From the NCBI RefSeq assembly GCF_013403975.1, contig NZ_JABFDH010000003.1:1-64000 (forward strand): a DNA stretch of 64,000 bases, written 5' to 3'. The stretch comes from Winogradskyella ursingii. GTDB lineage: Bacteria; Bacteroidota; Bacteroidia; Flavobacteriales; Flavobacteriaceae. This document shows positions 1 through 64,000 of the stretch, piece after piece. How positions within the stretch are numbered: position 1 is the first letter of the stretch; every line of letters begins with the position of its first letter. The position numbers were made by a program, and so were the translations under genes. The notes beneath the pieces are model-generated. The model searched no databases. It was not told the DNA's origin and was given only the letters and a program-made list of their open reading frames with translations.

Positions 1-498
1 GTCGGTTCCGTTGTATCTACAACAGTAATTGTTTGTACCAAAGTGGTCGTATTGTCACACTCGTCTGTCAATGTCCATGTTCTAGTAATGGTCGATTCGT
101 TGGCACATGAGCCAGCAGTAACCGCATCGCTAAACGTTACTTCAAGATCAGTTGAGCAGTTATCGGCTTCATCTGTCACGTCACCTGTAATAGTTAAATC
201 GGTTGCATCAACATCACATTCTATTGTAATATCAGCAGGTACTGTAAAAGTCGGTTCCGTTGTATCTACAACAGTAATTGTTTGTACCAAAGTGGTCGTA
301 TTGTCACACTCGTCTGTCAATGTCCAAGTTCTTGTGATGGTCGATTCGTTGGCACATGAGCCAGCAGTAACCGCATCGCTAAACGTTGCTTCAAGATCAG
401 TTGAACAATTATCGGCTTCATCTGTCACGTCACCAGTAATAGTCAGGTCATTTGCATCGTCGTCACATTCAATTGTTATATCAGCAGGAACCGTAAAA
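1..498. repeat. Two tandem 249-bp repeats within the adhesin gene
   Basis: Positions 1-249 and 250-498 are direct copies. The first 77 bases or so are identical, and I count about 19 differences overall. A more diverged copy begins at 499. The unit equals 83 codons and encodes one HYR-like domain starting near DTTEPTFTVPADITIEC. The series continues off the left edge, so the true copy number is unknown. Such recent in-frame duplications can change length by recombination and can collapse in short-read assemblies. Confidence 0.93.
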
Positions 499-3400
499 GT
501 AGGTGAGGTTGTATCAATAACATTTATTATTAAAGTTCTTTTGGTTTCATTGCCACATGCATCTGTTGCTGTCCAAGTTCTATTTAAAGTATAAGTTTGT
601 GCGCATTCACCGTCTGTTCTGATTTCTTCGAATGTTACCGTAGCTTCACTACAATTATCTGTAGCGGTTAAAGTTTCAGCTGGCTCAAGATCATCACACT
701 CTACGGTGATTTCATCTCTTACAGTTGTAGGGTTTGTATAGTTTGAAATACATGCAAACTCAATATTGTGATTTCTAGCACTCGAGCGCGCGTTTGCCAC
801 TCTTGCCACTGCACCAATTCTAAAAGAATAACTTGACGCGTTTAAATTTCTTGTCGAAAAGTTAACTTCTGGGTTGGCATTGGTACCACCAGAAAATTCA
901 TTGGTTCCAGATGTAGCAACTATCCAAGAGCCTTCTTCACCTATTGTAAGTTCAGTTGGATTATTCACCGTATAGCTATTTGTGAACTGGGACCAGTTAA
1001 CCTCACCATAACTTGAGTTTCCATCAATATCATTAAAATTGGCATAAAATTCTGGTAGAGTTATTGGATTGGTAGTGCCCGCTTCAACAAAATCCATTCG
1101 ATACTCAACATAACCACGATCTCCTATGTTGGGAATATTAAAAGCCGTTTGAGGTTTAAAGGCATTTGGGCTAGAGCTATTGACATCTAAAGTTGCTACA
1201 GAAGCATTAACATTAGCAACGATTGTTAAAAGAACATCAACACCCGGTGAAACATTGGTATATCTAAATACCTCATTAAGTAAAAATGTGTTAGCGTCCC
1301 CATCTCCAGATTCTTCAGTATAATTTACAAACGAAAGTGTAGGGGTGTTTACACAACTTGGTTGTTCGTTATTCGTTTCCGATGGAAAACCGTCAAATGT
1401 TGGTCCGACTGTATCTTCTATAGTAAACGTTGCTGTTGTTGATACAGAATTACCACAGCTATCAGTAGCCGTAAATGTAACATTGGCTGAGCCAGTGCCT
1501 CCACAATCATCTGATAATCCAGAAAAATCGTTGGTCCAAGTTAATGGTCCACAAGCATCACTAGCAGAAGCATTCGCATTAGATGCTAACCAATTATTTA
1601 AATCATCAATGTTGCTATTTCCATCGCATTGTACTGTAAAGTCAAAAGCTACAGACTCCAATAATGGTGCTGTACTGTCTGTTACAGTGATGGTTTGACT
1701 TGTGGAAGCTGTATTACCACAATTGTCTGTAATTGTGAAAGTTCTTATCACAGTTGTAGGACAATTGTCAGATGAGGTAACTACATCTATATAAGTAATG
1801 CTTTGTATGTTAAAATCATCCGTAGCCGAGTAATCTGCATTTGAAGCAAACGTATCTTTGACATCTCCAGATTGAGTGTTTCTATAAGGAAATACAGCAT
1901 TTGATGCAGAAATGTCTGATTCAGAACAACCTTCAATTGTAAGATTTTCTGGAACTGATATTACCGGATCTTCTTCATCATCTGTTGCAACCGTTGCGCT
2001 TAAACTAAATAAACATCCATTTGCATCCGTTATCAAAATGGTGTAATTGCCGGCAGCTAGATTTTCAAACAATCCACTTGTTTGATTTGTTGCACCACCA
2101 TCAATAGAGTAAGAGTAAGGGCTAACTCCACCAGTGGCCTCAGAGTTAATGCTTCCAGTATTTTCTCCAGAGCATTCAACATTTACAATTTCTATAATTG
2201 CTCCTGATACTTCTTCGCCTGGCTCTAAAACAGTAGATTGGTTTGTTGTTGTACAACCGTTAGCGTCAGTTATGGTTACAGAATAGGTCCCTGCTGAGAC
2301 ATTATTTAAATCTTCAGTTGTTTCATTTGTGTTCCATAAGAATTGATATGGTGGTGTTCCACCATTCACGGTCAAGTCTACAGAACCTGTTTCATCACCT
2401 TTACACATAACGTTAGTGACAGCAATACCTGAGCTCAGAGCGCTTGGCTCACTGACATTAATTGTTGTACTTTGTGTACATTCCGTCGTTTGGTCAGTAA
2501 CCGTAACGGTGTAATTACCTGCAGGCAAGTTAGATACTGTGGCTGTAGTGTCTGGTAAATTGTCCCAGCTATAGGTAAACGGACCTGTACCGTTTGATAC
2601 TGTTGCTGTAACGCTTCCGTTACTTTCACCATTACATGATACAGAGGTAGATGCACCAGTCACCGACAAATCGTTACAGGATCCACCATTTACTGAGGCA
2701 CTGGCAAAAGCAGTACAACCATTCGCATCCGTAACGGTCACAGAATAATTTCCAACTAACAGCCCAACTAAACCAGGAGTAGTTTCTCCGCCAGGACTCC
2801 ATTTGTAAGTGTATGGCGGAACACCACCAGTTACTGTTGTAAGTATGATTCCATCGTTTGTTAAAGGACCTAATAAATCTGAAGCTATAGCAATTATATT
2901 TAAAGCATTATTGGGTTGTGTAATTGCAATAGATTCTTCAACTGGTTGACAAGATGTTCCGTCTATTGTTACACTAACGTCATAGACTCCTGCACCTACG
3001 TTGCTAATAGTACTAGTAGTAACACCAGAATCTATTTGACCGTTACTCCAACTGAATGTATATGTCGCATCAGGATACGAATTGGAGCTCGCAGATACTG
3101 TTCCAGATCCGGTATTTTCACCAAAACAAGATACATTATCAGTTTCTTCAATAGTGACTTCTGCATCACATGTATTAACGCATCTAATTACTACACTTTG
3201 AGTTAATTGGCACCCATTAGCATCAGTAACAGTAACATCATGACTACCAGCTGTTAAATTTATAGCCGTAGCTGTGGTTTGATTATTGGCCGAAGTACTC
3301 CATAAATAGGTATAAGGACCAGTACCTCCATTAACGTTAGCGGTTGCGCCTCCATTACTACAGTTTTGGGCTGACGTTGCATCTTCTTTACTTATATTAA

Positions 3401-5660
3401 TACTTAGAGGGGTTGCAGGTTCTGAGACACTGGTATTAGTAGAAATAGTACAACCATTGGCATCTGTCACAGTAACACTATAAGCACCTGCGCCTAAGTT
3501 GTTCAAATCTTCTGTTGTAGAATCATTACTCCATTCGTATGTGTAAGGCTGAGTTCCACCTGATACTGTTAGGTCTATGGCTCCTGTAGTATCATTAAAA
3601 CACTGAACATCTGTAACTGACAAACTTGTGGTCAACTGACTCGGCTCACTTATTCCACATTGAGCATTCGTCTGGCAGCCGTTAGCATCTGTTACGATAA
3701 CCCTGTAAGGACCTGCAGCTAAATTGTTGAATGTTCCTGAAGTCTGGTAAGTTGCTCCATTATCTAATGAATATTGATAAGGACTAGTCCCTCCTGTTGC
3801 TGAAAAAGTAATGCTACCAGTACTATTACCGTAACAATCTACATTTGTAGTGCTCGTTAGTGTCGCTCTCAGTTGACTATTAGGTTGGTTGATTTCAATC
3901 TGGTTTCTTTCAATACATCCATTGGCATCTGTTATGGTTACACTATAGATACCTGCTCCTAGATTTTCTATATTTCTAGTAGTTTGTCCTGAATTCCATG
4001 AATAGGAATAAGGTGCGGTTCCACCATTAACAGATAAATCAATACTTCCAGTTTCATCTCCAAAACAAAGCACATCTACTTTAGTAATTGTTGAAGTTAA
4101 TTCTTCGTCTGGTTGATTTATGGTGAAATTATCCGAAACCGAACAACCATTACTATCGGTTACTGTGACTGAATAAGTTCCAGCTCCAACATTAGTAAGG
4201 TTTTGATTAGTAGTATCATTGCTCCAGTTAAACGTGTATGGCGGAAATCCACCAGAAATGGCTAAATCTATATTTCCTGTTACATCTGAAGTACAAAGAA
4301 CATCGGTTACAGTACCTGAAAGCTCTAAATTGCTTATGGTAATTGGGTTAGGGTTAATGCGTTCGCAAAGCGTATATCTATTTCTTACTTTTAGCGTATA
4401 ACTTCCTTCAGAAAGATTATTAAACTCTACAGAACTTTGATAAGATCCATTGTTTAATGAATATTCAAATTCTTCACCAATTGGATTTACAACAAAAATT
4501 GAAAAATTATTTTCTGAAGTGCAACTTATTTCAACCTCTGGATTTGGTGGTAAATCTACGTAGTTAAGAGTTACAGTTGCTCGGTCGCAAACATCTGTGT
4601 TAGGTGCTGGTAAACAAACTTCATACTCAAAAGTGACCTCACCGGTAAAACCTGGTTGTGGTGTATAGCTGTATGTTCCATCAGAATTAAATGTAAAATC
4701 TTGTCCGGTAACAGTTGGTGGAGATATTAGACTATACGCAGAATTCTGCGGTGCGTTATTAGATAAAGAAACATCACCATTGGCCTCATCATTTAAGCAG
4801 TTATTAGATTGCTGATCTAGGGCATATTTTTGTAATAAGAAAAATTTACCGTCACCATGATCTTCAGTCGCAGCAACAAATTCAATTTTAGTTATTTTAG
4901 AACCTACAGGTGCAATTCCACTTAAATAAAAAAGTCCAATACCAATTGTTTGACCATTTTCGTTACAACGTCCAGATTGCCAATAGTCGGATCCAGAAAT
5001 AGGTGGCGCATATGAACATCCACGATAATCCCCACGACTTCTTACGAATGTATGACCAAGTTTCTGCTCAGGACCACCACCAAAAGGTGTGCCCCAGATT
5101 TCAATATAAAAGCAGTTATTTCCACCTCTTTCAGTAACAGCGAGGACACCACCTTCGTTGGAAGGGATTGATGGATTATAAAATATAGTTTGTTTCTGAG
5201 GACCTTCGTCATCTTCCCAATCTTCTTCAATGTCTTCAAGTTCTTCAAAATCTAAACAAAAATCCTCACCATTTTCACCGCAGGCAAAGTAATGATTTAA
5301 GTTTTTATCTTGAAAAGCTGCAGTAGCTCTTGTGACCCAATTAGCAGAGTTACTGTTTCCTCCAGTATTATTTCCATTTTTTATAATTCTGTTGTCACTA
5401 TGTCCATCCGGTCCCAAATGCGTCAACTCATATGACGATGGTACAACAAAGGTATTGTAGATTTCACCATCAATTATAATGGACTCTATGGTAGCGGCAT
5501 TTTTGTTTTGACTCTGTTCATCTGACCATTGGAAAGAAACACCAGACTGAATTGATGGTGCTTGTTGAGCGGATAGATAGAACGTAAACAAAAGTAACAG
5601 AACTACACAGGTTCTTTTAGTTAAGTTTTCGATAGAAATAAAAATGTAGTTTTTTTTCAT
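1..5660 (-). CDS. Giant secreted SprB/HYR-repeat adhesin (3' end outside window)
   Basis: The reading frame runs without a stop from an ATG at 5660 to the window edge, giving at least 1,886 residues with the C-terminus missing. Residues 1-32 form a signal peptide ending FYLSAQ. A non-repeat head follows to about residue 440. About ten SprB-type repeats lie at roughly 445-1220, each ending in a motif like VTDANGC and starting near a Cys. HYR-like repeats with TDNCGN or TDACGN motifs follow, interrupted by a non-repeat module of about 225 residues (about 1420-1645). The last residues seen are near-identical 83-residue HYR-like units. SprB of Flavobacterium johnsoniae is a mobile cell-surface gliding adhesin exported by the type IX system, and proteins with this layout are usually adhesins with a C-terminal sorting domain. 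That domain would lie outside the window, so T9SS export is inferred. No partner genes lie next to it. Confidence 0.9.
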   Translation of the reverse strand, partial: MKKNYIFISIENLTKRTCVVLLLLFTFYLSAQQAPSIQSGVSFQWSDEQSQNKNAATIESIIIDGEIYNTFVVPSSYELTHLGPDGHSDNRIIKNGNNTGGNSNSANWVTRATAAFQDKNLNHYFACGENGEDFCLDFEELEDIEEDWEDDEGPQKQTIFYNPSIPSNEGGVLAVTERGGNNCFYIEIWGTPFGGGPEQKLGHTFVRSRGDYRGCSYAPPISGSDYWQSGRCNENGQTIGIGLFYLSGIAPVGSKITKIEFVAATEDHGDGKFFLLQKYALDQQSNNCLNDEANGDVSLSNNAPQNSAYSLISPPTVTGQDFTFNSDGTYSYTPQPGFTGEVTFEYEVCLPAPNTDVCDRATVTLNYVDLPPNPEVEISCTSENNFSIFVVNPIGEEFEYSLNNGSYQSSVEFNNLSEGSYTLKVRNRYTLCERINPNPITISNLELSGTVTDVLCTSDVTGNIDLAISGGFPPYTFNWSNDTTNQNLTNVGAGTYSVTVTDSNGCSVSDNFTINQPDEELTSTITKVDVLCFGDETGSIDLSVNGGTAPYSYSWNSGQTTRNIENLGAGIYSVTITDANGCIERNQIEINQPNSQLRATLTSTTNVDCYGNSTGSITFSATGGTSPYQYSLDNGATYQTSGTFNNLAAGPYRVIVTDANGCQTNAQCGISEPSQLTTSLSVTDVQCFNDTTGAIDLTVSGGTQPYTYEWSNDSTTEDLNNLGAGAYSVTVTDANGCTISTNTSVSEPATPLSINISKEDATSAQNCSNGGATANVNGGTGPYTYLWSTSANNQTTATAINLTAGSHDVTVTDANGCQLTQSVVIRCVNTCDAEVTIEETDNVSCFGENTGSGTVSASSNSYPDATYTFSWSNGQIDSGVTTSTISNVGAGVYDVSVTIDGTSCQPVEESIAITQPNNALNIIAIASDLLGPLTNDGIILTTVTGGVPPYTYKWSPGGETTPGLVGLLVGNYSVTVTDANGCTAFASASVNGGSCNDLSVTGASTSVSCNGESNGSVTATVSNGTGPFTYSWDNLPDTTATVSNLPAGNYTVTVTDQTTECTQSTTINVSEPSALSSGIAVTNVMCKGDETGSVDLTVNGGTPPYQFLWNTNETTEDLNNVSAGTYSVTITDANGCTTTNQSTVLEPGEEVSGAIIEIVNVECSGENTGSINSEATGGVSPYSYSIDGGATNQTSGLFENLAAGNYTILITDANGCLFSLSATVATDDEEDPVISVPENLTIEGCSESDISASNAVFPYRNTQSGDVKDTFASNADYSATDDFNIQSITYIDVVTSSDNCPTTVIRTFTITDNCGNTASTSQTITVTDSTAPLLESVAFDFTVQCDGNSNIDDLNNWLASNANASASDACGPLTWTNDFSGLSDDCGGTGSANVTFTATDSCGNSVSTTATFTIEDTVGPTFDGFPSETNNEQPSCVNTPTLSFVNYTEESGDGDANTFLLNEVFRYTNVSPGVDVLLTIVANVNASVATLDVNSSSPNAFKPQTAFNIPNIGDRGYVEYRMDFVEAGTTNPITLPEFYANFNDIDGNSSYGEVNWSQFTNSYTVNNPTELTIGEEGSWIVATSGTNEFSGGTNANPEVNFSTRNLNASSYSFRIGAVARVANARSSARNHNIEFACISNYTNPTTVRDEITVECDDLEPAETLTATDNCSEATVTFEEIRTDGECAQTYTLNRTWTATDACGNETKRTLIINVIDTTSPTFTVPADITIECDDDANDLTITGDVTDEADNCSTDLEATFSDAVTAGSCANESTITRTWTLTDECDNTTTLVQTITVVDTTEPTFTVPADITIECDVDATDLTITGDVTDEADNCSTDLEVTFSDAVTAGSCANESTITRTWTLTDECDNTTTLVQTITVVDTTEP

Positions 5661-5979
5661 ATTATATCTTAATGCTTACAGCATCAAAAGAGAAGATGAT
5701 AGTTTATACTACATACATATATGCAGCAAAAGCTATTGACTAATCAATAACGCTGTTAATTGTTGTTTCAGTAAAATAGAGGGAGTTGTAATTAGTGCAA
5801 ATGATTAATCTGGATCAATTAATATATTTTTGATTTGGGGTCATTTACATTAACTTTACGAAACAAAAGAACTTATAACTCAAATGATAAACAAACATTC
5901 GAGTTGAAGGGGCAAATTACTCGTTAAAACGGAATTATGCAACATTTAATCGAAAAAAAATGCATTTAAACGATAAAAA
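5661..5979. promoter_or_regulatory. Divergent intergenic region with a candidate flavobacterial promoter for the polyphosphate operon
   Basis: This 319-base AT-rich gap separates the adhesin (minus) from the sixA-like gene (plus). A plausible plus-strand promoter has TTG at 5830-5832, an 18-base spacer and TAACTTTA at 5851-5858, close to the Bacteroidota consensus TTG-N17-23-TAnnTTTG. This would give a leader of about 115 bases. I did not find a convincing minus-strand promoter and saw no structured RNA in the remainder. Confidence 0.4.
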
Positions 5980-6465
5980 ATGAAATCAATTATACTGGTC
6001 AGGCATGCAAAATCGTCATGGAAACATGATGTTATAGATAGGGAAAGACCCTTAAAATCAAGAGGTAAGAACGACGCGAAGTTAGTTGCTAAGCAATTTT
6101 TAAAACATAATATTGATGTCGATAAAGTTTTTAGCAGTCCTGCTAAAAGAGCTGATTTAACCTGTAAAATCTTCTCAAATCACCTAAAATTTGATAAATA
6201 CCAGGTTCAAACAGCTGAGGAATTGTACGATTTTGGAGGTGAAAACGTCATCTCGTTCATAAAGTCTCTTAAAAATGAATTAAATACCGTGATGATTTTT
6301 GGTCATAATCATGCTTTCACATCAATTTCCAATATATTTGGAAGTGAATTCATATCAAATCTCCCAACTAGTGGATTGGTAAAAATGAATTTTGATATTT
6401 CTAGCTGGGAAGACCTTAAAAAAGGCGAAACAGAATTCATAATCATCCCAAAGGAATTGCGCTAA
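5980..6465 (+). CDS. SixA-like phosphohistidine phosphatase (histidine phosphatase superfamily)
   Basis: This 161-residue cytosolic protein opens with ILVRHAKSSW, the RHG/RHA motif whose His9 would be the phospho-acceptor. The second catalytic histidine lies in FGHNHAF near residue 107. The size and motif pattern fit the SixA branch, which removes phosphate from histidines of phosphorelay proteins in E. coli. Its TAA stop overlaps the ATG of the polyphosphate kinase gene by one base, so the two are probably translationally coupled. The function in a polyphosphate operon is inferred; it might act on phosphohistidine proteins or on small phosphate esters. Confidence 0.85.
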   Translation: MKSIILVRHAKSSWKHDVIDRERPLKSRGKNDAKLVAKQFLKHNIDVDKVFSSPAKRADLTCKIFSNHLKFDKYQVQTAEELYDFGGENVISFIKSLKNELNTVMIFGHNHAFTSISNIFGSEFISNLPTSGLVKMNFDISSWEDLKKGETEFIIIPKELR

Positions 6466-8510
6466 TGACCAAAGATAAAAATGAATATGTAAACCGCGAA
6501 CTAAGTTGGTTGCAGTTCAATGCACGTGTGCTTCAAGAAGCGGCAGATGTCGCTGTGCCCTTAATAGAACGACTTCGATTTTTAGGTATTTTTTCAAATA
6601 ATTTAGATGAATTCTTTAAAGTAAGATATGCAACAGTAAAGCGTATTGATGAAGCTGGCAAAGGAGGTAAAAGTGAACTTGGAGGTATTAAGGCGAGTGA
6701 TCTTCTAGAAGAGATTACTCAAATTGTCATCGATCAACAAACCTTAAGCCTTGAGATTTTAGAAGAAATTGGAAAAGAACTTCAAAACGAAAATATATTT
6801 ATAATCAATGAAACACAGATAGAAGGAGGACATCACGATTTTATTAAAAATTACTTCTATCAGGAAATCAGTCCTGCGTTAGTTGTAATCATTCTTAATG
6901 AGAACATTGCAATACCGGAACTAAAAGATAGTGCTTCTTACTTGGTTGTAAAAATGTCCAATTCTAATGGCGCAGATCAATTTGCATTGATTGAAATATC
7001 TAGAACTATGGATCGATTCATAGTTTTGCCTAGTATAGCAGAAAAAGATTACATAATCATGGTTGATGATGTATTGAGATATTGCTTAAATGATATATTC
7101 AATATTTTCAAGTATGATGAGATTTGTGCCCATATGATAAAAATCACTAGGGATGGTGAATTAGATTTTGATAGTGACTTGAGTAAAAGTTTTATAGATA
7201 AACTTTCCAAAAGTGTTAGAAATAGACAAATTGGAGAACCAGTACGTTTCGTTTACGATAAAAGTATCGACGAGGATACACTAGATTTTCTGTTGGAAAT
7301 TATGAACATTGACTCTAAGGATAGTATCATTCCTGGAGGGCGTTATCACAATCGTAGAGACTATATGGGTTTTCCTAGTTTGGGAAGAACCGATTTATTA
7401 TACGAAAAAATTAAACCATTACCTGTAAAAGGTTTGAGTCTTGAAGAAAGCATCTTTAAGACTATAGCCCATAAAGATTATTTGGTATATACACCTTACC
7501 ATACTTTCTCTTACATTGTAAAATTCTTAAGAGAAGCTGCTTTAGATCCTAAGGTAAAAACGATAAAAATCACTATATATAGGTTGGCGCAGATTTCTCA
7601 TGTGGCGAGCTCATTAATTAATGCAGCCAAAAATGGCAAGGAAGTTACTGTTTCTATAGAATTGAGGGCACGGTTCGATGAAGCCGCAAATATCACGTAT
7701 GCAGAGCAGATGCAGGCCGAAGGTGTTAATATGCTTTTTGGCGTACAAGGTCTAAAAGTGCATTGTAAGATGTGCGTGATAGAACGTGAGGAAGATGATA
7801 GAATAGTGCGTTACGGCTTTATAAGTACAGGTAATTTTAATGAATCTACTGCTAAGATTTATACTGATTTTACATTACTTACAGCAAACCAAAAGGTTCT
7901 AAAGGATGTTAATAAGGTATTCAACTTTCTTGAAGTGAACTACAAGGTTAATCGATATAAGCATCTAATTACCTCTCCACATTACACCAAGTCAAAACTA
8001 TTTGCTTTAATAGATAAAGAAATAGAAAATGCCCAAAACAACAAAGTAGCTTATATAAAATTGAAGCTCAATAGTATCAGTAGTTACAAAATGATCGATA
8101 AGCTTTACGAAGCCAGTAGAGCAGGAGTGAAAATACAAATGATTGTGAGAGGAATTTGCTGTATAGTACCTGGAATTAAAGGGATGAGCGAGAATATTGA
8201 AATCATTAGTATTATAGATAAATTTCTAGAACATACAAGACTTTATATTTTTGCTAATAACGATCAACCAAAAATTTTTATTTCTTCTGCTGATTGGATG
8301 ACAAGAAATATAGATACAAGGGTAGAAGTCACTTGTCCCATTTATGATAAGGATATTAAAAAAGAGTTGCTGGATTTATTTGAAATCTGTTGGAAAGACA
8401 ACGTTAAAGCCAGAATCATAAACGCAACACAAGATAATAAGTACAGGTTAAATGGAGACAAAAAAATAAGAGCACAATTTGAAACCTATAACTACTATTT
8501 GAAAAATTAA
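6465..8510 (+). CDS. ppk1: Polyphosphate kinase 1
   Basis: The 681-residue protein matches PPK1 across its length. It starts with the N-terminal domain motif NRELSWLQFNARVL and continues through SNNLDEFFKVR. The catalytic region has LKVHCKM, holding the histidine that is autophosphorylated in E. coli PPK, STGNFNE, and the late motif FLEHTRLYIF with the second conserved histidine. PPK1 reversibly makes inorganic polyphosphate from ATP and is peripheral to the membrane. It is the middle gene of a three-gene operon, overlapping the SixA-like gene by one base and followed 8 bases later by ppx. Confidence 0.97.
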   Translation: MTKDKNEYVNRELSWLQFNARVLQEAADVAVPLIERLRFLGIFSNNLDEFFKVRYATVKRIDEAGKGGKSELGGIKASDLLEEITQIVIDQQTLSLEILEEIGKELQNENIFIINETQIEGGHHDFIKNYFYQEISPALVVIILNENIAIPELKDSASYLVVKMSNSNGADQFALIEISRTMDRFIVLPSIAEKDYIIMVDDVLRYCLNDIFNIFKYDEICAHMIKITRDGELDFDSDLSKSFIDKLSKSVRNRQIGEPVRFVYDKSIDEDTLDFLLEIMNIDSKDSIIPGGRYHNRRDYMGFPSLGRTDLLYEKIKPLPVKGLSLEESIFKTIAHKDYLVYTPYHTFSYIVKFLREAALDPKVKTIKITIYRLAQISHVASSLINAAKNGKEVTVSIELRARFDEAANITYAEQMQAEGVNMLFGVQGLKVHCKMCVIEREEDDRIVRYGFISTGNFNESTAKIYTDFTLLTANQKVLKDVNKVFNFLEVNYKVNRYKHLITSPHYTKSKLFALIDKEIENAQNNKVAYIKLKLNSISSYKMIDKLYEASRAGVKIQMIVRGICCIVPGIKGMSENIEIISIIDKFLEHTRLYIFANNDQPKIFISSADWMTRNIDTRVEVTCPIYDKDIKKELLDLFEICWKDNVKARIINATQDNKYRLNGDKKIRAQFETYNYYLKN

Positions 8511-8518
8511 AGATTACA

Positions 8519-9424
8519 ATGCTTAAGATTAAAAAATTTGCCGCCATAGATATAGGTTCGAATGCCGTTAGATTGTTGATTTCAAACATTATTGAACAAA
8601 AAGATGCACCAACCGAATTCAGAAAGAATTCTTTGGTTCGTGTACCAATTCGTTTAGGTGCAGATGTGTTTTTAACAGGCGAAATATCCGAACATAATAA
8701 ACAGCGCATGGTAGATACAATGGTTGCATTTAGCTTGCTTATGAAGGCTCACGGAGTTGTTCGATACAAAGCATGTGCAACGTCGGCTATGCGAGAAGCG
8801 TGTAATAGTGCAGAACTTTCTAAGAAAATACTTAAATCCTCAAAAATTAATATTGATGTAATAGATGGAGAAGAAGAAGCTACCATTATAGCAGCTACCG
8901 ATCTTCACAGATTTATTGATGTCAACAAAACTTATTTATATGTAGATGTGGGAGGTGGTAGTACAGAGTTTTCAATTATCCGCAATGGGGAAAAAATAGA
9001 ATCAAAATCCTTTAAAATAGGAACTGTAAGATTACTTAATGATATTGTAAAAAGTGAAACTTGGCAAGAACTAGAGAATTGGATTAAAGATAAAACCTCA
9101 GACTTCGAAAAAATTGAATTGATCGGTTCTGGTGGAAACATCAATAAAATATTTAAACTCTCTGGAAAAGATTTAGGTAAACCACTGACATATTTTTATC
9201 TAACCAGTTACTATAAAACGCTTCAAAGTTATTCTTACGAAGAACGAATTACAAAACTTAATTTAAACCAAGATAGGGCAGATGTAATCATTCCGGCAAC
9301 ACGTATTTATTTGTCTGCCATGAAATGGAGTGGAGCAAAGGATATATTTGTACCTAAAATAGGTTTGTCAGACGGAATCATAAAAAGCATGTATTATGAG
9401 ACTGTTTCTAGTGTGGTTGTTTAA
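8519..9424 (+). CDS. ppx: Exopolyphosphatase (Ppx/GppA family, short form)
   Basis: The 301-residue protein has the actin-like ATPase motifs of Ppx/GppA: AAIDIGSNAVRLLI at the N-terminus and VDVGGGSTEFSI near residue 142. It contains only the two-domain catalytic core and lacks the C-terminal HD-like domains of the longer E. coli Ppx. It would remove terminal phosphate from polyphosphate, or act on pppGpp; the sequence alone does not decide between them. Direct linkage to ppk1 favours polyphosphate turnover. Confidence 0.92.
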   Translation: MLKIKKFAAIDIGSNAVRLLISNIIEQKDAPTEFRKNSLVRVPIRLGADVFLTGEISEHNKQRMVDTMVAFSLLMKAHGVVRYKACATSAMREACNSAELSKKILKSSKINIDVIDGEEEATIIAATDLHRFIDVNKTYLYVDVGGGSTEFSIIRNGEKIESKSFKIGTVRLLNDIVKSETWQELENWIKDKTSDFEKIELIGSGGNINKIFKLSGKDLGKPLTYFYLTSYYKTLQSYSYEERITKLNLNQDRADVIIPATRIYLSAMKWSGAKDIFVPKIGLSDGIIKSMYYETVSSVVV

Positions 9425-9492
9425 TTGCAACAAATCATAAAGAAGTTTAAATAACAGATTTTAATTATATTCGTAATCTCAAATTAGAAGTT

Positions 9493-10086
9493 ATGAAAAG
9501 AAATTTACTAGCCTTATTATGTTTATGCCTTACTACCGTTGCACTATCTCAAGAAGTGCGATATGGTATAAGAGGTGCAATTAACGTGTCGAACTTGGAT
9601 TTTGATCCAGATGCTAATTTTAATAATGAACACCGTAATGGATTTGCATTTGGTGGATTTATAGATTATGGATTCTCTGAAACGGTTTGGTTGCATACAG
9701 AATTGCAATGGTCTGCAGAAGGAGGAAAAGAAAAGTCCGTTAGAAGATCTACTCTTTTTCCAGAAACTTTAGGTACTGATCAAGGCAATGAAACGGTATC
9801 GTTGAGAGCTGATTATATCCAAATGCCAATTATGCTAAGATTCTCTTTGTCAGAACGCTTAATTGTTGGTGCAGGACCACAAGTAGCATTAAAAACATGG
9901 AAAAACGAAGATTCGTTTTCAACTTTTACGTTCTCCGGTGTAGCAGGTTTTGAATATATGATTACAGATGAGTTATTTGTTGACGCAAGATATTCGTACG
10001 GTTTGTCAAATATTTTAGATGATGATTTTGGCGACAGAGAAGCCAAGAATCATGTGATGCAATTCGGATTTGGAATTAAGATTTAA
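9493..10086 (+). CDS. Outer-membrane beta-barrel protein (PorT-like/OMP_b-brl fold)
   Basis: This 197-residue protein has a clear signal peptide of about 19 residues ending VALSQ. The rest is alternating beta strands typical of the small barrel family common in Bacteroidota, starting YGIRGAINVSNL and closing with HVMQFGFGIKI, whose C-terminal residues suit BAM-dependent insertion. It lies 68 bases after ppx and ends at a bidirectional terminator. Its specific role is unknown. The family includes PorT but this copy is not assigned to the type IX system. Confidence 0.85.
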   Translation: MKRNLLALLCLCLTTVALSQEVRYGIRGAINVSNLDFDPDANFNNEHRNGFAFGGFIDYGFSETVWLHTELQWSAEGGKEKSVRRSTLFPETLGTDQGNETVSLRADYIQMPIMLRFSLSERLIVGAGPQVALKTWKNEDSFSTFTFSGVAGFEYMITDELFVDARYSYGLSNILDDDFGDREAKNHVMQFGFGIKI

Positions 10087-10106
10087 AACTAAGTAAAATA
10101 GAATAA

Positions 10107-10139
10107 TAAAAGCTTCAACATTATGTTGAAGCTTTTTTT
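10107..10139. terminator. Bidirectional intrinsic terminator between the barrel gene and miaE
   Basis: A perfect stem AAAAGCTTCAACAT pairs with ATGTTGAAGCTTTT around a tiny loop and is followed by T residues on both strands. It separates convergent genes and overlaps the last codons of miaE. Confidence 0.9.
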
Positions 10140-10719
10140 ATCCATGAATAGTTTCTTTGTTTCCGAGGTCTTTCATAATTTCAGCTTCATATTCTAAAAG
10201 CGCATTCCATTTCTTATCTACTTCTTTACGGTCGCCATATTTTCTGGCAAAATTCAAGAACATCGTATAGTGACCAGCTTCACTTATCATAAGTTTGCGA
10301 TAAAACTTGGCAAGTTTTTTGTCCTCTAGCGCTTCGGATAATAACCTGAAACGCTCGCAACTGCGTGCCTCAATCAATGCGGCATATAATAAACGATGCA
10401 CTAATTGGGTAGTCCTGCTGCCGCCTTTAGGGAAGAATTTTAACAATGTAATTACATATTCATCCTTGCGGTCTCTTCCTAGCGTCCAACCTTTTTCTAA
10501 AATTAAATCGTGAACCATTTTAAAATGACTCATTTCTTCATTCACCAACTCAATCATCTCCTCAACAAGTTCTGTGTATTCAGGAAAACTAACGATTAAT
10601 GATATCGCTGTACTGGCAGCTTTCTGTTCACAATAGGCGTGATCTACTAAAATATCCTCAATATTTTTTTCGACAATATTAACCCATCTTGGATCCGTTG
10701 GTAGCTTTAGTCCTAGCAT
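10138..10719 (-). CDS. miaE: tRNA-(ms2io6A)-hydroxylase
   Basis: The 193-residue protein matches MiaE, a non-heme diiron monooxygenase that hydroxylates the isopentenyl group of ms2i6A at tRNA position 37. Ferritin-like metal motifs are visible: EEMSHFKMVH (ExxH), EARSCERF and SEAGHYTMF (a second ExxH). Its length fits the family. The start overlaps the TAA of the upstream lipoprotein gene by one base (TAATG), indicating coupling. It is likely cotranscribed with dnaX and the lipoprotein gene. Confidence 0.93.
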   Translation of the reverse strand: MLGLKLPTDPRWVNIVEKNIEDILVDHAYCEQKAASTAISLIVSFPEYTELVEEMIELVNEEMSHFKMVHDLILEKGWTLGRDRKDEYVITLLKFFPKGGSRTTQLVHRLLYAALIEARSCERFRLLSEALEDKKLAKFYRKLMISEAGHYTMFLNFARKYGDRKEVDKKWNALLEYEAEIMKDLGNKETIHG

Positions 10720-11288
10720 TATAAATAGTTTTCTTTTTTGTTTTTTGTTATGCGGAATGAACCATCTCTATTAATAATCATTTGAAATATTTCGCGTTTA
10801 TCCGAATTAACCTCGGCATAATAAATATCCAAGCTCAGACTTTGGCTATTGGTAAAATTAGTTTGATTGATCCAAACACCTTGAAGATTAGAATAAGTCA
10901 TTGCATGCTCATTTTCTTTAAAATACGAGAAAATGAAATCTTTATCAATTACTGTATTCAAAACTTGTCGATCATCAACTATAATAGAGATTTCACTTTT
11001 TACTTCTCGGTAGAATTCTGTTTTAGTCTTTAGATCTTTTTCAATTTTAATAGGAATATGGTTTCCCAAATCCGTAAAAGTTTTAATTTTTACATTAAAA
11101 CCATTACTCATTAAGGTATCAGTAACTGTTTCGTGATAATTCTCAGGGATATACTCAACGATCTCGAAAGGAATGTTCTTTTTAAAATTCTGTATACTTT
11201 CCTTTAGTGCCTGATGCTTGGTTTTTCTGCCTTCACAACTTGTAAAAGCTACAACCAATAACAATAGAAGACCGAATAAATTTCTCAT
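10719..11288 (-). CDS. Predicted lipoprotein of unknown function
   Basis: This 189-residue protein has a short hydrophobic N-terminus and a lipobox ending FTSC at about residue 18, so it is likely a lipid-anchored periplasmic or outer-membrane protein. The rest is charged, with beta-rich stretches, and I recognise no named domain. It sits between dnaX (6 bases upstream) and miaE (one-base overlap). The coupling probably reflects cotranscription rather than shared function. Confidence 0.75.
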   Translation of the reverse strand: MRNLFGLLLLLVVAFTSCEGRKTKHQALKESIQNFKKNIPFEIVEYIPENYHETVTDTLMSNGFNVKIKTFTDLGNHIPIKIEKDLKTKTEFYREVKSEISIIVDDRQVLNTVIDKDFIFSYFKENEHAMTYSNLQGVWINQTNFTNSQSLSLDIYYAEVNSDKREIFQMIINRDGSFRITKNKKENYL

Positions 11289-11294
11289 AATCCA

Positions 11295-13037
11295 TTAAAT
11301 ATCAAGACCAAATGTTTGACGTAATAAGTCTAAATTTGGATTTTTAGTTTTTAATTTTTCATACTTTTCTTGAGGCGTAAAGGCATATTTTTTAGCTTTT
11401 TCCTCGTTCACTTTTATATCTAAATGTAAGTCGTAATTTTTAAGTCTCTTTTTTAAAAACACCATCAACGGAAATTGAGCGCGTTCTAATTCAATTTTGT
11501 TGGTATTGTTGGAGTAGGTGAGATGTAAAGTTGTTCCTTTTAATTGTGGAGTTTCCATCTGTAGAATAGATGCCATTATTTTCTCACCTTTTTTATCCAT
11601 AGACGCTGCATAATCTTTCCACGCCGCGGTCAGTGCTTCTTGTGTCACTGGTTCTTTTGGTAGGTCGTCTTCATTAATAACCACATCCATTTGGCGTAAT
11701 TGATGCTCCTTTTTTTCCTTTATACTTTTTAAAGAAAGACCAGATGTTTTTTTAGGATTGTTAATCGAAATTTTTGGAATCGTTGAAGTTGCAGTTATCT
11801 CAGTCGCAGTATTTGAAATTATTTTTTGTGGTTCTGGCTCAACGACTTTCTGTTCTACAGCAACCTGAACTGTTTCAGTTTTCGAAGTCTCTGCTGGTTT
11901 TTTAACTGGAATAGGCTCAATTCCTTTGGCCTTAAAATAAGATGGTGGAATTATGAAATGCCTACCGTTTTTTTTTTCTCCATCAAAAGTGATAGAGGCT
12001 AATTGCATTAAGGTAAGCTCAACAAGTAAGCGTTGGTTTTTACTGGATTTATATTTTAGATCACAATCATTGGCCATCTCTATACCCATCAGCAAAAAAC
12101 TGTTTGAAGTTTTTTGAGATTGTTCAATGTATTTTTGTTTGGTATCATCACCAACTTCGAGAAGCTCAATTGTAGCTTGATTTTTACAAACCATTAAATC
12201 TCTAAAATGTGATGCCAAACCAGCAATGTAATGATGACCGTCAAATCCTTTAGATAGAATTGAGTTGAATTGCACCAATAAATCCGGAATCTTATTTTCC
12301 AAAATTAAATCTGTACTGGTAAAATAGGTTTCGTAATCCAGTACATTGAGATTTTCAGTTACGGCTTGTCTGCTAAGATTTTTACCAGAAAAACTCACGA
12401 CTCTATCAAATATAGAAAGTGCGTCACGCATGGCACCATCTGCCTTTTGGGCTATGATGTGTAATGCATCATCTTCTGCAGTAATACCTTGTTCTTCTGC
12501 GATATATTTAAGATATTCCTTCGCGTCCTTTACGGTAATTCTTTTAAAGTCAAATATCTGGCAACGAGATAGTATAGTAGGAATTATTTTGTGTTTTTCT
12601 GTAGTTGCTAAAATAAAGATGCAATGTTTTGGAGGTTCTTCCAGCGTTTTTAAGAAAGCATTAAAAGCAGCTTGAGATAGCATGTGTACCTCATCTATAA
12701 TGTATACCTTATACTTACCAACTTGTGGTGGAATACGTACTTGGTCGGTCAGATTCCTGATATCATCAACAGAATTATTGGAAGCTGCATCCAATTCAAA
12801 AATATTGAAAGCAAAATCTTCGTCTTCACTCGTATTGCCATCACTATTAATCATTTTGGCAAGAATCCTTGCACAAGTCGTTTTACCCACTCCACGCGGA
12901 CCCGTAAACAAGAGTGCTTGAGCCAAATGATTATTTTCAATAGCATTTAATAACGTATTGGTAATGGCCTGCTGGCCCACAACGTCCTTAAAGGTCTGCG
13001 GTCTGTATTTTCTGGCCGATACTACGAAATGTTCCAA
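11295..13037 (-). CDS. dnaX: DNA polymerase III subunit gamma/tau
   Basis: This is the clamp-loader ATPase. Motifs in order are RKYRPQTFKDVVG, Walker A GPRGVGKTTCAR, Walker B/sensor DEVHMLS, and LEEPPKH. A long proline/lysine-rich linker and a tau-type C-terminal part follow. I place the start at a TTG (13037) because family members begin MEHFVVSARKYRPQTF, which fits exactly. In-frame ATGs at 13091 and 13127 would add 18 or 30 residues of low-complexity, unconserved-looking sequence. The segment after Walker A, where E. coli and Bacillus DnaX hold a four-cysteine zinc module, contains no cysteine cluster here. Confidence 0.95.
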   Translation of the reverse strand: MEHFVVSARKYRPQTFKDVVGQQAITNTLLNAIENNHLAQALLFTGPRGVGKTTCARILAKMINSDGNTSEDEDFAFNIFELDAASNNSVDDIRNLTDQVRIPPQVGKYKVYIIDEVHMLSQAAFNAFLKTLEEPPKHCIFILATTEKHKIIPTILSRCQIFDFKRITVKDAKEYLKYIAEEQGITAEDDALHIIAQKADGAMRDALSIFDRVVSFSGKNLSRQAVTENLNVLDYETYFTSTDLILENKIPDLLVQFNSILSKGFDGHHYIAGLASHFRDLMVCKNQATIELLEVGDDTKQKYIEQSQKTSNSFLLMGIEMANDCDLKYKSSKNQRLLVELTLMQLASITFDGEKKNGRHFIIPPSYFKAKGIEPIPVKKPAETSKTETVQVAVEQKVVEPEPQKIISNTATEITATSTIPKISINNPKKTSGLSLKSIKEKKEHQLRQMDVVINEDDLPKEPVTQEALTAAWKDYAASMDKKGEKIMASILQMETPQLKGTTLHLTYSNNTNKIELERAQFPLMVFLKKRLKNYDLHLDIKVNEEKAKKYAFTPQEKYEKLKTKNPNLDLLRQTFGLDI

Positions 13038-13197
13038 ATCTAATCTGAACTTGCTTGTATTGAATTTCTTTTCAGTATTTGAGCATCTCATGATGCTATT
13101 ATACTTTTTATTCTGCAATAAATACAAATTTAATAATAACCAGCTAAAAGCCTTTTTAAAGATTCATAATTTAATATGAGTTATTAACAGTTTATTG

Positions 13198-13205
13198 TAA
13201 TTTTG
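13198..13205 (+). promoter_or_regulatory. -7 promoter element of rnpB
   Basis: TAATTTTG matches the Bacteroidota -7 consensus TAnnTTTG and lies 5 bases before the predicted 5' end of RNase P RNA. No clear -33 TTG is seen at the expected distance. Confidence 0.55.
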
Positions 13206-13210
13206 CACTT

Positions 13211-13525
13211 GAGTAGATCACCTTATCGCACTGACACTTGTTGTCAGTGAGGAAAGTCCGGACACCATAGTGTAACATAGTGGTTAACAGCCACCAGTCG
13301 AAAGGCTAGGAAAAGTGCAACAGAAAGAATGTACAGATCATGCTGTAGTGAAACCAGGTAAACTCTATGTGGTGCAATGTCATGTAAACTAACGTTTGAG
13401 CGTGCACGCGCGATTGTTAGAGGGTAGGCAGCTAAAGTTTGCTGGTAACAGTAAACTCAGATAAATGATAAGGCCATGACACGTTTACGGAGTCATTGGA
13501 CAGAATCCGGCTTATAGATTTGCTT
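13211..13525 (+). ncRNA. rnpB: RNase P RNA (class A)
   Basis: The catalytic RNA of RNase P matures tRNA 5' ends. Diagnostic conserved blocks are visible: GAGGAAAGTCCGGAC from 13239, ACAGAAA at 13320-13326, and the 3' block AGAATCCGGCTTAT from 13502. The P1 helix closes the molecule: the nine bases at 13211-13219 pair continuously, allowing G-U, with 13517-13525, giving a length of about 315 nucleotides. A promoter element lies just upstream and an intrinsic terminator 8 bases downstream. Confidence 0.96.
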
Positions 13526-13533
13526 AAATATAA

Positions 13534-13563
13534 AAAACCCTTTACAAAAGTGTAAAGGGTTTT
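13534..13563. terminator. Intrinsic terminator of rnpB (bidirectional)
   Basis: A perfect 12-base stem AAACCCTTTACA/TGTAAAGGGTTT with the loop AAAG is flanked by A and T runs. It can serve rnpB on plus and the gene at 13588-14349 on minus. Confidence 0.9.
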
Positions 13564-13587
13564 GTCTTTGATTGATTGTGGTTGTTG

Positions 13588-14349
13588 TCAATTACCCTGA
13601 GGTGTATAACTGAGATCTGGTCTAACATTTGCACGAACCTGATCGTATTTGGTTGCCAAAGATATGACACTGTACATCGCCGCATCGCCATCTTCTCCCA
13701 TCATTTTATTATTTTCCTTTCCACCCATTGCTATACTTGCTGAGTCCTCTCCGGCAATTTCAACCATATAATAATTTTCTGTTGAGCCAAAACCGCTATG
13801 ATAAACATTGTATCCAGACTTGATGCCTTTATCGTTAAACATTTTTTTTACATCAGCCATCGCTTTATTCATTGCCTCTGCATTTTTCGGCGAATAGTAT
13901 AGAAAATGATATTCTCGGGCATTCTTGTTTGCAGTGGTATACCCTTCTGGTATATAGGATAAATCAGTAGAGTGGTGCAAAACGTAATCATAATGGGAGT
14001 CGTAGCATTCGTCCATTTTGTCAAACATATTCTTTAATTCATCCTTATCCATGTTTTCCGAGAGTATCGTCATAGGATTCTCATCTAGATCAGACATGTT
14101 TTCAATTGGCGACACGTAAACATATCTGCCATCTTCTACACTTATTGCAGTATAAATGGCATCCGAATTATGTTTTTTGAGTTGTTCGTTCAATTTTTTT
14201 GAAGCTTCCTCGTATTGAGGAATCATATTGAATTTTACATGGTCCGTATGAACCACGAACATCGTTGGTTGTGCATCTTGAGCATTTACGAATTGAAATG
14301 CCAAGAGCATCACTGTTAGGATAGATAATCCTCTTTTAAAATGTTTCAT
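13588..14349 (-). CDS. Secreted protein of unknown function with two similar halves
   Basis: The 253-residue protein has a signal peptide ending FVNAQ at about residue 23. I do not recognise a named family. The mature protein appears to consist of two ferredoxin-like halves with the same order of elements. Each opens with a strand (FVVHTDHVKF and YHFLYYSPKN), continues with a charged helix (IPQYEEASKKLNEQL and EAMNKAMADVKKMF), and then strands. This resembles dimeric alpha/beta-barrel proteins such as NIPSNAP/ABM; that is inference from pattern only. It is a single gene with terminators on both sides of its transcription unit. Confidence 0.7.
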   Translation of the reverse strand: MKHFKRGLSILTVMLLAFQFVNAQDAQPTMFVVHTDHVKFNMIPQYEEASKKLNEQLKKHNSDAIYTAISVEDGRYVYVSPIENMSDLDENPMTILSENMDKDELKNMFDKMDECYDSHYDYVLHHSTDLSYIPEGYTTANKNAREYHFLYYSPKNAEAMNKAMADVKKMFNDKGIKSGYNVYHSGFGSTENYYMVEIAGEDSASIAMGGKENNKMMGEDGDAAMYSVISLATKYDQVRANVRPDLSYTPQGN

Positions 14350-14494
14350 AATTGTTTGATTTTTGGTTAATAGCTTTTAACCATAATCAAAAACAGATAA
14401 AGACAGATGTAGAAAGTTTAAACAGAAAATTCTGCTAAAGGCTTATAAAGCTAGTGAAAAAATTTAACTAGGAATTTAGCTACAATATTGGCAA

Positions 14495-15034
14495 TCAGAA
14501 TGTTTCAAAGAAACTGAACATGTTGCCGCCATAACTCTTAGCTTCAGAAAAATGCGCTAATTGACTTAAATCTGTGTGCTTAGAATGTTCTACGATGAGT
14601 AAACCTTCATCAGCTAACAATTCATTTTGGAATACTATTTCCGGAATTTTGGAAAACTCCTGGAGATCAAAATTATATGGCGGATCTGCAAATATGATAT
14701 CAAATTTCTGTTTCGATTTCTCTAAGTATTTAAACACATCACTTTTAATAGTGTTTATTGGCATCTCAAAACTCTTAGCAGTCTCATTAATAAATTTAAT
14801 ACAACCAAAATGAGCATCTACAGCTACAATGTTTTCTGTGCCTCTTGAAGCAAACTCGTAACTTATGTTGCCTGTTCCCGAGAATAAATCCAATATTGAA
14901 ATATCTTCAAAATAATAACGATTATTTAGAATATTGAACAGTGCTTCCTTGGCCATATCGGTAGTTGGTCTAACAGGCAATTTTTTGGGTGCCGTAATTC
15001 TTCTGCCTTTGTATGTGCCAGATATGATACGCAT
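14495..15034 (-). CDS. rsmD: 16S rRNA (guanine(966)-N2)-methyltransferase
   Basis: The 179-residue protein matches RsmD. It begins MRIISGTYKGRRI, then PVRPTTDMAKEALFNIL, then the SAM-binding motif LDLFSGTGNISYEFASRG, and has the N6/N2-methyltransferase motif ADPPYNF. It methylates G966 of 16S rRNA during small-subunit assembly. Its ATG overlaps the stop of the upstream DUF3822 gene by one base. The pairing of rsmD with DUF3822 is widespread in Bacteroidota. Confidence 0.95.
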   Translation of the reverse strand: MRIISGTYKGRRITAPKKLPVRPTTDMAKEALFNILNNRYYFEDISILDLFSGTGNISYEFASRGTENIVAVDAHFGCIKFINETAKSFEMPINTIKSDVFKYLEKSKQKFDIIFADPPYNFDLQEFSKIPEIVFQNELLADEGLLIVEHSKHTDLSQLAHFSEAKSYGGNMFSFFETF

Positions 15035-15840
15035 TAAAACGAATTAAGAATTAAATAATGGTGATGAAGTGATTCTATATCTAAAGCTTTTGAAAAATTA
15101 AAAGTGTAATTGTTTTTCAACATTTTTACGTGGCGGATGTAAGTGAAAAGAATGTTGAAAATTTCATCTTCTTTATTGACAGTTCCGGTTAAATTCAATT
15201 GAGTTGTTTCAGCATCTAGCTTTAGTTGTTCAAAAACGAACAAAACGTAATAGATTAAATCCTCTTTTGTTGAGTATTGAAATACATTAAATAATAATAA
15301 CTCACCTCTCTCAACAACCAATAGCTCTAAAGATGCACTGTTAACGTTAAGATATACTTCAGGTTTATCTGATGAATTTTTAGTTTGAAGCGATGCATCA
15401 ATTAGTAAAGTAGAGGAATGCTTGTAAACAAATTCGCCAAATATATCGAGGATATAATTGTTCACATTAACGTAAGGTACAAATACGTTAACGCTATTGT
15501 TTATGGAAACGTCATCTGTAGATATAAGATCCGTTCGTAAAATCTTGGAATTGAATTTTAGATAATCTGCCTTATGGTTCTCATCATATAGATCTTTTGG
15601 CACCAATGATGCCAATTCATTTTGATGGATAACCGTGACTGCATCAAAAGTATCTGAAAAAACCGTATTGGCACTAAGCTCGCTCTTAAGTCGATTGAGT
15701 GCGTCGTTAGGAGTCAACTTTTGCTCAAAATCAATAGACTTTAAAAACTCAATAGTATTTAAGCTTCTGTTTAGAATGCAAAAAGAAAGCCCATTCAAAT
15801 TGAATTGAATGGACAGCTCTTTAATATCGTTTCTTGTCAA
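15034..15840 (-). CDS. DUF3822 family protein
   Basis: The 268-residue cytosolic protein matches the DUF3822 family, found in Bacteroidota next to rsmD. Visible features include an N-terminal LSIQFNLNGLSFCIL strand pair and an acidic central region; the fold resembles actin-like ATPases but without an evident complete nucleotide site. The function is not established. Coupling to rsmD by TAATG overlap suggests joint expression. Confidence 0.8.
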   Translation of the reverse strand: MTRNDIKELSIQFNLNGLSFCILNRSLNTIEFLKSIDFEQKLTPNDALNRLKSELSANTVFSDTFDAVTVIHQNELASLVPKDLYDENHKADYLKFNSKILRTDLISTDDVSINNSVNVFVPYVNVNNYILDIFGEFVYKHSSTLLIDASLQTKNSSDKPEVYLNVNSASLELLVVERGELLLFNVFQYSTKEDLIYYVLFVFEQLKLDAETTQLNLTGTVNKEDEIFNILFTYIRHVKMLKNNYTFNFSKALDIESLHHHYLILNSF

Positions 15841-15842
15841 AA

Positions 15843-16571
15843 CTACTGCTCGTTAGAGAGGTCTTTGCCCCAATTTCCATTGGTACTGATTTCTTCCATA
15901 GAACCTACTCTTATAGTAGGACCTTTAACACCTGCAATGGATTGCTTTTGCTTTTCCTTGTCTATTAAGTATTTTTCTTGATCATATAATACGACTGCTT
16001 TGTCAACACTTGCTTCAAAGACTGGAATGTCATCTAAAGTACCAGCTTTTAACTCAAAAGTTGCACCTTCTTTGCCAACGCCTACATTCATCATATTTTT
16101 ATAAGTGTCCTTCCCTTTAAATAAAGAATCTTTAACAGAGAAAAAACTTAAGGTATCAATCAAAGTTTCAGTTTTCATCGTCTCAACACCACCAAATGCT
16201 CTGGTACGCTCAACATCCAATACCAAAGTATCACGTCTCTGTGTAATTGGTACTTGTGCGGTATCTACAAAACGAATCAGTTTTTCAAACGAATCTGCAT
16301 ATTTATTGTTTACATCTTTGTAAAGTAATTGTGTGTCTCTGATATCTTTTAATCTTTCGATAACAACAGCATAGCGCTTATCCTTTAGTTGATTAAACTG
16401 GATTTCTCTATAAACTGACATAAAAGTAATATATCCTAAATAAATGATTAATCCCCAAAGTAAAATGTGAATAATAGGTTTAACTTTTTTAGGGACAAAT
16501 TTATCTATTAACCATACGATAAGGATGGTCAATAAAATAATACCTACTACTGCTATGATTACTGTTACCAT
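15843..16571 (-). CDS. Conserved membrane protein of unknown function
   Basis: This 242-residue protein has two transmembrane helices (about residues 3-25 and 33-52). A helical region and a beta-rich soluble domain of about 185 residues follow, likely periplasmic. It is the first gene of the transcription unit leading into DUF3822 and rsmD, with a 2-base gap. I recognise no characterised domain. It is divergent from the helicase gene at 16725. Confidence 0.75.
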   Translation of the reverse strand: MVTVIIAVVGIILLTILIVWLIDKFVPKKVKPIIHILLWGLIIYLGYITFMSVYREIQFNQLKDKRYAVVIERLKDIRDTQLLYKDVNNKYADSFEKLIRFVDTAQVPITQRRDTLVLDVERTRAFGGVETMKTETLIDTLSFFSVKDSLFKGKDTYKNMMNVGVGKEGATFELKAGTLDDIPVFEASVDKAVVLYDQEKYLIDKEKQKQSIAGVKGPTIRVGSMEEISTNGNWGKDLSNEQ

Positions 16572-16724
16572 GTTTTTGTTTATTAATTAAGGTCTCTCGC
16601 AAATCTACAATTTTTTTTTGTTCGTAAAAATTATCTAAATAAAAATCATAAAAAATAAATATGTAAATAGAACTAAGGCTTATAAAATATAGAATAGTGC
16701 TATCTTGCTTTCATAATATTCTTT

Positions 16725-18167
16725 ATGATTTCAAACGCTTCGGACTTTTATAAGTTATTAAAAAACAAATTTCCTTTTAAGCCAACACCCAAACAAGACA
16801 TTGTGCTTTTGCAATTGTCTGAATTTATATTTGCTACAAAAACCAATGGCGTTTATTTGCTCAAAGGATATGCAGGTACAGGTAAAACTAGCATTGTCGG
16901 CACTATAGTTTCTAATTTGTGGCAAGCGAAAAAAAATGCTGTTTTACTGGCGCCAACGGGAAGAGCGGCAAAAGTCATTTCTAATTATTCTAAAAAAGAA
17001 GCGTTTACAATTCATAAAAAAATCTATTTTCCTAAAAAGGATAGAGGTGGAGGTGTAAAATTTGTAATGCAACCAAATAAGCATCGAAACACTATTTTTA
17101 TAGTGGATGAGGCGTCCATGATCCCTGATACGCCATCAGATTCTAAACTTTTTGAAAATGGTTCTCTTCTGGATGATTTAATGCAATACGTTTATTCCGG
17201 CCATGAGTGCAAGTTGCTTTTGATCGGTGATAAAGCACAGCTGCCACCAGTGAAATCAGATTTGAGTCCTGCTTTAGATGCAGATAAATTGTACCTTAAT
17301 TATAATAAAAATGTGACGAGTATTGAATTGGATGAAGTTGTGCGACAAGAGCAAGACTCCGGAATTTTGGAGAACGCTACGGAACTAAGAGCCGTCTTGC
17401 AATCTGAATTTTACGAAAGCTTCAAATTCAATTTGAAAGGCTTTACAGATATTGTAAGATTAATGGACGGTTACGAAATTATGGACGCGATTAACGATGC
17501 CTACAGCGCAAATGGTTATGAGGAAACTGCCATTATAGTTAGAAGTAACAAACGCGCTAACCAATACAATCAGCAAATTAGGCAACGTATTTTATTCAAT
17601 GAAACAGAGCTCTCATCTGGGGATTTTTTAATGGTTGTTAAGAATAATTATTTTTGGATTAAACCTACGACCGAAGCTGGTTTTATCGCTAATGGTGATA
17701 TTATTGAAGTACTCGAAATTTTCAGTATTAAAGAGCTTTATGGCTTTAGATTTGCAGAAGTTAAAGTGCAAATGGTCGATTATCCGAAGATGCGTCCGTT
17801 TGAAACCGTGTTATTGCTAGATACCATAGATGTGGAAAGTGCCTCACTAAGTTACGAAGAATCCAACCGACTGTATCAAGAGGTAAGTAAAGATTATGCT
17901 GATGAAACATCTAAGTATAAACGATTTTTGGGAGTAAAAAACAACCAATTTTTTAATGCACTCCAAGTCAAATTTTCTTATACTATTACATGTCATAAAT
18001 CGCAAGGCGGACAATGGAATACTATTTTTGTAGAGCAACCATATTTGCCAAATGGTATGGATAGAGATTATATCAGGTGGTTGTATACAGCTGTGACACG
18101 TGCCAAGGAAAAGCTCTATTTAATTAACTTTAAAGACGAAATGTTTACTGAAAATATCCTAAATTAG
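16725..18167 (+). CDS. RecD-like/UvrD-type ATP-dependent DNA helicase
   Basis: The 480-residue protein carries Walker A GYAGTGKTS (about residue 48), Walker B FIVDEASM, motif III LLIGDKAQLPP and the C-terminal UvrD_C_2 motif TCHKSQGGQWNTIFVE followed by YTAVTRAKEKLYLI. This is the short RecD2-like superfamily 1B architecture without the N-terminal extension of RecD2. It probably unwinds DNA 5'-3' during repair or recombination. It heads a plus-strand run and is separated from the DUF4126 gene by only 4 bases. Confidence 0.9.
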   Translation: MISNASDFYKLLKNKFPFKPTPKQDIVLLQLSEFIFATKTNGVYLLKGYAGTGKTSIVGTIVSNLWQAKKNAVLLAPTGRAAKVISNYSKKEAFTIHKKIYFPKKDRGGGVKFVMQPNKHRNTIFIVDEASMIPDTPSDSKLFENGSLLDDLMQYVYSGHECKLLLIGDKAQLPPVKSDLSPALDADKLYLNYNKNVTSIELDEVVRQEQDSGILENATELRAVLQSEFYESFKFNLKGFTDIVRLMDGYEIMDAINDAYSANGYEETAIIVRSNKRANQYNQQIRQRILFNETELSSGDFLMVVKNNYFWIKPTTEAGFIANGDIIEVLEIFSIKELYGFRFAEVKVQMVDYPKMRPFETVLLLDTIDVESASLSYEESNRLYQEVSKDYADETSKYKRFLGVKNNQFFNALQVKFSYTITCHKSQGGQWNTIFVEQPYLPNGMDRDYIRWLYTAVTRAKEKLYLINFKDEMFTENILN

Positions 18168-18171
18168 AACT

Positions 18172-18747
18172 ATGGATTTCGAAACAATAATCAGCATTTT
18201 CTTGGGTATCGGACTTTCGGCATCAGTTGGTTTTAGGGTATTTTTGCCTTTGTTTGCATTGAGTTTGGCAACGTATTTCAATGTTTGGGAACTTAACGAA
18301 AATTGGATTTGGATCGGCAGTACGACAGCTGTAATCACCCTTGGAGTTGCAACTATTATTGAAATTTTCGCCTATTATATTCCAGTTGTGGATAACGTAC
18401 TTGATACGATTAACATACCTTTAGCAACGGTTGCCGGAACTGTGGTTATGGTCTCTACTGTAGCAGATTTGAGTCCAGTTATAACCTGGGCTTTGGCAAT
18501 TATTGCTGGTGGAGGAACGGCTGCTACCATTAAAGGAACGACAAGCGTCACACGTTTAGGTTCGACGGTTTCTACAGCTGGTTTCGGAAACCCGATTGTT
18601 TCTACCATTGAAACTGGAACTTCGATAGTGATGTCCATAATTTCCATATTTATTCCTGTTTTGGCAATAATTCTTGTTTTCGTTATTTTTTGGATTGTTT
18701 TCAAATTGTATAAAAAATTGAAATCAAGTAAAGCCAAACCATCCTAA
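18172..18747 (+). CDS. DUF4126 integral membrane protein
   Basis: The 191-residue protein is largely hydrophobic with about five transmembrane helices and a glycine-rich segment IIAGGGTAATIKGTT. It ends in a short lysine-rich tail. The sequence fits DUF4126, a membrane family of unknown function found across bacteria. It sits tightly behind the helicase gene and 34 bases before kdsB, so its placement may be only operonic. Confidence 0.82.
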   Translation: MDFETIISIFLGIGLSASVGFRVFLPLFALSLATYFNVWELNENWIWIGSTTAVITLGVATIIEIFAYYIPVVDNVLDTINIPLATVAGTVVMVSTVADLSPVITWALAIIAGGGTAATIKGTTSVTRLGSTVSTAGFGNPIVSTIETGTSIVMSIISIFIPVLAIILVFVIFWIVFKLYKKLKSSKAKPS

Positions 18748-18781
18748 AAACCTTATTTTTGAACTCGTTTAAGATATTAAG

Positions 18782-19510
18782 ATGAAGATAATTTCTATGA
18801 TACCTGCACGCTATGGTGCATCAAGATTTCCGGCAAAGCTTATGCAGAATTTAGCTGGTAAATCCGTTATCTTAAGAACTTATGAAGCTACGGTTGCAAC
18901 TAATTTATTTGATGATGTCTTTGTCGTTACAGATAGCAAGATCATCTTTGACGAAATTACTAATAACGGTGGTAAAGCCATTATGAGCCAAAAAGAACAT
19001 GAATCTGGTAGTGACCGCATTGCTGAGGCCGTTGCCAATGTGGATTGTGATATTGTAGTAAATGTACAAGGAGACGAGCCTTTTACCGAGCGCGAAAGTT
19101 TACAAAAAGTTTTAGAAGTTTTTAAGACTGATACCAATAAGGAAATTGATTTAGCTTCGTTAATGGTGGAAATTGATGATTGGGACGAAATCAACAATCC
19201 CAATACCGTTAAAGTTATAGTAGATCAGAACAGTTTTGCATTGTATTTTTCTCGAAGCCCGATTCCTTTTCCCAGGGATAAAAATGCAGGGGCAAAATAC
19301 TATAAACATAAAGGAATTTATGCGTTTAGAAAAGAGGCCTTATTGGAATTTACTGTGTTACCAATGCAGTTTATTGAGGCAACGGAAAAGATAGAATGCA
19401 TCAGATACTTAGAATACGGCAAGCGTATAAAAATGGTTGAAACCGAAATACAAGGTGTAGAAATTGATACACCAGAGGATTTGGAAAAAGCCAAACGTTT
19501 ATGGAAATGA
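18782..19510 (+). CDS. kdsB: 3-deoxy-manno-octulosonate cytidylyltransferase (CMP-Kdo synthetase)
   Basis: The 242-residue protein shows the nucleotidyltransferase start [14 protein letters not shown], the SGSDRIAEA motif, [10 protein letters not shown] and the late signature of the family around [16 protein letters not shown]. KdsB activates Kdo as CMP-Kdo for transfer to lipid A. Proximity to kdnB, 800 bases downstream in the same run, suggests that the true substrate may be an 8-modified Kdo, as reported for the Shewanella enzyme; that is inference. Confidence 0.95.
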
Positions 19511-19563
19511 ATAGGTTGAATTTTTTGTGAAATAATTCTAGAATTAAAAGAAGAATAAAAATA

Positions 19564-20277
19564 TTGGACAAAGATTATAACGATATAAAAGTTATTGGTT
19601 TTGATGCCGATGATACCCTTTGGGTCAACGAAACCTATTTTCGTGAGGCCGAAGAGGAAATAGGTTTGTTGTTATCTAAATACGAAACACCAAATAAAAT
19701 TGACCAAGAACTGTTTAAAATTGAAATTCAAAATCTTCCGACTTATGGTTATGGAGTCAAAGGTTTTATTTTATCTGCTATTGAATTGGCGATAGACCTT
19801 TCCAACGGAAAAGTTTCAAACAACGTTATTGAAGCAATTTTAGAGATTGGTAAGGATATGATTAATAAGCCTATAGAATTATTGGACGGTGTTGAAAAAG
19901 TTCTGAGAGAATTGTCTAAAGATTACAAATTAATTTTGGCAACAAAAGGAGATTTATTGGATCAAGAGCGCAAACTAAAAAAATCTGGTCTTATAGATTA
20001 TTTTCACCACATCGAAGTATTAAGTGAAAAACAAGAAGACAATTATAAAAAGCTTTTGAAGCATTTAGAAATACAACCCAAAGAATTTCTAATGGTTGGC
20101 AATTCGCTAAAATCTGATATTTTACCTTTAGTAAATATTGGGTCTAAAGCGATACATGTCCCGTTTCACACCACGTGGCAGCACGAGCTTGTAAACGATA
20201 TTGAAAGTAATGGTTCAGATTACAAAACAGTTGAAAGTTTAACTGAAATTTTAAAATTTTTCAAAGCACCTAAATAG
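19564..20277 (+). CDS. HAD-superfamily phosphatase (YjjG-like)
   Basis: The 237-residue protein has HAD motif I GFDADDTLW, a long helical cap, motif II LILATKGD and motifs III/IV around EFLMVGNSLKSDILP. The subclass IA cap fits YjjG-type phosphatases with broad substrates including nucleotides. There is no in-frame ATG before motif I; translation most likely begins at TTG 19564, with a purine-rich AAAAGAAG stretch upstream. It is not KdsC, which is shorter and lacks this cap. It lies between kdsB and kdnB in one operon. Confidence 0.88.
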   Translation: MDKDYNDIKVIGFDADDTLWVNETYFREAEEEIGLLLSKYETPNKIDQELFKIEIQNLPTYGYGVKGFILSAIELAIDLSNGKVSNNVIEAILEIGKDMINKPIELLDGVEKVLRELSKDYKLILATKGDLLDQERKLKKSGLIDYFHHIEVLSEKQEDNYKKLLKHLEIQPKEFLMVGNSLKSDILPLVNIGSKAIHVPFHTTWQHELVNDIESNGSDYKTVESLTEILKFFKAPK

Positions 20278-20314
20278 AAACATTGTTTTTATTTTTGTGA
20301 TAGATATAAAATAA

Positions 20315-21397
20315 ATGACATATAAAAATTACCCAATGGTGTCCAGAGTAGTATTTGGGCGAGGAAGTTTCAACCAACTGGATGAAATCCTTGCGCCAAA
20401 ACGCAATGGGAGACACGCACCATTTATATACTATGTAGATGATGTTTTTAAGGGCAACCGATGGCTGACCTCTAGAATCAACCTTTCCTACAAGGATAAA
20501 ATTATCTATGTGCCAACGCTCGAGGAGCCTAAAACATCCCAAATAGATCAATTGGTAGAAGATATCATTCTTGAATTTAGCGAATTACCTTCAGGTATCA
20601 TCGGTATTGGAGGAGGTATTGTTTTGGATGTAGCAAAAGCTGTATCTTTAATGCTTACTAACAAAGGTGAAGCCAAAGATTATCAAGGTTGGGACCTGAT
20701 AAAGCAACCTTCAATTTATCACGTTGGAGTTCCGACTATTTCAGGAACAGGGTCAGAAGTTTCAAGAACAACTATTTTAACAGGTCCTGAACGTAAATTG
20801 GGTATTAATAGTGATTATACACCATTCCATCAAGTAGTATTAGACCCAGAATTAACAAAAGATGTCCCTAAGGACCAATGGTTTTATACAGGTATGGATT
20901 GTTTTGTACATTGTGTAGAGTCGCTGGATGGTACATACCTTAATGCATTTAGCCAAAGTTATGGTGAAAAAGCATTGGAAATGTGTAAGGAAATCTTCTT
21001 GGGAGATGACTTAAGTAAAGAAGAAGCACAGGATAAATTGATGATGGCTTCTTGGCATGGAGGTATGAGTATCGCTTATTCACAAGTTGGTGTTGCGCAT
21101 GCTATGAGTTACGGTTTAGGTTACCTTTTGGGCGTAAAACATGGTATTGGTAATTGCATTGTTTTTGACCATTTAGAAGACTATTATCCAGAGGGAGTAA
21201 AGCTTTTTAAACAAATGAAAGCTAAGCATAATATTACGTTGCCCAAAGGAATTTGTGCAGATTTAGAACCTCATCAGTTTGACAAAATGATCGATGTGGC
21301 ACTAAGTTTAGAACCACTTTGGGAAAACGCTTTGGGAAAAGATTGGAAAAAAGAAATGACCCGAGAAAAACTTTTGGATCTTTACAAGAAGATGTAG
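20315..21397 (+). CDS. kdnB: 3-deoxy-D-manno-octulosonate 8-oxidase (KdnB), iron-containing alcohol dehydrogenase family
   Basis: The 360-residue protein belongs to the iron-dependent alcohol dehydrogenase fold. It matches my recollection of Shewanella KdnB closely: FGRGSFNQLDE, GIGGGIVLDVAKAVSLMLTN, YQGWDLIKQP, WFYTGMDCFVHCVESL, MSIAYSQVGVAHAMSYGL and VKHGIGNCIVFDHLE, including the metal-binding histidines. KdnB oxidises C8 of Kdo, and KdnA then transaminates it to 8-amino-Kdo. Placement with kdsB supports a Kdo-modifying role. No KdnA-type aminotransferase is in this window. Confidence 0.88.
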   Translation: MTYKNYPMVSRVVFGRGSFNQLDEILAPKRNGRHAPFIYYVDDVFKGNRWLTSRINLSYKDKIIYVPTLEEPKTSQIDQLVEDIILEFSELPSGIIGIGGGIVLDVAKAVSLMLTNKGEAKDYQGWDLIKQPSIYHVGVPTISGTGSEVSRTTILTGPERKLGINSDYTPFHQVVLDPELTKDVPKDQWFYTGMDCFVHCVESLDGTYLNAFSQSYGEKALEMCKEIFLGDDLSKEEAQDKLMMASWHGGMSIAYSQVGVAHAMSYGLGYLLGVKHGIGNCIVFDHLEDYYPEGVKLFKQMKAKHNITLPKGICADLEPHQFDKMIDVALSLEPLWENALGKDWKKEMTREKLLDLYKKM

Positions 21398-21398
21398 A

Positions 21399-21947
21399 AT
21401 GCGCACCATAGCCAAATTCATTTATTTTAAAATCTTAGGCTGGAAAATTGTTGGAAACACTAATTTCTCACAAGATACTGTGAAAAAAGCCGTGATTATC
21501 GCTATACCTCACACCAGCTGGTACGACTTTGTTATTGGTATATTATTACGCAAAATCACAAATGTAAAAACTAATTTTGTAGCCAAAAAAGAGCTTTTTA
21601 AATGGCCACTTGGTTATTATTTCAAATCCGTTGGAGGAAAAGCACTGGATAGAACACCAGGACAAAATAAAGTCGAAGCCATAGCTCAGCTATTTGAAAC
21701 TGAAGATGAATTTCGACTGACCTTAGCTCCAGAAGGAACCCGAAAAAAAGTGCTGGAATGGAAAACAGGATTCTACTATATTGCAAAAGCAGCTCACGTG
21801 CCCATTATTATGTTTACGCTAGATTTTAAAAACAAACAAAATAAAATTTCAGAACCTTTTTATCCTACAGATGATCTTGAAGCTGACTTCAAATTCATGA
21901 AAGCATTCTATGCTGGTGTAGAAGGCAAAGTAAAAGCCTATAGCTAA
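21399..21947 (+). CDS. PlsC-like lysophospholipid/lipid acyltransferase
   Basis: The 182-residue protein has acyltransferase motif I IPHTSWYDF (HX4D) and motif III APEGTRKK, defining the PlsC/LPLAT fold. It is short, like the small acyltransferases that Bacteroidota carry in addition to PlsC. The start lies one base after the kdnB stop, so it is part of the same operon. It could acylate lysophosphatidate or another envelope lipid; context with Kdo genes makes an outer-membrane lipid target possible but unproven. Confidence 0.85.
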   Translation: MRTIAKFIYFKILGWKIVGNTNFSQDTVKKAVIIAIPHTSWYDFVIGILLRKITNVKTNFVAKKELFKWPLGYYFKSVGGKALDRTPGQNKVEAIAQLFETEDEFRLTLAPEGTRKKVLEWKTGFYYIAKAAHVPIIMFTLDFKNKQNKISEPFYPTDDLEADFKFMKAFYAGVEGKVKAYS

Positions 21948-22049
21948 ACAATAACTGGTTATCTGAACTTTGGCACAAGATTTGAAGTGTTTACAATAGC
22001 AATGAAACATAAAGTAAACTACTAAGTCCCTAAAAAGAAACATTGCCTC

Positions 22050-22085
22050 AAAAAAGCTGTCCCATGTAAATTGGGCAGCTTTTTT
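22050..22085 (+). terminator. Intrinsic terminator after the helicase-kdsB-kdnB operon
   Basis: The stem AAAAAAGCTG-(T)-CCCA pairs with TGGGCAGCTTTTTT with one bulged T, followed by a T run. It lies about 100 bases after the acyltransferase stop. The rest of the 325-base gap 21948-22272 holds no gene that I can see, and presumably the promoter of the lipoprotein at 22273. Confidence 0.8.
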
Positions 22086-22272
22086 CTTTTATGCACAATC
22101 ATAATCAATATTGGATGTCTAAAAGTTGTTAAATATTTTATAAAATATAAATTTCAACACGCTGATTATCAATTGGTTTAAGCCTATCTATTCTTGTAGA
22201 TGTTTAAACAGGACATCCAAACAAGACTTAGTCCGTATATATATTACTAACAATTAACAAATTTTAATAATT

Positions 22273-23313
22273 ATGATTAAAAATAATTTAACCTCGATTT
22301 TTATTATTGCTCTTTCCCTTGGTCTTTCATTTACATCTTGTAGTGATGACGACGGAAATAATAACAATGGTAATGATAATGAAGTAACGCTATATGCGTC
22401 TAACAATTCAAACGGAAACATAACTGTTTATGATTTTGAAGAATCACAAACCGCACAAACGCGATCACTAATTACAATATCTACTGCTGCAGATGGTGTT
22501 TACTACGATAGTAGTTCAGAATCTGTATTTCAGGCGTCAAGATCTGGAAACAACCTCGAAGGTTTTGTGGATATTGACGACCTTGAAACGGGAAGCTTAC
22601 TAGATGTAAGTTTTGAAAGTATGAGTGATATGGATAGTCCAAGAGAAGTGGCTGTTAATGGTGATTTATTTGTTGTAGCAGATAATGCAGACGTAGACGG
22701 TAATGACATGACGCCAGATGGAAGATTTTTTGTTTATAGTTTCTCTGGAGGTAACTTTACTCTCAGAAATGTAATTACTGTAAATTTTGCTGTTTGGGGA
22801 ATTACCTTTAACGGTGATGATTTATATGCTGTTGTTGATAAAACCAATGAGTTGGCATTATTCACAAACTTTCTATCTAACACAACTGATGCTACTATAA
22901 GCGCATCCAAGAGAATTGCGATTGAAGGTATTGTGAGAACTCACGGTCTTACCTACGATACGGCTTCAGATACGATGATTATGACAGATATAGGTGATGC
23001 TGGTAACGCACAGGATGATGGTGGATTCCATATCATTGAAGGATTTACAAGTAAATTTAATGCTGTAACTGATGGTGGTACCATGGCAGTTGCTGGTAAC
23101 CAAGTAAGAGTTTCTGGTGCTGCAACCTTATTGGGCAACCCAGTGGATGTAGCTTACGATTCAGAAAATGAAGTAGTTTACATTGCTGAAGCTGGAAACG
23201 GTGGAGGTAGAATCTTAGGATTCAGTAACTTCGATTTATCTGCAGGTGGGAACATTTCACCTACGTTTAACAGTACTTTAGCTTCGGCATCGTCTGTTTA
23301 CTTAGATAAATAA
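22273..23313 (+). CDS. Surface lipoprotein with predicted beta-propeller repeats
   Basis: The 346-residue protein has a lipoprotein signal peptide with lipobox FTSC at about residue 23, followed by SDDDGN, an acidic stretch like the Bacteroidota lipoprotein export signal for surface display. The body has repeated segments such as LFVVADNAD, DLYAVVDK and VYIAEAGNGGG, typical of NHL/SMP-30-like beta-propellers. The function is not recognised. It is a single gene ending at its own strong terminator. Confidence 0.8.
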   Translation: MIKNNLTSIFIIALSLGLSFTSCSDDDGNNNNGNDNEVTLYASNNSNGNITVYDFEESQTAQTRSLITISTAADGVYYDSSSESVFQASRSGNNLEGFVDIDDLETGSLLDVSFESMSDMDSPREVAVNGDLFVVADNADVDGNDMTPDGRFFVYSFSGGNFTLRNVITVNFAVWGITFNGDDLYAVVDKTNELALFTNFLSNTTDATISASKRIAIEGIVRTHGLTYDTASDTMIMTDIGDAGNAQDDGGFHIIEGFTSKFNAVTDGGTMAVAGNQVRVSGAATLLGNPVDVAYDSENEVVYIAEAGNGGGRILGFSNFDLSAGGNISPTFNSTLASASSVYLDK

Positions 23314-23331
23314 TTAATAGAATATAAATTG

Positions 23332-23366
23332 AAAGAGCCGTATAAATTTTATACGGCTCTTTTTTT
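23332..23366. terminator. Terminator hairpin overlapping the 3' end of the convergent gene
   Basis: AAAGAGCCGTATAAA pairs with TTTATACGGCTCTTT and is followed by T8. The right arm also encodes the last four residues and the stop codon of the minus-strand gene at 23349. Confidence 0.92.
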
Positions 23367-23819
23367 TATAAAATCATCTAAAGCTCTATTGGTCTGTCTT
23401 TGTAGTTTCTTCTTAAAGAACTGCATACCTCCAAAGAAAATCCCTTTAATCCCAAGTGCTTGTTTCGCCCATTTATGTAGGCAAAATTCATCTGTACGCT
23501 TTATTATCAATCCATCTCTAAACTCAAATGAAGCCTCAATTTCATTAAATACTTTCCTATTTGTTTTGCTAAACGTATAATAAGCTTCCCAATAGGCGGA
23601 ACCATAGTTCTCATTGGCCTTAATGTTAGAATAAATTACCTTAAAACCCTTACCGTGTTGAGACTCGCATAGCATTTCCCACATGGCCTTTGCTCGTTCA
23701 CCTCTTAATACTCCAAATGCTGGGTCCTTGAATACCACATTTTGATGATAGCACTCACCCATGCTTTTGGCGTCCAAATTTTTAAATGAGGTATAGAATT
23801 TTTCGATTAAATCATTCAT
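23349..23819 (-). CDS. NTF2-like (SnoaL-type) family protein
   Basis: The 156-residue protein starts with the typical NTF2-like helix DLIEKFYTSFKNLDAKSMGECY and then VVFKDPAFG. It continues with beta strands such as SAYWEAYYTFSK and EASFEFRDGLIIKRTDEF. The fold forms a cone with an open cavity and is used by many small enzymes and binding proteins, so no substrate can be assigned. Its final codons form one arm of the terminator of the converging lipoprotein gene. Confidence 0.85.
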   Translation of the reverse strand: MNDLIEKFYTSFKNLDAKSMGECYHQNVVFKDPAFGVLRGERAKAMWEMLCESQHGKGFKVIYSNIKANENYGSAYWEAYYTFSKTNRKVFNEIEASFEFRDGLIIKRTDEFCLHKWAKQALGIKGIFFGGMQFFKKKLQRQTNRALDDFIKKRAV

Positions 23820-23939
23820 TTGATGCTCTTTTTTAAAACCACAACCGTTAAAATTTCGTAAGTATATTGAAGCATCTTTTGATGCTCGAGTGATTTAAAA
23901 TCTTTGAGTTTGATTATTGATTAAATTGCTATGAAAAGG

Positions 23940-23968
23940 AAAGGCTACCTATAAACAGGTGGCCTTTT
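23940..23968 (-). terminator. Hairpin terminator of the gene at 23969-24421
   Basis: On the minus strand an 11-base stem with one G-U pair (AAAGGCCACCT with AGGTAGCCTTT) and a six-base loop follows the stop codon directly, then a CCTTTTC tract. The rest of the gap 23820-23939 shows nothing recognisable. Confidence 0.65.
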
Positions 23969-24421
23969 TCATTCGAGCGTTATTTTGTTTCTAAAACCTA
24001 TATCCGTACGTTTGTCAAAATCAAAATCAAAATAACTGGCCTCACCAGCTTGACCACTAATTTTCGTTTTAGTCCGTCCTATTTCCAGTCCGTTTTTATT
24101 AAATGCTTTAGCTATAACATAACGATTAAAATCATCATTGAAAATGATGTATAGAACCATTTTGTTGTTATTATTATTTTTTTTACTTTCTATACTATAG
24201 GCTCCTGTCATTAAACCTTTTACTTTGAGTTCTTTTGATAATTCAATTTCACATTCTAATGTTTTTTCCACGCCTTCGGATACTCCTTCAAAAAACTCTG
24301 TTGCAGCTTCACCAACGACTTCGCCACCTTTGTTAACGCCCTCTTTAGCTTTGTGTCCTAATTGATTACAGGATAAAAACATCAATAAAGCCAATCCTGT
24401 CGATATACTATATAACTTCAT
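23969..24421 (-). CDS. Small predicted lipoprotein
   Basis: The 150-residue protein has a lipobox FLSC at about residue 18. A glycine/glutamate helix-prone region follows (GVNKGGEVVGEAATEFFEGV), then a beta-rich C-terminal domain with an unusual run of asparagines near residue 85. I recognise no named family. It is 43 bases downstream of the acyltransferase gene and may be cotranscribed with it. Confidence 0.7.
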   Translation of the reverse strand: MKLYSISTGLALLMFLSCNQLGHKAKEGVNKGGEVVGEAATEFFEGVSEGVEKTLECEIELSKELKVKGLMTGAYSIESKKNNNNNKMVLYIIFNDDFNRYVIAKAFNKNGLEIGRTKTKISGQAGEASYFDFDFDKRTDIGFRNKITLE

Positions 24422-24464
24422 ATTTTATAGATTCTAAATTTAAAAGTAAACTATTTAAACTATT

Positions 24465-25562
24465 TTAATGAGTGTACTTTTTTAGTTTATCTGCAATCTT
24501 GGTAATACTAGAATATAATAAGGCATTGGTTTTTGTATAATAGAACGCCAAAAAACAAACTATAATTATAAATATTGCAGCTCCAAATATAGCTTCCCAA
24601 GCATTTAAAGTTTTGCCCAAGATTTGATGCAATCCAAGACCGGTAAAACTTCCATATATAATGATAAAATGAATTACGTAAATAGAGAGCGTCTTCTGAC
24701 CAATTTTTAGAATTAAGGGTTTTTTAATGTAGTTTTCGGCCAAATAAAACAGGGCAAATAATATGAGTACGTTGCCAAATCGAGTAAAGAGATAATTATA
24801 GTAAGCTACATCTTTTAAAAGCTCAAAATCAGTTTGATAGTAAACTTTCATTAATATTGCCGAAGATTTAAAAATCAATATCAAGCCAACTACAAAAAAA
24901 CCTAAAACCATACCCAATTTAAATTTTGGACGTTCTAAATACCTATAGAAAATAGTAGATATAAATGCACCAAAAGCCACATATCCAAACCATGGGATGA
25001 TGGTGAAAATAGAGCCATCGGCTTTGCTTAAATAATTAGAAAATACCATTGGTACTTCTGGCAGTTCCAGATAGCGATATAAGGGTTCGGTAATAAATAT
25101 AATTAATCCCAATAGAAACATTAGAACGGAAAATAGTAACGTTTTTTTACAACTCAACCTATAGATGCATACCACAATAATTAACGACAAGCCAATGCAT
25201 TGTAGCACATCAATAACTAAAAAGTAACTCCTAAATTCACCAATGAGCCACTCAAAAATAGGAACGCGTAGTGCGTAGCCAATACCTATAAGCATTAATC
25301 CACGGGTAAGCCCTTTACGCATACGTAATTTGGCGGTACCATTATGCTTTGCTTTTATGAGCAGATATGAAAAAATTAGGCCCGAAATCGTAAAAAATGT
25401 AGGCGCTGTGATACCTCTAAAGTATTCCCAAGTCTTAAAAGCAACATTACTACTGTCACGGTAAGATACGTCCATTAACGTATCTATAAAATGACCTTGT
25501 AACATCATTAATATAGCAAATGCACGTACGGCATCAATAAAATAAAGACGAGTTGGTTTCAA
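24465..25562 (-). CDS. Membrane acyltransferase, HGSNAT/DUF1624-like
   Basis: The 365-residue polytopic protein begins RLYFIDAVRAFAILMMLQGHF, the N-terminal signature of heparan-alpha-glucosaminide N-acetyltransferase-like (DUF1624) and acyltransferase-3-like proteins, with a conserved histidine after the first helix. About ten transmembrane helices follow, and a late IYVIHFIIIYGS motif. It probably transfers an acyl group across the inner membrane onto a sugar or glycan; the acceptor is not known. Confidence 0.82.
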   Translation of the reverse strand: MKPTRLYFIDAVRAFAILMMLQGHFIDTLMDVSYRDSSNVAFKTWEYFRGITAPTFFTISGLIFSYLLIKAKHNGTAKLRMRKGLTRGLMLIGIGYALRVPIFEWLIGEFRSYFLVIDVLQCIGLSLIIVVCIYRLSCKKTLLFSVLMFLLGLIIFITEPLYRYLELPEVPMVFSNYLSKADGSIFTIIPWFGYVAFGAFISTIFYRYLERPKFKLGMVLGFFVVGLILIFKSSAILMKVYYQTDFELLKDVAYYNYLFTRFGNVLILFALFYLAENYIKKPLILKIGQKTLSIYVIHFIIIYGSFTGLGLHQILGKTLNAWEAIFGAAIFIIIVCFLAFYYTKTNALLYSSITKIADKLKKYTH

Positions 25563-25807
25563 ATATTAGTTTGCTTGGTATGACAAATTTAGGGTTTTTG
25601 AAAGAATGGAAAAATGTTTGTTCTATTGGTTGCCTGAATGAAGCAATTTATTGCAATCATTTTTATCAGTACATTATGAACCACATTTAGTCTAACAAAA
25701 CAAAATTAAATTTCAAGAGTCATAAAATCAAATGGTTATATAATCTACGGTAATTTAATTATAAACAATGTACTTAAAGTTTGTGGTGTTTACTATTTTT
25801 AACTCCC

Positions 25808-27202
25808 ATGGAACAACTCAACAATATTTTAGCTGAATTTTCTTCTTTAGCTTGGGGTTTACCACTACTTATATTATTAGTTGGTGGTGGGCTATACCTT
25901 CTCATTAGATCACGTTTTATACCATTTAGATACATTGGTCATGCTATTAATGTATTGCGAGGACGTTATGACAACCCAGATGATCCTGGTGAAATTTCAC
26001 ATTTTAAAGCGTTAACGACGGCGTTATCTTCAACTATCGGGATGGGCAATATTGCTGGCGTGGCTCTAGCCATATCAGTTGGTGGGCCAGGTGCTATGTT
26101 CTGGATGTGGGTGAGTGCTATTGTTGGTATGTCAACAAAATTTTTCACCTCCACTTTAGCTGTTATGTATCGGGGAAAAGACAGTAATGGAGATCTTCAA
26201 GGTGGTCCAATGTATTTTATAACCGAAGGATTGGGCAAAAATTGGAAATTTCTAGCCATCATGTTTAGTTTTTTTGGAATGTTGGGTGCATTGCCAGTGG
26301 TGAATGTCAATCAACTAAAACAGGCCATAAACGATATTATTCTCATCCCTAATGGTGTAGAAGTAAGTTTTACTTCAAACTTAATCATTGCTGGAATTTT
26401 GGTTGTTTTTACAAGCATAGTCATACTTGGCGGCTTGAAACGCATTAGCAATTGGGCTTCTAAAATGGTGCCATCTATGGTGATTTTGTATTTCATTTTG
26501 GTGCTCATCATTTTAGGGCTCAATTTTACGGAAGTCCCTAAATATTTGGCCTTAATCGTCAGTGATGCATTCGCGGCCGATTATTTTCCTGCGGATAAAC
26601 CATTTTTAGGTGGAGTCTTGGGAGCCTTGATACTGCATGGTATTAAACGTGGTGCATTTTCTAACGAAGCAGGACTCGGAACTGCTCCCATGGCACATGG
26701 TGCTGCAAAAACTAATGAGCCTGTTAGAGAAGGTCTGGTGGCTATGCTAGGACCTGTTATAGATACGTTGATTGTTTGTACATTAACGGCGCTGGCAATT
26801 TTGGTGACCGGAGTTTGGGAAACCACTTCAGATAATGGTGTAACCTTAACTGCGGCTGCTTTTCAAGATGCTATGCCTGGATTCGGACAGTATTTATTGA
26901 TGATCTGTGTGTTTGTTTTTAGCGTATCATCATTATTTTCATATGCTTATTATGGAACTAAGTGTATGTCCTTTTTAATTGGAGCCAATAGAAAACATTA
27001 TTATAATTACCTCTATATAGCTAGTATTGTATTAGCTGCCACCACGGACTTTAGAGCTATGATTAATTTTATTGATGGCGTGTTTGCATTTATGGCCATA
27101 CCAACAATGATTGCTACGATCATTTTAGCTCCAAAAGCAGTTGCGGAATTAAATGCTTATATGAAACGACAGAAGCTTACCAAGGATAAATCGAATCTAT
27201 AA
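25808..27202 (+). CDS. Alanine/glycine:sodium symporter (AGCS family)
   Basis: The 464-residue protein with about eleven transmembrane helices matches the AGCS family. Motifs include GMGNIAGVALAISVGGPGAMFWMW, the substrate and sodium site region, and GAFSNEAGLGTAPMAHGAA. I use the ATG at 25808; an in-frame TTG at 25781 adds nine residues without support. It would import alanine or glycine with sodium. It stands alone, 245 bases after the divergent acyltransferase, with no operator seen in the gap. Confidence 0.93.
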   Translation: MEQLNNILAEFSSLAWGLPLLILLVGGGLYLLIRSRFIPFRYIGHAINVLRGRYDNPDDPGEISHFKALTTALSSTIGMGNIAGVALAISVGGPGAMFWMWVSAIVGMSTKFFTSTLAVMYRGKDSNGDLQGGPMYFITEGLGKNWKFLAIMFSFFGMLGALPVVNVNQLKQAINDIILIPNGVEVSFTSNLIIAGILVVFTSIVILGGLKRISNWASKMVPSMVILYFILVLIILGLNFTEVPKYLALIVSDAFAADYFPADKPFLGGVLGALILHGIKRGAFSNEAGLGTAPMAHGAAKTNEPVREGLVAMLGPVIDTLIVCTLTALAILVTGVWETTSDNGVTLTAAAFQDAMPGFGQYLLMICVFVFSVSSLFSYAYYGTKCMSFLIGANRKHYYNYLYIASIVLAATTDFRAMINFIDGVFAFMAIPTMIATIILAPKAVAELNAYMKRQKLTKDKSNL

Positions 27203-27298
27203 AGCAAAGTCTTATCGAAAGTACTACTTAGTAACAAATTTGTAAGGACTGCAACTACAGCTCGTCCAAACAAATCAGTAACGAAACCAACATATTAG

Positions 27299-27697
27299 AT
27301 GAAAATTTTTCATATAGCTCTTCGGGTAGGCTTAGGACTTATATTATTGGCCTTTGGCTTTAACAAGTTTTTTTGGTTCATGCCAGATTTTGATTTTAGC
27401 GGTTATCCAGAGGCAAAACACCTTTTTAAAGCGATCCGATATTCATGGTCAGAAGACGTAGGTAAGAGCTATTTGATGCATTTAGTTGGGTTAGTAGAAA
27501 TCACTGTTGGAATCTTACTTGTAATTAAAAAATGGGTGCCTTTTGCATTGATTTTATTGGGGCCAATTTCAGTTAATATAGTATTGTTCCATGCATTCTT
27601 AAACCTGCCAAATATTGCTCCAGCTATACTGGTTGGTGTTGTAAATACATATCTTATATACGTTAATCGGGATGCCTATAAATCTATTTTTAGGTAG
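27299..27697 (+). CDS. DoxX-like small membrane protein
   Basis: The 132-residue protein has four hydrophobic helices with the pattern of the DoxX/DoxD-like family: ALRVGLGLILLAFGFNKFF, LVGLVEITVGILLVI, ALILLGPISVNIVLFHAFL and a last helix. The family is involved in redox or unknown membrane functions. It follows the symporter by 96 bases and ends at a strong terminator, so the two may be cotranscribed. Confidence 0.78.
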   Translation: MKIFHIALRVGLGLILLAFGFNKFFWFMPDFDFSGYPEAKHLFKAIRYSWSEDVGKSYLMHLVGLVEITVGILLVIKKWVPFALILLGPISVNIVLFHAFLNLPNIAPAILVGVVNTYLIYVNRDAYKSIFR

Positions 27698-27714
27698 GTC
27701 AGAACATTGAGAAC

Positions 27715-27750
27715 AAAAACCTTTTCAGTTTAAATTGAAAAGGTTTTTTT
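27715..27750 (+). terminator. Intrinsic terminator after the DoxX-like gene
   Basis: A 13-base perfect stem AAAAACCTTTTCA/TGAAAAGGTTTTT with an eight-base loop, followed by T7. Confidence 0.9.
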
Positions 27751-27834
27751 ATTTTAAAAGAATTTGTCTGCACTAGGTCGTTAAGAAGACAATGTTTAAT
27801 TTTAGTAAATTAAAGTAAAATTAAAATTACTGAA

Positions 27835-29742
27835 ATGAGTAATTACCACATAAAACAGTTTGAAGAATATTTTCAGGTCTATAGAAAATCTGTCAGAAAT
27901 CCAGAACAATTTTGGGAAGAAATAGCCGAAGAACATTTTGTCTGGAGAAAAAAATGGGATAAAGTGCTTAGTTGGGATTTTACCAAACCAGAAATAAAAT
28001 GGTTTGAAGGTGCAAAATTGAATATCACTGAAAACTGTTTGGACAGACACTTACCAACTATCGGAGATAAAACAGCCATCATTTTTGAGCCAAACGATCC
28101 AAATGAAGCCGCGGAACACATTACATACAAACAACTGCACAATCGAGTCTGTAGGTTCGCTAATGTACTAAAGGAAAAAGGCATCGAAAAAGGGGATAGG
28201 GTCGTCATCTATTTACCTATGATTCCAGAATTGGCAGTTTCAGTTTTAGCTTGTGCCAGATTAGGTGCCATTCATTCTGTGGTATTTGCTGGCTTTTCTT
28301 CAAAAGCATTATCAACTCGAGTTAATGACTGTGATGCAAAAATGGTCATCACTTCAGACGGTTCTTATCGAGGTGCAAAAACTATAGATTTAAAAGGTAT
28401 TGTAGATGAAGCCTTAGAAGATTGTCCAAATATCAAATCAGTCTTAGTTGCCAAACGCATTAATTCAAATATCAATATGCAAGATGGTCGCGATCATTGG
28501 CTACAACCACTTTTGGATAATGCCAATCAAGATTTCCCTGCAGAAATTATGAATGCCGAAGACCCTTTGTTTATACTCTATACATCAGGTTCAACCGGAA
28601 AGCCAAAAGGCATGATGCATTCCTGTGGTGGCTATATGGTCTATACGGCTTACACATTCAAAAATGTATTTCAATATAAGGATGATGATGTGTATTGGTG
28701 TACAGCAGATATTGGTTGGATTACGGGTCATAGCTATATTGTTTATGGACCTTTGGTAAATGGTGCTACAACCGTAATGTTTGAAGGTGTGCCGAGTTAC
28801 CCTGATTTTGGACGTTTCTGGAATATTGTTGAAAAACACAAAGTAAATCAATTTTATACTGCACCAACAGCAATTAGAGCATTGGCCAAACAAGGAACTG
28901 GCTTTGTTGACAAATACGATTTATCTAGCTTAAAAGTGTTGGGAACAGTTGGAGAACCTATAAATGAAGAAGCTTGGCATTGGTACAATGAAAATATAGG
29001 CAAGAAAAAAAGTCCAATAGTTGATACGTGGTGGCAAACCGAAACAGGTGGAATAATGATTACACCAATTCCCTTTTCAACACCTACAAAACCAACTTAT
29101 GCCACCTTGCCTTTTATAGGAATTCAACCAGCTCTAATGGATGAAAACGGAAATGAAATTAAAGGCAATCAAGTGGAAGGTCGTCTTTGTATTAAGTATC
29201 CTTGGCCGGCAATTGCTAGAACTATTTGGGGAGATCATAAACGCTACAAGGACACTTATTTTTCAACCTATGAAAATATGTATTTTACAGGAGATGGAGC
29301 ATTGCGTGATGAAGTAGGTTACTATAGAATTACCGGTCGTGTAGATGATGTCATTATCGTATCTGGACACAATTTAGGCACGGCACCAATCGAGGATGCC
29401 ATAAACGAACATCAGGCCGTTGCAGAATCTGCGATTGTCGGATTTCCGCATGATGTAAAAGGAAATGCACTTTACGGTTATGTCACCTTAAAAGATTCTG
29501 GAGAGAGTAGAAACCATGATAATCTGAGAAAAGAAATCAATCAATTGATTACAGATAGAATTGGACCTATAGCTAAACTCGAAAAAATTCAATTTACCAA
29601 TGGACTGCCAAAGACGCGTTCTGGCAAAATAATGCGACGCATTTTGCGAAAAATTGCCTCTAATGAAACAGACCAATTAGGTGATACGAGCACACTTTTA
29701 AATCCTGAAGTGGTTCAGAGTATTATAGATAATTCCCTATAA
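27835..29742 (+). CDS. acs: Acetyl-CoA synthetase
   Basis: The 635-residue protein matches AMP-forming acetate-CoA ligase across its length. It starts with the family's N-terminal YFQVYRKSVRNPEQFW, has the AMP-binding P-loop YTSGSTGKPKGMMHSCGGY, WWQTETGG, and the C-terminal GRVDDVIIVSGHNLGTAPIEDAI. The acetylatable lysine motif PKTRSGKIMRR is present near the end, so control by lysine acetylation is possible. It converts acetate and ATP to acetyl-CoA. It appears monocistronic. Confidence 0.97.
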   Translation: MSNYHIKQFEEYFQVYRKSVRNPEQFWEEIAEEHFVWRKKWDKVLSWDFTKPEIKWFEGAKLNITENCLDRHLPTIGDKTAIIFEPNDPNEAAEHITYKQLHNRVCRFANVLKEKGIEKGDRVVIYLPMIPELAVSVLACARLGAIHSVVFAGFSSKALSTRVNDCDAKMVITSDGSYRGAKTIDLKGIVDEALEDCPNIKSVLVAKRINSNINMQDGRDHWLQPLLDNANQDFPAEIMNAEDPLFILYTSGSTGKPKGMMHSCGGYMVYTAYTFKNVFQYKDDDVYWCTADIGWITGHSYIVYGPLVNGATTVMFEGVPSYPDFGRFWNIVEKHKVNQFYTAPTAIRALAKQGTGFVDKYDLSSLKVLGTVGEPINEEAWHWYNENIGKKKSPIVDTWWQTETGGIMITPIPFSTPTKPTYATLPFIGIQPALMDENGNEIKGNQVEGRLCIKYPWPAIARTIWGDHKRYKDTYFSTYENMYFTGDGALRDEVGYYRITGRVDDVIIVSGHNLGTAPIEDAINEHQAVAESAIVGFPHDVKGNALYGYVTLKDSGESRNHDNLRKEINQLITDRIGPIAKLEKIQFTNGLPKTRSGKIMRRILRKIASNETDQLGDTSTLLNPEVVQSIIDNSL

Positions 29743-29893
29743 TAAAAGAATCTTAAAACGCTATACAAGGTGATTAAGACTTATTAACCTTTAAATAATG
29801 TGGTTAACAATTCTTTGATAATCTTTTAAAATACCATTAAGCTTAGGGTAACAACAGTGTGGTTAATTTGTAGAAAATTAATCAACACTAAAA

Positions 29894-31345
29894 ATGAAAA
29901 CATTAAAAAAATTAAGTGCATTAACACTATCACTATTAGTATTTGCATCATGTAACAATGATGATGATTATTCTAATAATAATGAGTCTGTAAATCTTGT
30001 AGATCTGCAAGCACATTCTGTAACATCAAATTACTTACAGTTAACTCCAGAGTTTTCTTCTGTAAGTATCTTGCCACTTTTATCATCTCAAGATCAACTA
30101 TCAGAGAGTCCAGACTTTATTTTTGGTTCTATGGCAGATGGCACAGGACTTTTAAAAAATGAAGATGATACTTTTACAATGATTACCAATATTGAAGCAG
30201 ATTTTTCTATTGCAAGAATCTCATTAGACGAAACATTTAAGCCTGTAAAAGGAGAATATATCTTAAATGCTGAAGCTACTGGTTTTACAGCGCAGTGCTC
30301 AGGGAGCTTAATTACACCGGAAGAACATGGTTTTGGACCACTTTACCTTTCAGGTGGAGAATGGGGAGGCGCTTCTAAAGGTGTATTTGTTACGGATCCT
30401 TATAAAGATGCAACTGCGGCTTCTTTTGGAAATATGTTAAACAATTTTGGGCAATGGTCAACAGAGAATGCTGTGGTAATTGGTCAAGATGCTTATACTG
30501 ATAAAACGGTTGCATTTATTGGTGATGACCATGCGGATAACGAAACTCCTTCAGGTCAATTAGGAATGTATGTAGGCGATAAAGGTGATCTAAACGGTGG
30601 AGTTTTATACGGCTTGCGCGTTATTGATTCTAGCATAGACTTTGAAATGGACATGCAAGAAGGCATGAGTTATCCAATTGACTTTGTCAATTTGTCAGAA
30701 ACTCAAATCGATATGTTGGATGCTGAAGCAAAAACTAAAGGCGTTATGGGCTTCTCAAGGTTAGAAGATATCGACTGGAGAAGAGGTTCTGCTGAAAATA
30801 ACAGGGAAATTTATTTTGCTGTTACAGGTCGTAAGAAAGATGGTTTATTAGGTAAAGGCACTTTTTATGGACGTATATATAAAGTAACTCTTAATGAAAA
30901 CGATCCTACAGGTGTTGGAACAATTACTTGTGTATTAGATGGCGATAAATTAGATGGTAAAGCAAAAATGTTCCATAGTCCAGATAATATCTTAGTAACA
31001 GAAAATTACGCTTACATCCAAGAAGATCCTAATGGTTATTTTGATACGGCAGACAAAACACATTATGCACGTTTATACCAGTATAATTTAAGTACAGGAG
31101 AATTAAAAACAGTATTAGAGTGTGACCAAGCTACGGCAGCTGCTGAAGGCGTTGGTACAGCTACTGGTATTTGGGAGCTTACAGGTATGATAGATGTTTC
31201 TGATATAGTTGGTGTGGATGAAACGTTCCTTCTAATTACTCAAAACCACGGATGGGAAGGTGGTTTCTCTGATCCAATGGCAAATCCTACACCGTTTACA
31301 GGAGAAGGAAGTGTAGTGCATATTTTACAAGGATTAGGACGATAA
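29894..31345 (+). CDS. PhoX-like (DUF839) surface lipoprotein
   Basis: The 483-residue protein has a lipobox FASC at about residue 20 followed by NNDDDY, an acidic lipoprotein export signal suggesting outer-membrane display. Segments such as DGTGLLKNEDDTFTM, ARISLDETFKPVKGEY and HSPDNILVTENYAYIQED resemble the PhoX/DUF839 calcium-dependent phosphatase-like propeller, though the sequence is shorter and the metal-iron site cannot be verified by eye. Its stop is one base before the ATG of the diheme peroxidase gene, so the pair is coexpressed and probably works together. Confidence 0.72.
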   Translation: MKTLKKLSALTLSLLVFASCNNDDDYSNNNESVNLVDLQAHSVTSNYLQLTPEFSSVSILPLLSSQDQLSESPDFIFGSMADGTGLLKNEDDTFTMITNIEADFSIARISLDETFKPVKGEYILNAEATGFTAQCSGSLITPEEHGFGPLYLSGGEWGGASKGVFVTDPYKDATAASFGNMLNNFGQWSTENAVVIGQDAYTDKTVAFIGDDHADNETPSGQLGMYVGDKGDLNGGVLYGLRVIDSSIDFEMDMQEGMSYPIDFVNLSETQIDMLDAEAKTKGVMGFSRLEDIDWRRGSAENNREIYFAVTGRKKDGLLGKGTFYGRIYKVTLNENDPTGVGTITCVLDGDKLDGKAKMFHSPDNILVTENYAYIQEDPNGYFDTADKTHYARLYQYNLSTGELKTVLECDQATAAAEGVGTATGIWELTGMIDVSDIVGVDETFLLITQNHGWEGGFSDPMANPTPFTGEGSVVHILQGLGR

Positions 31346-31346
31346 T

Positions 31347-33137
31347 ATGTTAGAATATAATAGTTCAATACTAAAAAAGGCACATGCATTTACCATGTGT
31401 CTTTTTCTGCTTTTTGCATCTTCATGCAAAGAAGAAGAAAAATACATTAATAATCCGATTTCTAATTTAGAAGTAAATTATAAGCATCAGTTGCAATTGT
31501 GCATTGCTTATTTAGATAGTTTGTCAAATACTAACAACAGTGAAAAAAAAGTTGAATTTTATGTATTGGCTCGCAATAAATTTAAAGCCATTGAGCCCAT
31601 ATTATCCTTTGTAGATAAAAATAATTATAAGAGTTTAAATCAACCTAATATTCTTAAGGTCGAAGAAGAAGATGCAACAGACATAAAAAAGAATAAACCT
31701 TTTGGTTTTCAGGTTATTGAAGAGCAATTATTTGAAGGAGATTTGTCAGAGGAAGAACTAAATCAAAACATTACTAAAACGGAAAGCAGGTTACGTTTAA
31801 TAGAAAACAACATTCAGCTACAATTAAAAGATTACCATATACTTTGGTTAATACGCGACGAAATAATTAGAGTCGCTTTAACAGGAATTACAGGTTTTGA
31901 TTCACCTGTTTTTGAGCGTTCTTTAGATGAAGCTAAAATTAACTATGAAGCTATTCAAGCAATTTTAGAAGTGTACAAGATAAACTTCTCTGATAAGGAG
32001 TTGTTTAAAAGTTGGGAAGCAGAAATTACTAAAACAATTGAAGCTTTAAATACTGATTTTAATTCCCTTGATCGTTACAGTTTTATAAAAAACCATACAC
32101 ACAAACAGTTAAAGTTAATTTTAGAAACTAAAGCAGATTGGAAAACCAATTTCCCTTTTGAATTAGCATTTAAAAACGATGTTACCTCGTTGTTTTCTAA
32201 TGAAACATTTAATATCGATTTCTTTTCGGATTATAAGGCAGAAAATTCTGGAAACTCGGATATAGTAAAACTTGGAAATCAACTTTTTAATGATAAGCGT
32301 TTATCGATAAATAACGATATGAGTTGCGCCACATGCCATCATAGCGATAAAGCGTTTGCTGATGGTTTAAAAACTTTCCCAAAACAAATACGTAATACAC
32401 CGACATTAAACTATTCGGCATTGCAACAAAGCTATTTTTATGATGGTCGTGCTGGTAGTTTAGAAGGCCAAGTTGCTGCGGTAGTAAAAAATAAAAACGA
32501 ATTTCATAGTGATTTGGAAACCATGAAAAAAGCTGTTGAAAGTGATTCTAGTTATGTTAATGCTTTTAGAACCTATTATAAAGGAAAAGTAAATTACAAT
32601 TCTATAAGAAATGCTATTGCAACTTATATAAGAAGTTTGAGTCCTTTTAATTCTAAGTTCGACAACAACATTAATGACTTAGAACAAACCCTTACGGATA
32701 ATGAAAAAAATGGATTTAATCTCTTTATGGGAAAGGCCAAATGTGCGACTTGCCATTTTGCACCTTTGTTCAACGGCACTGTACCACCTAATTACAATGA
32801 ATCCGAGTTTGAGTTACTAGGTGTGCCAAAAGACACATTAAATCCTACAGAAGTAGATACCGATTTAGGACGTTATGATTTATTTAAAACAGAAGAGCGT
32901 AAACATTTCTTTAAAACACCTACAGTTAGAAATGTGGCAAAAACAGCGCCATATATGCACAATGGCGTGTATATGACTTTAGAGCAGGTAATAGAATTTT
33001 ATAATAATGGAGGAGGAAGTGGTCTAGGTATAGTGTTAGAGTTTCAGACTTTGCCTTCGGACTCATTAAATTTAACAGAGAATGAAATTAAAGATATAAT
33101 TAGTTTTATGAATGGTTTAACCGATAACAATCCGTAA
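31347..33137 (+). CDS. Diheme cytochrome c peroxidase/MauG-type lipoprotein with imelysin-like N-terminal half
   Basis: The 596-residue protein has a lipobox FASSC (about residue 27). Residues about 40-270 are helical, with RNKFKAIEPILSF and PFGFQVIEEQLFEGD, resembling imelysin/EfeO-like domains. The C-terminal half is a MauG/CcpA peroxidase with two c-type heme sites, C327-ATC-H331 and C466-ATC-H470, and the motif TPTVRNVAKTAPYMHNG. Such enzymes reduce peroxide or oxidise protein partners in the periplasm or at the surface. Fusion with an imelysin-like domain suggests a link to metal uptake or substrate capture. A hairpin terminator at 33158 follows. Confidence 0.85.
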   Translation: MLEYNSSILKKAHAFTMCLFLLFASSCKEEEKYINNPISNLEVNYKHQLQLCIAYLDSLSNTNNSEKKVEFYVLARNKFKAIEPILSFVDKNNYKSLNQPNILKVEEEDATDIKKNKPFGFQVIEEQLFEGDLSEEELNQNITKTESRLRLIENNIQLQLKDYHILWLIRDEIIRVALTGITGFDSPVFERSLDEAKINYEAIQAILEVYKINFSDKELFKSWEAEITKTIEALNTDFNSLDRYSFIKNHTHKQLKLILETKADWKTNFPFELAFKNDVTSLFSNETFNIDFFSDYKAENSGNSDIVKLGNQLFNDKRLSINNDMSCATCHHSDKAFADGLKTFPKQIRNTPTLNYSALQQSYFYDGRAGSLEGQVAAVVKNKNEFHSDLETMKKAVESDSSYVNAFRTYYKGKVNYNSIRNAIATYIRSLSPFNSKFDNNINDLEQTLTDNEKNGFNLFMGKAKCATCHFAPLFNGTVPPNYNESEFELLGVPKDTLNPTEVDTDLGRYDLFKTEERKHFFKTPTVRNVAKTAPYMHNGVYMTLEQVIEFYNNGGGSGLGIVLEFQTLPSDSLNLTENEIKDIISFMNGLTDNNP

Positions 33138-33157
33138 ATGATGTAGACACTGAACAG

Positions 33158-33192
33158 CTTGCAAATTATTAATTTTAATAATTGCAAGTTGC
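33158..33192 (+). terminator. Hairpin terminator after the PhoX-like/peroxidase pair
   Basis: CTTGCAAATTATTA pairs with TAATAATTGCAAG with one bulged A, followed by a TTGCTTTTATTT tract. Confidence 0.6.
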
Positions 33193-33236
33193 TTTTATTT
33201 ATCTTTAATATCTTCGTAAAAATTCAAAATTAGCCT

Positions 33237-33905
33237 ATGCTAAAAGCCGTACTATTCGATATGGATGGTGTCATTGTAGATACCGAACCACTTCACAGAA
33301 AAGCCTATCATAAAATGTTTGATGAAGTCAATATTGATGTAGATGAAGAATTATACGAATCGTTCACAGGGCAATCGACTATTAATATTTGTAAGCGTTT
33401 GGTAAAGCATTTCAGCTTAAATAAGCAACCTGAAGAATTGGTTCAAATAAAACGAAGCAATTATAAATATCTGTTCGAAAATGACGAAGAATTATCATTG
33501 ATCGATGGTGTTTTTGACCGGATTAAAGATTACCATGAAAATAATGTAACACTTGTAGTGGCATCTTCAGCATCCATGAATGGCATTAACCAAATCTTTG
33601 AACGTTTTGATCTTAATCTATATTTCAGTGGCAAATTTAGTGGAGCAGATTTAAAGAAATCAAAACCGCATCCAGAAATTTTTCTTAAAGCTGCAGCTCA
33701 CACAGGCCATAACAAAGCAGAATGTATGGTTATTGAAGATTCTACCAATGGTATAAAAGCGGCACATGCGGCAGGCATATTTTGCGTTGGTTTTAAGAGC
33801 GAACATTCAACAGGGCAGGACTACAGTTTGGCGGATATTGTCATTTCAGATTTTAAGGAAATCGCTTATTCTAAACAAAATTTATTTTTTAATAAATACG
33901 ATTAA
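33237..33905 (+). CDS. HAD hydrolase, beta-phosphoglucomutase-like
   Basis: The 222-residue protein has motif I LFDMDGVIVDTEPLH, cap helices, motif II VVASSAS, motif III with the lysine in KKSKPHPEIFLKAA, and motif IV MVIEDSTNGIKAAHAAG. This is the subclass IA pattern of beta-phosphoglucomutases and related sugar phosphatases. Mutase activity is not certain; sugar-phosphate phosphatase is equally possible. No sugar catabolic genes adjoin it. Confidence 0.88.
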   Translation: MLKAVLFDMDGVIVDTEPLHRKAYHKMFDEVNIDVDEELYESFTGQSTINICKRLVKHFSLNKQPEELVQIKRSNYKYLFENDEELSLIDGVFDRIKDYHENNVTLVVASSASMNGINQIFERFDLNLYFSGKFSGADLKKSKPHPEIFLKAAAHTGHNKAECMVIEDSTNGIKAAHAAGIFCVGFKSEHSTGQDYSLADIVISDFKEIAYSKQNLFFNKYD

Positions 33906-33984
33906 TTTAATCCTGTTAACAAAGACTTAGGGACGATTTGTAACTTTTTTTTGATTAGCTAGTCCTATAGTTAAACTTCAAACT

Positions 33985-35352
33985 ATGAAAAACTTACTGC
34001 AATTATTTATAATTTTATCGACTTCTCAATTTGTTTTTGCTCAAGATTTAACAATTCCAGAAGATATTAAAGACCATGTTGTGGCAAGGGTCGATCAAGG
34101 ATTTAATCCAAGTATCGCTATGGCTTATATTAAGGGCGATGAGGTAGTCTACTTCAATTATGGTAATACCCTGTTGGAAAATGGAAAACCAGTAAATGAA
34201 AATACGATTTATGAAATTGGATCAATTTCAAAAGTATTTACAACTATATTGTTGGCAGATGAGGTTTCGAAAGGCAAAATGAAGCTCTCGGATCCAATTT
34301 CAAAATATTTACCGTCATCAGTTAAAGTTCCAACCAAAAATGGTGAAGTTATTACATTAAAGCATTTAGCAACACACTCATCAGGTTTGCCAAGAATGCC
34401 CAATAATTTTAGTCCTCAGGACATTAATAATCCTTTTGCAGACTATACAGTAGAACAATTATATCAATTTTTATCATCTTATAATCTAGAACAGGAAATT
34501 GGTAGTTTATATGAATATTCTAATCTTGGTATGGGATTGTTGGGCCATATATTAGAATTGCACACTGGCAAAAGCTACGAGGAATTGGTTATAGAGCGTA
34601 TCGCAAAACCTTTAGAAATGAATGACACCCAAATTGCATTTACCGATAGAATGAAAAATAGGTTGGCTTACGGATACAATGAAGAATTAGAAAGAACGAG
34701 CAACTGGGACATTACGTCATTAGCAGGAGCAGGTGCAATAAGATCGAGCACAAGTGATATGGTGAAGTTTATTCAGGCAAACATAACTGATAATGATTCA
34801 AGTTTAAACAAAGCAATGAAATTAAGCCATGAAATTGCCTTTACTGATGCAGCTAATAATATGAATATTGGTTTAGGTTGGCACTATGCCAATAATGATA
34901 AAATAATATGGCACAATGGAGGTACGGGAGGCTATCGTGCTTTTAGTGGATTTGCAAAAAACACTAAGGAAGGTGTAGTAGTGCTAACCAATTCAGCATT
35001 TACTGCCGATGCTATTGGATTAAAAGTTTTAGGTCAAGACATTAAATTGCAACTACCAGAGAAAATCGATTATCCAGATATTGTAGACGTTGATGAAAAG
35101 ACATTAGAAACATATACAGGTGAGTATCAATTAGCACCAGGTTTTACTCTAACTATAAGACGTTTTGGCAATCAGCTTACGGCTCAAGCAACCGGTCAAT
35201 CCGAATTCGAAATTTATGCCACTTCAAAAAATGAATTTTTCTTAAAAGTTGTCGAAGCCAGTATTACCTTTTTTGCCAATGAAACAGGTGAAATTAAAAG
35301 TTTAACACTTCATCAAGGAGGTCGCGATATGCCAGCACCCAAAATAGAATAA
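33985..35352 (+). CDS. Serine hydrolase, class C beta-lactamase/EstB-like, secreted
   Basis: The 455-residue protein has a signal peptide ending FVFAQ at about residue 20. It carries the three penicillin-binding motifs: S80-I-S-K83, Y178-S-N180 and H310-N-G312 in place of KTG. The core ends near residue 360; a C-terminal beta domain of about 95 residues (TYTGEYQLAPGFTLTIRR) is the lipocalin-like tail common in Bacteroidota homologues. The HNG motif is typical of esterases or D-aminopeptidases rather than true AmpC, so antibiotic resistance should not be assumed. Confidence 0.88.
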   Translation: MKNLLQLFIILSTSQFVFAQDLTIPEDIKDHVVARVDQGFNPSIAMAYIKGDEVVYFNYGNTLLENGKPVNENTIYEIGSISKVFTTILLADEVSKGKMKLSDPISKYLPSSVKVPTKNGEVITLKHLATHSSGLPRMPNNFSPQDINNPFADYTVEQLYQFLSSYNLEQEIGSLYEYSNLGMGLLGHILELHTGKSYEELVIERIAKPLEMNDTQIAFTDRMKNRLAYGYNEELERTSNWDITSLAGAGAIRSSTSDMVKFIQANITDNDSSLNKAMKLSHEIAFTDAANNMNIGLGWHYANNDKIIWHNGGTGGYRAFSGFAKNTKEGVVVLTNSAFTADAIGLKVLGQDIKLQLPEKIDYPDIVDVDEKTLETYTGEYQLAPGFTLTIRRFGNQLTAQATGQSEFEIYATSKNEFFLKVVEASITFFANETGEIKSLTLHQGGRDMPAPKIE

Positions 35353-35437
35353 GTCCGTCTCAAACATTAACTTCAATCTAACAGTCTTTCATTTGGTTTT
35401 GGTTACTTTTATTTTAATTGAAAAAAAATGATAATAG

Positions 35438-36442
35438 ATGAAAGTAAACGCATATGCAGCAAAGTCTGCGAAGGCAGATTTAGAGCAATTTAGCTATGAA
35501 CTTCCAGAAATAAGTAAAGAACATGTAGATATTAAAGTAAGTTACTGTGGATTATGCCACAGCGATATCAGCATGATTAATAACGATTGGGGAAACTCTG
35601 AATATCCATTAGTACCAGGACACGAAATTGTTGGCGAAATTACAGCAATTGGGAGTGAAGTAAAAGGTCTTAAAGTTGGAGACAAAGTTGGTATGGGTTG
35701 GTTTTCCGAATCTTGTATGCACTGTAACCAATGTATGGATGGTAAACAACATTTATGCAATGATGCTGAAGGGACGATTGTGGGAAGACATGGCGGTTTT
35801 GCAGATAATGTAAGAGGTCATTGGTCGTGGGTCACTAAATTACCAGATGGTATAGATATGTCAAAAGCCGGACCTTTATTTTGTGGCGGAATTACCGTTT
35901 TTAATCCAATAGTTTTATCTGGAGTACAACCAACTGATAAAGTTGGAGTAATTGGTATTGGTGGCTTAGGTCATATGGCATTAAAGTTTTTAAAAGCTTG
36001 GGGATGCGAGGTGACAGCATTTACTTCTAACAAAGACAAAACCGACGCCCTCAAAAAAATGGGTGCTCACAATGTTGTAGATTCAACAGACTCTAAGGAC
36101 TTGGAAAGTATAGCTGGGTCGTTAGATTTTATTTTAAATACAACAAATGTGAAGTTAGATTGGAATGCCTTTTTGACCACATTGGCACCACAAGGAAAGT
36201 TACATACAGTTGGAGCCGTTTTAGAACCTATGGAAATTCCCGCATTTAGTATGATTGGTGGCGAAAAATCTGTCGGTGGAAGTCCGCTAGGAAGTATTGC
36301 CTTAACTAGAAAAATGTTAGAATTCTGTGTAAGACATGATATTTATCCAACAGTCGAAGAATTTAAAATGGAAGATGTTAATGATGCTTTAAACCATTTG
36401 CACGAAGGTAAAGCACGATTTAGAATAGTTTTAAAGGCTTAA
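35438..36442 (+). CDS. Zinc-dependent NAD(P) alcohol dehydrogenase (YahK/CAD type)
   Basis: The 334-residue medium-chain dehydrogenase has catalytic zinc ligands in CGLCHSDIS and GHEIVGEI. The structural zinc cluster lies in CMHCNQCMDGKQHLC, and the nucleotide-binding motif is GVIGIGGLGHMALKF. The C-terminal GGSPLGS and HEGKARFRIV motifs fit the cinnamyl-alcohol/YahK branch, which reduces aldehydes with NADPH. It probably acts in aldehyde detoxification. It lies 86 bases behind the serine hydrolase gene. Confidence 0.9.
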   Translation: MKVNAYAAKSAKADLEQFSYELPEISKEHVDIKVSYCGLCHSDISMINNDWGNSEYPLVPGHEIVGEITAIGSEVKGLKVGDKVGMGWFSESCMHCNQCMDGKQHLCNDAEGTIVGRHGGFADNVRGHWSWVTKLPDGIDMSKAGPLFCGGITVFNPIVLSGVQPTDKVGVIGIGGLGHMALKFLKAWGCEVTAFTSNKDKTDALKKMGAHNVVDSTDSKDLESIAGSLDFILNTTNVKLDWNAFLTTLAPQGKLHTVGAVLEPMEIPAFSMIGGEKSVGGSPLGSIALTRKMLEFCVRHDIYPTVEEFKMEDVNDALNHLHEGKARFRIVLKA

Positions 36443-36533
36443 CCCAAATGCGTTAATTCTTTTATCTTTTGGAACATCTAACTATATTGAAATTTGGTAG
36501 TTTTAGTTATTAATAATTTAAAAACTCAATATT

Positions 36534-36719
36534 ATGAATAAGGAACAATTTGAAGGAAAATGGAAGCAAATCAAAGGAGATTTTAAAAAGAAATATGGTA
36601 AGATCACCGATGATGAATATAAAGAAGCTGAAGGTGACATGGACAAACTTGCAGGAAAAGTGCAAGAGAAATATGGTAAATCCAAAGAAGAAGTAAAAAA
36701 AGAGATTGATAACTGGTAA
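36534..36719 (+). CDS. CsbD family stress protein
   Basis: The 61-residue highly charged protein begins MNKEQFEGKWKQIKGDFKK and contains GDMDKLAGKVQEKYG, the signature of CsbD-like proteins. These are small helical proteins induced by general stress in many bacteria; the molecular role is not settled. It has its own terminator 22 bases downstream. Confidence 0.92.
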   Translation: MNKEQFEGKWKQIKGDFKKKYGKITDDEYKEAEGDMDKLAGKVQEKYGKSKEEVKKEIDNW

Positions 36720-36740
36720 TAGCTCGTTATCGATTTTTGG

Positions 36741-36780
36741 AAGCGTTTCTAAATCCCTCATTTAGAAACGCTTTTTTTTA
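36741..36780 (+). terminator. Intrinsic terminator of csbD-like gene
   Basis: A near-perfect stem AAGCGTTTCTAAAT/ATTTAGAAACGCTT with a short loop, followed by T8. Confidence 0.92.
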
Positions 36781-36795
36781 TGGTACATTTATAGT

Positions 36796-37617
36796 ATGAA
36801 TAAGAAATTACTTTGTCTTGTATTTTGTACACTTATGCTGTGTAGTTGTGCATCTAAAAAATATAAAGATATACTGTTTAAAACAACTGACGATACCACT
36901 AAAGAACTTCAACTTAATGTATTTGAACCACGTAAGAATAGAACTGATAAGAAACCAGTTGTAATTTTTATTCATGGAGGATATTGGACTGAAGGTGACA
37001 AAGACATTTATGGTTTTTTGGGTAGAAATTTTGCCAAGCATTCAATAGTAACTGTGATTCCTTCATATACTTTAAGTCCAAATGGTAATTATAAGACAAT
37101 GGCAAATGATGTAGTCGAAGCTATAAAATGGACTGAAAAAAACATTGAAACCTACGGAGGTAATCCAGAAGAAGTATATTTAATGGGTCATTCGGCTGGA
37201 GGACATTTAATTGCTTTAGTTACTACAAATTCTAGGTATGCCAAAGAAACCAAAGGTATAAAAGGGGTCATTTTAAACGATGCTGCTGGACTAGATATGT
37301 ATTCTTATTTAAAAGAAAACCCACCTACGGAAAAATATAATTATAAAACGACTTGGACCGAAAATCCAGAACTATGGAAAGATGCTTCACCAATTTATCA
37401 TCTTTCAGAAAACAGTCCTACTTTTTTGATTTATGTTGGCGAGAAAACGTACGCGTCGATAAAAACCCAAAACAAGTCTTTTGTCAAAGAATTGAATGAG
37501 TTTCAACCTAATGTAAAACCGATTTATTTAGACAAAAAGCATGTACCAATGATGTCACAATTTTTTTGGCCATGGAATAAACGATACGACGAAATTTTAG
37601 AATTTATTGAGGAGTAA
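36796..37617 (+). CDS. Alpha/beta-hydrolase lipoprotein (BD-FAE/carboxylesterase-like)
   Basis: The 273-residue protein has a lipobox near residue 18 (LCSC). The oxyanion-hole motif IFIHGGYW and nucleophile motif GHSAGG define the hormone-sensitive-lipase/BD-FAE group of esterases. The catalytic Asp and His are probably in the C-terminal part around VGEKTY and DKKHVPM. It would cleave esters in the periplasm or at the cell surface; the substrate is unknown. It converges on the receptor gene with only 2 bases between stops. Confidence 0.85.
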   Translation: MNKKLLCLVFCTLMLCSCASKKYKDILFKTTDDTTKELQLNVFEPRKNRTDKKPVVIFIHGGYWTEGDKDIYGFLGRNFAKHSIVTVIPSYTLSPNGNYKTMANDVVEAIKWTEKNIETYGGNPEEVYLMGHSAGGHLIALVTTNSRYAKETKGIKGVILNDAAGLDMYSYLKENPPTEKYNYKTTWTENPELWKDASPIYHLSENSPTFLIYVGEKTYASIKTQNKSFVKELNEFQPNVKPIYLDKKHVPMMSQFFWPWNKRYDEILEFIEE

Positions 37618-37619
37618 AA

Positions 37620-40154
37620 TTATCCTTCAAAATCAAAATCATCATCGCCGTTATCACCATTATTTCCTCTACCAGAGCGTTCACGTTTATTTAATTTTTG
37701 GTTAAAGCGGTAAATTGCTGATATATTAATCTGACGTTGTCTCCATTGTGACTCGCTATAACGCTCAAAGAAATCTGTAGTCGTTGTGGATTGTCTTCTT
37801 CTGGAGTTGAACAAATCCCTCACATTTAAAGAGACAGTAAGATTATTATCAAGTAATTCTTTACTGAATGCTAAATCCATTGAAAATAATCCTTCCGTAT
37901 CCGATTGTGCGTCTTGTTGTGCGCCTCTATAGTTGGCATTTGTTTGCCAATCTATTTGCCACGGCAAAGTTATCTTAGAGCTAAAGCGCGCAAAATAACT
38001 TGTGTTCTTTGCACTATAATCAACGTCATTAAATTCCCCATCGGTTTCAAATTGAAAGAAATTAAAACTGGAATTTAGGCGTAACCATTTATTAGGATTA
38101 TATAAAAAACCAAGCTCGGCACCAGTACGCTTATTTGTAGAAAGGTTTATAGGTATAGTTCTAATAATATCGATGCCGTCTGTAGTTTGCTGACCTGTAT
38201 TTTCCTGAATGCGCTCAAAAGAATTAGTTTCAACTTGATAATAAATTGAAGAAGTTAAAGTCAGTTTTTCCCAACGTTTTAGATAACCTATGTCAAAAGC
38301 ATTAGAGAAAGCAGGTTGCAAATTAGGATTTCCTTGAAAGATATTTGTTCTACTAGATCGTGTAGGGAATGGATTGATAAAAAATCCTCGAGGTCTATTG
38401 ATTCTTCTGTTATAACCAAGGGTTATACTCTCTTCATTATCAGATTCAGCTCCTTTAAGATTAAAAATAAGGTTCACCGTTGGAAACAACCCTAAATAAT
38501 TATTGTCAAAATTTGTTTGAATTGGAAAGCCAAAAGCTTCTACCAATTCTTCATCTGATAATCTAGAATCTATATCTCCTTTTAATTGTGTATGCTCCAA
38601 TCGAAGACCTAACAAGAAAGAAAATTTTCCGAACTTAGTTCCATATTGGCTATAGAGTGCGTTAACATTTTCATCATAATCAAAAATGTTTGTTATAGTA
38701 TCATTCACCACCAGTTCTCCCGTGTCAATATTCTCTTGTTCTAATCTATAATTAGTGATTTGATTTTCGAGATTACTTCTAAAACCGGCTTCAAATCTCG
38801 CATCTTCACCAAGTGGTAATACATAGTCTGCTTGAATTAGATATTCTTTTTGGTCTTCTACAGTAAATTCCTGTTCAATTTGAAATGGCTCCGGATCAAT
38901 TTGATCGGTAGTTATATAGTCTTCATTTAAAAAAGTAAAACCTTCTTCAGCATCATTTTCATATTGAAAATCTGCAGTTAGTTTATGGTCATCGTCTTCT
39001 CCAAATCTCTGAACGTAATTAAGGGCTATCTGATAGCTATTATCTTCCTCTGTCTCTTTTTCACGACGTAAAGTTTGCTCAACAATTACACCATCGTTAA
39101 ATCGGTCACTGTTGTTTAAGGATAAATCTGCATCACTGCCTAATCTATAAAAAAGGCTACCTGTTATGGATGCTTTATCGCTTAAAAAATATTCCATACC
39201 AACGTTGGCATTGTAATTTCTGTTCAAACGTTCTACTTCCTCATCTTCTCTGATTCTTCTATATTCAGGTTCTATAGTTTCGCCATCAACCACACGGTCA
39301 AAATAGGTGACATCTGTAAAACTGTTTCTAGGTGCATCAAAATATCTCCAACCAAGATTAGTAAATAAATTGAATTTTTCAGTTCTATAATTAAGACTCG
39401 CATTGAAACCAATGTTATCTGGCTGTCCTTCTGTAAAAGTAAATGAACCGTTGAAGCCTAAAGTTTCCTTTTGACGAAGAATAATGTTTAGAATACCAGC
39501 AGTACCTTCTGCATCATACCTTGCAGATGGAGAGGTAATGACCTCAACCCGCTCAATGGCTTCAGCAGGTAATTGGCTTAGAACGTTTGTGTCGCCAAAA
39601 CCGGCTAGGGCAGAGGGCTTACCATTAATTAAGATTCTCACATTTCCATTACCTCTTAGGCTTATAGCGCCATCTACATCTACGGCAACAGATGGTACAT
39701 TGTTAAGTGCATCACTTACAGTTCCGCCAGCTGTGGTTAAATCCTTACCGATATTATAGACTTTTTTGTCTAGTTTTATTTCAACAGTAGTGCGTTCTGC
39801 AACGATTTCAACTTCATCTAGAGATTCTATATCTAGAGACAGGGCCACTGTACCGAGATCTATTTTCTCAGAAATTGTCCTATTATTATAGTTTTTGGTT
39901 TTGTAAGAGATGTATTCTACAGAAATGTTGTAAGTACCTGCAGGAACTTCAACTTTAAACTCACCATTTGTATTTGTTATTCCGCCATCGACGATTTGGT
40001 TATCTGCGACATTTTTAAAAGTGACAGTGGCATATTCTAATGGAACATTAGATCCTTGTTCTACAACCGTTCCGGTTACTTCAATTTTTTCTTGGGCAAA
40101 TACTATAGAGGTTAAACAAAAGAATATACAAGCTGCTAAAAAATTTAATTTCAT
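37620..40154 (-). CDS. TonB-dependent receptor, outer-membrane beta-barrel family
   Basis: The 844-residue protein starts at the ATG at 40154, directly before a good signal peptide ending IVFAQ; an upstream in-frame ATG at 40190 adds 12 unlikely residues. A carboxypeptidase-regulatory-like beta sandwich (about 25-100) precedes a plug with NVPSVAVDVDGAISLRGNGNVRILINGKPS. A 22-strand-type barrel of the OMP_b-brl_3 family follows, ending in the basic RGNNGDNGDDDFDFEG tail. These receptors import siderophores, peptides or other ligands. No SusD partner is adjacent, so the substrate is unknown. Confidence 0.9.
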   Translation of the reverse strand: MKLNFLAACIFFCLTSIVFAQEKIEVTGTVVEQGSNVPLEYATVTFKNVADNQIVDGGITNTNGEFKVEVPAGTYNISVEYISYKTKNYNNRTISEKIDLGTVALSLDIESLDEVEIVAERTTVEIKLDKKVYNIGKDLTTAGGTVSDALNNVPSVAVDVDGAISLRGNGNVRILINGKPSALAGFGDTNVLSQLPAEAIERVEVITSPSARYDAEGTAGILNIILRQKETLGFNGSFTFTEGQPDNIGFNASLNYRTEKFNLFTNLGWRYFDAPRNSFTDVTYFDRVVDGETIEPEYRRIREDEEVERLNRNYNANVGMEYFLSDKASITGSLFYRLGSDADLSLNNSDRFNDGVIVEQTLRREKETEEDNSYQIALNYVQRFGEDDDHKLTADFQYENDAEEGFTFLNEDYITTDQIDPEPFQIEQEFTVEDQKEYLIQADYVLPLGEDARFEAGFRSNLENQITNYRLEQENIDTGELVVNDTITNIFDYDENVNALYSQYGTKFGKFSFLLGLRLEHTQLKGDIDSRLSDEELVEAFGFPIQTNFDNNYLGLFPTVNLIFNLKGAESDNEESITLGYNRRINRPRGFFINPFPTRSSRTNIFQGNPNLQPAFSNAFDIGYLKRWEKLTLTSSIYYQVETNSFERIQENTGQQTTDGIDIIRTIPINLSTNKRTGAELGFLYNPNKWLRLNSSFNFFQFETDGEFNDVDYSAKNTSYFARFSSKITLPWQIDWQTNANYRGAQQDAQSDTEGLFSMDLAFSKELLDNNLTVSLNVRDLFNSRRRQSTTTTDFFERYSESQWRQRQINISAIYRFNQKLNKRERSGRGNNGDNGDDDFDFEG

Positions 40155-40279
40155 AAAGATGGTTAGTTTTATCTGTTTATGGTAAGACAAGTAAAACTAA
40201 TGATGGTTTAAACAGCAGCTGTTAATCTTGTGTTAAAGCATAATTGAGTTTATCTATGCTCTATTTCGTGAAGCTATAA

Positions 40280-40729
40280 TTATCCTTTTTTTCTTCTGTT
40301 TTTCTTCTTTTTCTTTTTTACTTCCTTTTCATCAAATTCACCTTTAATCAGTTCTTCGACTTTAGCATAGTCTTTTTCTGAAATCAGGTCTTTTAATTCA
40401 AGAAAATGAGTTTCGTCTAGTTGCTTTATAGCTTGTTTTTTATCAAAACTATGTTCAAAATTAGTTTTTAGCAATGCCATCTTAGCATCAAAATAGCTAT
40501 CTAATTTTTGCTTGATAATCACTTTTTGAAAATCATCTGCGTCGAGCGTAGTTAAGAAATTATCTATGTATTCTTCTTTACGCTCCTCCATTTCGCGTTC
40601 GCGCTTTTCTATTTCTTTCGCAGTAGGTTCATGATTTGCTTGTGGCATATTGCCAATATCTCTTCTTCTTTGCCCAAAAACATTTAGGCCAATAAATAGT
40701 GCAAATGCGAGTAAAAAAATCTTTTTCAT
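40280..40729 (-). CDS. Small secreted basic protein of unknown function
   Basis: The 149-residue protein has a signal peptide ending NVFGQ at residue 20, a highly charged helical body, and ends in a lysine/arginine tail EVKKKKKKNRRKKG. The helical layout with TLDADDFQKVIIKQKL resembles the Spy/CpxP-like envelope chaperone pattern common in Bacteroidota, but I cannot confirm it. It sits between the receptor (126 bases) and the ArsC-like gene (11 bases). Confidence 0.65.
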   Translation of the reverse strand: MKKIFLLAFALFIGLNVFGQRRRDIGNMPQANHEPTAKEIEKREREMEERKEEYIDNFLTTLDADDFQKVIIKQKLDSYFDAKMALLKTNFEHSFDKKQAIKQLDETHFLELKDLISEKDYAKVEELIKGEFDEKEVKKKKKKNRRKKG

Positions 40730-40740
40730 TTGAATAAGGT

Positions 40741-41082
40741 TTAAATAATTTCAAGAATTTTTTCTGATGGTCTTCCAACAACCGCTTTATTTTTATAGAC
40801 AACTATTGGTCTTTCGATTAATTTTGGATGTCTAACCATGGCTTCTAAAATCTCATTGTCAGTAAGATCTTGGTCTTTATATTCCGACTTCCATATAGCT
40901 TCATTTTTACGAACCAATTCTACTGGCTTTATGCCTAATTTTTTAATCAATTCCTTTAACTCAGCTACAGATAATGTGTTTTCAAGATATCGTACAACTT
41001 CAAATTCTTTACCTGATTCTTCTAATAAGGCAAGTCCTTCTCTAGATTTACTACATCTTGGATTATGAAAAATTGTTATCAT
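40741..41082 (-). CDS. ArsC-family reductase (YfgD-like)
   Basis: The 113-residue thioredoxin-fold protein begins ITIFHNPRCSKSR, with the catalytic Cys10. It contains RKNEAIWKSEY and ends with HPKLIERPIVVYKNKAVVGRPSEKILEI. This is the ArsC/Spx group, close to YfgD. Without other ars genes, arsenate reduction is only one possibility, and a glutaredoxin-linked thiol role is another. Confidence 0.87.
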   Translation of the reverse strand: MITIFHNPRCSKSREGLALLEESGKEFEVVRYLENTLSVAELKELIKKLGIKPVELVRKNEAIWKSEYKDQDLTDNEILEAMVRHPKLIERPIVVYKNKAVVGRPSEKILEII

Positions 41083-41171
41083 CTTTTATATATTATTCAA
41101 ATTTTATGCCAATTGATATCATAAAGATAATAATTATTGGTCATTCATGTTGAGCATAATAACTCAGTAAA

Positions 41172-42282
41172 TTATAATGTATTTACATCCTGTTCTTGCT
41201 GCCCCATCATCATTAAATAAGCTTTTAAAAACGGTTCTATATCACCATCCATTACAGCATCAACATTTCCTGTCTCATGAGCTGATCTTACATCTTTAAC
41301 CAATTTGTAAGGGTGCATGACATAATTACGTATTTGACTGCCCCATTCAATTTTCATTTTGTTTGCCTCAATATCCTCACGCTGCGCCATTTGCTTTTGT
41401 AATTCTATTTCATAAAGCTGTGACTTTAACATTTGCATGGCTCTCGTACGGTTATCGTGCTGAGAACGCGTTTCTGAACATTGAATTTGTATACCAGTAG
41501 GTTTGTGTAACAGTTGTACTTTAGTTTCAACTTTGTTTACATTCTGACCACCTGCACCACTTGAGCGTGCAGTAGTAATTTCTATATCAGATGGATTAAT
41601 GTCAATCTCGATGGTATCATCTACAAGCGGATAAACATAAACCGAAGCAAAACTGGTATGGCGCTTAGCATTACTATCAAAAGGCGAAATTCTTACCAAT
41701 CGATGAACACCATTTTCGCCTTTGAGCCACCCAAAAGCATAGTCTCCTTCGATTTCTAAAGTAACGGTTTTAATACCTGCAACATCACCTTCCTGCAAGT
41801 TGAGTTCTTTTACTTTAAATCCACTTTTCTCTGCATACATTAAATACATACGCATGAGCATACTTGCCCAATCGCAGCTCTCAGTGCCACCAGCACCAGC
41901 GGTAATTTGAAGTACAGCACTAAGACTGTCTCCTTCCTCGGAAAGCATATTTTTAAACTCTAATTTTTCAATGGCATTTATGGCTTGCTCAAAACGATCT
42001 TCTACATTTTCGATAGGAGCTTCGTCCTCTTTGTAAAATTCGTAAATGACCTCTAAATCTTCGTAAAGCGTTTTAGCATTATTAAAATCTTCTACCCAAC
42101 TTTTCTTCTCACGAATCGATCGCATAATTTGCTGGGCCTTTTTGGAATCGTTCCAGAAGTTTGGGTCAAAAGTTTGCTCTTCTTCGTTAGCAATTTCTAT
42201 CTTCTTGGCATCTAAGTCAAAGATATTGTCTAAGTGCGTCTAGACGGGTATTAAGATCTTTAATTTGATCTGATGTTATCAT
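41172..42282 (-). CDS. prfB: Peptide chain release factor 2, programmed +1 frameshift
   Basis: RF2 terminates translation at UGA and UAA. The first reading frame starts at ATG 42282, encodes 21 residues ending QYL, and meets an in-frame TGA at 42219-42217. A +1 shift at CTT-TGA-C joins it to the main frame, which continues with [14 protein letters not shown] and gives 369 residues in all. Signatures are SPF in [13 protein letters not shown], the UGA/UAA recognition tripeptide region, and [11 protein letters not shown] with the catalytic GGQ. The shift autoregulates RF2 level. Confidence 0.95.
42215..42222 (-). promoter_or_regulatory. RF2 programmed frameshift site
   Basis: On the minus strand the site reads CTT TGA C: the slow-to-terminate UGA codon follows a slippery CUU and is followed by C, the classical RF2 context. 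I do not see a strong internal Shine-Dalgarno at the E. coli distance, which fits the weak use of that interaction in Bacteroidota. Confidence 0.92.
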
Positions 42283-42386
42283 AGGTTTGAAGTATTTTGT
42301 GCAAATATAAGATGACGTATTAAAGTGCCATAATTTTGAATGGATTTTTTATAAATTCCGTAGTTTTATGATTCAAATTTTTAAAC

Positions 42387-44792
42387 ATGAAAAATATTTA
42401 CCTAGCCTTAAGTTTTTTGATGGTTGTTTTTACTGTTGAAGGACAGATTCTCGATAAGAAAGACCTTAAACCTTATGAAGGTTATTTTGATTTTTATTAC
42501 GAGGAAAGTACCGATAAAATTTATTTAAAGGTTGAAAAGTTAAATGATGAATTTCTATACGTTAATTCCTTAGCATCTGGAGTTGGTAGTAATGACATAG
42601 GTTTAGATAGAGGGCAATTGGGCAATGAACGACTGGTATATTTTAAAAAAGCAGGAAATAAATTATTGTTAATTCAACCCAACTTGAATTTTCGTGCAAA
42701 TACAGAGAACGAACTAGAAAAAAAGAGTATTGAACAAGCCTTTGCAAAGTCAGTTTTATTTGGTTTCAAAATTTTGAAAGAAAATAATGGTGAATTCATA
42801 ATTGATTTCACACCATTTTTAATGGAAGATACACATGGAGTGGCCAACCGTTTAAAGCAGAGAAAAGAAGGGACCTACAAAGTTGATGCATCAAAAAGTG
42901 CGTTGGCATTAGAACGTACCAAAGCATTCCCAAACAACGTTGAATTTGAGGTAATGCTCACCTTTAAGGGTGAGCCAGCTGGACGAAATTTGCGAAGCGT
43001 TACACCTACAGCGTCTTTGGTAACCGTAATTCAGCATCATTCATTCGTGAAACTACCTGATGATAAATTTGAACCTCGAGTTTTTGATCCACGGAGTGGA
43101 GCAATTTCAATCTCTTATATGGATTATGCTGCGCCAATTCAAGAGGATATAAAAAAAAGATTTATAATTCGCCACCGTTTAGAAAAGAAAAACCCTGAAG
43201 CTAAAGTTAGCGAAGCCAAAGAGCCAATTGTTTATTATTTAGACCCTGGAACACCAGAACCTGTGCGTTCGGCTTTATTAGAAGGAGCCAAATGGTGGAA
43301 CCAGGCTTATGAAGCCATAGGTTTTAAGGATGCTTTTCAGGTTAAAATGCTTCCGGATGATGCCGATCCGATGGATTGTAGATATAACGTGATTCAATGG
43401 GTACACAGAAGTACCAGAGGGTGGAGTTATGGAGCGAGTGTGGTAGATCCAAGAACTGGAGAAATAATTAAAGGGCATGTAAGTTTGGGCAGTTTACGTA
43501 TTCGTCAGGATTTTATGATTGCACAAGCATTAATGAATCAACCCTTTGCAGAAAGCGATGATAACTACCAACCCATGTTAGAGATGGCATTGGCAAGGAT
43601 AAGACAATTGAGTGCACATGAAGTTGGTCACACTATTGGCTTTGCTCATAATTTTGCCGCAAGTACCAATAATAGAGCATCAGTTATGGACTATCCGCAT
43701 CCGCAGATAACAGTTAAAAATAGTGAAATTGATTTTAGCGATGCCTATGCAACTGGTATTGGAGAATGGGATAAAGTAACGGTTGCATATAGCTATTCGG
43801 ATTTTAAAAAATCAACTGATAAAGAGAAAGCTTTAAAAAATATATTGAAAGAAGCACAAGATAAGGGTCTCCGTTTTATTACGGATTCCGATGCCAGAGC
43901 ATCAGGCGGTGCACATGCTTTAGCACATTTATGGGATAATGGAAAAACACCAGCAGAAGAGTTAAACGATGTTTTAAATTTACGCGAGCAAGCCATAAAA
44001 AATTTTTCAAAAGATAATATTAAGAGCTACGAACCATATTCGGTTTTAGAAGATGTTTTTGTACCTCTTTATTTTTACCACCGCTATCAAGTTGAAGCTG
44101 CAACTAAGGTCATTGGTGGGTTGGATTATAATTATGCTGTAAAAGGTGATGGCCAATTAATAACGGAACCAGTTGACGTTAAATTACAAAGGGAAACTTT
44201 AGATGCTATTTTAAAAACTATAGATGCTGAAATTTTAGCAATCCCTAGAGATAAACTCAATTTATTTCCACCAAGAGCCTTTGGTTACAATCGTAGCCGT
44301 GAATCATTCAAGGGCAAAACAGGCGTGGCTTTTGATCCATTGAGTGCAGCAAATACGGCAAGCGATATGACACTGAAATTTTTATTGCATCCTCAGCGCG
44401 CCAACCGTTTAGTACTTCAAAAAAGTTTAAACGATGGGCAATTGAGTTTGGAAGATGTTATTGATGCTATAATGAAAGTTTCTTTCAAAAAGGAATTAAG
44501 CAATAGCTATTTATCAGAAATTCAACATCAAATAAATGCTAATGTTTTAAAGTATATAATGAATTTAGCCGTAAATGATAACTCTTATTTTCAAGTTAAA
44601 GCAATTGCGAATAAAACAATTCTTGATGTGGCAAAAAACAGCTTGTCAACCGATGCAATTAAAATGCAATACGGTTTAATGATAAAAGATTTTTACGAAC
44701 ATCCGGAACAATTCAAAATTGAAAGTTCACCGCAGATACCAGATGGTTCGCCAATTGGGAGTGGTGGTTGTGATTATATTACATTAGATTAG
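42387..44792 (+). CDS. Secreted zinc-dependent metalloprotease (DUF5117/DUF4953 type)
   Basis: The 801-residue protein has a signal peptide ending VEGQ at about residue 19. An N-terminal DUF5117-like beta domain covers about residues 40-200. A gluzincin/metzincin-like catalytic region contains H411-E-VG-H415-TIGFAH, fitting HExxHxxGxxH, and the Met-turn candidate SVMDYPHP. A long helical C-terminal region follows, ending in DGSPIGSGGCDY. This is a large Bacteroidota family of periplasmic or secreted proteases whose substrates are not known. Confidence 0.9.
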   Translation: MKNIYLALSFLMVVFTVEGQILDKKDLKPYEGYFDFYYEESTDKIYLKVEKLNDEFLYVNSLASGVGSNDIGLDRGQLGNERLVYFKKAGNKLLLIQPNLNFRANTENELEKKSIEQAFAKSVLFGFKILKENNGEFIIDFTPFLMEDTHGVANRLKQRKEGTYKVDASKSALALERTKAFPNNVEFEVMLTFKGEPAGRNLRSVTPTASLVTVIQHHSFVKLPDDKFEPRVFDPRSGAISISYMDYAAPIQEDIKKRFIIRHRLEKKNPEAKVSEAKEPIVYYLDPGTPEPVRSALLEGAKWWNQAYEAIGFKDAFQVKMLPDDADPMDCRYNVIQWVHRSTRGWSYGASVVDPRTGEIIKGHVSLGSLRIRQDFMIAQALMNQPFAESDDNYQPMLEMALARIRQLSAHEVGHTIGFAHNFAASTNNRASVMDYPHPQITVKNSEIDFSDAYATGIGEWDKVTVAYSYSDFKKSTDKEKALKNILKEAQDKGLRFITDSDARASGGAHALAHLWDNGKTPAEELNDVLNLREQAIKNFSKDNIKSYEPYSVLEDVFVPLYFYHRYQVEAATKVIGGLDYNYAVKGDGQLITEPVDVKLQRETLDAILKTIDAEILAIPRDKLNLFPPRAFGYNRSRESFKGKTGVAFDPLSAANTASDMTLKFLLHPQRANRLVLQKSLNDGQLSLEDVIDAIMKVSFKKELSNSYLSEIQHQINANVLKYIMNLAVNDNSYFQVKAIANKTILDVAKNSLSTDAIKMQYGLMIKDFYEHPEQFKIESSPQIPDGSPIGSGGCDYITLD

Positions 44793-44881
44793 ACACTAAT
44801 TTCGCGGATTTGCACGAATTGTCATGCCTTACAGTTTATAATTAGTGAAAATTAGTGAAATTCGTATCAAAAAAATTTAAA
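44793..44881. repeat. Possible dispersed palindromic repeat
   Basis: The spacer holds CACTAATTTCGCGGATTTGCACGAATT-like sequence, and further on AATTAGTGAAAATTAGTGAAATTCGT in inverted orientation. I recall similar short repeats in intergenic regions of flavobacterial genomes. With only one locus here the assignment rests on pattern alone. Confidence 0.4.
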
Positions 44882-45901
44882 ATGACAATAGACTTAAGAA
44901 GCGATACTATTACAAAACCAACGAAGGGCATGTTAGACGCTATGCTTTCGGCTAACGTTGGTGATGATGTTTATAAAGAAGACCCATCGGTTAATGCTCT
45001 AGAGAAAAAACTTGCAGAAATGTTTGGGATGGACGACGCGCTTTTTTTTCCAACCGGAAGTATGGCCAACCAAGCTGCATTAAAATTGCATACTAATCCT
45101 GGTGAACAGGTTATTTGTGATAAGTACGCACATATTTATAATTATGAAGGTGGTGGAGCATCCTTTAACAGTGGTATTTCATGTAAATTGATAGATGGCC
45201 ATCGAGGGATGTTTACTGCGGAACAAGCTAAGGAATCCATCAATCCGCCTGATTTTTATCATAGTCCGTTAACATCACTTATAGCAATAGAGAACACCAC
45301 AAATAAGGGAGGGGGAGCTTGCTGGGATTTCGATGAACTTCAAGAAATTAGAAAGGTGGCCACTGAGCACGGTTTGGGTTATCATTTAGATGGGGCTAGA
45401 CTTTGGAACGCGCTAGTGGCTAAAGGGGAAAGTCCAAAACAGTATGGAGGCTTATTTGATACTATATCGGTATGTTTAAGCAAAGGACTAGGATGCCCAA
45501 TGGGTTCTGTGTTAATTGGAAGGAAGGAGCTCATGAAAGGAGCAATACGTATACGCAAAATTTTGGGTGGAGGAATGCGACAAGTCGGTTTTGCAGCTGC
45601 AGCAGGACTTTATGCTTTAGATAATCATTATGAGCGTTTATCCGAAGATCACAAAAAAGCACAAGAAATAGGTAAGATGCTTTTTAGAGTTGACGCTGTA
45701 AAAAAAGTAGAACCCATTGAAACCAACATCATTATTTTTGAACTTAATAAAACTGTAAGTGAAACTCATTTCCTCGAAAAGTTGAATAGTAAAAACGTCC
45801 GCATCATTGGTATGGGAAGCAATAAATTACGCATGGTCACTCATTTGGATTATACTGACGAAATGCATTCAAGATTATTAGAAATTTTAAAAACTTTATA
45901 A
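44882..45901 (+). CDS. ltaE: Low-specificity L-threonine aldolase
   Basis: The 339-residue PLP enzyme starts at ATG 44882, giving the family N-terminus MTIDLRSDTITKPTKGM; an in-frame ATG at 44855 adds nine residues inside the repeat region. Motifs include FPTGSMANQAAL, HLDGARLWNA and the PLP-binding lysine in CLSKGLGCPMGSVL. It cleaves threonine or allo-threonine to glycine and acetaldehyde. Confidence 0.94.
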   Translation: MTIDLRSDTITKPTKGMLDAMLSANVGDDVYKEDPSVNALEKKLAEMFGMDDALFFPTGSMANQAALKLHTNPGEQVICDKYAHIYNYEGGGASFNSGISCKLIDGHRGMFTAEQAKESINPPDFYHSPLTSLIAIENTTNKGGGACWDFDELQEIRKVATEHGLGYHLDGARLWNALVAKGESPKQYGGLFDTISVCLSKGLGCPMGSVLIGRKELMKGAIRIRKILGGGMRQVGFAAAAGLYALDNHYERLSEDHKKAQEIGKMLFRVDAVKKVEPIETNIIIFELNKTVSETHFLEKLNSKNVRIIGMGSNKLRMVTHLDYTDEMHSRLLEILKTL

Positions 45902-45986
45902 TTTCAAAGTTTTATTAACCACATTAGCGAATAATTTTATTCCTCAATTTTAGAACCGCTATTTTCACAGAAATTTATATAGAATA

Positions 45987-47027
45987 ATGAAAATTAGTGT
46001 TTTAATACCGATGTACAACGCACAAGACAACATTGGTAATTGCCTAAATAGTTTGCTTAAACAAGACTTATCTGAAGATGATTATGAAATCATTATAATG
46101 GATGATGGCTCTAAAGATAATTCTGTGACTATTGTTGAGGATTATATGAAATTATATAATAATATTCAGCTTTATAAAGAATCCAATTCTGGTTGTTATT
46201 CCACACGAAATAAGTTGCTAAAGCTTGCTAAAGGTGACTACATCTACAATTTGGATGCAGATGATTATATTGTCCATAATTGCTTATCCATTTTATTGGA
46301 TATTGCCTCGGGACAGGACGTGGATCTAATTTGTTTTAAAACCTTAGAAACAAAAGATTTTAGCAGGACCACCCTTTCAACACCCATTACGGAGAAAGAA
46401 TTTGAAATAATTTCAGGAAGAGAACTCTTGGAAAAAGAGTGGAAAATGCGATATGAAATTTGGTGGTATTTTGTTAAGAGAACTTTTCTAGAAACGCATC
46501 AAATGGTTTTTAACAATAATGAATATAATGCAGATGTTGAGTTTACACTCCACTGTCTTTTAAGGGCTAAGCAAATTGCGTATTTGCCATTGAGAATTCA
46601 TAGGTATGTGCAAACGAATGATTCGCTTATGCGAAGCAGTAATTTTGAAATCATTAAAAAACGTTTATTTTATTCTCAGATGATGATCATTAATTTAAGT
46701 AAAATCATAAACAATCTTAAACAAGATGATTTGAGAAAGAACGTAATAATGCTTCAAAATCTCAGTCATAGACGAGATATTTTTACTTTTTTTCATATGG
46801 TGAATATGGTAAAATATCCATTTAGTCTCGAATATATCAAAAGGAATATTAAAGAATTAGAATTAGTTGATGCTTATCCGATTATAAATTTTATTAGAAA
46901 AGAGTATGATAGTTTGAAGTATAAGCTTCTCTTGTTTATAATTAATAGAATACGATTGTTTTACCCTCTTATAGCATTCAAAAATATATTTTATCACAGA
47001 ACAAATCAGAATTCATTAGAATCATAG
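45987..47027 (+). CDS. Glycosyltransferase family 2
   Basis: The 346-residue protein has the GT2 start KISVLIPMYNAQDNIGNCLNSL, DDGSKDNS and the DXD-like motif NLDADDYIV near residue 92, so an inverting GT-A fold is expected. A C-terminal region of about 130 residues is basic and helical, without evident transmembrane segments. It is followed one base later by a related GT2 gene, indicating coupled translation. The sugar and acceptor are not known. Confidence 0.9.
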   Translation: MKISVLIPMYNAQDNIGNCLNSLLKQDLSEDDYEIIIMDDGSKDNSVTIVEDYMKLYNNIQLYKESNSGCYSTRNKLLKLAKGDYIYNLDADDYIVHNCLSILLDIASGQDVDLICFKTLETKDFSRTTLSTPITEKEFEIISGRELLEKEWKMRYEIWWYFVKRTFLETHQMVFNNNEYNADVEFTLHCLLRAKQIAYLPLRIHRYVQTNDSLMRSSNFEIIKKRLFYSQMMIINLSKIINNLKQDDLRKNVIMLQNLSHRRDIFTFFHMVNMVKYPFSLEYIKRNIKELELVDAYPIINFIRKEYDSLKYKLLLFIINRIRLFYPLIAFKNIFYHRTNQNSLES

Positions 47028-47028
47028 G

Positions 47029-48054
47029 ATGGATTTAAGTATTGTAATACCTTTTTATAAAGCCGAGAGATATTTGGCAACTTGCCTAGACAGTTTGTTA
47101 TCTCAAAATTTAAGTGAACATGAGTATGAAATTATAATCATTGATGATGGCTCTCCTGAAGAGTGTTTAGAAGTGCCAAAGGAATATGCAAACAAATTTC
47201 CACAGATAAAATTAGTTTCAAAAACAAATGGTGGAGTTGGGAGTGCCAGAAACAAAGGTATAGACTTGGCCAGTGGTAACTATATTTACTTTATTGACCC
47301 AGACGACTATCTAGCAAATAATGTGGTAAAATTACTGTTAGAAACCATAAAATTACATGACTTAGATATATTAACTTTTAGATCTAGAAAAACCTATAAT
47401 TCTGATTTATTTCATGAACAACCAGATTTAAAGGATATTGTGCTTACAAAAATCATAAATGGTATAGATTATTTGGCAACCGAGTTATACCAAAACGAAG
47501 TTTGGTGGTATTTAATAAAAAAAGAGTTTATTGATTCAACACAACTAAGGTTTATTGAAGATCGATGGATGGAGGATGCTATAATCACAGCTCAACTTTT
47601 TACAAAAGCCAAACATATGGCTCATTTACCAATTGATGCACATCGGCATTTAATTGTGCCAGAATCTGCTATGACGAGTAAAGAGCCACAGCATTATCTT
47701 AAAATAATCGATGACAACAGAAATGCCGCAATGGTTTTTGATGGGTTAATAAGTAAGTTAGAGACAAATTCTGAAAACCCTGAATCAATCAAAAGATTAA
47801 AAACTAGGCAGCAATCTTTTGTTTTTTTTATGATGGTAAGGATGTTAAAATCCACCATAAAATTAAAAGATGTTAAAGCTACTATGCAAGAGGTAAGTAA
47901 AACAGAAGCTTATCCATTATCCAGTTTTATAAGTAAAGATTATAATAATATTTCATATAGGATTTTATTATTGTTTTTTAACAACAAAAACGTTTATTAC
48001 GTGTTGTTCATAATTTTTAACCCAGTCTTTAAATTAGTTTATACGAAAAAATAA
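47029..48054 (+). CDS. Glycosyltransferase family 2 (paralogue of the preceding gene)
   Basis: The 341-residue protein begins LSIVIPFYKAERYLATCLDSLL with DDGSPEE and the DXD-like IDPDDYLA. Shared landmarks such as NEVWWYLIKKEF (matching EIWWYFVKRTF in the upstream protein) and similar overall layout show that the pair arose by tandem duplication. Both probably act in the same surface-glycan pathway. A terminator lies about 80 bases downstream. Confidence 0.9.
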   Translation: MDLSIVIPFYKAERYLATCLDSLLSQNLSEHEYEIIIIDDGSPEECLEVPKEYANKFPQIKLVSKTNGGVGSARNKGIDLASGNYIYFIDPDDYLANNVVKLLLETIKLHDLDILTFRSRKTYNSDLFHEQPDLKDIVLTKIINGIDYLATELYQNEVWWYLIKKEFIDSTQLRFIEDRWMEDAIITAQLFTKAKHMAHLPIDAHRHLIVPESAMTSKEPQHYLKIIDDNRNAAMVFDGLISKLETNSENPESIKRLKTRQQSFVFFMMVRMLKSTIKLKDVKATMQEVSKTEAYPLSSFISKDYNNISYRILLLFFNNKNVYYVLFIIFNPVFKLVYTKK

Positions 48055-48136
48055 ATTTGAATAATAATATAGAATTCAGATAATTAGTTTTGGTCGTAAT
48101 AGGTCAGGATTTTTCAGAATAATTATAGCGAAAAAA

Positions 48137-48160
48137 AAAGGAGGCCATAAGCCTCCTTTA
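48137..48160. terminator. Bidirectional terminator between the GT2 pair and the lipoprotein gene
   Basis: Perfect stem AAAGGAGGC/GCCTCCTTT with loop CATAA, with an A run on one side and T-rich sequence on the other. Confidence 0.9.
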
Positions 48161-48182
48161 TTTTATTACATCATATTACTAA

Positions 48183-49418
48183 TTAGTAATAGTAGTAGCA
48201 ATAATCTAAATTGTAGTAGCAATACCAGTGTCTGTGACACTTATTGTCTTCCTTAACGTACTCACAAAGTTCACCACCTTGAGAGCTATTACCAGAAACT
48301 ACCTCTAGCACACCTTTAACGTATCCAGGTCCGATATTTAAATCACAATTGGTTCTGATTTTAGTGTAATAGCAGTTGCCTACGTAGATATAAGCCCACT
48401 TACCAAGACTTCCATCGTGGTTAGATCCGCTAAAAGAGAAGTTTTCTCCTGCACCAACTGTTTCGTCAAAGATTTTAGTCGCATAGCAAGTGTTTTCGTA
48501 ACGTTGGTAAACTCTTACTCTATAATCATTATGCCAATCCCAGTTTAAAGTTAAATCTGTAACTTTTCCAATACAATCGTTACACTCATCTTCCGCAACT
48601 TCAATTCTAAAGTTAAAATCAATTAACCATAACGGGTCACAAGAAACAGGATCAATTAACCAACCCCAAGTACTTAAGCCATCAGCTCCAACATTAGAAT
48701 CGTAATTTGCTCCACCTGGACCAACATGAGCGCCGAAGTTAGGTGTGTCTGGATCATTAGGATCAGGTCTTTGTGTTAAACCGAAGTTACCCTCTTGTAC
48801 ACAATCTCCACCAGCAGCACTAACAGTACTTCTTGTATGGTCTATGACATAAAAGTTCATGTCATCTGAATTTGAAGCATTACCTGCTGTACCTTCTTTT
48901 TTGTGTTCTCCACCAATAGCAGACCATTCAGCAAATGATTTTTTGTTCTTTAACCAAACATTCAATGTCACTACACATGTTCCTCTTACAGTAGAACCAG
49001 TAATATTGGCGGTTCCGTTACTGTATTCTGTAAATGTTAGTTGATTGTCTTCATTTTGAGAAAAGTAAGTTGAAGCATCAAAATAATCATCTGCGTCAGG
49101 CGATTCAGACCACCAAAAGTTAGAAGTTGGTTGTTGGCTTCCAAATGGTGCTCTATCAGCATCAATAACATTATAAGTCTGTACAACTGTTGCACCACTA
49201 GTAGTGTTTGAGAATCCCATGTTTACACCCTCTCTCATTTCCTCGCTCTGTGGAGTAAAAATAAGCTCTGGGTCTTCTTGACCATCAGAAACTATGATTT
49301 CATTTTCCAGTAAGATTTCTCTTTCCTGAAGCGTAGTTTCTTCTTCTGTCTTTTCCTTTTCACACGAAGCGACCAAGACAAAAACCGCTAAGAATAAGAG
49401 TTTAGTTAAATTTTTCAT
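48183..49418 (-). CDS. Surface lipoprotein with DUF7467-like domain and Cys/Tyr-rich tail
   Basis: The 411-residue protein has a lipobox VASC at about residue 19 followed by EKEKTEEE, an acidic export-like start. Residues about 85-270 form a domain with WSESPDADDYFDA and WGWLIDP motifs. Residues about 280-385 contain VTDLTLNWDW, RVRVYQRY and IYVGNCYYTKIRT, and a GPGYVKGVLEVV segment resembling the DUF7467 surface domain. The protein ends in an extraordinary tail, CHRHWYCYYNLDYCYYYY. The function is unknown. It is monocistronic and flanked by a terminator. Confidence 0.75.
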   Translation of the reverse strand: MKNLTKLLFLAVFVLVASCEKEKTEEETTLQEREILLENEIIVSDGQEDPELIFTPQSEEMREGVNMGFSNTTSGATVVQTYNVIDADRAPFGSQQPTSNFWWSESPDADDYFDASTYFSQNEDNQLTFTEYSNGTANITGSTVRGTCVVTLNVWLKNKKSFAEWSAIGGEHKKEGTAGNASNSDDMNFYVIDHTRSTVSAAGGDCVQEGNFGLTQRPDPNDPDTPNFGAHVGPGGANYDSNVGADGLSTWGWLIDPVSCDPLWLIDFNFRIEVAEDECNDCIGKVTDLTLNWDWHNDYRVRVYQRYENTCYATKIFDETVGAGENFSFSGSNHDGSLGKWAYIYVGNCYYTKIRTNCDLNIGPGYVKGVLEVVSGNSSQGGELCEYVKEDNKCHRHWYCYYNLDYCYYYY

Positions 49419-49626
49419 AATAACAAGATTGATTAATTTATTAATAGTTATAACAAATATAAATCCGAGCGAGTAATGTTGTTTTTTTATTAGATAAAGT
49501 ACTAAACTATTAGGTGAAGAGAATGACTTTACACTTCATCTGTGAAATGTGCATTTTATGCCACGTTTATAATTTTAACGTGCTGATAGATAAATGTTTA
49601 TAAAATCATTTTAAGAAGTTCAGATT

Positions 49627-49938
49627 TTATAATCCAGGTATATTGGGCATACCTTCTTTTGCAACGGCAGCGATTTCCGCCTCGTTAATTCTGGTGGCTT
49701 CTTCAATAGCTTTATTAACGGTTAATATGAGATAATCTTCAAGCATTTCTTTATCCTCCAGAAGTGCATCATCAATAGAGATAGATTTAATAGTTCTATT
49801 CGCGGTAATTGTAACTTTGAGTTTCTCATCTTTACTGGCCTCATCAATCAATACAGTTTTTAGTCGTTCTTTAGTTGCTTCGACCTTTTTTTGGGCTTCC
49901 TTGAGCTTATTCATCATACCCATCATATCTCCAAACAT
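49627..49938 (-). CDS. YbaB/EbfC nucleoid-associated protein
   Basis: The 103-residue protein begins [21 protein letters not shown] with a long helix and continues [17 protein letters not shown], the YbaB/EbfC tweezer-like DNA-binding dimer. In many bacteria it lies beside dnaX and recR; here dnaX is about 37 kb away. It is divergent from the oligopeptidase gene. Confidence 0.92.
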
Positions 49939-50015
49939 AATTCTTTGTTTTAAATTAATAAGTTGTAAAATTAGTAAATTGCGGCACTTTTCAGATTAAA
50001 ATCTCTATAAATCCA

Positions 50016-52076
50016 ATGACAGATATTCCGAATATTCAACCACCTATAGCAAAAAAAATCGCACATGAAATCGAAAAACATGGTGATAAACGCGTTGACC
50101 ATTACTTTTGGATGAAGGATCGACAACATCCAGAAGTCACTAAATATCTAAATGCAGAAAATGAGTATTGTGATAATAAATTGGCTCACACTAAAACATT
50201 TCAGAATGATTTGTTTGAAGAAATGAAAGCTCGCATCAAAGAGGATGATGAGTCAGTACCCTATAAATACAACGGATATTGGTACATTACAAAATTTGAA
50301 AAAGGAAAAGGGTATCCTATTTATACTCGTAAAAAAGAATCCCTCGTCAATCCCGAAGAATTACTCTTTGACTGCAATAAAATGGCAGAAGGTCATAGTT
50401 ATTTTAAGCTCGCAGGTATTAGCGTGAGTCCTGATAATAAATTGGTATCCTATGGCATAGATACAACAGGAAGAAGAAACTATACCATACACATAAAGAA
50501 TTTAGAAAATAATGAGGTGAAAAAGGACCGTGTTCTGAGCACAACTGGTTCATCTTGCTGGGCCAATGATAATAAAACCTTGTTCTATACCAAAAAAGAT
50601 GAAGTAACACTGAGGTCATATCAAGTGTATAGGCATACTTTGGGAGAAAGCGAGGATCAATTGGTTTTTGAAGAAGGTGATGAGACGTTTGGTGTTGCGG
50701 TATTTAAAACAAAATCAAAAAAATATATCACCATTGCCTCCTATAGCACACTTACTAATGAGTATCATATTTTAAATGCAGATGAGCCTAATGGAAAGTT
50801 TGAAGTGTTTCATAAACGTATCCGCGGTCTAGAATATTCTATTTCCCATTACAAGAAACACTTTTATATAGTAACCAATAAGGATAGGGCTGTTAACTTT
50901 AAACTTATGAAGGTTGAAGAAAACAAAAGATCCATCGAGAATTGGAACGAAGTTATGCCACATCGCGACGAAGTGTTGATTGAAGATATCGATATTTTTA
51001 AGGACTATCTAGTTGTGAGCGAGAGAAGTAATGGTCTCAATCAAATAAGAATAATGAAATGGGATGGTACCGAAGATTATTATCTAAATTTTGATAATGA
51101 GACTTATACACTTTATACAGGTACCAACGTAGATTTTGACACTGAAACGTTAAGGTATGTCTATAATTCTCTTACCACACCTACTTCGGTCATTGAGTTT
51201 AATATGCGCACTAAAAAACAAGTGGTGTTAAAAGAGCAAGAAGTTTTAGGTGGTAAATTTAATAAAGACAATTACTCATCAGAACGTATTTGGGCAACTG
51301 CAGAAGATGGTACTAAAATACCAATGTCTGTTGTATATAGAAAAGGAATTAAAAAAGATGGCTCAAACCCTTTATTACAGTACGCATATGGAAGCTATGG
51401 TTCAACTTTAGATCCATATTTTTCCACTATAAGACTAAGTTTGCTTGATAGAGGTTTTATATATGTCATATGCCATATCCGAGGAGGAGAATACCTCGGC
51501 AGACCATGGTATGAAAATGGGAAATTGTTAAACAAGAAAAATACGTTTACAGATTTTATTGCATGCTCTTTACATTTAATTAAAGAAAGATATACCTCTT
51601 CCAAACACCTCTATGCCATGGGCGGAAGTGCAGGTGGATTGTTAATGGGAGCCATAATTAACGAAGCTCCAGAGTTGTACAACGGAATCGTTGCGGCGGT
51701 TCCTTTTGTGGATGTAGTTACTACAATGCTGGATGATTCTATTCCACTAACCACAGGAGAATATGACGAATGGGGCAACCCGAATGATAAATTGTATTAC
51801 GATTATATAAAGTCTTACTCACCGTACGATAACATACAACAAAAAGCTTATCCTAATATGTTGGTTACTACTGGAATTAATGATTCGCAAGTACAATATT
51901 GGGAACCTGCCAAATGGGTAGCCAAATTAAGAGAAATGAAAACCGATCACAATCAACTCTACCTAAAGACTAATATGGATGCTGGTCATGGTGGAGCTTC
52001 AGGTAGATATGAGAGCTTAAAAGAGAATGCATTAGAATTTGCGTTTCTGTTGGACCTTGAGGGCATATCTAAATAA
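50016..52076 (+). CDS. ptrB: Oligopeptidase B (S9 family serine peptidase)
   Basis: The 686-residue protein has no signal peptide. It has the prolyl-oligopeptidase layout: an N-terminal beta-propeller and a C-terminal hydrolase with the nucleophile S538 in MGGSAGG, the aspartate near TGINDSQVQYWEPAKW, and the histidine in DAGHGGASGRYE. YDEWGNP before the acid is typical of oligopeptidase B, which cuts after basic residues in short peptides. It probably recycles peptides in the cytoplasm. Confidence 0.9.
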   Translation: MTDIPNIQPPIAKKIAHEIEKHGDKRVDHYFWMKDRQHPEVTKYLNAENEYCDNKLAHTKTFQNDLFEEMKARIKEDDESVPYKYNGYWYITKFEKGKGYPIYTRKKESLVNPEELLFDCNKMAEGHSYFKLAGISVSPDNKLVSYGIDTTGRRNYTIHIKNLENNEVKKDRVLSTTGSSCWANDNKTLFYTKKDEVTLRSYQVYRHTLGESEDQLVFEEGDETFGVAVFKTKSKKYITIASYSTLTNEYHILNADEPNGKFEVFHKRIRGLEYSISHYKKHFYIVTNKDRAVNFKLMKVEENKRSIENWNEVMPHRDEVLIEDIDIFKDYLVVSERSNGLNQIRIMKWDGTEDYYLNFDNETYTLYTGTNVDFDTETLRYVYNSLTTPTSVIEFNMRTKKQVVLKEQEVLGGKFNKDNYSSERIWATAEDGTKIPMSVVYRKGIKKDGSNPLLQYAYGSYGSTLDPYFSTIRLSLLDRGFIYVICHIRGGEYLGRPWYENGKLLNKKNTFTDFIACSLHLIKERYTSSKHLYAMGGSAGGLLMGAIINEAPELYNGIVAAVPFVDVVTTMLDDSIPLTTGEYDEWGNPNDKLYYDYIKSYSPYDNIQQKAYPNMLVTTGINDSQVQYWEPAKWVAKLREMKTDHNQLYLKTNMDAGHGGASGRYESLKENALEFAFLLDLEGISK

Positions 52077-52151
52077 TTCAAAAAAAAATGTTACTTTTGC
52101 AAGGTTTTGGTGTCCAAATTCTGTTTGGTCATTAAAAATTAAAAAGCATTT

Positions 52152-53189
52152 ATGGAAAAAAACAAAAATGTGTTTGATAACGTTCTTCAACTTATAGGAA
52201 GTACTCCGCTTATCAAATTAAATAAAATGACCGCCGATTTCAACGGCGATTTTTATGCAAAAGTAGAAGCATTTAATCCTGGTCATTCCTCAAAAGACAG
52301 AATAGCATTACATATTATTGAAGAGGCCGAACGTCAGGGCATTTTAACTCCAGGTGATACAATTATCGAAACAACCTCTGGCAACACTGGTTTCAGTATT
52401 GCGATGGTCAGTATCATTAAAGGGTACGAATGTATCTTAGCAGTAAGTTCAAAATCTTCAGCAGATAAGATAGACATGCTCAAATCCATGGGAGCTAAGG
52501 TTTATGTTTGTCCAGCACATGTGGCGGCAGATGATTCTCGGTCTTATTATGAAGTTGCTAAACGGCTACACGAAGAAATTAAAGGTTCTATTTACATCAA
52601 TCAATATTTCAATCAATTGAATCTTGACGCTCATTATAGTACTACAGGACCAGAATTATGGGAACAAACTAATGGCGAGATTACCCATTTGGTTGCTTGT
52701 AGTGGAACTGGAGGAACAATTTCAGGTATTGCAAAATATTTAAAGGAGCAAAATCCAAATGTCAAAGTGATTGGTGTTGATGCATATGGGTCCGTATTAA
52801 AAAAATATCACGAAACCCGTGAGTTTGATGATAAGGAAATTTACCCATATAGAATTGAAGGTTTAGGCAAAAACTTGATTCCAACCGCAACAGATTTCGA
52901 TCTAATAGATAAATTTATAAAAGTTACGGACGAAGAAAGTGCGCATACAGCTAGGGAAATATCCAATTCTGAAGGGCTCTTTGTGGGTTACACCAGTGGT
53001 GCTGCCATGCAGGCTTTAAAACAATTAAATGAAGAAGGGGAGTTCAAGCCAACAGATAAGGTGGTTGTAGTATTTCCCGATCACGGTTCACGATACATGA
53101 GTAAAGTTTACAGTGATAAATGGATGGAGGCACAAGGCTTTTTTGATAGTAAAAGTGAAGCGATTGCATCAATAGAATATATTAAATAA
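52152..53189 (+). CDS. PLP-dependent cysteine synthase-family enzyme (CysK/CBS fold; possible cysteate synthase)
   Basis: The 345-residue fold-type II PLP enzyme has the start [11 protein letters not shown], the lysine motif [11 protein letters not shown], the asparagine loop [23 protein letters not shown] and the late SGAA. Classical CysK and CBS have NPGGSVKDR, so the Gly-to-His and Val-to-Ser changes at the PLP lysine are notable. It could make cysteine, cystathionine or cysteate. The next gene on the same strand encodes a serine palmitoyltransferase-type enzyme, and cysteate synthase plus cysteate acyltransferase begin capnine synthesis in gliding flavobacteria, which makes that role an attractive inference. 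A terminator separates the two genes. Confidence 0.85.
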
Positions 53190-53208
53190 TCAGACTTATA
53201 ATCATATT

Positions 53209-53245
53209 AACCTATCATTGAGAAGACTTTATGATAGGTTTTTTA
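53209..53245 (+). terminator. Intrinsic terminator of the cysteine-synthase-like gene
   Basis: AACCTATCAT pairs with ATGATAGGTT, with an eleven-base loop and T6 after the stem. Confidence 0.8.
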
Positions 53246-53282
53246 TGTTTAAAACTTAGTGAATAGTTAGATTAAATAAATT

Positions 53283-53315
53283 ATGCAATCATCATTTAAT
53301 TAAGTAATTTTGCAT
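53283..53315 (+). promoter_or_regulatory. Candidate promoter of the alpha-oxoamine synthase gene
   Basis: TAATTTTG at 53305-53312 matches the -7 consensus, with TTA at the -33 position 21 bases upstream. It would give a leader of about 85 bases. Confidence 0.4.
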
Positions 53316-53404
53316 CAACTAACTAAGACTAAATTAACAGTATTTTAACATGTCGTTTATGCATTAATATGGAAATAAACGATGATTAATAGCAAAGGCA
53401 ACAG

Positions 53405-54664
53405 ATGAAGGATTTATTCGAAAAGATTTATAGGGACAAAGGACCACTTGGTAAATGGGCTGCTCAAGCAGAAGGTTACTTTGTTTTCCCAAAGCTAGAA
53501 GGTCAAATTTCCAATAGAATGAAATTTCAAGGAAAGGATGTGATCACTTGGAGTATTAATGATTATCTAGGATTAGCCAATCATCCTGAAGTAAGAAAGA
53601 TAGATGCTGAAGCAGCTGCAGAATATGGCTCTGCATACCCAATGGGAGCACGGATGATGTCTGGTCACACAGATTTGCACGAAAAATTACAGAATGAGCT
53701 AGCGGAATTTGTAAATAAGGAAGCCGCTTATTTATTGAACTTTGGTTATCAGGGCATGGTATCTACTGTTGATGCTTTAGTAAGCAAAGATGATATTATT
53801 GTTTACGATGTTGATGCACACGCATGCATTATTGATGGTGTGAGACTGCACCATGGTAAACGTTTTACCTATAAGCACAATGATATTGAAAGCTTAGAAA
53901 AAAATCTTGACCGTGCTACAAAAATGGCTGAACAAACTGGAGGTGGGATTTTAGTGATTTCAGAAGGTGTGTTTGGTATGCGTGGTGAGCAAGGTAGATT
54001 AAAAGAGATTGTTGAGCTTAAGAAAAAATATAACTTCAGATTATTTGTAGATGATGCTCACGGTTTTGGTACTTTAGGAAAAACTGGTGCTGGGGCAGGT
54101 GAGGAGCAAGGCGTTCAAGACGATATCGATGTCTATTTTGCAACCTTTGCCAAATCGTTGGCAAGTACAGGAGCTTTTATAGCTGCAGACCAAGAAATCA
54201 TAGATTATTTGAAATACAACTTGCGTTCTCAAATGTTCGCTAAATCGTTGCAGATGCAATTAGTAGTTGGTGCATTGAAGCGGTTGGATATGTTGCGTAC
54301 TATGCCAGAATTAAAGGAAAATCTTTGGAAGATAGTAGACGCATTACAATCTGGTCTAAAAGAACGTGGATTTGATATTGGAACAACTCAAAGTTGTGTA
54401 ACACCGGTATATCTAAAAGGAAGTATTCCTGAAGCTATGGCACTTGTAAGAGACTTACGTGAAAATTATGGAATATTCTGTTCTATAGTAGTTTATCCTG
54501 TAATACCTAAAGGAATGATTTTACTTAGAATGATACCTACTGCAACACATACTTTACAAGATGTAAAGGAAACTTTAGACGCTTTTGATGCGATTAGAGA
54601 ACGTCTACTTAACGGAACATACAAAAGAATGTCAGCCAAATTAATGGCTTCAATGGGTGAGTAA
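53405..54664 (+). CDS. Alpha-oxoamine synthase: serine palmitoyltransferase or cysteate fatty acyltransferase (CapB/SulA-like)
   Basis: The 419-residue fold-type I PLP enzyme has SINDYLGLANHPEV, GSAYPMGARMMSGH, YDVDAHACIIDG, FVDDAHGFGTLG and the PLP lysine in FATFAKSLASTG. These belong to the alpha-oxoamine synthase group: SPT, BioF, Kbl and CFAT. Bacteroidota homologues of this length condense a long-chain acyl-CoA with serine, giving sphingoid bases, or with cysteate, giving sulfonolipids. It is not a typical BioF or Kbl by its N-terminus LFEKIYRDKGPLGKWA. Which amino acid it uses cannot be read from sequence by eye. Confidence 0.9.
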   Translation: MKDLFEKIYRDKGPLGKWAAQAEGYFVFPKLEGQISNRMKFQGKDVITWSINDYLGLANHPEVRKIDAEAAAEYGSAYPMGARMMSGHTDLHEKLQNELAEFVNKEAAYLLNFGYQGMVSTVDALVSKDDIIVYDVDAHACIIDGVRLHHGKRFTYKHNDIESLEKNLDRATKMAEQTGGGILVISEGVFGMRGEQGRLKEIVELKKKYNFRLFVDDAHGFGTLGKTGAGAGEEQGVQDDIDVYFATFAKSLASTGAFIAADQEIIDYLKYNLRSQMFAKSLQMQLVVGALKRLDMLRTMPELKENLWKIVDALQSGLKERGFDIGTTQSCVTPVYLKGSIPEAMALVRDLRENYGIFCSIVVYPVIPKGMILLRMIPTATHTLQDVKETLDAFDAIRERLLNGTYKRMSAKLMASMGE

Positions 54665-54683
54665 TTTCAACCTAAATAAATGT

Positions 54684-54716
54684 AAAAATGCCATCAATTT
54701 TGATGGCATTTTTTTT
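54684..54716. terminator. Bidirectional terminator between the acyl-condensing enzyme and the GNAT-like gene
   Basis: AAAATGCCATCAA pairs with TTGATGGCATTTT with a tiny loop and T8 after the stem. Confidence 0.92.
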
Positions 54717-55836
54717 AATTCAAGTTTTTTCTAAATGTTTTTCTTCTTTTATAGACTTCCGGATCAAAATGTTTCCATATTTTGTGTATCGCTTCGTTAT
54801 CTTCTAATTCAGGTGTCCTATAACAAGTCTTAATTCCTTTTTTAGTAAAAGTTTCATAATATTCATTAAAAATTACTGCATGAACACCTTTGTTTTGATA
54901 TTCTGGATGTATACCAATGAGATAAAAAATCACGTCTTTACTGTTCTTCTTAGCCTTTAAAATATGACTAAATCCAAACGGGAATAATTTACCATTAGCT
55001 TTTTGAAGCGCCTCAGCAAATCTTGGCATCACAATCGCAAATCCAACAAGGTTATCGTCTTTATCCACCACAAACTTAATGTAATCTGGATTGACGAAAC
55101 TGATAAATTTCTTTTTAAAATATTCTTTTTGAATATCAGTAATTTCAACAAATGAAGCTAATGATGAGTAGCTTTTGTTAAATAAATCAAACATGCGATC
55201 CGCATAAGGCATCACCTCTTCAGTTTTGCTGAATTTTAATGCTCTAAGATTATAACGTCTTTTGATTAGTTCTTGAGCTTTTTTGAAGAACTCAGGCTTA
55301 ACATTTGCAAAAGGGAACTTACTTTCGGAATAAGATTTTTCCACTTCATAGCCATGAGCTAAATAATGGTTAACGTAATAGGGGTGATTGTACCACGTAA
55401 TCATAGGTGCAATACTGTCAAAACCCTCTGTCATCACTCCAACCTTATCTAAATTTGAAAACCCTACAGGACCTTCTGCATATTCTAAGTTATAATCTCG
55501 GCCAATGGCTTCCACTTTTTCCATAAGCGATTTACTTACATCAAGATCATCAATAAAATCAAACCAGCCAAAGCGCATTTTCTTAATTTGCTGTTTGTCT
55601 ACTTCGAGCCAATTGATAATAGCCGCAACTCTCCCTACTACTTGGTCATTTTTGTAAGCCAAGAAAAAACGGGCTTCTGCATCTTTAAAAATAGGATTTT
55701 TCTCTTTATTAAAAGTTTCAAGTTCTTGCCTTATTATTGGTGGCACCCAAAATTTTGAATCCTTATAAAGTTGAAAAGGAAACTTAACAAAAGTTCTCAA
55801 TTCTTTTTTGGTGGTGGCTTCTTTAATTGTAATCAT
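54715..55836 (-). CDS. GNAT-like N-acyltransferase (possible bacterial ceramide-synthase relative)
   Basis: The 373-residue protein shows an N-terminal GNAT-like half (FVKFPFQLYKDSKFWVPP; ARFFLAYKNDQVVGRVAAIINW; GWFDFIDDLDV). A second half carries the acetyl-CoA-site-like IGIHPEYQNKGVHAVIFNEYYETFTKKG. Proteins of this double-GNAT kind adjoin SPT-type genes in Bacteroidota. The Caulobacter bacterial ceramide synthase is likewise a GNAT-annotated N-acyltransferase. Convergent position against the SPT/CFAT gene suggests N-acylation of the long-chain base; this is inferred and not shown. Confidence 0.75.
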   Translation of the reverse strand: MITIKEATTKKELRTFVKFPFQLYKDSKFWVPPIIRQELETFNKEKNPIFKDAEARFFLAYKNDQVVGRVAAIINWLEVDKQQIKKMRFGWFDFIDDLDVSKSLMEKVEAIGRDYNLEYAEGPVGFSNLDKVGVMTEGFDSIAPMITWYNHPYYVNHYLAHGYEVEKSYSESKFPFANVKPEFFKKAQELIKRRYNLRALKFSKTEEVMPYADRMFDLFNKSYSSLASFVEITDIQKEYFKKKFISFVNPDYIKFVVDKDDNLVGFAIVMPRFAEALQKANGKLFPFGFSHILKAKKNSKDVIFYLIGIHPEYQNKGVHAVIFNEYYETFTKKGIKTCYRTPELEDNEAIHKIWKHFDPEVYKRRKTFRKNLN

Positions 55837-55889
55837 TCAATACAGTAGTTGTGTTTCATTTTCAACAAGTTATTTTTAAATTATAATCA

Positions 55890-56771
55890 TCAATTCTCTT
55901 TATCCTTATGAAAGTCAAACCGATAAGAAGCGCCAAAAGCGATGCTAAAAACTGATGGAGTATCCTTGGTGTTAAAGGCAATATTTGTGTCTAGTTGAAA
56001 ATTTCTTGTCCATAAATACGCGCCACCAAATCTAAAAATATTGTCTGCGTAAAAATCGCTGTTAATGCCTTGTGCTTCTCCAAAAACAACCCATTGCGGG
56101 CTAAAAGAATGGGTAAGTGTAAAAACATATTGAAATTCTGAAAAATCAGAACCAATTCTATCTTTTATCAAATTCATAACAAATACCCAACCACCATTAA
56201 AATTATTTTGGGTAGAAATCATTATCTTTGGACTAATACCTTCAACGTCTGGTGCAGTATATGGATTACCAGTTGTGTCAAAATTGGCACCTGCATAGAC
56301 AGCTACAGCTGGTATTAACGATTTCCATTTAAATTGTCTATTAGCGTGGTAACTGTATAAATTTGGTTTGTCTTCTTCCGCATTTTTATAAGGATCATAA
56401 ATTAAATATTTTGCGCCAATGGTAAAATTTCTAAAATTAGAACGTGGCTCTTCGATTGGGATTTGACCCGCAAAAAACGTTTGTGTATCATTCTGGTAAA
56501 CACCGTCCATCTGAATTTCCAATTCTTCAAAAAGCAGACCGTAACGAGCGGCGAAATCAATACCGAATCCAGAAACCTCATAATTTCTCAATGAATGTTC
56601 TTCCTTAACGGTAAAACCTCCAATTTCAAACTGTAAAACATTTGTTCCAACAGCAAAAGCACTTTCAGACACACCTGGACGATTAGAATTTATGACCTCT
56701 GTGTATTGTGCAAAAACTGAATTAATTGATGTAAATATAAGTAGGTAAAAAACAATTTTTAATGATCTCAT
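55890..56771 (-). CDS. Outer-membrane transporter-like porin (MetA-pathway/PF13557-like)
   Basis: The 293-residue protein has a signal peptide ending SVFAQ at about residue 22. Mature sequence begins with NSNRPGVSESAFAVGTNVLQFE, a hallmark of the phenol MetA-pathway-like porins, and continues in amphipathic beta strands up to FGASYRFDFHK. It is likely a barrel that passes small hydrophobic molecules. It is 53 bases downstream of the GNAT-like gene on the same strand order and could share its transcription. Confidence 0.82.
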   Translation of the reverse strand: MRSLKIVFYLLIFTSINSVFAQYTEVINSNRPGVSESAFAVGTNVLQFEIGGFTVKEEHSLRNYEVSGFGIDFAARYGLLFEELEIQMDGVYQNDTQTFFAGQIPIEEPRSNFRNFTIGAKYLIYDPYKNAEEDKPNLYSYHANRQFKWKSLIPAVAVYAGANFDTTGNPYTAPDVEGISPKIMISTQNNFNGGWVFVMNLIKDRIGSDFSEFQYVFTLTHSFSPQWVVFGEAQGINSDFYADNIFRFGGAYLWTRNFQLDTNIAFNTKDTPSVFSIAFGASYRFDFHKDKEN

Positions 56772-56874
56772 TGGAGTCTAGTTTAAATTCAAATATAGAT
56801 ATTTTATAGTTTTTTTAAGGAATTATAACGGAATATAAATAGGGATAATTGTATTTTTGAATATTAATTAAGTT

Positions 56875-57168
56875 ATGCTACAAGAAGCTTCGGCCATGGG
56901 ATTATTACGAACCATATTAATTATTTTACTCCTTTATTTCGGCTTTAAGATATTGGCAAGATTATTTGCTCCGTTACTTATGCGATTTGTGGCTAAAAAA
57001 GCCGAAGAAAAATTTGGCCAACAATTTGGCGGAAGACCACATCCAAATCAGACAAGAAAGCAACAAAAGCAAAAAGAAGGTGAAACGGTAATAGATAAAA
57101 TGCCTAATCAAGATAAGTCTTCTAACGAAAAAGTTGGTGAATATATTGATTACGAAGAGATTGATTAG
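56875..57168 (+). CDS. DUF4834 small membrane protein
   Basis: The 97-residue protein has one transmembrane helix (about 8-28, GLLRTILIILLLYFGFKIL). A cytosolic-looking charged tail follows, ending GEYIDYEEID. It fits DUF4834, a small Bacteroidota family of unknown role. The N-terminus MLQEASAMG agrees with relatives, though a second ATG lies seven codons in. It sits 86 bases before the YfhO gene. Confidence 0.85.
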   Translation: MLQEASAMGLLRTILIILLLYFGFKILARLFAPLLMRFVAKKAEEKFGQQFGGRPHPNQTRKQQKQKEGETVIDKMPNQDKSSNEKVGEYIDYEEID

Positions 57169-57254
57169 TTTATTTGTTTTTTGAAACTCAAATACCTCCT
57201 AGATTCTCAAAAAAAATAATTACTTTTCAACTCTGACCTTCAAACTTAAAGTGC

Positions 57255-59702
57255 ATGTCATTTTCTTTTAAGCGTTTATTGCCACATTTTCTTATTTTAA
57301 TAGGATTTATCGTTTTATCACTAGCTTATTTTAGCCCAGTATTAAAGGGTAAAAAAATGTTTCAAAGCGATATCATGCATTACATTGGCATGGCGCAACA
57401 GCAAAAGGAATTTGCTAAAACTGAAGGAGAAGAAACTTACTGGACCAATAGTGCTTTTGGTGGAATGCCGACGTATCAACTCGGTGCAAAATACCCTCAT
57501 AATTATATAAAAAAACTCGATTTAACCTTACGGTTTTTGCCACGACCGGCGGACTACTTGTTTCTTTATTTTCTTGGGTTTTATATTTTACTATTATCAC
57601 TTAAAGTAGATTTTAAGCTTGCAGCTTTGGGTGCTTTAGCATTTGGATTTTCGACCTATTTAATTATTATTCTCGGAGTGGGACACAACTCAAAAGCACA
57701 TGCTATTGCTTATATGCCCTTGGTTCTGTCTGGCATCATTCTAACATTTAGGCAAAAATATATACTCGGGTTTCTGCTCACAACGGTAGCACTTGGTTTA
57801 GAGCTTGTGGCTAATCATTATCAAATGACCTATTATTTGTTATTATTGGTCATTGTGCTAGGTTTGTCTTATTTAATCGATGCGTATCGAAAAAAACTTT
57901 TACCGCATTTTTTTAAATCCGTTGGATTACTCTCTATAGCAGCTATTTTGGCAGTGGGACTCAATGCCACAAATATCATGGCAACCCAAGAATACGTTAA
58001 GGAAAGTACACGAGGAAAAAGTGAGTTGACTATCAACGCAGATGGCTCCCAAAAAGCTGAGACCACAGGTCTAAGCAAAGAATATATTACTGAATACAGT
58101 TACGGGATTCTCGAAACCTTCAACCTTTACATACCTAAATTTATGGGTGGTGGTAATACCGAGGATGTTGGTAGAGATTCTGAAACCTATAAAGCTTACG
58201 TCAATCTTGGAGCTTCACCGATTGAAGCCTTGGAAGCATCAAAAAAGGCACCAATGTATTGGGGAGATCAACCAATTGTGGAAGCGCCTGCTTATGTAGG
58301 TGCAGTTATAATTTTTCTATTCGTTTTAGGTCTGTTTTTAGTTAAAGGTCGATTAAAGTGGTGGCTTGTTGGTGGCACAATTTTATCTCTTTTACTATCC
58401 TATGGAAAGAATTTAGGTTTCCTAACAGATTTCTTTATTGATTATGTGCCGTTGTATAATAAATTCAGGGCAGTGAGCTCCATTCAGGTCATATTGGAAT
58501 TATGTATACCAATTCTAGGCATTTTTGCATTGGTAAGACTTTTTAATGATTTTCAGAAGGACGAAGAAAAGTTGAAAGCCTTGAAATATACGGTCGCAAT
58601 TACATCTGGTTTAGCTGTGGTATTTTTATTGTTTAAATCGGTTTTATTCGATTTTGAAGGTTTACGAGATGACCAATATATTCAGGCATACGGACAACCA
58701 TTTATAAATGCTGTAATCGAGGATCGAAAAGCGCTTTTTACGTTCGATACGATAAGAACATTAATTTTAGTATTACTATCAGCAGGAACAGTATACCTGT
58801 TTTTAAAGAAAAAATTATCTGAAAAACTAGTGGTAGTTGTTTTCGCTGTGCTAATAATTTTTGATCTAGTCGTGGTTGATAGACAATATGTGAACAATGA
58901 TAATTTTCAATCAGCAATAAAAGTAGACAAACCTTACCAACCCAATGTTGCCGACAAAGAAATATTAAAAGACGATGGTCATTTTAGAGTATTGGATATG
59001 TCTTCCGAAGGTCAGGGACGTCCGGGACGAGCTGCGTATTTTCATAATTCGTTATTTGGATATCATGCTGCCAAGTTGGGACGCATGGACGAATTATTAG
59101 ATTTTCATGTGTATAAGAACAACATGAATGTCATTAATATGCTCAATACCAAATATATTATAGCAGAACAGGAAGGACAAATATTTCCATATACCAATGA
59201 AGATGCTAATGGCAACGCATGGTTTGTTTCAAAGTTAAAACCTGTTGCAAATGCCAATATTGAAATTACAGCATTAGATAGTTTAAATACAAAGGTTGGG
59301 GCAGTTATCCAAAAATCGATTTTAACCGAATATGATCTTGATACAACTTACCAAGTTGATTCTACGGCATCTATTGAACTAAAGGAATTCCAGCCAAATT
59401 ATTTAAAATACGAATCCAATAATCAGAATAAAGGTTTTGCTGTATTTTCTGAAGTGTATTACCAACAAGGTTGGAATGCATATTTAGACGGAAATTTAGT
59501 GCCACACCAACGCGTCAACTACGTACTCCGTGCGATGGAAATCCCAAAAGGTAAGCATATAATTGAGTTTAAATTTGAACCACAAGTGGTTGAGACCGGT
59601 AGTACTATTGCATTGGCGAGTTCAGCTATTTTTGGTATCCTATTTTTATTAGGATTGTATTACTTATTCAAAAAAGAAAGATTTCAGCCTGATCAAGACT
59701 AA
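57255..59702 (+). CDS. YfhO family membrane protein (GT-C-like)
   Basis: The 815-residue protein has about a dozen transmembrane helices and large extracytoplasmic loops. The first loop contains SDIMHYIGMAQQQKEF and SAFGGMPTYQLG, and the region after helix 12 carries a beta domain with VYYQQGWNAYLDG. YfhO proteins resemble GT-C glycosyltransferases that use polyprenyl-linked sugars; in Gram-positive bacteria they add GlcNAc or similar decorations to surface polymers. It lies 5 bases before a GT4 gene, fitting a glycan pathway. Confidence 0.9.
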   Translation: MSFSFKRLLPHFLILIGFIVLSLAYFSPVLKGKKMFQSDIMHYIGMAQQQKEFAKTEGEETYWTNSAFGGMPTYQLGAKYPHNYIKKLDLTLRFLPRPADYLFLYFLGFYILLLSLKVDFKLAALGALAFGFSTYLIIILGVGHNSKAHAIAYMPLVLSGIILTFRQKYILGFLLTTVALGLELVANHYQMTYYLLLLVIVLGLSYLIDAYRKKLLPHFFKSVGLLSIAAILAVGLNATNIMATQEYVKESTRGKSELTINADGSQKAETTGLSKEYITEYSYGILETFNLYIPKFMGGGNTEDVGRDSETYKAYVNLGASPIEALEASKKAPMYWGDQPIVEAPAYVGAVIIFLFVLGLFLVKGRLKWWLVGGTILSLLLSYGKNLGFLTDFFIDYVPLYNKFRAVSSIQVILELCIPILGIFALVRLFNDFQKDEEKLKALKYTVAITSGLAVVFLLFKSVLFDFEGLRDDQYIQAYGQPFINAVIEDRKALFTFDTIRTLILVLLSAGTVYLFLKKKLSEKLVVVVFAVLIIFDLVVVDRQYVNNDNFQSAIKVDKPYQPNVADKEILKDDGHFRVLDMSSEGQGRPGRAAYFHNSLFGYHAAKLGRMDELLDFHVYKNNMNVINMLNTKYIIAEQEGQIFPYTNEDANGNAWFVSKLKPVANANIEITALDSLNTKVGAVIQKSILTEYDLDTTYQVDSTASIELKEFQPNYLKYESNNQNKGFAVFSEVYYQQGWNAYLDGNLVPHQRVNYVLRAMEIPKGKHIIEFKFEPQVVETGSTIALASSAIFGILFLLGLYYLFKKERFQPDQD

Positions 59703-59707
59703 AATTT

Positions 59708-60991
59708 ATGAGTCACAAAAAAGTTCTCATAATAGTTTATTACTGGCCGCCAGCGGGTGGACCTGGTGTTCAACGTTGGCTAAAATTTGTAAAATATTTA
59801 CCTGATTTTGGGATTGAGCCTATAGTTTACTGTCCAGAAAACCCAAATTACCCGATTACTGATGATAGTTTAATTGCTGAAATTCCAAGTGATATTACCA
59901 TTTTAAAACAGCCCATAAATGAGCCTTATGGATTGGCCAATTTATTCTCAAAAGGAAAATCAAAAAAAATCAGTTCTGGTGTGATTCCTAAAGCCAAAAA
60001 GCAATCTTTTATAGAGAAAATGATGCTATATATTAGAGGTAATTTTTTTATTCCAGATGCACGTAAAAACTGGATTAAACCTTCGGTTGAATTTCTTTCA
60101 GAATATATTCAAAAAAATAATATTGAAACTATTGTCACTACGGGTCCACCGCATAGTTTACATTTAATTGGACTTCAACTTAAAGAAAAATTTGATCTAA
60201 AATGGCTTGCAGATTTCAGGGATCCTTGGACCACAATCGGTTACCATAAAGCGTTGAAGCTGACGGAAAGCTCTAAACAAAAACACCTAGAGTTAGAATC
60301 CAAAGTCCTAAATTCGGCAGATGGAATTATGGTGACGAGCCAACATACCAAAAACGAATTTGAGAAAAAAACAAATCGAACTATATCGGTAATCACAAAC
60401 GGTTACGACACGCATTCTGTAGGAGTAGAAGGGAAGGATGAAAAATTTACGATATCCCATATAGGTTCACTTTTATCCGATAGAAATCCAGAAATTCTTT
60501 GGGAAGTACTTTCAGAATTGGTCCTTGAAAATGATGCGTTTTCAAAAGCTTTGCAATTAAATTTGGTTGGTGTGGTGAGTGATGATGTTGTTGAAGGTAT
60601 TCACCATTTTCACTTAAAAGACTATTTAAATATTGTGGGCTACGTCGATCACGATGAAGCTTTAAACTATCAACAAAAATCCAGAGTTTTATTGTTAATT
60701 GAAATTGATTCTGAAGACACAAAAGCCATTATTCCTGGTAAGCTATTCGAGTACATGGTTTCAGAAACACCAATTTTGGCGATTGGACCACGAGATTCAG
60801 ATGTTGAACAAATTATTAGAAAAACCAATACAGGATTGTATTTCAATTATAACCAAAAAGATGAATTGAAAATTCAGATTATGGATTGGTTCAGCGCATA
60901 TCAAAATGGTGAATTAATAATCAAGCCAATTGGATTACAGCCCTATAGCAGAAAAGCCTTAACAGAGAAACTTGCAATATTGTTGAAATAA
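59708..60991 (+). CDS. Glycosyltransferase family 4
   Basis: The 427-residue protein has the GT-B layout. The N-terminal half begins VLIIVYYWPPAGGPGVQRWLKF with the loop TGPPHSLHLIGLQL, and the acceptor-side motif is ADFRDPWT. The C-terminal half has the nucleotide-sugar site IPGKLFEYMVSETPILAIGP, the EX7E-type region. It transfers a sugar from a nucleotide donor to a glycan or lipid carrier. Five bases separate it from the YfhO gene and 55 from the flippase gene. Confidence 0.92.
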   Translation: MSHKKVLIIVYYWPPAGGPGVQRWLKFVKYLPDFGIEPIVYCPENPNYPITDDSLIAEIPSDITILKQPINEPYGLANLFSKGKSKKISSGVIPKAKKQSFIEKMMLYIRGNFFIPDARKNWIKPSVEFLSEYIQKNNIETIVTTGPPHSLHLIGLQLKEKFDLKWLADFRDPWTTIGYHKALKLTESSKQKHLELESKVLNSADGIMVTSQHTKNEFEKKTNRTISVITNGYDTHSVGVEGKDEKFTISHIGSLLSDRNPEILWEVLSELVLENDAFSKALQLNLVGVVSDDVVEGIHHFHLKDYLNIVGYVDHDEALNYQQKSRVLLLIEIDSEDTKAIIPGKLFEYMVSETPILAIGPRDSDVEQIIRKTNTGLYFNYNQKDELKIQIMDWFSAYQNGELIIKPIGLQPYSRKALTEKLAILLK

Positions 60992-61046
60992 TTTCATCCA
61001 ATACGCATTTTTGAAAATTGACATTTTATAGTTGTAATTTGCACCA

Positions 61047-62504
61047 ATGGGTATCATCCTCAATCAATCTCTTAAAAACACGATAAGCACCTATGCAGGT
61101 TTTGGCATTGGGGCAATTAACACCCTTTTTCTTTACACCAATTTTTTAACGGATGAGTATTACGGTCTCGTTGCCTTTGTACTCTCTGCAGCTAATATTA
61201 TGATGCCGTTTACTGCATTTGGAGTACATAATGCGATAATTAAATTCTATTCATCTTTTAAAACAAAAAATAGTATCAATAGCTTTTTAACGTTAATGCT
61301 GTTTTTGCCTTTGGTATTCATTATTCCAGTATCCATCATAGGTTTTTTTGCCTATGATACCATCGGTACATTGCTCTCTAACGAAAACCCGATAGTCGGT
61401 AATTATGTTTGGCACATTTTAGTTTTGGCCATATCCATGTCTTACTTTGAAATTTTCTTTGCGTGGTCCAAAGTGCATATGCAAACTGTTTTTGGAAACA
61501 TAATGAAAGAGATTTTTCATAGGGCTTGTATCATGATATTATTGTTTGCCGTGTATTTAGAATGGCTAACAGTAGAACATTTTATGGTTGGTTTGGTACT
61601 GGTTTATTTATTGAGAATGTTTCTAATGCAAATGTATGCTTACTCGTTGCGATTGCCTAGATTGAAATTTCAAAAAATCGAAAAACTACCAAATGTATTA
61701 AAATATGCAGGTTTAATAATCATCGCAGGTTCTGTAGCAATGCTCATACTGGATATCGATAAATTTATGATAGGACGAATGATGCAAATAGAAAACGTAG
61801 CCTATTACAGTGTTGCCATTTTCATAGCTACGGTTATTGCAGTGCCACAACGTGCCATGCACCAAATTATGATGCCGCTTACGGCTCAATACCTCAACCA
61901 AAAGGACAAACGCGCTTTGGCAGATTTATATAAACGGAGTTCGTTGAGTTTGCTCATTGTTAGTGGATTTATATTCCTCTTAATTATTCTTAATATCAAT
62001 CAGCTTTACCAAATACTACCAAATGAGTTTACAGGTGGGCTCTTTGTAGTGTTTTTGGTGAGTTTGGCGAAACTGTACGATAATTGTTTGGGGAATAACA
62101 ATGCTATTTTATTTAACAGTGATTATTATAGAATTGTATTGTTTTTCGGAGTGTTGCTGGCAATTATGGCTATTGTGCTTAATGCCATCTTTATTCCCAT
62201 TTATGGAATTGAAGGTTCAGCATTTGCTACATTTATGGCGGTTGTGATTTATAATACTCTAAAAATTGGATTTGTAAAGCGAAAATTTAATATGCAGCCG
62301 TTTGGCACGGATTCATTGAAGGTGTTTTTACTTTTGATTGTTTTTTCGTTAGTATTTTACTTTTGGGAATTTCCATTTTATCCTGTCATAAATATAATAT
62401 TGAAATCTGCTGTGATTGGATTATTTTATTTTGGATTTGTATATAAGTTGAATTTGTCTGAGGACATTTCAATACAAATTAAAAAATGGTTGAAGTTGAA
62501 ATAG
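61047..62504 (+). CDS. Polysaccharide/oligosaccharide flippase (Wzx/MATE-like)
   Basis: The 485-residue protein has about fourteen hydrophobic segments with the start SLKNTISTYAGFGIGAINTLFLYTNFL, typical of the polysaccharide transporter family (PST/MOP superfamily). It would flip lipid-linked glycan units across the inner membrane. It ends the YfhO-GT4-flippase run. No Wzy polymerase or initiating transferase is present in the window. Confidence 0.9.
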   Translation: MGIILNQSLKNTISTYAGFGIGAINTLFLYTNFLTDEYYGLVAFVLSAANIMMPFTAFGVHNAIIKFYSSFKTKNSINSFLTLMLFLPLVFIIPVSIIGFFAYDTIGTLLSNENPIVGNYVWHILVLAISMSYFEIFFAWSKVHMQTVFGNIMKEIFHRACIMILLFAVYLEWLTVEHFMVGLVLVYLLRMFLMQMYAYSLRLPRLKFQKIEKLPNVLKYAGLIIIAGSVAMLILDIDKFMIGRMMQIENVAYYSVAIFIATVIAVPQRAMHQIMMPLTAQYLNQKDKRALADLYKRSSLSLLIVSGFIFLLIILNINQLYQILPNEFTGGLFVVFLVSLAKLYDNCLGNNNAILFNSDYYRIVLFFGVLLAIMAIVLNAIFIPIYGIEGSAFATFMAVVIYNTLKIGFVKRKFNMQPFGTDSLKVFLLLIVFSLVFYFWEFPFYPVINIILKSAVIGLFYFGFVYKLNLSEDISIQIKKWLKLK

Positions 62505-62536
62505 TTTAATATTGAAGTTCAAGTAATTTAATAAAG

Positions 62537-62562
62537 AGATTCCTACCTGCGCAGGAATAAAT
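62537..62562. repeat. Small palindrome resembling dispersed repeats
   Basis: GATTCCTACCTGCGCAGGAATAA forms an imperfect palindrome (TTCCT...AGGAA). I recall similar short intergenic elements in flavobacterial genomes, but copies elsewhere cannot be checked here. Confidence 0.45.
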
Positions 62563-62566
62563 AAGA

Positions 62567-62608
62567 AAGTCCCGTAAGGTGCTTAGGGGCATACTACATA
62601 CGGGACTT
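62567..62608. terminator. Hairpin between the flippase and the converging repeat-protein gene
   Basis: AAGTCCCGTA pairs perfectly with TACGGGACTT across a 22-base loop. There is no T run directly behind it, so terminator function is likely but weak. Confidence 0.5.
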
Positions 62609-62632
62609 GTCTAACCAACCAAAAAAAATCTT

Positions 62633-64000
62633 CTATCCTCTTCCTCGTGTTCGTTTTGAACTCGATCTCGAAGTGCTTTTATTAGAGCTTCTGTTTGTTT
62701 TAGCTCTTGAAGCAGACGAGGACGTTTTTCTTCTATTTTGAGACACACTTCTTTTAGGTGTGCTTTGTGACTTTGTTCTACTAGATATACGATTATTTGT
62801 TATGCTCGGTTTTCTGGCAGAGGTACTTTTTCTTGTTTGTACTTTTCTATTGGACACAGAAGTACGGTTCTGAGTCACACTTTTTCTTGAACTTCTTTTT
62901 TGAGCAATATCACCGCTATTGCGTTGAGTTCTAATTTTTTGTGTAACTCTATTGCTATTTCGGGAAGTAGCGCTTCTATTGTTGCCTCTATTTACACTAT
63001 TATTAGAGCGTGTGGTTGTGCTCATATTGTCATTTCTATTCACTCTTTTATTTGAGCGAGTAGAAGTACCTCTGTTTGAGTTTCTGTTCACTTCAGTATT
63101 CGATCGCGTCGATGAACCTCTGTTTGCATTTCTATTTAAACTAGAGTTGGAACGTGCTGCCACTCCGTTATCATTTCTTCTCGAGTTGTTTCTCGAAATA
63201 CTCTTATTATTACGTGTTGCACCTGTTCTCGAAGCTATTGCCTTACTGTTTCTAGAGCGAGCAGACCTCGTACTGGCATATCTCGCGTTGTCTCTTCTTA
63301 CGCGCGTTTGGACACTTCTTTCCCTAGCATTTCGCGGTGTTTGAGCATATCTATTGCTATATCGAGTAGAATTTGTTCTTCTTCCGTAATCTCTATAACC
63401 TCGTCTTCCTATGTTATAGTGTCTCACGTTATTTCTGTATGGTCTGTAATAAACATACCTTACTGGAGTATAATATCTTCTGTACGGATTTACGTTAAGA
63501 ATACAATAATTTGCTGGTGGTACAGCGTAAAACCTGTGCCATGGTCTATAAACATAAGCTCTATTATACACGTTAATGAATCCATCATATCTCCAAAAAA
63601 CATTGTTTCTGTAGTAGACGTTAAGTCCACCAATTCTGTTAATGCGTCCAAAACCTGTATAGTTAATAATGATATCACCAATTTGATTTACCCTTCCATA
63701 ATAATCATAATAAATTGGTGTATTTTCAATTTGAATAATGGCTCCAAAATCATCATACTGTACGTAAGGGTTGTAATCGTAACCTGAGTTAAAGCTTAAG
63801 CTAAAGTTTCTGGTATTGATACCAACGTTAACGTTTGGTCCATACTGCGGAATGTAAAAGTCGAATTGACCATCTGCAAATACAGAAAATTCAATTCCAC
63901 CTTCATTAAATATGAAAGAATTACCATAACCTCTCACATAGTTATTCATTGAAACCTCTGCTTCTGATGTTGTGGTGGTTGATGCGAATGCCGCAGTGCT
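62633..64000 (-). CDS. Secreted basic Arg/Ser/Asn-repeat protein (5' end outside window)
   Basis: An in-frame ATG at 63949 is not the true start: the frame stays open to the window edge, and the extra 17 codons encode STAAFASTTTTSEAEVS, the end of a signal peptide and the start of the mature chain. Residues about 18-180 form a Tyr-rich domain with GGIEFSVFADGQFDFYIP, repeated YDDFGAIIQIENTPIYYDYYGRVNQIG-like segments and RYYTPVRYVYYRPYR. The rest, about 260 residues, is strongly basic low-complexity sequence including four 16-residue repeats. The family is not recognised. The signal peptide indicates export. Confidence 0.8.
   Translation of the reverse strand, partial: STAAFASTTTTSEAEVSMNNYVRGYGNSFIFNEGGIEFSVFADGQFDFYIPQYGPNVNVGINTRNFSLSFNSGYDYNPYVQYDDFGAIIQIENTPIYYDYYGRVNQIGDIIINYTGFGRINRIGGLNVYYRNNVFWRYDGFINVYNRAYVYRPWHRFYAVPPANYCILNVNPYRRYYTPVRYVYYRPYRNNVRHYNIGRRGYRDYGRRTNSTRYSNRYAQTPRNARERSVQTRVRRDNARYASTRSARSRNSKAIASRTGATRNNKSISRNNSRRNDNGVAARSNSSLNRNANRGSSTRSNTEVNRNSNRGTSTRSNKRVNRNDNMSTTTRSNNSVNRGNNRSATSRNSNRVTQKIRTQRNSGDIAQKRSSRKSVTQNRTSVSNRKVQTRKSTSARKPSITNNRISSRTKSQSTPKRSVSQNRRKTSSSASRAKTNRSSNKSTSRSSSKRTRGRG
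62945..63136 (-). repeat. Four tandem 48-bp repeats encoding an Arg/Asn/Ser-rich unit
   Basis: Four consecutive 16-residue copies with the pattern NRNxNRGxSTRSNxxV, the first being NRNANRGSSTRSNTEV and the last more diverged. The period of 48 bases holds exactly in frame. Confidence 0.85.

Follow-up and report, generated by a model that had tools for sequence, protein, structure and literature searches.

Closest described systems

An operon of Flavobacterium johnsoniae consisting of a PhoX-like gene (Fjoh_2478) and a MauG-like gene (Fjoh_2477) has been described previously (PMC8115612, PMC8812569). According to the available text of these papers, low phosphate raises the expression of both genes, and a remark on Fe limitation does not refer to this pair (PMC8115612). 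The F. johnsoniae PhoX contributes activity in its own host and was inactive when expressed in P. putida in the absence of the adjacent MauG-like gene, which is suspected to be necessary for PhoX activity; the authors cautioned that the lipoprotein may have been poorly expressed or mislocalised there, and they had already suggested a MauG-like cofactor for this PhoX (PMC8812569, available text). In Burkholderia, the tyrosine-ligated diheme enzyme BthA is reported in the accessible part of the source always to be encoded close to the gene of a putative purple acid phosphatase (PhosA; PMC6405878). Regarding the phosphatases, the available portion of PMC4223295 states that Fe(III) and Ca are the metals used by both PhoX and PhoD, that the PhoX iron has a thiolate ligand, and that classical PhoX is exported by the Tat pathway, and its authors speculated that Tat export of PhoX and PhoD serves iron insertion in the cytoplasm.

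The window (the whole stretch of 64,000 nucleotides of Winogradskyella ursingii DNA that was analysed) contains two genes, here designated P and F, that lie on the same strand with a single base separating the P stop from the F start (Table 1). Like the Fjoh pair, they combine a PhoX-like lipoprotein gene with a MauG-like gene, a correspondence presumed from the descriptions, and the same arrangement was found here in Flavobacterium loci (e.g., L150, L166, L178, and L181). As far as their available text goes, the Fjoh descriptions name the MauG half only, with no EfeO domain, no PhoD or purple acid phosphatase (PAP) versions, and no Sec/Tat argument. By gene order, the F/P locus also shows the BthA-PhosA type of arrangement, in which a Tyr-type diheme enzyme gene lies near that of an extracytoplasmic ferric-type phosphatase. 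Compared by description, BthA/PhosA differs in that the accessible text mentions no EfeO-like domain and covers one phosphatase type in one genus (PMC6405878).

Table 1. Positions of the P and F genes and of their features within the window.
Feature	Position	Strand	Basis
P, PhoX-fold (beta-propeller) Sec-type lipoprotein (predicted), 483 aa	29894..31345	+	Pfam PhoX, model, pairing with F
P lipoprotein signal peptide and lipobox LVFASC, Cys20	29894..29953	+	Sequence; Cys20 invariant in 71-row P alignment
P Cys135, aligned with PhoX Cys179	30296..30298	+	hhalign of P alignment vs classical PhoX alignment; C in 71/71 rows
F, EfeO-like domain fused to MauG-like diheme peroxidase, lipoprotein (predicted), 596 aa	31347..33137	+	Profiles, model
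F lipoprotein signal peptide, LFASSC, Cys27, then KEEE	31347..31427	+	Read from sequence
F EfeO/imelysin-fold domain (predicted), residues 34-268	31446..32150	+	Fold matches, EfeO profile match
F diheme peroxidase domain (predicted), residues 300-594	32244..33128	+	Fold matches, CCP_MauG 135.9 bits
F heme motif 1, CATCH (C327-H331)	32325..32339	+	Sequence; C327, C330, H331 in 77/77 rows
F heme motif 2, CATCH (C466-H470)	32742..32756	+	Sequence; C466, C469, H470 in 77/77 rows
F Tyr552, position of MauG/MbnH/BthA axial tyrosine	33000..33002	+	Aligned with MbnH DIYSEGG Tyr; Y in 77/77 rows
Weak TTAAC-like 11-base repeats 5' of P, Pho-box-like	29804..29832	+	12/15 consensus positions

The PhoX-like lipoprotein

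The Pfam PhoX profile (PF05787) matched P weakly yet above its threshold (29.6 bits; cut-off 24). The predicted structure (pLDDT 93) had its best VIA-align match in P. fluorescens PhoX 4a9v (Z 28.5, rmsd 2.7, 376 residues aligned), the identity between P and classical PhoX being 19%. PhoX was absent among the 50 Foldseek matches listed for the model and was not retrieved when the P profile was searched against PDB sequences. We take the ligand positions of P. fluorescens PhoX, in both choice and roles, to be Cys179, Glu273, Asp292, Arg385, Glu387, and Asp479, where Cys179 is presumably the iron-ligating cysteine; their hhalign equivalents in P (C135, E191, D212, R289, E291, and D364) are each conserved in 71/71 rows of the P alignment. 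Judging from the alignments and the model, P is a PhoX-fold protein with the PhoX ligand positions conserved, and it is probably an iron-dependent, phosphate-releasing enzyme. It resembles classical PhoX (4a9v) in fold and ligand positions, but classical PhoX is Tat-exported, with all nine cases located away from F, whereas P is a Sec-type lipoprotein.

Domain architecture of F

The C-terminal half of F matched Pfam CCP_MauG (PF03150) and contains two CxxCH motifs. The closest fold match of the diheme domain was MbnH 6e1c (Z 29.3), followed by bacterial peroxidases (Z up to 28.7) and MauG (Z up to 27.7). Glu385, at the catalytic position, was kept in 77/77 rows, and a tyrosine replaces the axial methionine, Tyr552 being predicted from the alignment to ligate heme. 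Overall, F is predicted to carry a MauG/MbnH-like diheme peroxidase domain with a MauG-type tyrosine. The best NCBIfam match of F was TIGR04039 (MbnH family; 175.5 vs. a cut-off of 362.85 bits), and the MauG equivalog TIGR03791 scored 133.1 bits (cut-off 443.85); since both scores fall far below the cut-offs, membership in either family was ruled out. F also differs from MauG and MbnH in that its partner is a phosphatase rather than methylamine dehydrogenase (MADH) or MbnP.

In the F model (pLDDT 91.5), residues 34-268 matched seven EfeO, Algp7, EfeM, and imelysin-type structures of the two-bundle M75 fold (Z 19.7-23.4), led by EfeO 7wgu (Z 23.4), EfeM 7q1g (Z 22.8), and imelysin-like 3pf0 (Z 21.9). 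EfeO was also recovered by sequence-profile matching (E 1.9e-5), and a Pfam scan gave no Peptidase_M75 match to F. As modelled, this region has the EfeO/imelysin fold. Compared with the metal sites of EfeM (PMC9174327), the acidic ligands Glu83, Glu125, and Asp185 are kept in F, whereas His126 of the HxxE motif and the site-IV Glu90 correspond to Gln122 and Lys80, respectively, each in 77/77 rows of the F alignment. F therefore lacks the HxxE histidine and one acidic residue of site IV of EfeO/imelysin (M75) proteins, and with this altered site the motif gives no support for iron binding by the EfeO-like half; imelysins without the HxxE histidine also exist, according to the available text of PMC3143127. 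F shares with EfeUOB, EfeM, and imelysins the fold, the EfeO profile match, and the pairing with a heme peroxidase, but differs from EfeUOB in carrying the diheme CCP_MauG peroxidase in the same chain, in the two substitutions, and in that an iron permease is not among the 25 commonest flanking Pfam families.

Conservation of the pair and phosphatase neighbours

Among 249 genomes of the window's family, F adjoined 59 of 60 P loci, once four marginal P matches (E between 5e-4 and 9e-4) had been set aside; F was represented by 86 rows, one of which (G144) was the diheme half alone. These results bear out the initial annotation, which had described adjoining genes for two lipoproteins, a PhoX-like protein and a fusion of an imelysin/EfeO-like with a diheme MauG-type half, and had made its reading dependent on an imelysin fold of the N-terminal half and on conservation of the pair beyond one strain; both were found.

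Phosphatase-profile matches within three genes of F were detected in 37/40 hand-picked loci (L064-L103, half of them chosen for an already known P match), in 78/80 loci representing the best 80 of 551 confirmed relatives (L104-L183), and in 45/60 loci of a class sample drawn from higher-ranked full-length matches (L184-L223 and L244-L263). The profiles were built from F-neighbour phosphatases; in the class sample, they gave two false matches (CotH proteins in L206 and L210) and missed four phosphatases that were added from Pfam (L217, L218, L221, and L222), resulting in a corrected 47/60, and no phosphatase was found near F in the other 13 loci. In 19 loci from other classes, fetched to test the association out of sample, 15 had a PhoX neighbour by the same measure. 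The corresponding ratio for the 20 top-ranked stand-alone peroxidases of the class sample was 0/20.

The partners adjoining F included several forms of PhoX, PhoD, purple acid phosphatases, which are ferric enzymes like PhoX, and PhoX-plus-phytase proteins. With Pfam alone, the genes directly flanking F in the 60 class-sample loci (112 of 120; the eight longest left out) had the T9SS tail as their commonest family (36), followed by PhoX (23), Metallophos (8), the N-domain of purple acid phosphatases (6), and PhoD (4), in a listing of the 25 commonest of 103 families. Six of the eight longest, scanned singly, comprised four phosphatases and two CotH proteins, and some neighbours in this sample were CotH-kinase or M14-peptidase proteins. 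For the control peroxidases, no phosphatase occurred among the 20 families with at least two members in 80 neighbours (25 commonest of 136 families).

In 80 of the 86 F-bearing genomes, PhoX lay within 6 kb of F in 41/60 places (merged from 62 rows), while PhoA, a zinc-type phosphatase, did so in 0/44 places (55 rows, merged by hand). PhoD was mostly located away from F (84/89 rows), and the five rows within 6 kb were all among the 28 strongest. The partner type tracked the F lineage, with 23 label changes vs. 83.7 on shuffling. Chance neighbourhood of F and phosphatases was rejected on the neighbour counts, the pair conservation, and the Pfam neighbour families. As assigned from sequence, relatives of F adjoin several unrelated iron-dependent phosphatases across Bacteroidota.

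Export pathways

The strict Tat motif was present in 0/173 phosphatase matches near F vs. 7/9 classical PhoX away from F, and a looser motif in 6/173 vs. 9/9, respectively. Five more PhoX proteins away from F also had no Tat motif, in a check that left out three places. Among 22 strong non-adjacent PhoD proteins, 6 had a Tat motif and 16 had none, indicating that Sec-type PhoD can manage without an adjacent F. The predicted Tat contrast therefore holds for PhoX but does not distinguish PhoD genes beside F from those elsewhere. The idea that F-bearing genomes have no Tat system fails, given that TatC was found in all 80 genomes searched (80 of 86).

Proposed function of F

On balance, and with modest confidence, we favour a role for F in the extracytoplasmic maturation of phosphatases that depend on ferric iron and are exported by Sec, with P as its client at this locus. 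The diheme domain would oxidise Fe(II) with the help of peroxide or another acceptor, the EfeO-like domain would hold the iron or dock the client, and the phosphatase site would thus receive its Fe(III) outside the cytoplasm. The need for F may not arise for classical PhoX, which would take up iron while folding in the cytoplasm and then exit through Tat. More tentatively, F might represent a dedicated extracytoplasmic ferric-cofactor assembly system, based on an EfeO-fold/diheme-peroxidase chain whose duplicated copies became specialised towards PhoX, PhoD, and purple acid phosphatases, which would enable Bacteroidota to use Sec (and T9SS) export with Fe(III) loading at the cell envelope; no earlier recognition of such a system was found in the literature searched.

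PhoX, PhoD, and PAP-type enzymes free phosphate from organic matter, and the many Sec-type versions in Bacteroidota directly raise the question of how ferric iron gets into them. The fusion, found here next to three ferric enzyme classes and never beside PhoA, offers a testable answer on iron loading. A maturation role could also explain the inactivity of Flavobacterium PhoX expressed alone, and it links F to the unexplained BthA-phosphatase pair of Burkholderia.

Alternatively, F may be a MauG-type enzyme acting on the phosphatase by oxidising an amino-acid side chain, or by forming a cross-link or a protein-derived cofactor, with the EfeO-like half docking the client. Loss of the HxxE histidine and of one site-IV glutamate keeps this rival in play and fits docking over iron carriage; Tyr552 at the MbnH axial position and TIGR04039 as the best, albeit sub-threshold, NCBIfam match point the same way, and the proposal is close to the authors' suggestions for F. 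johnsoniae (PMC8812569) and BthA (PMC6405878) in their available text. However, the client folds are unrelated (beta-propeller PhoX; metallophosphatase PhoD and PAP), ferric iron being common to them with no evident shared residue as a target for modification, and PhoA does not adjoin F in any of the 44 places. We regard this reading as unlikely, while giving it appreciable weight.

A clearly less probable explanation is that F acts in iron uptake or ferric-phosphate mobilisation like EfeO plus EfeB, iron and phosphate being scavenged together. In combining an EfeO-like fold with a heme peroxidase, F is reminiscent of EfeUOB, and the available text of PMC3143127 notes a small group of imelysin-peroxidase fusions. 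TonB receptors also lie near F in L215, L220, and L257. Among 141 pair-flanking genes of the named genomes, 3 are ferritin-like and 8 have a CarboxypepD_reg_2 domain, which is often present in TonB receptors; however, the 25 commonest of their 142 Pfam families include no iron permease, and none of these has more than 11 members. The presumed Fjoh counterpart, moreover, answers to phosphate depletion (PMC8115612, available text). Because this induction is combined with partners that are mostly secreted ferric phosphatases, phosphatase maturation fits better than uptake, and the "uncharacterised surface redox or metal-acquisition system" of the initial annotation appears less apt, with iron uptake kept as a rival. 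The term "uncharacterised" is half true: the PhoX/MauG-like operon and the cofactor idea are already known (PMC8812569, PMC8115612, available text), to which the present analysis adds the EfeO half of F, the several ferric phosphatase partners, and the Sec/Tat contrast.

A generic protective role for F, as a peroxidase of the periplasm or surface that shields the iron phosphatase from peroxide, is very improbable: the invariant heme motifs and Glu385 and the close fold match to bacterial peroxidases agree with it, but the predicted tyrosine ligand sets F apart from the classical enzymes and stand-alone peroxidases of the class sample had no phosphatase neighbours (0/20).

Upstream repeats

Expression of P and F probably follows phosphate starvation. 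Pho-box-like scores of at least 12 were obtained for 20/72 P upstream regions, vs. 19/366 control upstream regions and 31/1440 shuffled sequences. The window's own repeats are weak, and the upstream repeat analysis gave a further peak at 20 bases.

The P-F locus

P, the PhoX-like gene, and F, the adjacent fusion of an EfeO/imelysin-like half to a MauG-like diheme peroxidase, are adjacent on the plus strand, and both products start with a lipoprotein signal (Cys20 and Cys27, respectively); the one-base spacing and the two lipoproteins proposed in the initial annotation were confirmed. The locus context looks ordinary: judged from the translations, the upstream neighbour is an acetyl-CoA synthetase, and a HAD-type hydrolase (beginning ~100 bases past F) and then a beta-lactamase-like protein lie downstream. 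The same genome holds two other CCP_MauG genes, both on another contig, and a canonical imelysin gene separate from the pair, flanked by another lipoprotein and a membrane protein whose translation reads as HTTM-like.

Features of the W. ursingii genome (positions in the window unless a contig is given)
Feature	Position	Strand	Length
P, PhoX-like lipoprotein	29894-31345	+	483 aa
F, EfeO/imelysin-like and MauG-like fusion	31347-33137	+	596 aa
HAD/phosphoglucomutase-like hydrolase	33237-33905	+	
Protein with long basic tail rich in Arg/Asn/Ser	62633-63949	-	
Canonical imelysin (L268)	G000:C17:284978-285898		

Fold and active-site positions

The Pfam PhoX match of P was above threshold yet weak (29.6 bits). 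The top VIA-align match of its structure model (pLDDT 93.0, from 71 sequences) was P. fluorescens PhoX (Z 28.5, 376 aligned, 19% identity), and PhoX was absent among the 50 Foldseek matches listed for the model. The P profile matched nine classical PhoX proteins with 97.5% probability, placing Cys135 on the cysteine aligned with PhoX residue 179. For the PhoX ligands, which we take to be Cys179, Glu273, Asp292, Arg385, Glu387, and Asp479, the equivalents in P are C135, E191, D212, R289, E291, and D364, each found in 71/71 aligned sequences. The PhoX-like protein of F. johnsoniae is reported to keep 9/10 key PhoX residues (PMC8115612).

The model of F was good (pLDDT 91.5, 77 sequences), and the imelysin/EfeO-like nature suggested for its N-terminal half held up. 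Residues 34-268 matched E. coli EfeO (Z 23.4), Algp7 (23.4 and 23.1), EfeM (22.8), an imelysin-like protein (21.9), ICMP (20.0), and IrpA (19.7). A search with the profile of this half alone retrieved EfeO (E 1.9e-5) as well as EfeM and Algp7 (0.006-0.008). Applied to 296 genomes from the phylum, it gave 51 matches, spread over 47 genomes; as 48 of the matches sit in reading frames of 593-753 aa, EfeO folds of this branch almost always come at fusion length. The remainder of F matched MbnH (Z 29.3), bacterial peroxidases (up to 28.7), and MauG (up to 27.7); both CxxCH motifs are retained in it, as is a glutamate in the catalytic position, while its Tyr552 falls on the MbnH axial tyrosine in the alignment. 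One 336-aa frame (L083, G144:C18), 45% identical to the diheme half, lacks the EfeO-like half, and its locus had no phosphatase-profile match.

Association with secreted phosphatases

The P-F pair is genuine, widely distributed, and linked to phosphatases. Its conservation beyond one strain was borne out in 249 genomes of the family, which named relatives identify as Flavobacteriaceae: F was no more than 600 bases away from 59 of 60 P loci (four weak matches being left out), and the remaining locus is a second copy in a genome already carrying the pair. F is commoner than P, with 85 copies spanning into both halves in 74 of these genomes (the diheme-only G144 match excluded). Where P is absent, another secreted phosphatase often adjoins F: a purple acid phosphatase, a PhoX-like protein carrying a T9SS tail or, at tandem F copies, a giant PhoD-LamG protein. 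The giant proteins (L073, L081, G117:C7, and G084:C8) are secreted, with N-terminal PhoD and LamG repeats (the repeats by Pfam on L073); in two of them, PhoX also matches within the one open frame of ~2640 aa. Normal PhoD and PhoX-plus-phytase proteins also occur as neighbours outside the family.

Counted as a phosphatase-profile match within three genes, a phosphatase was near F at 37/40 hand-picked family loci, 78/80 named-genome loci (the best 80 of 551 relatives), 45/60 class-sample loci (47/60 after Pfam removed two CotH proteins and added four), and 15/19 loci from other classes; the same count gave 0/20 for the control stand-alone peroxidases of the class sample. Two of the four other-class misses were at a contig end. 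The named-genome misses were a short contig (L177) and a locus with a PF04185 phosphoesterase (L183), to our knowledge not an iron enzyme. The 13 class-sample loci without a phosphatase are real exceptions, with CotH and M14-peptidase proteins among their neighbours. One F branch (L206, L210, and L212; Pfam on the first two, L212 being joined solely via a similar 307-aa neighbour) adjoins giant CotH-kinase/Ig proteins with no phosphatase in that place, and may have a different client or have lost the link.

As a profile-independent check, the genes immediately next to the 60 class-sample F genes (112 of 120) were scanned with Pfam. The T9SS tail came first (36), followed by PhoX (23), Metallophos (8), the N-domain of purple acid phosphatase (6), PhoD (4), and sulfatase (3). 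For the 20 control peroxidases, the same scan of 80 neighbouring genes gave M61 peptidase (6), CAAX protease (4), and MbnP (2), with no phosphatase in the 20 families having at least two members.

No third partner recurred strongly on the flanks of the pair in named genomes (141 genes, e.g. at L104-L182); the commonest family was DUF2400 (11), and PPK2 polyphosphate kinase (4), ferritin-like proteins (3), and catalase (2) also occurred, of which PPK2 would fit the phosphate theme. Other layouts were a P-F-P-F tandem on one strand (L096, G180:C65) and a purple acid phosphatase that lies upstream of F at a distance of ~4.5 kb, with intervening genes (L070, G014), which looks like a split form of the usual PAP-TPR-F cluster. 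At five loci (L106, L112, L113, L155, and L156), a second P relative of 530-546 aa with a weak P-profile score (83-129) adjoins the pair, divergently transcribed and without its own F.

Phosphatase class and export route

Within 6 kb of F in 80 F-holding genomes were 41/60 PhoX loci, 5/89 PhoD matches (all five among the strongest 28), and 0/44 PhoA loci. According to PMC4223295, PhoX and PhoD both combine Fe(III) with Ca (two and three ions, respectively, in PhoX; one and two in PhoD), purple acid phosphatase has Fe(III) with a divalent ion, and E. coli PhoA binds zinc (two ions) and magnesium (one); therefore, F tracks ferric enzymes, PhoX foremost. On a FastTree tree of 140 F proteins, partner type required 23 changes, compared with 83.7 on shuffling (as low in 0/200 shuffles). 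Kinship among F proteins adds to this clustering, but several genomes, e.g. G127 and G153, hold F copies with differing partners.

Tat export of PhoX and PhoD has been speculated to serve cytoplasmic iron insertion (PMC4223295). A strict Tat pattern (RRx[FL], then a hydrophobic residue or K/Q) was found in 7/9 classical PhoX away from F versus 0/173 matches to the phosphatase profiles located up to three places from F; a loose pattern, also admitting RK and KR, was found in 9/9 versus 6/173, the six being mostly MKRxLL-type starts. Neither pattern occurred in four normal PhoD neighbours of F (L205, L207, L208, and L214) or in five further PhoX away from F (three more such PhoX being outside the count), and a Tat motif was present in 6/22 strong PhoD proteins not adjacent to F. 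TatC was present in 80/80 genomes; the lack of a Tat system was therefore rejected as a reason that would force export through Sec.

Possible function of F

On balance, our best reading is that F matures ferric phosphatases, which it would do by oxidising and placing iron. The PhoX of F. johnsoniae had no detectable activity in P. putida, where other enzymes were active; the authors named as possible causes incomplete lipoprotein expression or a needed cofactor, the phoX operon having a MauG-like gene in all Flavobacterium genomes, and phoX deletion in F. johnsoniae lowered inducible activity (PMC8812569). The main rival, MauG-like side-chain oxidation by F, appears rather unlikely to us; for BthA, reported always near a putative purple acid phosphatase, oxidation of that partner was suggested (PMC6405878).

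The simplest version of the maturation reading is countered by the altered metal sites of the EfeO half, read from its profile alignment and the EfeM sites given in PMC9174327. Whereas EfeM has the HxxE histidine and the site-IV Glu90, F has Gln122 and Lys80, each in 77/77 sequences; the acidic Glu83 (75 of 77), Glu125 (76), and Asp185 (77) are retained. This half may serve in client docking, or may hold iron in some other way.

A small set of fusions between imelysin-like and EfeB-like domains is mentioned in PMC3143127, whose main text does not contain the word phosphatase. A non-exhaustive search of the open-licence literature found nothing on PhoX together with imelysin and, in the portions of text available, only Leptospira papers for imelysin with cytochrome c peroxidase and no text that connects the F enzyme with an EfeO half or with more than one class of ferric phosphatase.

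Upstream of P, TTAA[CGT] words showed spacing peaks at 11, 20, and 22 bases (25.0, 22.2, and 22.2 per hundred sequences; 4.1, 0.5, and 1.6 in control upstreams). The spacings of 11 and 22, unlike that of 20, would suit a Pho-box-like operator; the window's own copy of the repeat is weak. In F. johnsoniae, the PhoX-like Fjoh_2478 and MauG-like Fjoh_2477 were both up at low phosphate, with 12.50 and 9.58, respectively, in the FC column of the transcriptome (PMC8115612).
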